Positions 1-28,333 of a stretch of 28,333 nucleotides of DNA are shown here, piece by piece (position 1 is the stretch's first letter; each line of letters begins with the position of its first letter). The stretch spans positions 1-28,333 of the IMG/VR virus record IMGVR_UViG_3300005613_000328. One strand, given 5' to 3'. The position numbers were made by a program, and so were the translations under genes. Origin of the DNA: a virus. Under the pieces are notes generated by a model. The model was not told the origin of the DNA. It did no database searches and saw only the letters and a program-made list of their open reading frames with translations.

Positions 1-150
1 ACTTATACCCCAGATTCGTTAATCGCTCTATATAAAAATAGACAACTTCGAGATGAAGACTATAAAACTTTTATTTTAGGAAAACCTTATGTGATAGGTC
101 CCCTCTATAAAATATCTAAAAAAGTAGAACAACCAGAACGATTAGAGTAA
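1..150 (+). CDS. C-terminal end of an unidentified gene (partial)
   Basis: The frame is open from base 1 to a TAA at 148-150 and gives the last 49 residues of a protein whose start lies outside the window. The tail is mixed charged and aromatic (it contains LYKNRQLRDEDYKTF and ends in EQPERLE) with no motif I recognise. It ends one base before the tape-measure start, so it probably belongs to the same transcript. By position it could be a tail-assembly or baseplate-hub assembly protein, since such genes often precede the tape measure, but nothing in these residues proves that. Confidence 0.7.
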   Translation, partial: TYTPDSLIALYKNRQLRDEDYKTFILGKPYVIGPLYKISKKVEQPERLE

Positions 151-151
151 T

Positions 152-2263
152 ATGAATATACAAAGTATGTTTTCAAAACTATCACAAGCATTAGGCTCTG
201 CTACTAATGCTGTTAACTCTAATTCTGTTAACATTAACAACGGCTCTACTAATACTGCTAGTTTGGCGTCAGAAATTTCAAAAAACATAACACAAAACTC
301 TTTACTGTTAGCTGGAGTTTATCAACTAACCGACACCTTACAAAACGCATTTGACGCTTTTTCTGATGCTCAAAAAGCTACCGCAGGATTAGGAAAAACT
401 TTTGATATAAATGGAAAAGACTTAGGAACAGCACTAAAAGGGCTAGATGGAACTATTTCACAAAAACTAACCTTAGCAATAACTGCTTTAGATGCTGGAT
501 TAAATAAAAATTCTAGTGAAGTTTTAAAACTAAGTTTATTCCAAAAAACTACTAATCAACAATACGAAAAAACTATAGAACTTTTTACTACCTTACAGAA
601 AAAGTTAGGATTCTCTGTTGATGAGACAAACGAGCTGGCTAAAAGATTAAAGACAACCTCTGAAACTTATGGTATTAGTACAGAAAGGTTGGTTGCGGCT
701 TTAGACGCAGTTGTTAAAGGACTTCCTCAACTAAAAGCACTATCCCCACAAATTCAAAAACAATTTGCTGATTTAATTGTTGAACTACAAGGACAGGTTG
801 GTTCTGGTATTGATTTGACTCCAATATTTCAAGAACTATTTAAACCAGGATTTGAGAACTACGCAGAACTATCAAGACTTGGTTTATTAGAAGTTAGATC
901 TAGAACTCTAGCTGCTCTACAGCTAGGAGACGTTGCTACAGCCTCTGAAACACTAAAAAAAGGACTTTCAAATGCTTATAACTCTTCAAAAAGATTAATA
1001 GACGCTCAATCAACTTTTGAAGGAAAAACATATAGTCTAAATGAATTAATTGGAGGACAATTATATAATGCTTTATCGGATTTTAATAAAGCACTAGAAG
1101 AAATAAAAACTAATCAAGATAAAGGACCTACTGTAGATTTCTTACAACTTATTTTAGTGGCTTTTAATCCTCTTTCAGAGTTCTTTACTAACTTATTAAA
1201 AACTTACGAAGCAGAGATTGTATCCGCAATAGATGTACTAGGTACAGCAGTTAAAATGTTCGTAGGGTTTTTAGAATCCCCCTATTTAGGTCGAGTTTTA
1301 GCGGGTCTTGGTTCTGCGTTTATAGCAATTCAAGGAGTATTGACAGGTTCTTTTCTAGCTGGATTAAGTAGTGTTATGGCATTTTTTGGAACTACTTTAA
1401 CTGCTGTACTGGGAACAATAGCGACCGCAGTAGCCCCTGTAATTGGTATTATAGCATTAGTTGCGGCTGGTTTATATTTGCTTTATGAAATGGCTATGTC
1501 AGCTTATGATGGATTTATGGCTACAATAGAGATTGGAGATAATTTAAAAAATACATTTTCTATACTCAAATCTGTTGTTATTATTATAATTGACATTTTC
1601 AAAACTGTTGGAGCTATTATTCTAGCACCTTTCAAATTGTTAGGACAGGTAATAGGAATTGCGATAGCAAAATTTATCAATCTTATAGAGCTTAGTTTAA
1701 CACCTTTTAAAGGGTTAATTGCTGATTTAGCAGAGGGATTTAAATATCTTACTTATTATACATCAGCGTTTACTAGCATATTATTTAAAATATTAGATGA
1801 TCCTTTTGGTTTTGAGTATTCTAAGACTGGTGAACTATTTAATAAGCTCGTTGAGGAAGCTAGAAAGACATCAGAAAATACTAACAAAATAGCAAATAGA
1901 GATGAGGCTGAGGGTTTATTTGAAAACGCGATAGATTTAAGTGATGCGGATAAAGCAAGAGCTGAATACTTAGGTAGACTTCAGGCAGTAGACTTAGCAC
2001 TACAAACTAGAATAAAAGAACAAGAAATAGAAAAAGCTGCTATAACTGAACTAATAACAACTTTTAAAATGGGTCAAAAAGAAGCTACAGACTCTACAAA
2101 CCTTAAATTTGATGAATTAATAACTCAACTTGCTAACTTAAATAATACCCAACTTCAAGAGGCAAAAGCTATAACAGGAGGTGAGTTAGCAAATTCTATA
2201 GCACAATCTGTAGGTAGAAACACCCCATTAGTGTTACCATTAAATAATGGAGTAGGGCCATGA
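152..2263 (+). CDS. Tail tape measure-like protein
   Basis: 703 residues. Tape-measure proteins fill the tail tube, set its length and leave ahead of the DNA. Support comes from composition and place: a long Ala/Leu/Lys/Glu-rich helical N-terminal half (about 1-370), strongly hydrophobic stretches at about 378-447 and 470-520 typical of tape-measure membrane segments, a charged helical region at about 580-680, and baseplate genes immediately downstream. With the rule of thumb of about 0.15 nm per residue, the length predicts a tail near 105 nm, close to T4. No peptidase or muramidase motif is visible. The ATG at 152 follows the previous stop by one base and has no clear Shine-Dalgarno site. 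The 3' end overlaps the next gene by 4 bases. Another helical, membrane-active tail protein is possible, but the context is strong. Confidence 0.75.
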   Translation: MNIQSMFSKLSQALGSATNAVNSNSVNINNGSTNTASLASEISKNITQNSLLLAGVYQLTDTLQNAFDAFSDAQKATAGLGKTFDINGKDLGTALKGLDGTISQKLTLAITALDAGLNKNSSEVLKLSLFQKTTNQQYEKTIELFTTLQKKLGFSVDETNELAKRLKTTSETYGISTERLVAALDAVVKGLPQLKALSPQIQKQFADLIVELQGQVGSGIDLTPIFQELFKPGFENYAELSRLGLLEVRSRTLAALQLGDVATASETLKKGLSNAYNSSKRLIDAQSTFEGKTYSLNELIGGQLYNALSDFNKALEEIKTNQDKGPTVDFLQLILVAFNPLSEFFTNLLKTYEAEIVSAIDVLGTAVKMFVGFLESPYLGRVLAGLGSAFIAIQGVLTGSFLAGLSSVMAFFGTTLTAVLGTIATAVAPVIGIIALVAAGLYLLYEMAMSAYDGFMATIEIGDNLKNTFSILKSVVIIIIDIFKTVGAIILAPFKLLGQVIGIAIAKFINLIELSLTPFKGLIADLAEGFKYLTYYTSAFTSILFKILDDPFGFEYSKTGELFNKLVEEARKTSENTNKIANRDEAEGLFENAIDLSDADKARAEYLGRLQAVDLALQTRIKEQEIEKAAITELITTFKMGQKEATDSTNLKFDELITQLANLNNTQLQEAKAITGGELANSIAQSVGRNTPLVLPLNNGVGP

Positions 2264-3195
2264 CATTTATAAATAGATTACTCCCAGAGAGGTCTTATCT
2301 TAACTTTGTTTTTACATCTAAGAATAAAGATTCTGAAACCTATTATGTGAAATTGCCTTTTTATGAAAATATAGAAATAGATGAAACAAAGAAAAATGAA
2401 TTTAGTATATTAAAGCCTGTAGCAGATTCAAGTCCAATACCTATCTATACAAACGGCTCAATAAGAACTTTTAATATAAACTTTAAATTAAATTTATTAC
2501 ATTTAAGAGATCAACTATTAACACCTGAATCATTAGGCTTTATTGAAGATCCATCCAAATATTCTAAGAGCACTGAGAAAGAAAAAGCAAAATTTAAAAA
2601 TATAAATTTAAAAAGTACATCACTTAAGAAAGTTCCATATTCAAAAATACTATTTGAAAGATACGTTAAAGGAAATACAGACTATAACTCAGTTATAAAC
2701 TCTGGTAATAATATCCCGGTACTAACAAACAAAGATCAAAAAATTATAGATCAATATTTATTTTGGACAAATATTATTAAAAGTTCTATGGTTAAAGAAG
2801 ATAGCAACTTTGGTACTATTCCTTTTATCTTCTTAAATCATGGATCAATGTATCAAAACATCATGTGTGTAGCTCAAAGCTATTCAATAAAAATATCAAA
2901 AGATATAAACTATCATATAGAAACTTTAACACCTCATATTATTACTGTTAGTATGGAATTAATTGATGCTATATCTTTAAAAAATAAAACATTTTTAGAA
3001 GAAAACTCTGAAGTTCCAAAGAGCTTTACTGAGTTATTCCAAAGTATAGATAATTTCCCAAAAGATATTGATGTAAGTCTGGGCTGGAACTCAGTTATAA
3101 ATGAGCCCTATAGCATTGATAGTGTACACTATGAGGAGTTTACCGCGCCATTCTCTAGTAGTTATCCGATCACAACGGAGTACCTGCTGATCTAA
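2260..3195 (+). CDS. Probable baseplate tube cap / tube initiator (gp48/gp54-like)
   Basis: 311 residues, lysine- and asparagine-rich, without signal peptide or membrane segment. Two patches resemble the cap proteins that join tail tube to baseplate: IPIYTNGSIRTFNINFKLN near residue 67, a strand typical of LysM-associated tube adaptors, and the C-terminal run from IPFIFLNHGSMYQN to PHIITVSMELIDA (about 187-245), which matches the pattern 'P-x-x-x-x-x-x-G-x-x-Y ... I-x-V-x-M-x-L' of that class. The place between tape measure and the LysM gene fits, because cap and gp53-like genes are commonly adjacent. Start and upstream stop form an ATGA overlap, and GGAG lies about 8 bases upstream, one of the few plausible ribosome sites among the tail genes. 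Family membership is inferred from pattern and order and needs a profile search. Confidence 0.5.
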   Translation: MTFINRLLPERSYLNFVFTSKNKDSETYYVKLPFYENIEIDETKKNEFSILKPVADSSPIPIYTNGSIRTFNINFKLNLLHLRDQLLTPESLGFIEDPSKYSKSTEKEKAKFKNINLKSTSLKKVPYSKILFERYVKGNTDYNSVINSGNNIPVLTNKDQKIIDQYLFWTNIIKSSMVKEDSNFGTIPFIFLNHGSMYQNIMCVAQSYSIKISKDINYHIETLTPHIITVSMELIDAISLKNKTFLEENSEVPKSFTELFQSIDNFPKDIDVSLGWNSVINEPYSIDSVHYEEFTAPFSSSYPITTEYLLI

Positions 3196-3208
3196 AATTT
3201 TATAAAAA

Positions 3209-3517
3209 ATGAAAAACAAAACAACACCACCAACTCCTTATTCTTTTGGATTTACAGAAGTTAGGCATAAAAATGCTTTAGTTACTACTATAGTTGGCGA
3301 TTCTTCATTTGATAATTTTTTATTAAACTATGAAAATAATTTTAGTTTTAAAGAAGGTTTTGTTCCTGTTGGATATGAACATAGAGCGGACTTAATAGCA
3401 AATTTATTTTTAAATGATTCAAATTTGTGGTGGTTAATACTTTTAGTAAATAACTTAAATGATCCTTTTGAAGGATTAAATGTTGGAGATAAAATAATAA
3501 TTCCTGTTAAAAAATGA
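3209..3517 (+). CDS. gp53: LysM-containing baseplate wedge protein, T4 gp53-like
   Basis: 102 residues. T4 gp53 clamps neighbouring baseplate wedges around the hub and uses a LysM-like fold for protein contacts, not for peptidoglycan binding. Here the C-terminal half (about 57-100) has the LysM layout: RADLIANLFL, a short turn, the diagnostic W74-W75 in NLWWLILLVNN, then a proline-phenylalanine turn and the closing strand GLNVGDKIIIPV. The N-terminus (YSFGFTEVRHKN) would carry the wedge-contact arm. The size is about half that of T4 gp53 and matches compact versions. The 13-base spacer before it is A/T only, with no Shine-Dalgarno site. The stop overlaps the next gene by 4 bases (ATGA), so translation is probably coupled. 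A generic LysM tail protein such as P2 gpX is the main alternative. Confidence 0.8.
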   Translation: MKNKTTPPTPYSFGFTEVRHKNALVTTIVGDSSFDNFLLNYENNFSFKEGFVPVGYEHRADLIANLFLNDSNLWWLILLVNNLNDPFEGLNVGDKIIIPVKK

Positions 3518-5754
3518 TACTATTAGCTAGTAGCAAGTCTTTGTTATTTGAGATAATTAAGGCACATGAGGATAAGAAACTAGAATCTTTAAGCAAAGAT
3601 ATTATTTTATCAAAGCTTAATTCTAACACTAATCTTAAAAATAATTTAATTAGTGGAAAAGGAATTTTATTTAATACTATAAATGCTAACCCTCAAGAAG
3701 GTGTTGTACAAGTTCCTAATTTAAGTATAACCTCTTTGACCCACACTGCTGGAAAAGACAATAGTTTTGTTTTAAAGTTTATTGATAAAAGTAAAACTTT
3801 TATTAATTTTTTAACTGTTGCGTATGGTATAGAGGCTTTAAGGGGTTACACAGAAGCTCTAAAAAATATAGGAGAGTTAGAGATAACTGAAGATTCCGTA
3901 GCAAACCAAAAAAAAGTTCTTTTTTCGGAATCATTAGATCCAACTTTTCAACCATTACTATATCTTTATTATGGTTTAGAAGATACAATTAGCAAGCACT
4001 CAGGACCTCATGCTGTTGCGATTAAAAATATATATATAAATCTAATTGGAGCAGATGTAGAAACAACTTTAGTTTTAGTTCCTCATATTCGTTTTTTTGG
4101 ATCTATAAATGGTCAAAGTTTATCAACAGTAATTGGAAATAACACTGCGGGTAAGCATGAGGTTAAAGGTACTTCTCAATTAATTGAGCTTATAAAAGGC
4201 GTAGCTTATGGAAAAAATACGGTTGACAAAGCAAACGGCGTTAATGCCTACCCTTCTCAAAATACAACAGGAACAAGTCCTTCGCAGATTTCATACTATC
4301 CGCTAGATATTCACTTAATTATAACAGATATTATAAAAAGTTATATAACAAGTTTAACGGGCAGTGATAATATAATTGTTCTTCTACCAGACCTTAACCT
4401 GTATTTAGCTAATAATATTACAAAGTTTTTAGAATCTACGACTGTAGGATCATACTACGACGAATCTAAGTATGCTGGTATATTCTCTTTGAATGATTTT
4501 TTACAAAATAATCTTGTAAAAGATCTTTATGCTCCTTATCTTGCTTCGTTTATAAAAAATCAATCAATTATAAATACATTAAAGGATGAACTTAATCTTA
4601 ATTTAATATATGATCCTTTCCCATTATCGCAACCTCCAGGTCTTACAAAAGACCAGTTTAAAATATGGAATGACATATTACCAGAAGCCCCTGAGTCAAA
4701 AATAAGACTTCAAATAAGTAATCAAGACAGTGCTAATCAAAACCCTCTTGAGTTTTTAATTACTGGTTTATTTAATAAACTTAAAACATATTCTAATAAC
4801 GCTTTTGATATTCAACTTTTTTCTGAAAGTAACGTTAAGCTAAATACTCTCTGGGTTGATCAAAAATTTAAAAATAGTTATACTTTACCAGGGACTAATT
4901 CAAATAATACTACAATAGTCTGTGGGGATCCTATACTTATTGAAAAATATTTGTATGGAAATAAAGATAACAGTGAAGTAATTAGTATACCTCTTCATCC
5001 TATAGATAATAAGTTTATAGGTAATAGAAGTTATTATGAAGAAGTTAATAGATTACTAAACTATGATATTAATAGAAATCCCAACTTTACTACGAATAGC
5101 CGCAAGACCAGTAACGACATTAAAGTGAGAAGAGCAACTATAAGCCAGGACGCTGCATATTTTGCAGCGTTTCAAAATACTATTAGTCAAACCTTAGATA
5201 CGGCACAAACAGCAGGAAGAAGCATATTATCTGAAGTTTTAACAAATTTAGTTATACCTAAATTTGATCCTGATTCTTTAAGAACAAGTTTAGCTGAGAT
5301 TAGAGGTAAATATGATAAAAACGTAGTAGATTTACTATTAAAAGAAACAAAATCAGGATTAGATAATATTACTATAAATAACAGCAACACTATAGCATCA
5401 GATTTAACTACTAGAAAAATAGAATTACAAACAACCCTTGATGAGATAATTAGTCAAGCAAATCAGCCTAGCAGTGGGGGAACTGTCCAACTACCCCCTA
5501 CTCTTCTTTTGTCTCCTGGAGAAGCCTCTGCTAAGTTTAATAGAGAACTTAAAAAACAGGCTTTTGAAATTAGCGTAGAAACAGAGCCTTGCTATGAATT
5601 TGGTTCTTATTTTTTAGTTGGAAAAGAGGCATCTTTAGATATTCATTATTTACCAAAAAGTTTACCAAGTAGATATTTAATCACAGGATATAAACATGAC
5701 TATGACCCTAATGTGGGTTACAAATCCCAATTCACTTTGAGAGCGATAGTTTAA
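3514..5754 (+). CDS. Probable central baseplate hub protein (gp27/gpD-like C-terminus)
   Basis: 746 residues. The hub protein forms the trimeric ring that links the tube to the spike. The clearest sign is the extreme C-terminus (about 690-746): CYEFGSYFLVGKEASL, then SRYLITGYKHDYDPN and a final beta strand, the 'YLVTSVKH-type' ending seen in hub proteins of the gp27/gpD/VgrG group. The position directly before the spike gene is the usual one. The rest is long and divergent, with an Asn/Ser-rich middle and a helical region at about 540-660 (for example SQTLDTAQTAGRSILSE). At 746 residues it is about twice T4 gp27, so extra domains are likely. The start overlaps the LysM gene by 4 bases and the end overlaps the spike gene by 1 base (TAATG). 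An 8-bp hairpin lies inside it. Confidence 0.55.
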   Translation: MILLASSKSLLFEIIKAHEDKKLESLSKDIILSKLNSNTNLKNNLISGKGILFNTINANPQEGVVQVPNLSITSLTHTAGKDNSFVLKFIDKSKTFINFLTVAYGIEALRGYTEALKNIGELEITEDSVANQKKVLFSESLDPTFQPLLYLYYGLEDTISKHSGPHAVAIKNIYINLIGADVETTLVLVPHIRFFGSINGQSLSTVIGNNTAGKHEVKGTSQLIELIKGVAYGKNTVDKANGVNAYPSQNTTGTSPSQISYYPLDIHLIITDIIKSYITSLTGSDNIIVLLPDLNLYLANNITKFLESTTVGSYYDESKYAGIFSLNDFLQNNLVKDLYAPYLASFIKNQSIINTLKDELNLNLIYDPFPLSQPPGLTKDQFKIWNDILPEAPESKIRLQISNQDSANQNPLEFLITGLFNKLKTYSNNAFDIQLFSESNVKLNTLWVDQKFKNSYTLPGTNSNNTTIVCGDPILIEKYLYGNKDNSEVISIPLHPIDNKFIGNRSYYEEVNRLLNYDINRNPNFTTNSRKTSNDIKVRRATISQDAAYFAAFQNTISQTLDTAQTAGRSILSEVLTNLVIPKFDPDSLRTSLAEIRGKYDKNVVDLLLKETKSGLDNITINNSNTIASDLTTRKIELQTTLDEIISQANQPSSGGTVQLPPTLLLSPGEASAKFNRELKKQAFEISVETEPCYEFGSYFLVGKEASLDIHYLPKSLPSRYLITGYKHDYDPNVGYKSQFTLRAIV
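5150..5170 (+). repeat. Perfect 8-bp inverted repeat inside the hub gene
   Basis: Arms ACGCTGCA (5150-5157) and TGCAGCGT (5163-5170) are exact reverse complements around a TATTT loop. They are GC-rich in an AT-rich background and could extend by two G-T pairs. The arms encode the alanine pairs in DAAYFAAF, so the symmetry may follow from codons. No T-run follows, so it is not a typical terminator. Confidence 0.6.
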
Positions 5755-6896
5755 TGAAGTTAGCATTAGCAGTAGTAAAAAATAATATAGATATTTATAA
5801 TAGTGGAAGTCTTAAAGCCGTTATTGAGGGCTGCGGAAATGAAATTCGTCCTGTTTTAATCAGTGCTCCTTTTCATTCAGGAGATGGAGGAGCCTTAAAG
5901 ACCCCTTCACCAAAAGTAAACAGTACGATAATTGTATGCAAACCAGAAGGCTCTCCAGAGTGGATTTATTTAGCAACTTGTGAAGGCTTAGTTTGGCAAG
6001 GTCAGGGTGCCCTAACTAAAAACAAGTTTATCCCTACTATGGCTAGAGGAGTAGATAGATCTGGAAAAAGTAAACAAGCAAGCGTTTTAGATAGAGATTT
6101 TGTTATTAAAACTGACGGTAATTACGGTTTAGAGTTTGTTCAGCGACAAGGTAGTAATGAGCCTTTAACGTATTCAAAAGTTTTTACTGGGGCAGGTAAG
6201 TTTATTAATCTAGATGACACGCCTTCACAAGATAGTATTACTCTTCAGGCTGGAGAATATTCGTCTTTTAAGTTAACTAATTTTCCAGCTTCAAGAAGTT
6301 TATGTAGCATGGGGGCTGTTCTTGAAACATTAGGACCGCAGAGATTTGTAAATAGAGAATCAAAAACAACTATAGCTGTAGAGAATGGAACAGAACTTAA
6401 TCTAATAAATAACTCTACAGGAACTAACGCAATAGCAGAGGATAAACTGTTCGCTGGAAATATAAATTTACAAACGGGAACAGGAGACATTAACTTATTT
6501 ACAAAATCTGCTGGAGGTAAAATTTTTATCGAATGTCTTCCCGCTACTGTAGCTTTACCAAATCAAGAACCTATTAATGATATTGTTATTAGAGCAGGAA
6601 GCGCAGTTCCAACTGGAGTATCCGTGGGAAGAGTAACTATAGAAGCATCTGAAATCCAACTAACCACTTCTAACCTCTCCGTACTATCTCAAGGTGATAT
6701 TAATATGCAAAGTTTGGGGTCTATTAATATGTTTGGAGCCCTTGGTGTAAATATAACATCGGGCGCAAGTATAGCATTACAAGCCCCTAAAGTAGACTTA
6801 AACCCCCCTACCCCAGTTGCGCCACCAGTAGTAGCAAATCTTACAAACTTTCCTTCGAGTCGCTATCTATTTACAGGAGTATTATTTGAGTATTAA
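5754..6896 (+). CDS. Baseplate central spike protein, OB-fold plus beta-repeat, no lysozyme
   Basis: 380 residues. The spike sits at the tip of the tube and pierces the outer membrane or cell surface. The N-terminal part (about 15-85) looks like the gp5/gpV OB-fold: a chain of beta strands running through VLISAPFHSG to EWIYLATCEGLVW. The C-terminal part (about 285-355) has short alternating repeats such as QGDINMQSLGSINMFG followed by GVNITSGASIALQAPKVD, the rung pattern of a trimeric beta-helix needle. A Pro/Val-rich segment (about 355-366) and a short tail ending RYLFTGVLFEY follow. No T4-type lysozyme domain separates the two parts, so this spike probably does not digest peptidoglycan. It starts on the stop of the hub gene (TAATG) with only a weak GAGAG upstream. 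I see no metal-binding HxH motif at the tip. Confidence 0.7.
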   Translation: MKLALAVVKNNIDIYNSGSLKAVIEGCGNEIRPVLISAPFHSGDGGALKTPSPKVNSTIIVCKPEGSPEWIYLATCEGLVWQGQGALTKNKFIPTMARGVDRSGKSKQASVLDRDFVIKTDGNYGLEFVQRQGSNEPLTYSKVFTGAGKFINLDDTPSQDSITLQAGEYSSFKLTNFPASRSLCSMGAVLETLGPQRFVNRESKTTIAVENGTELNLINNSTGTNAIAEDKLFAGNINLQTGTGDINLFTKSAGGKIFIECLPATVALPNQEPINDIVIRAGSAVPTGVSVGRVTIEASEIQLTTSNLSVLSQGDINMQSLGSINMFGALGVNITSGASIALQAPKVDLNPPTPVAPPVVANLTNFPSSRYLFTGVLFEY

Positions 6897-6898
6897 TC

Positions 6899-9571
6899 AT
6901 GGTAAACTTAGACACTTATGTTGGAATAGCTGAAAAGGCACAACAAATTGGAGAGACAACCGATGATCCCCTAGGTGCTGTAGCTTCTGAATTTGGAATC
7001 CCTCCTTGTTTAGCTGACTTAGGAAAGCAAGCCCTAGCTCTTTTAGCTGGGCCCGCTTTGATTGCCTTGCAGGAGCAGTTTATAAAATCGAGGGCTGCGG
7101 TTGAAAATAAGATTAGAAATCTATACTATGCTATCCTTACTAAACTTGGATTAAAAGAGAATGACGATGGAAGCATAAGTATTTTTGGTCAATTGGACTT
7201 TTTACAAAGTGCTTTAGGACTAATAGGTGCTTTAGCAGGGGCTGTTGCTGGAGCTTTAAACGTAATTGCTGAAATCCAAGCTGATATCGAAAATATAATA
7301 AATTGTTTAAACCAATTTAAACAGCTACAGGATGCCAAATCAGGTAATTTTTCTCAAACCTCCCTAGCTGGTACTCAAACTATAAATCAACAGTTTCTAG
7401 GAGCTTTTACCGAAAGACAAAGTATTTACATTAGTTACATTGAAAAATATGACAGAGTAATTAGAGACATTGATGAAATTTTAGAAGAAAGACGCTTAAA
7501 CCCAGACCTAGAGCCCTGCTTTTCTGATTCTGCCGAATTTGATTATTTATTCTCTTCAATTCCAAACAAAAGTTTAATTAAAAGATGTCCCATAGAAGAT
7601 CCAGGAATTGTTCCTACTGATGAAGTCTTTAGACTTACTTATGGACCCCCTATAAGTAGGAGAGGTCAGTACATATTAACTTCCGATGGACTCTACTACG
7701 ACTCTCAAACAGGAGGATTAGATCCAGTATTCCTCGCTATTTCTGGGATTGTTCAGCCTGGAGATGCTTGGAAGTATAACTATGATCCAAATTTAGGTGG
7801 TAAGGGGGACGCTGTTTCTGTTGATGTTTTTGATAAATTTAAAGATAATGTATTTGATAAAGACATAATTGACGATAGTGTAGGTTTAACTTCTTATTAC
7901 GATAAAGATCACTTTTTAGCAGTTCTAAGACAGCAAAGAAATAAACATTTATACGATTTATCATCACAACTTCAAGAGTTTTTTGCTAATGGAGAGACTG
8001 AAGATTCAGCTATAGTTAAGAATCAAAGACAGGTTATTATTTCTGAAATTATAAATCATAATGATAAAATTAACAGAAGAAAAAAACAAATTGAAGTTGC
8101 TGTAAAAGTTCCTGCTTTATATGGTAATGGTGAAATACTTTTCTTACCTGGAGAAATTCCAATTAATGATTTTTCGTTTTTAGAAAATTATAATTTATCA
8201 GTAGATTTACAAAAGCAAAAAACTCTAATATTCTCACAGGCTGAAGTGAACGGGATAGTATTGCCTATACAGCCTAAGTTCGTAAAAGCATCTACAAAAA
8301 GTCCTTCTATTGGATATAATCATCTAGTTGTTCCTAGTGTAGGAAAAGGTGGTATTATTTATAATGTTTCTGGTAGCCAAGGAGCAACCATTTTAAATTT
8401 AGATGATCAAATAACTACTGACGGTCTTTTTGCTATTTATAACTTTTTAGATAGTAATTTAGTTTTACCTTCTTCTTTAGACTTTAAAACAACAAACTGT
8501 GCTACAAATAATTTATATAATAATGCTCAGTTGATTGGAACAAATCCTGATAATGTATTCTTTTCTGGATTATCTATACCTTACTTTGAAGGCTTAGTAA
8601 AAAATAAATCTTCATTCCCGCAAGGAGCTTCAGCGCTTGGTAGTGTTCTTAGACTCCCAGACACCCCTGAGTTTAATAACCTAGCTTACTCTAGATCTGG
8701 GTTTACGATGGAGTGCTGGGTTCATGTTCCAAATATATTGGATGCTGAAACAGGATGGTTAAGTGGAACTACCTCATCGTTGACAAAAGTTTTATTGGCA
8801 AATGAAAATGTTGGTGTCGCGTCTGGAGTTACCTCTACGGATCATTTAGGAGATATCCGAGATTTAGACTTCCTAGACAACGATAAGTCTAGCTCCTATG
8901 TTAGAGGTTTAGTTTGTGGATTTACTAGAGATAGGCGAATTACTCAAGAGTCTGTCGGGTACAGTAATGACAATGCGGACAACGATCCCGTATCCTCACT
9001 TAGCTTTTTCTTAGCACCTACAAGGTCAAGAGACGCAAGCTCCTTGTCTTGGATAAACAATGATGAATGTCAGGACTTTGAGAGCTTCTATAAAATGAAA
9101 GTAGATTTATCAGCAAACGAACTTATTGGAAACGTCTCTTCTCAGTTCGTTCTTATTGATATCTCTGTAGACCCTGATGCTAACGCCATAACATTCTACG
9201 CTGATGGGCAGGTTATAGCTACATCCTCCATAACAAATGTTTTTGGAGTAGACATAGGCCAATCCTTAAATGTTCCAACCTTTAAGAAACCTAATAGTTT
9301 TGAATATACTGCTTCAACAACAGACGGGCCAACTACAATAAAAACCGGTCCAAAACTAGATCCGTTTTACACTCCTTGGATCGTTGGAGGAGGATGGACA
9401 GATGGTATGTATTTAAATGGAAACTTTATGGGAGGAGATCGTGGAGGTATAGTAAGTGGTCTTCGTGGTCATGTTGGAAGTTTAAAGTTTTATTCAAAAC
9501 CTCTAAATACAGCAGAGGTTTTAAATAACTTCAATATTCAAAAAGGATACTTTAAAAATATTAATATTTAA
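6899..9571 (+). CDS. Baseplate-associated structural protein with C-terminal LamG-like domain
   Basis: 890 residues. The N-terminal 140 residues are helical and include IPPCLADLGKQALALLAGPA and a very hydrophobic Ala/Gly/Leu stretch at about 101-127, perhaps a packed helical bundle or membrane-contact segment. The middle (about 150-520) is charged and unrecognised. From about 540 to 885 it has the hallmarks of a concanavalin/LamG sandwich: FTMECWVHVP near 602, a strand pair around ITFYADGQVIATS, and the closing GLRGHVGSLKFYSKPLNTAE, the usual 'G-x-I-x-x-x-x-x-Y-x-x-x-L-x-x-x-E' end. LamG domains bind sugars or proteins, so a surface-adhesion or fibre-docking role is inferred. It lies between spike and gp25 genes, 2 bases after the spike stop, and shares a TAATG junction with gp25. 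No hydrolase motif is visible. Confidence 0.65.
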   Translation: MVNLDTYVGIAEKAQQIGETTDDPLGAVASEFGIPPCLADLGKQALALLAGPALIALQEQFIKSRAAVENKIRNLYYAILTKLGLKENDDGSISIFGQLDFLQSALGLIGALAGAVAGALNVIAEIQADIENIINCLNQFKQLQDAKSGNFSQTSLAGTQTINQQFLGAFTERQSIYISYIEKYDRVIRDIDEILEERRLNPDLEPCFSDSAEFDYLFSSIPNKSLIKRCPIEDPGIVPTDEVFRLTYGPPISRRGQYILTSDGLYYDSQTGGLDPVFLAISGIVQPGDAWKYNYDPNLGGKGDAVSVDVFDKFKDNVFDKDIIDDSVGLTSYYDKDHFLAVLRQQRNKHLYDLSSQLQEFFANGETEDSAIVKNQRQVIISEIINHNDKINRRKKQIEVAVKVPALYGNGEILFLPGEIPINDFSFLENYNLSVDLQKQKTLIFSQAEVNGIVLPIQPKFVKASTKSPSIGYNHLVVPSVGKGGIIYNVSGSQGATILNLDDQITTDGLFAIYNFLDSNLVLPSSLDFKTTNCATNNLYNNAQLIGTNPDNVFFSGLSIPYFEGLVKNKSSFPQGASALGSVLRLPDTPEFNNLAYSRSGFTMECWVHVPNILDAETGWLSGTTSSLTKVLLANENVGVASGVTSTDHLGDIRDLDFLDNDKSSSYVRGLVCGFTRDRRITQESVGYSNDNADNDPVSSLSFFLAPTRSRDASSLSWINNDECQDFESFYKMKVDLSANELIGNVSSQFVLIDISVDPDANAITFYADGQVIATSSITNVFGVDIGQSLNVPTFKKPNSFEYTASTTDGPTTIKTGPKLDPFYTPWIVGGGWTDGMYLNGNFMGGDRGGIVSGLRGHVGSLKFYSKPLNTAEVLNNFNIQKGYFKNINI

Positions 9572-10038
9572 TGGCTAATTCTACAGAAAGTACATTATTT
9601 GGTTTAACTCCAGCAAGATTTAACACTCAGTCATCTCAGTCTAAAAAAAGTGAGGTTTATGGGCTAGGCTATCCTTTACATAAAAATAAAACAGAAGGTG
9701 GTTACTTTACAAAAGTAACAGGAAAAGAGCTAATTATTGGCGCAATTAAACAGCTAGTTTACACAGAAAAAGGAGAACGAGTTATGCTACCAGACTTTGG
9801 ATGTTCTCTAAAGAGGTTTTTGTTTGAACCTCTTGATGAAACTGTTTTTTCTGCTATTAAAAGAGAGATAGTAGAAGCTTTTAGTAAATATATTGTGGGA
9901 GCTAGAATACTTTCATTAAATGTTTTTTCTGGAAAAAGTAATGGCCCCTCTGAGTCAAATAGTTTGCTAGTCGTACTCACAGTTCAAATAGCCACAGAAG
10001 ATTTATTAATTTTTGATGTCCCAATTTTAATATCATGA
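9571..10038 (+). CDS. gp25: Baseplate wedge protein, gp25/GPW family
   Basis: 155 residues. gp25 is part of the wedge core and contacts the first sheath disc. The family signature is clear at about 65-90: YTEKGERVMLPDFGCSLKRF followed by LFEPLD, matching 'G-E-R-x-x-x-P-x-F-G-x-x-L-x-x-x-x-F-E-P'. A helix (ETVFSAIKREIVEAF) and the second conserved strand follow. The family's conserved EPR triplet should fall near residue 110, where the sequence reads YIVGARIL: the arginine is kept but Glu-Pro is replaced by Gly-Ala. The C-terminal strands end in FDVPILIS, as expected. An N-terminal extension of about 45 residues is Ser/Thr/Lys-rich. It overlaps both neighbours (1 base before, 4 bases after), so it is translationally coupled with gp6. 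Confidence 0.9.
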   Translation: MANSTESTLFGLTPARFNTQSSQSKKSEVYGLGYPLHKNKTEGGYFTKVTGKELIIGAIKQLVYTEKGERVMLPDFGCSLKRFLFEPLDETVFSAIKREIVEAFSKYIVGARILSLNVFSGKSNGPSESNSLLVVLTVQIATEDLLIFDVPILIS

Positions 10039-11609
10039 ATTTAAGTAGCACAATTTCATCAGACTTCTTAAAACTAGCAAACCTACCAATCGGAAGAAGA
10101 GCAGGGTTAATAGACTTTGCTTCTTCTGATTTTATTTCTTTAAGAGAAGCCTTACTTAGATACGCACAGGCAGTTTACCCTGAAGATTACAAATACTTCA
10201 TAGAATCTGATTTGGGCATTATGTTCTTGGAAATGATAGCATACATGGGATCCGTAATGTCTATGAAGGCTGATATGTTAGCCAATGAAAACTATTTCGC
10301 TACAGCTAAAAGAAGATCAAGTGTTAAGAGACTTTTAGATTTAATCGGCGTTAAAATGAAAGGACCACTTTCCTCTGCCGCAGACGCTGCTATAACTTTT
10401 AGTCAGTCAGTTAATGAGGTTGTAACGATTTCAGCCGAAAATCGGGTTATTTCTATATCTTCTCCAGAAGACGGAGATGCTTTAAACTTTACTATCTATA
10501 AAGTTACTGACGGACAAATAGATCCTTTAAATAATACTACAGCTTCTTTAGAACTAACCCTAACTGGAACTTCTTACTATGATGCCATAGCTATTCAAGA
10601 AGGAGCATTAGTTACTGACAGTGGTTCCTTTGATGCAACAGAAGACGTAAAAACTATAGCACTAACCCGAGGGCCTGTTATTGATGGTAGTATTCAGGTT
10701 TATGTATCAGATACAACTGTTCCAGACTTACAAGGGACTTATACTCAAGTAGAAAATATATTCTTTGCATCAGGCTCTAATGATAAACTATTTGAAGTAG
10801 TATATGATGATAACTATAATGCTACTATTATTTTTGGAAACGGTATTGCAGGAGCTAATCCATCTCCAGATGCTTCCTATTTTGTAACTTATAGGGTTGG
10901 AGGAGGTTCTAGGGGTAACATACAAAAAAACGCATTAAATGTTAATTTAGATATTACCTTACCAGCAGGAACTACTGCAACTTTAACGAACACATCTGTT
11001 GCCACGGGTGGGGCTAACGCAGAGACGGTAGAAAAAGCTAAAAAGTATGCTCCATTAGCATTTAGGAGGCAAGACCGTTTAGTAACTTTAGAAGACTATG
11101 CTTCGTTTGCTAATGGGTTTATTAGCACTTGGGGGACCATAGGAAAAGCAATAGCGGTAACTAGGAAGGCGTATGCTTCAGCTAATATTATTGATATTTA
11201 TGTATTAGAAAAAGCTGCAGATATTCAATTACAAAAAGCTACAACAGCCTTTAAAACAAACCTATTAACAGCGATTAACCAAAAAAAGATGGCTACTGAT
11301 GAGATCGTTATTGTTGACGGTTTAATCAGAACATTAGATTTAGTGGTCACTATAAAAATAGATAAATCTAATCAGTATAATGAACCTCTAATTTTAGCTA
11401 AAGCTAGAGATAAAATTTTAACCTATATGAATGTAGATAATAGAGACTTTGGTTTAGCTTTAGGTATTTCAGAGCTTAATAGGCAAATTTTTGAAGTTGA
11501 AGAGATTAGATATTCTACTGTAGATAATTTTGATAAAGATATTATAGTAGATTATAATGAAATTATTCAGTTGAATAATTTAACTATTAATGTAGAACTC
11601 CTAGACTAA
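10035..11609 (+). CDS. gp6: Baseplate wedge protein, gp6/baseplate-J family
   Basis: 524 residues. gp6/gpJ proteins dimerise into the inner ring of the baseplate and drive its hexagon-to-star change. Recognisable parts in order: SDLGIMFLEMIAYMGSVM with the following helix ending in ANENYFATAKRR (about 58-98), the start of the family; the beta region with ATIIFGNGIAG (about 262-272) and YRVGGGSRGN (about 287-296), the near-invariant 'F-G-x-G ... Y-x-x-G-G-x-x-G-N' block; and FRRQDRLVTLEDYASFA (about 343-360), the conserved 'R-x-x-T-x-x-D-Y' helix. The C-terminal half (about 370-524) has the alternating strand-helix pattern of the wedge-contact domain. The length is normal for compact phage gp6 proteins. 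It overlaps gp25 by 4 bases and the next gene by 1 base. Confidence 0.92.
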   Translation: MNLSSTISSDFLKLANLPIGRRAGLIDFASSDFISLREALLRYAQAVYPEDYKYFIESDLGIMFLEMIAYMGSVMSMKADMLANENYFATAKRRSSVKRLLDLIGVKMKGPLSSAADAAITFSQSVNEVVTISAENRVISISSPEDGDALNFTIYKVTDGQIDPLNNTTASLELTLTGTSYYDAIAIQEGALVTDSGSFDATEDVKTIALTRGPVIDGSIQVYVSDTTVPDLQGTYTQVENIFFASGSNDKLFEVVYDDNYNATIIFGNGIAGANPSPDASYFVTYRVGGGSRGNIQKNALNVNLDITLPAGTTATLTNTSVATGGANAETVEKAKKYAPLAFRRQDRLVTLEDYASFANGFISTWGTIGKAIAVTRKAYASANIIDIYVLEKAADIQLQKATTAFKTNLLTAINQKKMATDEIVIVDGLIRTLDLVVTIKIDKSNQYNEPLILAKARDKILTYMNVDNRDFGLALGISELNRQIFEVEEIRYSTVDNFDKDIIVDYNEIIQLNNLTINVELLD

Positions 11610-14600
11610 TGACTGAATACTATAGATCTAATAGTAGAAACTACACTAAAGTTAACTTTGTAGAATTACTAGAGACTTTAACTCCAGAGTTTTATAAGCT
11701 TGAGGATTCTAATTTTAGTGGATTAGAACTAAACCCCTTTTCTGATATTATTAATTCTCATGTAAGGGGAGCTTCTATTATTACATCTGTATTACCCCTA
11801 TCTTCAATAACGGGAACTATTACACAAAATTTAGACTCAATTTCAGGTATCTCTAAGTTTTTTGTAAAACAAAATAACTTAACGTACATAACCCCTGTAT
11901 CCTTTGAAGAAAAAATACTATATCCTTTAGGAACTTCTTTTAAAAACTATAATACAAGTTCAGAGTTTTATAACTATGTTTCCTCTACGCTCTGCCCTCT
12001 CTTAGTTCCTGCTAGAAATACTACTGCTACCACACTAGAAAGCAATATGACCACATTATCCTCACTTACAAATAATGAGGATGCTTCTAGTGCTCATGTT
12101 TACTTAACTGAACATTTAGGATTATATTATTTCTTAAACACTACTGGAAATGTTCTATCTCTGGATCCTTCAAGTCTAGTTGCTAGAGATCTTACAAAAG
12201 TATACAGTGGAGAAACTTTAGAAACTGTTGATGGTGTAAAAGCCTATACTGAATATATTTGGAAAAACTACCAGGATATAGCTCTTTGGAGAATAAACAA
12301 TCTTATTCCAGAAACTTTTGTATCTGGTTCGGCTGATGCTATTTTAAATCCTTCAGATGGCATTGTTGCTACTTATACCAGCGGAACTCAAAAACTGGAT
12401 TCTCTTTTAACCTTAGTGGATGCTGTTTATTCTAAGCTGTTTATTGATGCTTCGGATTACAGAGTAAGAGATGCTTTTAATGATTATATTCAAGGATCAA
12501 CTTTTTTAGATGACACGGTAAGTAAAGGACCTCTTAGAAGACTTCAAACTGCTATGGGATTAGCTATGGCAGATTATACAGAAGCAGTAGAGAATTTAAA
12601 TTTAATTTACGATGTTAACTGTGTAAAGGATGAGCAACTTCAATATATCGCAGAGCTAATAGGCTGGAAGCTTAGAGGATCTAGCTCGGATAAATGGAGG
12701 CACCAGTTAAGAACAGCAGTTGAGCTTTATAAAAAAAGCGGAACTCTAGAGTCTATTCAGTCAGCCATTAACAACATCGTTACAAATAGTATTTTAGATG
12801 TTTCAGGTAGAGTTAGTGAACTTTGGGAATCTTATATTCCATTTTTAATTTGGTATTCTTTAGCTACTGAATCTGATTTGTTTTTAACTTTAAATACTTG
12901 GACACAAAGCCTTGCCACTCAAGCAGGTATTCAAAGTTACAGTATTAGTAGCGTAGAAGAAAATTTAAAGATTGTAACAGACACTATACTACTCAGGCTT
13001 TATAAACTATTTCCACAAAACTTTAGATTTGATAACAAATTATGGGATCCCCCTAGATTGTACAGGCTTAATAAGTTTGCTGAACCAACAGAGCTGTACA
13101 CAATATATAATGAAGACTTTATAAAACCATTTCATATTTATCGTTATGATGAGCCTATTTACAATGTTAAAAGAAAAGAAGCGCAAGCTTTTGGAGAAAC
13201 CGTAGTTTTTGATGCAGCCTTAACTCATGGTCCTTTAGGTTATGGTGTTTACGCTGAGGGGGAGGATATTCCTACTGATGGTAGTCGTCCTAAGTACCTA
13301 TCTGCTACAGGGGATTTGAATTTTGTTTATTCCTACAGAGGTCATTACAACTACCCAGTTCCTCCATTTGAAGAAGTAAAATATTATAAGGACTGTACAG
13401 TTACCGAAGATCTTCTTATTGCATTAGAGGAACAATTAGCTTGTTTTGGTGTTAGAGATTCTTTTGCTAGACAGGTTAGAGATTTTATAACTAGTGCGTG
13501 TATTACTGATAATACAAACTTAACTACATTAAACGAGTTTTTAATGTTCTTTAGTAGTATGGAAAATCCCCCTAACTATGAAGAAGTTATAAATAAAACA
13601 AAATATAATTTTGAACTTTTTAGTTTATGGAACGGAAAGTCTTCTCATCTTTTCCTAGATTTTGATAATGCTGATTTTAATTTTGTCAAATATCAAATGG
13701 ATTCTGATAGTAGATATGCTTTGAAAGAAGCTTCTGAAGTAGCTAATGAGTTCTCCCCAGCACACGCGATAGTAAGAACTAATCTAAACGCTAGTGATAT
13801 AGATGATGCGTATGATTACTCTTCAGTTTCCTATGATTTCTTAAGTTACAAAAACACTGATTCGTATGAGTCTTATACCTCCGCAGCTCTGGTATCAAAC
13901 TTTGAGCAATCTGGAGTTAGTATGTCTTTTGCTAATGGAGGCGGGGACTCGGACTTGGGATCCGACGATGGTAGAGGAGGTCTTAGTACCTTTAAACGTG
14001 ATAAAGTAGATTCAATTTTCGATACTCTAGCATTTTCGGCAGACCCAGGAGAGGTACTATCTACAAATGTTAATAGAAGAGCTTTAAGAAGAAGAAACTA
14101 TAAGTACTTACTTCCTAAGAACGGTTATTATGATAGAACAGGTTTTAATGGTCCCACCAGTTTTGATACTTCTGTTTTAGAAAAATCTACTACTAGTTCT
14201 CTAGGAGAATTTACTTTGGGATATGTTGTTTCTTCTGGACAGTTTTATCCTATTGTGGATCCTATCAGCCCCTCTGGAGTTTGGAATATTTGTGAAGGTT
14301 TGAACTCTGAAAAGCAGTTCTTCGGTGTTTATACTAGCGCAACATTCCCATACAGAGGACTTTCTTCTGTGGCTCTTAACAATAATGAAAAGATTCCAGA
14401 GCTATCTCCTAGCACCACTAAGTATAACGATAGAGGACAGCTACCTTATGTCTATCAAGTAATACATAACGCTATGATGTCTCAAGCTTCTGCTTACGCT
14501 GAGAATCAAATTGAACTTTCTTCATCCGCTTTTGATCTAAACAGATACTGGAAAAATAATATTCAAAGTGTAGCAAATCAGGCAGTTGCTGATGGTTATG

Positions 14601-16069
14601 TATTAACCTCTTATGATGATTATCTAAACTTCTCTTTCGGATCTGGATTACACAAACTCTTTAGAGACTATAATAAACATTTTGAACATGATCTAGGAGG
14701 TTATTACTTAGATAAGACTGGAGGTTCGATTTTTGGACACACCTTCGGAAGAGCATTATTTAATTGTGATTTTAAGTTAGAAGGAGAGAACTCAACTACA
14801 GCAGAAGGAAGCTATATAGCCTCTAGCTTCGCTAGTTCTGTACCCTTAGCCTTTAATTCAGGTTCTGGAGTTTTTAGTGAGTATGGAGTTACAAATTATG
14901 GTAGTTATATCGCCAGTGATTCTGGAGAGTTATATGTACCAAGAGACGGGTATCTAAGTCCTGGAGGTAGCTTTCAGGCAGAGTTTAGAAATGCTACTAT
15001 TTTAAGTGGAGTTGAATTCGTTAATACTTCTGGAGTCTCAGTAAATAACAGCTTTAGAATATATAAGTTAGATGACTCTCTCATATCTGAAGTTTCTGAG
15101 CCAAGACTTATTGAAAATACAATAGTAAAATGTAAGTCTGTAGATGGACTTCCTAGAATTAGATTTGACGTTAGTGCTTACGGAGAGGATCAAAATACCT
15201 TAATAAAAGACCACAGGTTTAAGCTAACTATTAATGCTCTTTTTGGAGATGAGAAGATTAATAATTTAGGTGGAGGAAAACTAGGAGTTTGGATCCACAC
15301 AGATGTAGTTGGTTCTGATACCAAGTATTTTTGGAGTTGGACAAAAAACAATAAATGGGAGCTAATAAAAGAGAGTGAAGTAAGTATAGAAAAAGTAACT
15401 AGCGATTTAGCAATAATAAAAAACTTTGCTTTAAAGACAAAGGATAACGAGTGTTTTATTCATACGGTTCCTGGATACGACCCAGATTCCATTAAACTAT
15501 CAAATATTGTTTATAGCGACTTTGAACCGTTTGAAGTTAACTTTGATACTAGAAACTTTACAATATTCAACAACTTTGAATACCTAGACGTTATCCCTGT
15601 TCCAGAAAGATATCATTCAATTAAGGAACAAGTACACCTCAATGAGCTTCAGCCTACAAACTACATAATTGAAATTTTTGCTATTCCACAAAAAGCAAAT
15701 AATTCTAAGTTTTTATTAATAGAAGATATACAGCTTCAGGATTTAACTCTTAGAGATTGGGCTGCGGTGCCTCTTGGTTTTGGAACGGAAACTAACTCTA
15801 CTCCCTTGAGAAGGTTTGTAAAAGAGAAACTATACTATTTAAGCGACTTAGAGCTTTTAGAGGTATTAAAGTTCTATAATGGATTAGTAGGTAACGGTAG
15901 TTCTAAATATACTACAAACTTGGCTTCGAGGGATTCTACGATTACTTCGCCTATTCTAGAGCAATCAGGAGGAAGTAGGCTAAACTATCGAATTCATCCT
16001 GAGTGGGCTACATATACTAAAGCTTCAGGAACTAACAATACCTATACCTTGATTAATCTTTATAACTAA
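11609..16069 (+). CDS. Giant wedge protein with P2 gpI / T4 gp7-like segment
   Basis: 1486 residues. The part at about 311-410 resembles tail protein I / gp7: YDVNCVKDEQLQYIAELIGW, then KWRHQLRTAVELYKKSGTLE and a helix with SIQSAINNIV. The conserved core is an arginine, an aromatic and K-[KS]-G-T before a helix. gpI/gp7 joins the two gp6 subunits in each wedge, and the gene directly follows gp6, the standard order. P2 gpI is about 176 residues and T4 gp7 about 1032, so this version carries large extra arms. A Gly/Asp-rich hinge lies at about 777-793, followed by an Arg-rich stretch (RRALRRRNYKYLLP, about 821-834) and mainly beta-rich, Ser/Tyr/Asn-rich sequence to the end. The arms probably hold peripheral baseplate or fibre attachments. 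Start and end both use TAATG overlaps. Confidence 0.7.
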   Translation: MTEYYRSNSRNYTKVNFVELLETLTPEFYKLEDSNFSGLELNPFSDIINSHVRGASIITSVLPLSSITGTITQNLDSISGISKFFVKQNNLTYITPVSFEEKILYPLGTSFKNYNTSSEFYNYVSSTLCPLLVPARNTTATTLESNMTTLSSLTNNEDASSAHVYLTEHLGLYYFLNTTGNVLSLDPSSLVARDLTKVYSGETLETVDGVKAYTEYIWKNYQDIALWRINNLIPETFVSGSADAILNPSDGIVATYTSGTQKLDSLLTLVDAVYSKLFIDASDYRVRDAFNDYIQGSTFLDDTVSKGPLRRLQTAMGLAMADYTEAVENLNLIYDVNCVKDEQLQYIAELIGWKLRGSSSDKWRHQLRTAVELYKKSGTLESIQSAINNIVTNSILDVSGRVSELWESYIPFLIWYSLATESDLFLTLNTWTQSLATQAGIQSYSISSVEENLKIVTDTILLRLYKLFPQNFRFDNKLWDPPRLYRLNKFAEPTELYTIYNEDFIKPFHIYRYDEPIYNVKRKEAQAFGETVVFDAALTHGPLGYGVYAEGEDIPTDGSRPKYLSATGDLNFVYSYRGHYNYPVPPFEEVKYYKDCTVTEDLLIALEEQLACFGVRDSFARQVRDFITSACITDNTNLTTLNEFLMFFSSMENPPNYEEVINKTKYNFELFSLWNGKSSHLFLDFDNADFNFVKYQMDSDSRYALKEASEVANEFSPAHAIVRTNLNASDIDDAYDYSSVSYDFLSYKNTDSYESYTSAALVSNFEQSGVSMSFANGGGDSDLGSDDGRGGLSTFKRDKVDSIFDTLAFSADPGEVLSTNVNRRALRRRNYKYLLPKNGYYDRTGFNGPTSFDTSVLEKSTTSSLGEFTLGYVVSSGQFYPIVDPISPSGVWNICEGLNSEKQFFGVYTSATFPYRGLSSVALNNNEKIPELSPSTTKYNDRGQLPYVYQVIHNAMMSQASAYAENQIELSSSAFDLNRYWKNNIQSVANQAVADGYVLTSYDDYLNFSFGSGLHKLFRDYNKHFEHDLGGYYLDKTGGSIFGHTFGRALFNCDFKLEGENSTTAEGSYIASSFASSVPLAFNSGSGVFSEYGVTNYGSYIASDSGELYVPRDGYLSPGGSFQAEFRNATILSGVEFVNTSGVSVNNSFRIYKLDDSLISEVSEPRLIENTIVKCKSVDGLPRIRFDVSAYGEDQNTLIKDHRFKLTINALFGDEKINNLGGGKLGVWIHTDVVGSDTKYFWSWTKNNKWELIKESEVSIEKVTSDLAIIKNFALKTKDNECFIHTVPGYDPDSIKLSNIVYSDFEPFEVNFDTRNFTIFNNFEYLDVIPVPERYHSIKEQVHLNELQPTNYIIEIFAIPQKANNSKFLLIEDIQLQDLTLRDWAAVPLGFGTETNSTPLRRFVKEKLYYLSDLELLEVLKFYNGLVGNGSSKYTTNLASRDSTITSPILEQSGGSRLNYRIHPEWATYTKASGTNNTYTLINLYN

Positions 16070-17127
16070 TGAAAGGCGAAGTAGAAATTTGGAGAGGAGA
16101 CTCCTTAATACATAAAGAATCTAACATGATTGTCGATGGAGCGGGTGTTATCATAGCTGACATGATGACTGCTACCCCGTCTCTATCAGGCTATGATCCT
16201 ACTTTGTCATCAGTTTTAGATCCATCAAACTATTGTATACAGGCTATTTCTTTTGGAACTGGTAAAGACGCTTTTACTAGTAATGCTCATAATACAGGAG
16301 AGCCACTTGGTATTCTTATACAGCAGCGCCAAGTATATGTTTGGGACAATAAGCAAGAGGAAGCATTACTGTTTGTTAATTTTTCTGCTATCGACGGAAG
16401 TGCTTATATTCCAGAAGCAGGGTTTCCAGAAGCGCCTAATCCCCAACTAACTCGTCTAGAGATGGGAGATACCACAACCTATCAAATTTTACCTAGTGAG
16501 GCAAACGTATCCTCTTATTTCGTAGGAAATGGACAGCTAGTAAACTTACTACCATCATCCATAGTTTTAAATACCACTGAGATCACTGGAGCAAATGAGG
16601 TTGACAAAAAAGTAATAGGATCTACTTTAGGATGTTTCCCTCCAGGAGGAGTTCCTTCAATTTCCGCGATTGCTATTTTCTCTGACGGATCAGAATTATC
16701 GTCTTTAATCGGCTCAAGCACATTTAATAGTGCTAGTAGTATGGATTATTCAGGATTTGTTTCTTTCCAAAAAGGAGTTTCTGATCCTGCTTCTGGTTTA
16801 GTTGTAGCCCCTATAGGTTTCTCTTACCTTAGCGGGGTAGAATATTCAGTAGAACTAGGACCTGGAGATCTTCAGTGTGCTAACTTGTACGGAGGTATAT
16901 ATCATCTTGGTTTATGGTGTTTAGATTTACAGCAATCACTTAGGTCTGGAAATATTCCCCCTTATAGCTTTAGTATACTAAATAATCCTAGGAAATACAG
17001 GTTATTTGCTATAAAAAGTTTTAATGTAGATATAACCAAGAATGAAGATAATGGATCTACCTCTGGATTTACAAACTACGCGAGTGATCAAAACCTACTT
17101 ATTAAATGGAAGTTGAAGTTCTTATAA
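16069..17127 (+). CDS. Putative fibre-hinge or wedge-periphery protein, paralogue A
   Basis: 352 residues, with no catalytic motif and no signal peptide. The N-terminus (KGEVEIWRGDSLIHKESNMI then VDGAG) is a short beta meander followed by NYCIQAISFGTG. The C-terminus ends NLLIKWKLKFL. Similar elements in the same order occur in the next gene (IIVSGMG, DYQIGKFQVGVSG, SLIFRWTINF), so the two look like diverged duplicates. The layout 'strand, N-x-[IM]-[IV]-x-G-x-G, G-rich strand, central ISAIAIF/LNEIGLF strand, closing aromatic strand' recalls the docking/hinge domains of tail-collar fibres, in which an EIGLF-like strand and a final W-x-[IL]-x-F strand recur. That link is inference. It shares TAATG with the giant wedge gene and ends one base before its paralogue. 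Confidence 0.5.
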   Translation: MKGEVEIWRGDSLIHKESNMIVDGAGVIIADMMTATPSLSGYDPTLSSVLDPSNYCIQAISFGTGKDAFTSNAHNTGEPLGILIQQRQVYVWDNKQEEALLFVNFSAIDGSAYIPEAGFPEAPNPQLTRLEMGDTTTYQILPSEANVSSYFVGNGQLVNLLPSSIVLNTTEITGANEVDKKVIGSTLGCFPPGGVPSISAIAIFSDGSELSSLIGSSTFNSASSMDYSGFVSFQKGVSDPASGLVVAPIGFSYLSGVEYSVELGPGDLQCANLYGGIYHLGLWCLDLQQSLRSGNIPPYSFSILNNPRKYRLFAIKSFNVDITKNEDNGSTSGFTNYASDQNLLIKWKLKFL

Positions 17128-17128
17128 T

Positions 17129-17737
17129 ATGAATTTTATAGAAGAAAAAAGCATAAACGGTCATCTAACTATTATTAAAAAATATTCTTCTGGTAAAGAA
17201 GAAATTTTATTAGATGAAAATAATATTATTGTTTCTGGTATGGGATTTGCTTTATCTAAGTTTTTTTCTCATAACCACGCAACTAATAATACTATTCTTG
17301 ATTACCAAATTGGAAAATTTCAAGTAGGCGTTTCTGGTCCACCAGCGGGGGGAGTGGTTAGTTCAATTTTTGAATTAAGTGGAGCTTTAAGTTCTATTAG
17401 TGAATATGGATTAGGAAGTAACTTAGTGATTGAATCCCTACAGCCTATAATAGGTACAGGTGTTGGAGCAGCAAAACCCTTTGCTAATATACCTCATAGC
17501 AAGATAACAAGGGTAGGAGATTCTTCTGTTAGATACACTTTAGTTATAGATGAAGAGGCTTGTAACAACCTCACTAGGGATTCTTCTGATGCGTATTTAA
17601 ATGAGATTGGACTATTTGTAAATAATCCTTTAGGATCAGCATCAGAAAACCCTATTCTTGTAGCATATAAAACCTTTAGTAATATTTATAAAACTAGCGA
17701 TTTTAGTTTAATCTTTAGATGGACAATTAACTTCTAG
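17129..17737 (+). CDS. Putative fibre-hinge or wedge-periphery protein, paralogue B
   Basis: 202 residues, the shorter relative of the preceding product. It has N-terminal strands with NNIIVSGMGFALSKFF, then YQIGKFQVGVSG, a Gly/Ala middle, the segment KITRVGDSSVRYTLVID, the strand LNEIGLFVNNP and the closing SLIFRWTINF. The EIGLF strand followed by a final W-x-I-x-F strand is typical of phage tail-collar or fibre-attachment domains that assemble as trimers, so a connector between wedge and fibres is the likeliest role. It sits between the larger paralogue and the first fibre gene, with spacers of 1 and 2 bases and no Shine-Dalgarno site. The extra 150 residues in paralogue A lie between the shared N- and C-terminal elements. 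Function not proven. Confidence 0.5.
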   Translation: MNFIEEKSINGHLTIIKKYSSGKEEILLDENNIIVSGMGFALSKFFSHNHATNNTILDYQIGKFQVGVSGPPAGGVVSSIFELSGALSSISEYGLGSNLVIESLQPIIGTGVGAAKPFANIPHSKITRVGDSSVRYTLVIDEEACNNLTRDSSDAYLNEIGLFVNNPLGSASENPILVAYKTFSNIYKTSDFSLIFRWTINF

Positions 17738-17739
17738 TC

Positions 17740-20700
17740 ATGGCATTTAAGAGTGAAGACATTTATACAGCAAGCGGGAATACTAAACTATTCAACGCTT
17801 GGACTCCATATGTTTCTAAGTTTGATACTAGCTCCTTTTACAACTGGGAGCAGGATAACCTTCCTCTTTATGATCTAGAGGAAAGAACTTATGAGCTATG
17901 GGAACAGCAAGGATGGCCTACTTCTTCTGTTCCTGGTTTGGCTCTCACTGTATCTGCTGACGCTGATTCCGCTACATTACTTAGTGAAAGCACTCTTTTT
18001 ATTGATGTGAGTTCAGCTATCGCTGCGATTCCAAAGATTGTAAGATTCCCTGTTTTAATTGAAGTAGGAAGCTTTGGAGATTTAGGAAAGCTAGAGTTAC
18101 ATAACTTTAGATTTGAAGAAAACGGATCAATTGAGATTATTAATAGAAACTTTGGAAGATTTTTATGTGCTTCTTCTATAGTTAGTGAGAGTGATCTTCC
18201 TGATAATAATAAATCTCAAAGATTAGTAACTCAGGTTAGTTCCTTAGATCTTAGTAATACTTTAAGTGATTCAAGCTGTGTTCATTTAGCTATTCCTGTG
18301 TTTAGTGCTACAATGGATAGTAGATTTGGTGGCACAAATTCTACAATGTTTGCTCATTTAAATCATGACGAAAGAAAGTCTACCTTAAGTGTAACTCATC
18401 AAAATCTAACTGTTACTGGTGGAGCTAATCTGTTTGGAACAAATTTAGCCGCCGCCAACGTCTACGAAGATACAGCATCAACTCACTCCGATCTATCCAT
18501 ATCAACAGAAGATTTATCCGCTGTTTCAGACTTTTCAAATTCTATAATAACAAGAACTCCACTTGCTACAACAGGACAAGAAGTAAAAGGAGCTATTTAT
18601 AATAACTATTGTTCAAAGATTAGTATAAAGAATTGCGAAGGTCCAATTTACATAAGAAACTTTCTTGTAGATCCAGCAAATGCAGTTGAAAACGGAATAG
18701 AAGTTAATAACTCAGAAGTTGTTCTTGAAAACTGTGCTTCTATAAGAAGTAAAAATGCTGGATTTAAATTTAGTAATTCTAAAGTAACTTTATCTAGATC
18801 AGCCTTTAGTTACAGAAATTATGAACTTGATGGAGGTCTTGGAAGCAATTCAAGAATTATAAATAAAGGAACCGGATTTTTATGCTTAAATAGTGAAGTT
18901 ACTTTAAGCTCTTCACCAGCAACCTTGGGATCTAGTAATGGCGCTAAAGATTACGGAGCTTCGGCAAAGGATGCCGTATTCATCGCTGCTAGAAATACCT
19001 ATGGGTTTGTTTTAGAAAACTCTATACTAAACGGAGGTTTATCTAGATCAGATCTAACAGATCCAGAAACGGCTAGTCTGTTATCCGCAGAGTGTAACAA
19101 GCAGGATGGATTCCGCTTAACAAATTCAATAGTTAATGTTAAAGGACTAATTGATGTTTATAATAATGACGTAGGTATAAACTCTACCAATTCTACAATA
19201 GTAACAGAGGAGCTGTGTGTAGATAGACAGAACTCTGAGGGTTACTTAGCTACAGGCTCTCGATTTACGTTTGATTCTTCTGGATTTTTTACAGAGGCTG
19301 GGCAGGCTTCTCGTAGTCAAGTAGATTTTACTTTAAACAAACAGCACGTTGTTCTAAAGAGTGGTAGCATTTTTGAGTTTAAAGAAAAAAACCACACGCC
19401 AACTCTTTATGGTTCTATGAAGTTTATGGTTAGTCATGGGGCGGAAATCTTTGGTGTAGGTGGAAACGTTGCTTCTGATAAATGCTATTTACCTTCTATT
19501 TCAGTTGAAGGCGGATCTAAGCTTTCTCTTATTCATCCTTTTATTGATGTCTCTGAGGATGGACCTCCCTCTACACCAGATTTTGGAAAAGCTTTAAGAG
19601 TTATTAATGGATCGGTAGCTTCTTTATATGGAACAAAAACAGGCTGTAATGCCATTATAGGCCCTGATGCCTATGCTAACCAGATTTTATCGGCAGGAGC
19701 ATATGTAGCAACAGGATCTACTTTAAACCTTCACGGCCCAACCCTCATAGCTAAATTTGGAGTTGATGTCTTAGTAGAGGATCACTCCACGCTGAATATT
19801 CAGCCTTCTAGAAATAGAACTAACAATGGTTTAAATGCTAGTTCTTTTGATTTAGAGGATACAGCGAACCACACTAGCGTAGAGTTACATTCAGTAAAAG
19901 CTTGTTTAGTTGCTAATAACAACTCAACTATTAATCTTCAAGATCTTGGTGATTTTAGACCAAATTGGGAGAGGACCACAAACGGGAGCAATAAACTTAA
20001 TAATGGCTATGATTATGTTGTTGCCACAACAACCCCAAGTGCATTAGTGGCTAATGGATCATTACAGTTTTTTCCAAATCCAAATGATCCGCCAACAGTG
20101 ACTAGTAATAGTCTTCATCAGCCTACTAACCTAACGGCTTTAGGATCTACATCATTTCCTAAGTTTACCACAGGAACTTACATGAATACTTTCCTAGTCA
20201 ATGATAACCCCGTATTAGGAACTAATAATGAAACTTTAAGAGGTGGGGTTTCGTTGGGAGGTATATGCGTTAGAGCTTTAGGAAATAGTGTAGTAAACGC
20301 TATGAATGTTCACTTCCCAACAGGTAACGATGGGGGAGAGCTTGACGGATTGTTATATAATGCTTCTGGATCAAACTGTGATAGACTGATGATTTGGAAT
20401 ATAGCAGATACTTCAAAACTAAATGCTTCTTATCTATCTGTTAGTGGGCTTTATCCTTTGGACGCTCAATATTATGGACCTAGCGCCGTTTATGTTTCCT
20501 CTGATAGTTATGGAACTAATGCTACTTCCTTTGATTTTGCTTCAGGAGCACCTACAGGAACTCCAGATACGGGATCTTTAAGTATTCTTGATAGCTTTGG
20601 GTACTCTCCTGGAAATGGTTGGAGTCTTCCCATTGGAGCTAGTATAAACTCTTCCTTTACTAGATTCTTCCCAATGGATTTAACAAGTCTTGACAAAACC

Positions 20701-21309
20701 GATCTGTCGGGAGCCGAGATTATCCTGGAATCTAATGAAACCTCCTTACAGTATGGAGCTTCAGCGGTAGCTAATACAGGACCATTTAGGCTTTATTTCT
20801 CTGTAAGTCCCGCCGCAAAGGTTTTAGCTACCGATGTTAGTGGTTATGCTTATGGAGTATTTGATGGTTACGGTGCTGGTCAACCCTACGAAGGAGAGGT
20901 GGGTGCTGCGTATCAAATATTCTCACAAGGTTACAACTTATCCGCTCCTGTTTCTGCTATAAACTTAGAGGGGGGTAACTCAGCAAGTTCAGTTTATCCT
21001 CAACTATTAAAAATGAGTAAAGATACTGATGCCGATAATTTACCAGACAGCCTTGTAACTTCAGGATTCTACTACTGCTCTGAATTTGTTGAAAGTAATC
21101 CAACTCAGTGTATGTTAGATGAGTCTGCTGCCTCTACTTTTGCTAACGCTAAAAATGCATCTTTAGGAACCTCTGGTAGGCCAAAGAAGGTTACTGTATA
21201 TCAAGCAGGATCTGATGTAGCCACAAATAGAGGATCAGAGGCGTATCAGGGAGATTCCATAGTAGGATTTAAAAGTTCCAACATTTTTGATTTACGGAGA
21301 AACTGTTAA
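17740..21309 (+). CDS. Large tail fibre/tailspike-type protein with right-handed beta-helix
   Basis: 1189 residues. The N-terminus has a short motif, YNWEQDNLPLYDLEE (34-48), shared with the next protein and probably the attachment module. From about 285 to 735 the sequence repeats short beta-helix rungs with Asn ladders, such as SKISIKNCEGPIYIRNF, SEVVLENCASIRS, SKVTLSRSAFSY and STINLQDLG, the pattern of pectate-lyase-like trimeric tailspikes. Residues about 740-1150 are Gly/Ser/Asn-rich beta sequence, and the chain ends in a cysteine (LRRNC). Such proteins bind, and sometimes cleave, surface polysaccharide. I cannot identify an acidic catalytic pair from sequence, so enzyme activity is open. 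It follows the paralogue pair by 2 bases and precedes the next fibre by 2 bases. A virion-surface location is inferred from fold and position. Confidence 0.7.
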   Translation: MAFKSEDIYTASGNTKLFNAWTPYVSKFDTSSFYNWEQDNLPLYDLEERTYELWEQQGWPTSSVPGLALTVSADADSATLLSESTLFIDVSSAIAAIPKIVRFPVLIEVGSFGDLGKLELHNFRFEENGSIEIINRNFGRFLCASSIVSESDLPDNNKSQRLVTQVSSLDLSNTLSDSSCVHLAIPVFSATMDSRFGGTNSTMFAHLNHDERKSTLSVTHQNLTVTGGANLFGTNLAAANVYEDTASTHSDLSISTEDLSAVSDFSNSIITRTPLATTGQEVKGAIYNNYCSKISIKNCEGPIYIRNFLVDPANAVENGIEVNNSEVVLENCASIRSKNAGFKFSNSKVTLSRSAFSYRNYELDGGLGSNSRIINKGTGFLCLNSEVTLSSSPATLGSSNGAKDYGASAKDAVFIAARNTYGFVLENSILNGGLSRSDLTDPETASLLSAECNKQDGFRLTNSIVNVKGLIDVYNNDVGINSTNSTIVTEELCVDRQNSEGYLATGSRFTFDSSGFFTEAGQASRSQVDFTLNKQHVVLKSGSIFEFKEKNHTPTLYGSMKFMVSHGAEIFGVGGNVASDKCYLPSISVEGGSKLSLIHPFIDVSEDGPPSTPDFGKALRVINGSVASLYGTKTGCNAIIGPDAYANQILSAGAYVATGSTLNLHGPTLIAKFGVDVLVEDHSTLNIQPSRNRTNNGLNASSFDLEDTANHTSVELHSVKACLVANNNSTINLQDLGDFRPNWERTTNGSNKLNNGYDYVVATTTPSALVANGSLQFFPNPNDPPTVTSNSLHQPTNLTALGSTSFPKFTTGTYMNTFLVNDNPVLGTNNETLRGGVSLGGICVRALGNSVVNAMNVHFPTGNDGGELDGLLYNASGSNCDRLMIWNIADTSKLNASYLSVSGLYPLDAQYYGPSAVYVSSDSYGTNATSFDFASGAPTGTPDTGSLSILDSFGYSPGNGWSLPIGASINSSFTRFFPMDLTSLDKTDLSGAEIILESNETSLQYGASAVANTGPFRLYFSVSPAAKVLATDVSGYAYGVFDGYGAGQPYEGEVGAAYQIFSQGYNLSAPVSAINLEGGNSASSVYPQLLKMSKDTDADNLPDSLVTSGFYYCSEFVESNPTQCMLDESAASTFANAKNASLGTSGRPKKVTVYQAGSDVATNRGSEAYQGDSIVGFKSSNIFDLRRNC

Positions 21310-21311
21310 TT

Positions 21312-23738
21312 ATGGCTGAGTTTAATTTTAAAGATAGTAACTATAGGTTCTCTGATCCTATTCGATTTTTTAAGGCTAATGATCCTTATTATTTTGAAGT
21401 CGATAATATTCCCTTAAAACAACTTCAAGAAAACTGTTTATGGTTGAAAGATCAGCTTAGACAGTCTACACCTGAAGTTCAAAAAGTAAAAAGGGCTGAT
21501 ATTGATGAGCTTAGACCTTACGCTACTGGAGGAGATAGACTAATTCGAGTTAATCCAGGAAGATATACTGCTAGAGTAAATGATGCGACTAAGTATAGAC
21601 CTCTTGCCTATCTTCTTAGACAGTCTGGTCAAGAGGTTGGAGAAACTGATTCCTGGCTCGCTGCGGTTCCTGGAGAGGGCACCTTCGGAACAAACTCAAC
21701 GATATCTTGGAACACCTTTTTAGATGGAGCTTTACAAAAGTTTAAGAGTTCAATTTATTCTACTGGGGGAGGTCCATTAGACACTACTAACTCTTTAGGA
21801 TTAAATGGTTTAGAGACTAGAGTTTTTACTTGGCCTGTTGTTAATTCAGACTTTGCTATTAATAATACTGGGGTTGTTTTAGATGACTCAGTTTCCTACA
21901 TCAAGTATGGGGATTTAAGCCAAAATAATCCAGGAGGCTCTGTTGCTTTTGTTCCCACAGTAATATCACAAGCAATACTTTGGGCTAAAAGCTTTTCTTC
22001 ACAGAGCTTTCCTCTGTTTACTCATGAGGGTATCGAGTCAGATGGTTTTGCCAAATTAGCAAGAACTGAATCACATTTTGTAAAACTGTGGAGAGGTGTT
22101 GCTAGAACTGCTGTTGTAGATATAGATGAAGAGCTTACGATTGAAGTTCCTGCTTTTAATACAGAAGACTTTAACTACATAGATGAAGACGGAAATGAAC
22201 AATCAGTAGGTGGTGTACAAACTAGAATTGATTTAGTATTTATTTACACTAAACCTGTAGATATGGAAGAAGTAAACATTCTTAAACCTACAGGAAAAAC
22301 AACTATAACAAAACCTCAGTTAGGTATTGTTAAAGGAGCAGGTATAAAACTTAACTTAGATCCTGTAAATAATACAGAGGCAGAAAAAGGTAGATGGCAG
22401 CCTACAACTGATGAACACAAAATCTTAGCTTGCCCAGCAGACCAGAATAATCCAACACTAGGGTTTACAGCCACTTCTGCTAATGATCTTGCTTATGACG
22501 TTAGAGGAACATTCCCAACTCCAGATGATCTACTTAACTTAGCTCCATTACTTTCAGAAAGATTAGAGACAGACGCTATCGAACTGGTAGGTCAAAGTAT
22601 TCTTCCTGTTGCTTATGTGTGGGTTCGTAATGAAGGCGATTTATTGACTAATGGTAGTGTTCCTGTTCAAACTACCGATGTTATTGATATTCGTCCTTTC
22701 TTTAGGACTACCGAACTGGCTTACAATGAAAGGGCAGGCATCGCAGCAGCATTTCCTCAACTATCTTTAGCTAACCCCGCAGTTGGAAAAGCACAACTAG
22801 ATTATGAACTACGCAGAGTTCATAAAGATTTGTTAGCAAAAATACCTGTAATTGGTGAAGGTCCCTCTGTAGGAATTAAAACTGTTGCTACGGGATATGT
22901 TTTCGGAGGTTGGTTCTTCGGACCTGAAGGAACTTTATTAAACTATTTCCAAAACGCAGTTTCTCCCTTAGTTACTAAACAACAAGTAGGGCAACAGATG
23001 GGTTTCGTTAATGCGCCTAATTATCCTGATTGGGACATAGGAGAATGGACTCAGTACTATGAACTAGATTCTCCTGGAAAATACGCAGTAGATTATTTCA
23101 ACTATGCGCCATTAGGGACTCCAGAAACTTTAGTCGCTGGATGTTTCTCTGGGAAGGTTAATGAGGATGGAAAAACAGATGGTGGAGCCGAACCTCCAAC
23201 AACCTTTAGTACAGCTCAAGGAGGAACACAAGAAATTATATTAACATCTGCTAGTGAAGAGAGAGCGATTATATTCAAAAAAACAATATACTTTGATAGA
23301 CCTTCAGATATGATTGATTATTGTGTTGATGTTAATTTAGTAAATAGTATGCTAGTTTACGATGGAACCCCAGATGGAACTAGTGATCTGGCCGTAGCAC
23401 AAAATATTTATGTCGCTAAAGAGTTTAATCGCTTTACCGTAGTAGTTACTAACGGGTTTAATGTACAAGATGATCAGTATCTTGATGATATTCAAACCCA
23501 TAGGGAAGGTAAGGCAAACAATAGAATGGCTCAGATAGCTGTTTGTGTACCTCCTTTAATGTACTCTCAATTAGATCAGTCACTTAAATCTAATTGGTCT
23601 AAAGGAATTGTTTCTTTTGGAACTTGTTACTATCCAACCGTTCAATGGACTATGACTGGTATTTATCCAGAAGACTCGGCTTATTATGGTGGAGTTTCTG
23701 TTACTAGTCCTTCTAATCCCTTAAATGTTATTAGATAA
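21312..23738 (+). CDS. Second fibre/peripheral structural protein sharing the N-terminal module
   Basis: 808 residues. The N-terminus reads YYFEVDNIPLKQLQEN (26-41) and aligns with the E-x-D-N-[LI]-P-L-x-x-L-x-E motif of the preceding fibre, followed in both by a helix with Trp/Leu and Gln. This suggests both dock on the same baseplate site or on each other. The remainder is beta-rich. A compact block at about 455-515, with DVIDIRPFFRTTELAYNERA, PQLSLANPAVGKAQLDYE and a helix, looks like a conserved folded core. The C-terminal 250 residues contain a strand-rich region ending LNVIR. No enzymatic motif is seen. A GGAG lies 12 bases before the ATG, weak support for the start. It is probably a fibre, whisker or baseplate-periphery subunit. 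The exact family is not recognised. Confidence 0.55.
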   Translation: MAEFNFKDSNYRFSDPIRFFKANDPYYFEVDNIPLKQLQENCLWLKDQLRQSTPEVQKVKRADIDELRPYATGGDRLIRVNPGRYTARVNDATKYRPLAYLLRQSGQEVGETDSWLAAVPGEGTFGTNSTISWNTFLDGALQKFKSSIYSTGGGPLDTTNSLGLNGLETRVFTWPVVNSDFAINNTGVVLDDSVSYIKYGDLSQNNPGGSVAFVPTVISQAILWAKSFSSQSFPLFTHEGIESDGFAKLARTESHFVKLWRGVARTAVVDIDEELTIEVPAFNTEDFNYIDEDGNEQSVGGVQTRIDLVFIYTKPVDMEEVNILKPTGKTTITKPQLGIVKGAGIKLNLDPVNNTEAEKGRWQPTTDEHKILACPADQNNPTLGFTATSANDLAYDVRGTFPTPDDLLNLAPLLSERLETDAIELVGQSILPVAYVWVRNEGDLLTNGSVPVQTTDVIDIRPFFRTTELAYNERAGIAAAFPQLSLANPAVGKAQLDYELRRVHKDLLAKIPVIGEGPSVGIKTVATGYVFGGWFFGPEGTLLNYFQNAVSPLVTKQQVGQQMGFVNAPNYPDWDIGEWTQYYELDSPGKYAVDYFNYAPLGTPETLVAGCFSGKVNEDGKTDGGAEPPTTFSTAQGGTQEIILTSASEERAIIFKKTIYFDRPSDMIDYCVDVNLVNSMLVYDGTPDGTSDLAVAQNIYVAKEFNRFTVVVTNGFNVQDDQYLDDIQTHREGKANNRMAQIAVCVPPLMYSQLDQSLKSNWSKGIVSFGTCYYPTVQWTMTGIYPEDSAYYGGVSVTSPSNPLNVIR

Positions 23739-23746
23739 TGTGTTAA

Positions 23747-26700
23747 ATGGTATTCCAAGATCCATTAGAGCCATACAAGAAAAATGGAACTAAATTAACA
23801 TTTGATTGTGGTAAGCTTTTACCGGGATACGGAGAGTCTGATTTTGATGACTATGATCCTCCATTAGACGATGTTGATGTTCCTGGAACTATTGGTTGGG
23901 ATGACGCTGGAAATGATGATGATGTAGATCCCCAGTTATGTCAATGTCAAATTATTCCTTATGTTGCTGAAAGCAGAACTGAGTTTCTATACGGGTTTGA
24001 TGGAGGACAGCATGTAATTAGGGGTTACTTAGTATGCTTAACCTTTCTTCAAGATTGTAAAGAGGCTGATCCAAGTAATCCCCCTACTACAATTCAAGAT
24101 CTTATTTCCCAATTTGTTCCTAATGACGGAAATAATGTTAGAATTGATGGAATAACCGGAAGTCCTTGTAGTTGTGGCAGTAATGAGTGTCCTCCGATTA
24201 CTATTTGTTATGAACTACCCCTCACAGGTGATCGACCAGACAATCCCCCTCCTGGAGGAGGAGGGGGTCCAACCCCAGGTCCGACTACTCCAGGTCCAGG
24301 AGGGGGTGGTAATATTAAGTGTTTATGTGTTTCAAAAAATATTACAACAAAGTACGCTGGTCCGACAACCCCTGTTAACGATACAAACGCGACTCCTCTT
24401 TTAGATTGTAGTTCTTTCAAGGTTACTATTGAATTAGAGTGTAAAAGGTATGATCTTAACGATCCAGTACAGAATGACAAATATAACTTAGATAATCTTA
24501 ATGCTGGTATTGAGCGAAATGCTTATAAAGACCTAAAAAATAATGGAGACATCTATCAATCTAATCCTACTTTAGAGGGAAGTTTTGATCAACTTGGTAG
24601 TAATTGTTGTGAGGAGAATAATCCTTGTGATCAGATTGTTTTCTATTATACAGTTTGTGAACTTAAGGAGCCACGAGGCATTGACGCTGGATTTGTAGAC
24701 CCTGGAGATCCTGGAACAGGAATAATTTTTGTTGATGGTTCTGTAACAGAGCAAGATTTAATTAGTGATTTTGGCGTAACTACCGACTCTGGTGGAGGAG
24801 GAGCAGGTGATGGTATTATTTTTGTTGCTGATCCCATAGCAGATCAAGATTTAATTAGTGATTTTGGAGTTACTACTGAGTCTGACCCTGGAGGTGGGGC
24901 TGGAGATGGTATTATTTTTGTTGATGGTTCTGTTACCGATCAGGACTTAATCAATGATTTTGGAATTACGGATGGAGTAGACTCAGACCCTCCTCAACCT
25001 CCGTTTGCTACTGCTGGAGGTCTAACTGGGGTTGTAGTTCCTCCTCAGCCTCCTTTTATTGCTACTAATGGACTAACAGAAATTCCTGCTCCCCCTGGTC
25101 CTGGAGGAGGAGGTGTAACAGGAATTAGAGTTCCTTTTAACCAAAACGCTGGAGTTTTTGTTAGTACGGAAGGGAACTCAGGAGGAGGTAACTCTGGAAG
25201 TCTTGGGCTTCCTTCTCAAACAGTAAACACACAAGTAGAAGGAGACTTTAAACCTTCAAGAATTCTAGATGAGGGTATAGTTCAAAATAATTTACTTAAT
25301 GACTCTGGTGAGATTGATTTAAATAATCCTCTATTTTTAGAATATTTATCTAATAATGATCTTTTATCTCTTACTGATAATGATATTTCTATAAGAAAAA
25401 ATAGAAAACCTAAAGGGCTTGTACCAAATAATCTTTATTTAAATATCTTTAAAGATCAAATATCAAAAAGTCTTTCCTATTTGTTAAATTACAATAATAG
25501 ATTTTCAAACTGGGACGAAACGGCTATTTTTGATATAAGAAATGAACTAATAATACCAAATTTAAATAACACATTTTTATCAATCTGTAAGAGTATTAAA
25601 AACCATGACGGAACTCCATTATCTGATAAGCAAATTTCAGACATGATTGTTCCAAGAATTATTGAAAATAGATTAGATGAAATTAATGTAGGGTATTTAA
25701 AAGAATTATCTAGATACTCTCAATCTATATACAATCCTATATTAAGACCCAGCTCCTTACAATCGGTAAATGAAGTTACCGCCTTTGCTTTAATGAAAAA
25801 GCTAGGAATACCTCTTGATCCAGCAAAAGCACCAGGAAAAACTAAAGAGGTAGTTAAGAACTGGAAAACTTTAGCCACTGATGTTGGAAAGTATATTCCG
25901 ATTATTGTTGAAGGAGAAACAAAAAAGTATTACATAAAGGACACAGATCAGTTTATAGATAGAAGCACTTTACAGATCAGAGATGGAGACTACTTTGATG
26001 TAACAGTTAGTGGATCATCTTATAGGCTTTTTGTTGAATCTCAAAAAGATCATGCCTATATTGTACCTCCAAAAGATAGATATAAAATATTTAAGCTACT
26101 TGGAGCTAATCCAGAAAGCCGAATTACTGTAAGTGCGTTAGATTCAGATAACATAGAGTATAATTACTCACTAAGTTCTCCAAGACAAAACTTTTATGTT
26201 TTAAGTTGTGTATTAAGTAGTATTAATAGTGCTCCTTCCAGGAATAACTCATTAGTTTCTCAACTGGTTAAGAACTCTACAGCTAGATACGAACTTGTAG
26301 ATATAAATAATTCGACAACATTAGAAGAATTTAACGAGTATATTAAATATAAAATTAATGGAAAGACTGTCATTCTCGATGACGAAGATTTAATATTTGA
26401 TTATGTTGAGGCCACTTCCTCATTACAGTATCAACAAAGTGATGTTCTATTTGATGCTAGTAAATCTAGTAAAGATACTCCATTATTTGTTAGACAAATA
26501 CCTTGGTATATTATTTTATATCCAACTAATAGATTTGAGTATACTATAAGTCCAGCGAGATCTAATATTTTTAGCTACGAAGCTGATGGAGTTATAGTTC
26601 GTGAATTAAATATTACACCTATTCTAGATCCTTTATTATCACAAAATAGTACGTCTCTATTTAAAACTACTAGACTTCCCAGTAGAAATGAGTTTGATGT

Positions 26701-27223
26701 TCTTGGAAACTATCAATCGCTAGGAAGACTAACAGAAATTAATCCTAATAATAAACAGTTTTTAAAAGGGTTTGTTTCTGATGGACGCTTGGTTTCTTCT
26801 CAAGAAAAGCCAAGAAGCAGGAAAAAAACAGGTCTTAGAGTTATAAAAGAGATCATATCAGAGATTTCAAATAACTACTTATTAGATGACGAAGGCTTAG
26901 ATTATGGAATAAACTCGTTTGATTTATTTTCTAGAATGACCTTAGATGAGTACAACTCCTTTGTTAAGCTAGAAAACTCGTCTACTCTTTATCCAATAAT
27001 TAAAAATGGATTGTTTGAAGGAGTTAAGGTTTATTCTCCAATTAAAGGCGCAGGAACTAATTCTGAAAAGAAAACAAGAATAGTACAAAGAAAGGAGGGC
27101 GCTCCTGCCGATACCTATGTGCCTATTAAGTATCTGAGAACTGGGCAGACCATTGAACCACCAACTACCTCTTTTAACTCTAGTGAGATCACATCAACCC
27201 CCACTACAAGACCTACAAGGTAA
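23747..27223 (+). CDS. Modular 1158-residue protein: duplicated Cys-rich domain, Gly/Pro linker, tandem repeats
   Basis: Not recognised as a family. Visible modules: an acidic N-terminus (about 18-62, many Asp); Cys domain 1 with C65, C67, C97, C104, C141, C143, C148, C154; a Gly/Pro linker (about 159-190); Cys domain 2 with C192, C194, C221, C232, C287, C288, C294, C304; three 31-32-residue repeats (about 323-417) around DGIIFVDGSVTDQDLI; three 17-residue PPQPPF-type repeats (about 415-465); a Ser/Gly stretch; then a folded-looking charged region (about 520-1130) and a Thr/Pro-rich end. The two Cys domains share eight cysteines in the same order. The place after the fibre genes and the flexible repeats suggest an extended surface protein such as a fibre, whisker or decoration subunit. 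The cysteines could bind metal or form disulfides. It ends 90 bases before the next gene, the only real gap in the window. Confidence 0.6.
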   Translation: MVFQDPLEPYKKNGTKLTFDCGKLLPGYGESDFDDYDPPLDDVDVPGTIGWDDAGNDDDVDPQLCQCQIIPYVAESRTEFLYGFDGGQHVIRGYLVCLTFLQDCKEADPSNPPTTIQDLISQFVPNDGNNVRIDGITGSPCSCGSNECPPITICYELPLTGDRPDNPPPGGGGGPTPGPTTPGPGGGGNIKCLCVSKNITTKYAGPTTPVNDTNATPLLDCSSFKVTIELECKRYDLNDPVQNDKYNLDNLNAGIERNAYKDLKNNGDIYQSNPTLEGSFDQLGSNCCEENNPCDQIVFYYTVCELKEPRGIDAGFVDPGDPGTGIIFVDGSVTEQDLISDFGVTTDSGGGGAGDGIIFVADPIADQDLISDFGVTTESDPGGGAGDGIIFVDGSVTDQDLINDFGITDGVDSDPPQPPFATAGGLTGVVVPPQPPFIATNGLTEIPAPPGPGGGGVTGIRVPFNQNAGVFVSTEGNSGGGNSGSLGLPSQTVNTQVEGDFKPSRILDEGIVQNNLLNDSGEIDLNNPLFLEYLSNNDLLSLTDNDISIRKNRKPKGLVPNNLYLNIFKDQISKSLSYLLNYNNRFSNWDETAIFDIRNELIIPNLNNTFLSICKSIKNHDGTPLSDKQISDMIVPRIIENRLDEINVGYLKELSRYSQSIYNPILRPSSLQSVNEVTAFALMKKLGIPLDPAKAPGKTKEVVKNWKTLATDVGKYIPIIVEGETKKYYIKDTDQFIDRSTLQIRDGDYFDVTVSGSSYRLFVESQKDHAYIVPPKDRYKIFKLLGANPESRITVSALDSDNIEYNYSLSSPRQNFYVLSCVLSSINSAPSRNNSLVSQLVKNSTARYELVDINNSTTLEEFNEYIKYKINGKTVILDDEDLIFDYVEATSSLQYQQSDVLFDASKSSKDTPLFVRQIPWYIILYPTNRFEYTISPARSNIFSYEADGVIVRELNITPILDPLLSQNSTSLFKTTRLPSRNEFDVLGNYQSLGRLTEINPNNKQFLKGFVSDGRLVSSQEKPRSRKKTGLRVIKEIISEISNNYLLDDEGLDYGINSFDLFSRMTLDEYNSFVKLENSSTLYPIIKNGLFEGVKVYSPIKGAGTNSEKKTRIVQRKEGAPADTYVPIKYLRTGQTIEPPTTSFNSSEITSTPTTRPTR
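24245..24306 (+). repeat. GC-rich competing inverted repeats in the Gly/Pro linker
   Basis: The segment CCCCCTCCTGG (24245-24255) is the exact reverse complement of CCAGGAGGGGG (24296-24306). Its first eight bases also pair perfectly with GGAGGGGG at 24260-24267. The mRNA could therefore form one of two alternative stems in an otherwise AT-rich transcript. It encodes Pro-Pro-Pro and poly-Gly, and Pro (CCN) and Gly (GGN) codons are complementary, so the symmetry may follow from the protein. Confidence 0.6.
24713..24997 (+). repeat. Three tandem 31-32-residue coding repeats
   Basis: Units begin at 24713, 24806 and 24902 (periods 93 and 96 bases), in frame. Each reads G-[TD]-G-I-I-F-V, a variable patch (DGSVTEQ, ADPIADQ, DGSVTDQ), D-L-I-[SN]-D-F-G-[VI]-T and a Gly/Asp/Ser-rich spacer. 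Conservation is stronger at protein than at DNA level. A related IQDLISQFVP occurs earlier, inside Cys domain 1 (about 24090-24117). Confidence 0.8.
24989..25141 (+). repeat. Three tandem 17-residue PPQPPF-type coding repeats
   Basis: Units begin at 24989, 25040 and 25091, an exact 51-base period. The first two read PPQPPFATAGGLTGVVV and PPQPPFIATNGLTEIPA. The third has diverged to PPGPGGGGVTGIRVPFN. They directly follow the longer repeats and probably make an extended, flexible stalk. Confidence 0.7.
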
Positions 27224-27313
27224 AAAATAAAAATAAAATATACATTCCTTGGGAAATCATCTACATACTTTAGAGATTGATAAATCTTAACTTTATTTAT
27301 AGGAACCAATAAA
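27224..27313 (+). promoter_or_regulatory. Only real intergenic gap: candidate late-promoter region
   Basis: These 90 bases hold, in order, an A-tract run ending near 27240, the octamer GATAAATC (27279-27286), and AGGAA (27301-27305) before the ATG at 27314. The octamer matches the T4 late promoter core TATAAATA at 6 of 8 bases, and the predicted transcript would start near 27291, leaving a leader of about 23 bases. The octamer also lies in a small perfect hairpin (AGATT-GATA-AATCT, 27274-27287). No convincing host -35/-10 pair at normal spacing and no terminator with a T-run was found. Confidence 0.4.
27301..27305 (+). promoter_or_regulatory. Shine-Dalgarno-like site that fixes the start at 27314
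   Basis: AGGAA ends 8 bases before the ATG at 27314, an ideal distance, whereas a second in-frame ATG at 27323 would be 17 bases away. It stands out because most tail genes upstream have no such site. Confidence 0.6.
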
Positions 27314-27664
27314 ATGGACCACATGAGACTTAGTGACGATCTCCGTAACATGCTTATGGAGGCAGCAGCCTGGGGCAAGGCTGGAATCAACCCTCGCGTA
27401 GAGGACGAAATGATTGAGGAGTCTACTCAAGAAGTAGACGACGAGGAAACTCTTGAAGAAGGTGATGAGGCCGAGCTTCACGTTTGCCCTCTTTGCGTTT
27501 CACCCCTTGAGGAAGCTCTTGACGAAGAGGCTCTTCTTGAGCACCTAAACGTAGTCGTAACTCTTATTGATCGTCTTACCCAAATCAACGAAGGCGAAGA
27601 AGATGTAGAAGATGTAATCCACAACACTGTTGCTGATCTTCTACTCGGAGAGGACGAAGAGTAG
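27314..27664 (+). CDS. Small, highly acidic protein with a CPLC motif, probably strongly expressed
   Basis: 116 residues, rich in Glu and Asp (VDDEETLEEGDEAE, GEEDVEDV and a final GEDEE), with a helical N-terminus RLSDDLRNMLMEAAAWG and a single C-x-x-C (HVCPLCVSP) near the middle, followed by a long leucine-rich helix (EEALLEHLNVVVTLIDRL). The family is not recognised. Codon use differs sharply from the tail genes: all 16 leucines use CTN (12 CTT, none TTA) and three of four arginines use CGT/CGC, a sign of strong expression. With its own leader, Shine-Dalgarno site and possible late promoter, it looks like the first gene of a new block. Small acidic proteins of this kind often act as prohead core, scaffold or decoration factors (compare T4 gp67), but that is inference. 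One C-x-x-C could be redox-active or half of a metal site in a dimer. Confidence 0.75.
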   Translation: MDHMRLSDDLRNMLMEAAAWGKAGINPRVEDEMIEESTQEVDDEETLEEGDEAELHVCPLCVSPLEEALDEEALLEHLNVVVTLIDRLTQINEGEEDVEDVIHNTVADLLLGEDEE

Positions 27665-27665
27665 T

Positions 27666-28112
27666 ATGAAGAGTATCGGAGATTTTGCTGAAAGTCTTAT
27701 TCTAGGGGAGGTAGCTGATGTTGCTAGTGGTAAAGCTAGTCACCCAAAAGCTTCTGTTAGTGAACAATCACTACCTCCTGCTGGAAAAGATATAAGTAAG
27801 GTCAAAGTCCCCGAATCATTCAGAAAAGAGATTTTAGGCGAAAGTTACCAACCTGTAGAGGAGGTTGAAGAGGAGCCAGAAGAAATAGTAGAAGAGATCT
27901 TCCAAGAAGGAGAGATGATTACAGAGGAAACCGCACAAGAAATGGTTTCACTTTTAAAGGATGTAAGAAATCTCCTGTATGAGATGATGACTATGGGAAC
28001 CACTTCAGCGGGCAGTATAGGCGTAAACTTAGCAGGACCCACAAAACCAAAGAAAAAGAAAAAAGAATCAGCACTTCTAAGTGCTCTTAGACAAAGAAGA
28101 GGGCTTAGATGA
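27666..28112 (+). CDS. Small charged protein with acidic centre and basic tail
   Basis: 148 residues from the ATG at 27666, one base after the previous stop and preceded by purine-rich GGAGAGGACGAAGAG. The same frame stays open upstream to 27630, but that start lies inside the previous gene and lacks a ribosome site, so I prefer 27666. Layout: an N-terminal helix (SIGDFAESLILGEVADVAS), a Pro/Ser/Lys linker, an acidic run (VEEVEEEPEEIVEEIF, about 61-76), a helix with TAQEMVSLLKDVRNLLYEMM (about 90-110), a Gly/Thr/Ser stretch (TSAGSIGVNLAGP) and a lysine/arginine tail (PKKKKKESALLSALRQRRG). The family is not recognised. The acidic-helix-basic order suggests an assembly or core protein whose tail could contact nucleic acid or an acidic partner. 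It overlaps the next gene by 4 bases (ATGA). Confidence 0.7.
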   Translation: MKSIGDFAESLILGEVADVASGKASHPKASVSEQSLPPAGKDISKVKVPESFRKEILGESYQPVEEVEEEPEEIVEEIFQEGEMITEETAQEMVSLLKDVRNLLYEMMTMGTTSAGSIGVNLAGPTKPKKKKKESALLSALRQRRGLR

Positions 28113-28333
28113 GACTTGATGAAGTATTAGATCTTCTTACCGAACGCAAGGGTAAAGAAGGAAAGGATGGCGAAGAAAAAGCTACTAAGAGTAGAGTAAA
28201 AACTTATGCCACTATCAAAAAGGCTTTATCAGATGGATCTTTTGGACAGATTTTTACAACAAAGGGCGCTGACCGTCTTTATGTTATTTCTAAGGGAAAG
28301 TGGGGCAAGAAAAGTGGAAGAGGAAAGATTGCT
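28109..28333 (+). CDS. Start of a small basic protein (cut by window end)
   Basis: The first 75 residues only. It begins MRLDEVLDLLTERKG, followed by a strongly charged linker (KEGKDGEEKATKSR), a possible folded core (VKTYATIKKALSDGSFGQIF) and YVISKGKWGKKSGRGK at the cut. The start overlaps the previous stop (ATGA) and AAGAGG lies about 7 bases upstream. The N-terminus resembles residues 4-14 of the first gene of this block (MRLSDDLRNML), a possible shared targeting or assembly helix in neighbouring small proteins. No function can be assigned. Its basic nature and its place next to two acidic genes hint at a virion-assembly partner. Confidence 0.75.
   Translation, partial: MRLDEVLDLLTERKGKEGKDGEEKATKSRVKTYATIKKALSDGSFGQIFTTKGADRLYVISKGKWGKKSGRGKIA

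Follow-up and report, generated by a model that had tools for sequence, protein, structure and literature searches.

A putative N-terminal anchor motif on co-resident adhesins of an uncultured contractile-tailed phage and its relatives

We begin by asking why two neighbouring genes of an uncultured phage, whose products otherwise look different, should open with nearly the same short stretch of residues. The DNA analysed here (the window) is an IMG/VR virus record in its entirety, 28,333 bases long. It contains the baseplate block of a contractile tail, in the order gp25-type gene, gp6-type gene, a gene in the gp7 position, parA, parB, P1 and P2, all on the + strand. The gp25-type (9571-10038; phrog_261, E 1.7e-15) and gp6-type baseplate wedge proteins (10035-11609; phrog_219, E 2.2e-34) are followed by a protein of 1486 residues (11609-16069) that has no match in the PHROG search; it is assigned to the gp7 position by its place after these two genes, and its family is conserved upstream of parA. 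The 352-residue product of parA (16069-17127) has an N-terminus that resembles, by eye, that of parB (17129-17737; 202 residues, PHROG 5417 family), which is our candidate acceptor for the motif; two contigs show weak A6 matches where parA is located. The motif itself is carried by the products of the next two open reading frames, P1 (17740-21309; 1189 residues, tailspike-type) and P2 (21312-23738; 808 residues, fibre-type), the latter lying directly downstream of P1 in relatives also.

The motif and the bodies behind it

The motif strings sit where the original prediction had placed them, YNWEQDNLPLYDLEERT at residues 34-50 of P1 (17839-17889) and YYFEVDNIPLKQLQEN at residues 26-41 of P2, the latter within the longer stretch DPYYFEVDNIPLKQLQEN (residues 24-41, 21381-21434). 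Several details need correction. The P2 motif stops at 21434, and the end coordinate first assigned to it was too far downstream. The motif is real, but its consensus had been written with one residue omitted and fails on P1, because N35 stands two residues ahead of E37; the corrected form is Y-x-[WFY]-E-x-D-N-x-P-[LIV]-x-x-[LI]. What had been read behind the P1 motif as W-x-x-x-Q is W-x-x-Q at residues 54-57, and Q57 is not conserved. The full module at the start of both proteins is about 30 residues long and reads [FY]-x5-Y-x-[WFY]-E-x-D-N-x-P-L-x-x-L-x-x-[NR]. Its core differs between the two proteins, being E-Q-D-N in P1 and [EKQ]-V-D-N in P2, and each version is nearly constant. A helix had been expected to follow the motif in both; AlphaFold2 lends this weak support, predicting one at residues 35-51 of P2 (21414-21464, pLDDT about 60-71) and one at residues 46-52 of P1, within the first 54 residues, where pLDDT is below 50.

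Behind the motif the two proteins are built differently. The AlphaFold2 model of P1 (mean pLDDT 77.4, pTM 0.80) has an N-terminal arm at residues 1-64 (17740-17931), of which residues 1-54 are of low confidence, and a right-handed parallel beta-helix that begins near residue 65, as do the structural matches. These matches include 8egr_A (Z 22.9), 7chu_A (Z 20.6, rmsd 2.4 over 261), the CBA120 TSP2 6w4q_C (Z 19.5, rmsd 2.9 over 265), the phi297 tailspike 4ru5_C (Foldseek E 6.0e-05), and several further tailspikes and polysaccharide lyases. From this model we are confident that P1 belongs to the beta-helical tailspike type. The model of P2 is poor (mean pLDDT 55); on it, residues 517-791 (22860-23684) may form a beta-sandwich with weak likeness to H-type lectins and pyocin fibre ends (VIA Z of at most 4.9). 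A search of the P2 fold in BFVD gives nothing at E below 0.1, with some rows labelled H-type lectin above E 0.1, and a VIA-align row that pairs P2 residues 3-56 with 7b5h_AC (Z 2.5, rmsd 7.0) was put aside. By sequence, neither protein has a match in Pfam, anything better than E 0.09 in PHROG or, with its profile, any match in the PDB.

The surroundings of this pair offer some observations of their own. The gene after P2 (23747-27223) encodes a protein of 1158 residues, the front of which is rich in Gly, Pro and Cys and repetitive, with near-repeats of GDGIIFVDGSVTEQDLISDFGVT; most relatives in the window's clade share its start, F-x-C-G-x-F-L-P-G-x-G, in the protein that follows P2. In the other clade (L095, L096, L103, L106, L128 and others) P2 is followed by a short protein that looks, by eye, like a lipoprotein, combining a signal sequence and a Cys box with a stretch rich in glycine. 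Ahead of the wedge genes, a protein of 890 residues (6899-9571), with no PHROG match, has a C-terminal part that by eye resembles a domain of the LamG/concanavalin type.

Conservation and reach of the motif

The next question is whether the motif belongs to the families of P1 and P2 or is peculiar to the window. A first scan with P1 gave 80 loci, and with the window included the motif is found in 81 of 81 P1 proteins. It is likewise found in P2 at all 68 of these loci that include the P2 start; the other 13 stop before it, 12 of them inside P1 and one (L067) 78 bases past P1. Because the motif was among the patterns of this first scan, the scan was redone with the bodies alone, using queries from residue 101 on, and the loci obtained in this way are to a large extent those of the first set. 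The P1 body finds 80 relatives, all with the motif, 77 in the exact expression and 3 with one residue off (L226, L254, L267). The P2 body finds 80 loci, of which L332 and L345 begin inside the gene and were excluded; the motif is present in all 78 relatives with a start, exactly in 77 and with one residue off in L297. The four near-miss sequences were scored as positive after inspection. Absence from homologues had been named as the outcome that would overturn the prediction; this test was run, and the motif is present in the body-scan relatives of both proteins. No other 15-residue window of either protein is as conserved, the values being 0.893 against a mean of 0.478 for P1 (87 sequences) and 0.855 against 0.389 for P2 (83 sequences), in sets that were partly chosen via the motif. 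Both proteins therefore have a short conserved stretch near the N-terminus, as receptor-binding proteins (RBPs) with anchor peptides do.

Does the likeness between the P1 and P2 motifs reflect one module? The two sequences alone say little. Their top ungapped BLOSUM62 segment scores 49, a score that 50 of 1000 shuffles of P2 equal, and it ranks 2nd among the 105 protein pairs of the window; this is weak and would not be significant. The family profiles are more informative. When the N-terminal profiles of P1 and P2 are aligned by hhalign, the score is 39.97 (P-value 4.5e-6, probability 86.6; 94.8 with a 38-column cut). No column shuffle out of 299 reaches this score or exceeds 23.5; reversal gives 1.6, and with the P2 motif masked the probability of 86.6 falls to 0.09. 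Among the 5030 open frames of the loci, a P1 motif profile matches 121 of the 136 P2-type proteins at a cut-off of E up to 10, with 10 of the 121 at E up to 0.01; 8 of its matches lack the regular-expression motif, and one of these is a genuine variant (L167). The bodies are as unlike as had been claimed: BLAST divides 237 distinct motif proteins into 11 clusters, none of which combines P1-type with P2-type proteins. All 101 P1-type proteins fall into one cluster and the P2-type proteins are spread over the ten others, several of which may be distant kin of each other. A module thus exists that is constant, N-terminal, independent of the body and reused.

The motif had also been proposed as a handle for finding fibre genes, and in this role it performs well. 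A DNA pattern made from the P2 motif alone, with no P1 content, finds at least 58 stretches in IMG/VR; 26 of the 58 have a P1-type gene upstream, L124 has a variant of it, and most of the others have too little upstream DNA. A pattern with R after N finds 27 stretches, mostly with proteins of 300-400 residues. The records behind many of these are about 170-185 kb in size and have Salmonella phage Arash and Vibrio phage D69 as relatives; we treat them as a second group beside the P1/P2-type records. Whole-protein tblastn of P1 and P2, and likewise of P2 and P1 of L137, finds no match in 50,697 phage records; with the N-terminal pieces as query, Arash and the Vibrio phages D69, D181 and D148 are found. 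Matches to phiEaH2 (near the C-terminal end of its gene) and S-SSM7 (on the strand opposite to the annotated gene) are due to chance, and one to Brevundimonas phage Delta was dropped as chance after inspection.

The motif proteins occur together. At 91 of the 92 loci with both genes, the gap between P1 and P2 is -7 to 8 bases; the exception, L092, has another motif gene between them and three in all. A third family stands just after P2 in L086, L087, L097, L099 and L112, with a start that mostly reads D-N-x-P-L-x-x-L-x-x-N-D. Other motif-headed proteins include one of 602 residues (L126) with a tail-collar match (phrog_910, E 4.1e-42) and a Peptidase_S74 domain, that is, a chaperone tail fibre; one of 865 residues (L165) with weak BNR/Asp-box matches under the curated cut-off; and two short proteins in L167, all of them from the R-pattern set. 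Beside these, L092 (6674-10585, YNYTTDNYSTTSLEER) and L124 (2048-6139, - strand, YNYEQDNSSITTLESR) each have a paralogue that resembles P1 but whose motif has decayed; the one in L124 has a long repetitive stretch.

Run on 30 whole records, the motif profile matches 27, the 3 without a match being T4, S-SSM7 and RM378. A motif-bearing contig has one to three such places: the P1/P2 contigs have two or three each (but one in G013, a contig that begins shortly upstream of P2), and the second-group records have one in 8 of 9 and two in the ninth. A gp23-type major capsid gene (PF07068) is present in 6 of 6 P1/P2-type records tested, lying outside the window, and in 0 of 4 records of the Arash/D69 group, so the motif recurs in phages without a T4-type capsid gene. 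The gp23-bearing uncultured phages of the P1/P2 kind are presumably those called Far-T4. When one genome per species was scanned, a single record was returned, the 130,604-base contig of the Prochlorococcus single cell AG-409-P03, with a P1-P2 pair; this hints at a cyanobacterial host for a relative. On the same contig, the gene at the parA position (L170, 6125-7999, - strand) has, by eye, an alpha/beta-hydrolase-like stretch with GFSNGG.

A probable anchor, its rivals and a candidate socket

Taken together, we think it probable, with some reserve, that the N-terminal motif of P1 and P2 is an anchor that fastens several co-resident adhesins to the baseplate. P1, a beta-helical tailspike, and P2, a fibre-type protein of another kind, would both be host-attachment proteins of one contractile-tailed phage. 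The D-N-x-P turn and the short helix after it would rest on a common protein at the baseplate periphery, and the bodies would be free to diverge or be swapped while the anchor stays. We infer the binding to the baseplate, and the partner in it. The original prediction had proposed a common adaptor by which alternative appendages would attach to one baseplate site. Of this, the short, near-invariant N-terminal module on different fibre- and spike-type bodies stands. The word "alternative" finds no support because the motif proteins occur together: P2 has its motif at every one of the 68 loci with its start, and there are two or three motif genes on a whole P1/P2 contig. At the level of genes, the motif is thus found on at least two RBPs with different bodies per P1/P2 contig, as in known anchor peptides. 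Since E-Q-D-N and [EKQ]-V-D-N are each near-constant yet differ, P1 and P2 may use equivalent rather than identical sites.

Other explanations have to be weighed against this. The motif could be a folding element, an N-terminal cap and helix that start the trimer and have no common outside partner. Fibres and spikes are usually trimers, which suits such a role, as does the helix that AlphaFold2 predicts after the motif in P2 and, weakly, in P1. A helix alone, however, has no obvious need for a near-invariant E-Q-D-N or E-V-D-N conserved above the level of the body, and the motif precedes bodies of very different kinds; we regard this explanation as unlikely, though deserving of attention. P1 and P2 could instead bind each other in a branched spike complex, with the motif serving between them. 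Their adjacency at 91 of 92 loci would fit, and branched complexes exist in the Ackermannviridae, as described in the part of PMC11721090 available. A contact between the two is nevertheless unlikely as the general use of the motif, because 8 of the 9 second-group records show a single motif protein (3 of the 9 are below 80 kb and may be fragments), and we consider this arrangement distinctly improbable.

Least probable of all, in our view, is that P1 resembles P2 by accident, the two motifs being conserved for separate reasons. The marginal result from the two sequences alone would allow it; against it stand the column shuffles, none of which matches the profile score, and the P1 motif profile, which picks out most P2-type proteins and brings in few matches outside the expression. 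Convergence of the two on one binding site is conceivable and would preserve the docking reading.

If the motif is an anchor, which protein would receive it? The original prediction had pointed to the gp7-like protein. We prefer parB, possibly together with its look-alike parA, over the gp7-like protein alone, because parB is present in both groups and the gp7-like protein is not found in the second. A parB profile matches all 11 records of the first group, 7 of the 9 in the second (the motif-bearing G014 and G024 have no match) and none of T4, S-SSM7 and RM378; in the same records, the gp7-like profile matches 10 of 11, 0 of 9 and 0 of 3. Among 12 further named phages, parB is matched only in P. 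putida phage Illi-2, which was included since an earlier parB search had found it, and the motif profile in none; with Illi-2 left out, none of the 14 named phages without the motif has the parB family. Over 35 records, 18 have both parB and motif, 2 the motif only, 1 parB only and 14 neither (Fisher P 7e-7, a value that ignores relatedness and comes from hand-picked controls and a parB profile that was itself derived from phages with the motif). parB may also simply be a common baseplate gene.

PHROG 5417 matches the parB-like proteins of GR11A, Illi-2, D69 and GN1 with E 2.6e-11 to 2.5e-21, and that of the window weakly (3.1e-5). The parB-like gene follows annotated wedge-type genes in Illi-2 and GN1, and precedes the next tail-region gene in GR11A, Illi-2 and GN1. 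In GR11A the product of that next gene has GVLNRPLKQLLDNDLEL near its start (profile E 1.8e-5 among 15 proteins); in Illi-2 it has GVLNRPLYSLYQSTEML (0.0041 among 15 with a joint profile, 5.8 bits, weak), and in GN1 a doubtful trace of the motif. The gene after parB lacks the motif in Arash, D69, L371, L372 and L373, where the motif gene lies elsewhere. Scanning IMG/VR with parB gave one weak locus (L379), which the parB profile did not confirm at E 0.01, and a second scan gave none.

It is tempting to extend these results to a general plug and socket of contractile-tailed phages, common to lineages with different capsids, in which spikes and fibres would carry a D-N-x-P-L-x-x-L-x-x-N plug and PHROG 5417 proteins, encoded beside the wedge genes, would be the socket. 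In GR11A and, as a weak match, in Illi-2, the large tail protein beside PHROG 5417 begins with the half-plug N-R-P-L-x-x-L, which points this way; we hold the extension as tentative and rather doubtful. Two observations adjoin this subject. In Vibrio phages EniLVp02 and D479, genes with the fibritin neck whisker annotation (H71, H74; E 0.02 and 7) have starts similar to that of GR11A_130, so the half-motif may reach neck fibres. At the parA position, the protein has about 1490-1500 residues in some phages (L116, 4299-8816; L136, 1488-5948), against 352 in the window.

Known anchor peptides and what the motif may mean

Conserved anchor peptides of RBPs are known in principle. The available part of PMC6872550 describes conserved N-terminal peptides of 7 and 11 residues on the RBPs of K1-5, K1E and SP6, and others in the Klebsiella KP32, KP34, Menlow and PhiK64-1 groups, the peptide differing for each phage group. 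Compared with what is described there, P1 and P2 are alike in that a short conserved N-terminus heads different co-resident RBPs with diverse, often beta-helical bodies; they are unlike in that the module has another sequence, is longer (about 30 residues) and spans phages with different capsid genes. The TSP1-4 proteins of the Ackermannviridae, as far as the accessible part of PMC11721090 goes, are likewise several co-resident beta-helical spikes with conserved N-termini, but these are folded XD, TD and anchor domains, where P1 has a short arm of low model confidence. As with gp9-gp12 of T4, the P1 and P2 genes come after gp6- and gp7-type genes; unlike them, the motif profile has no match in T4. 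The idea that T4 baseplate proteins begin with something like the motif was given up for this reason, and our Pfam and PHROG searches recognise no T4 gp10-like domain by sequence. In the literature searched, which lacks most subscription journals and preprints, the strings DNRPL, VDNRP, EVDNIP, EVDNLP and WEQDN occur in three papers, and to judge by their titles none of these deals with phages. The family of the P1/P2 motif thus appears to be unreported.

Many adhesins of uncultured phages escape recognition, their bodies having nothing in common with known proteins; P1 and P2 are examples. A tag of 30 residues that remains constant while the bodies change provides a direct handle for listing such adhesins. 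Should the PHROG 5417 protein prove to be the socket, a family of unknown function would gain a testable role.
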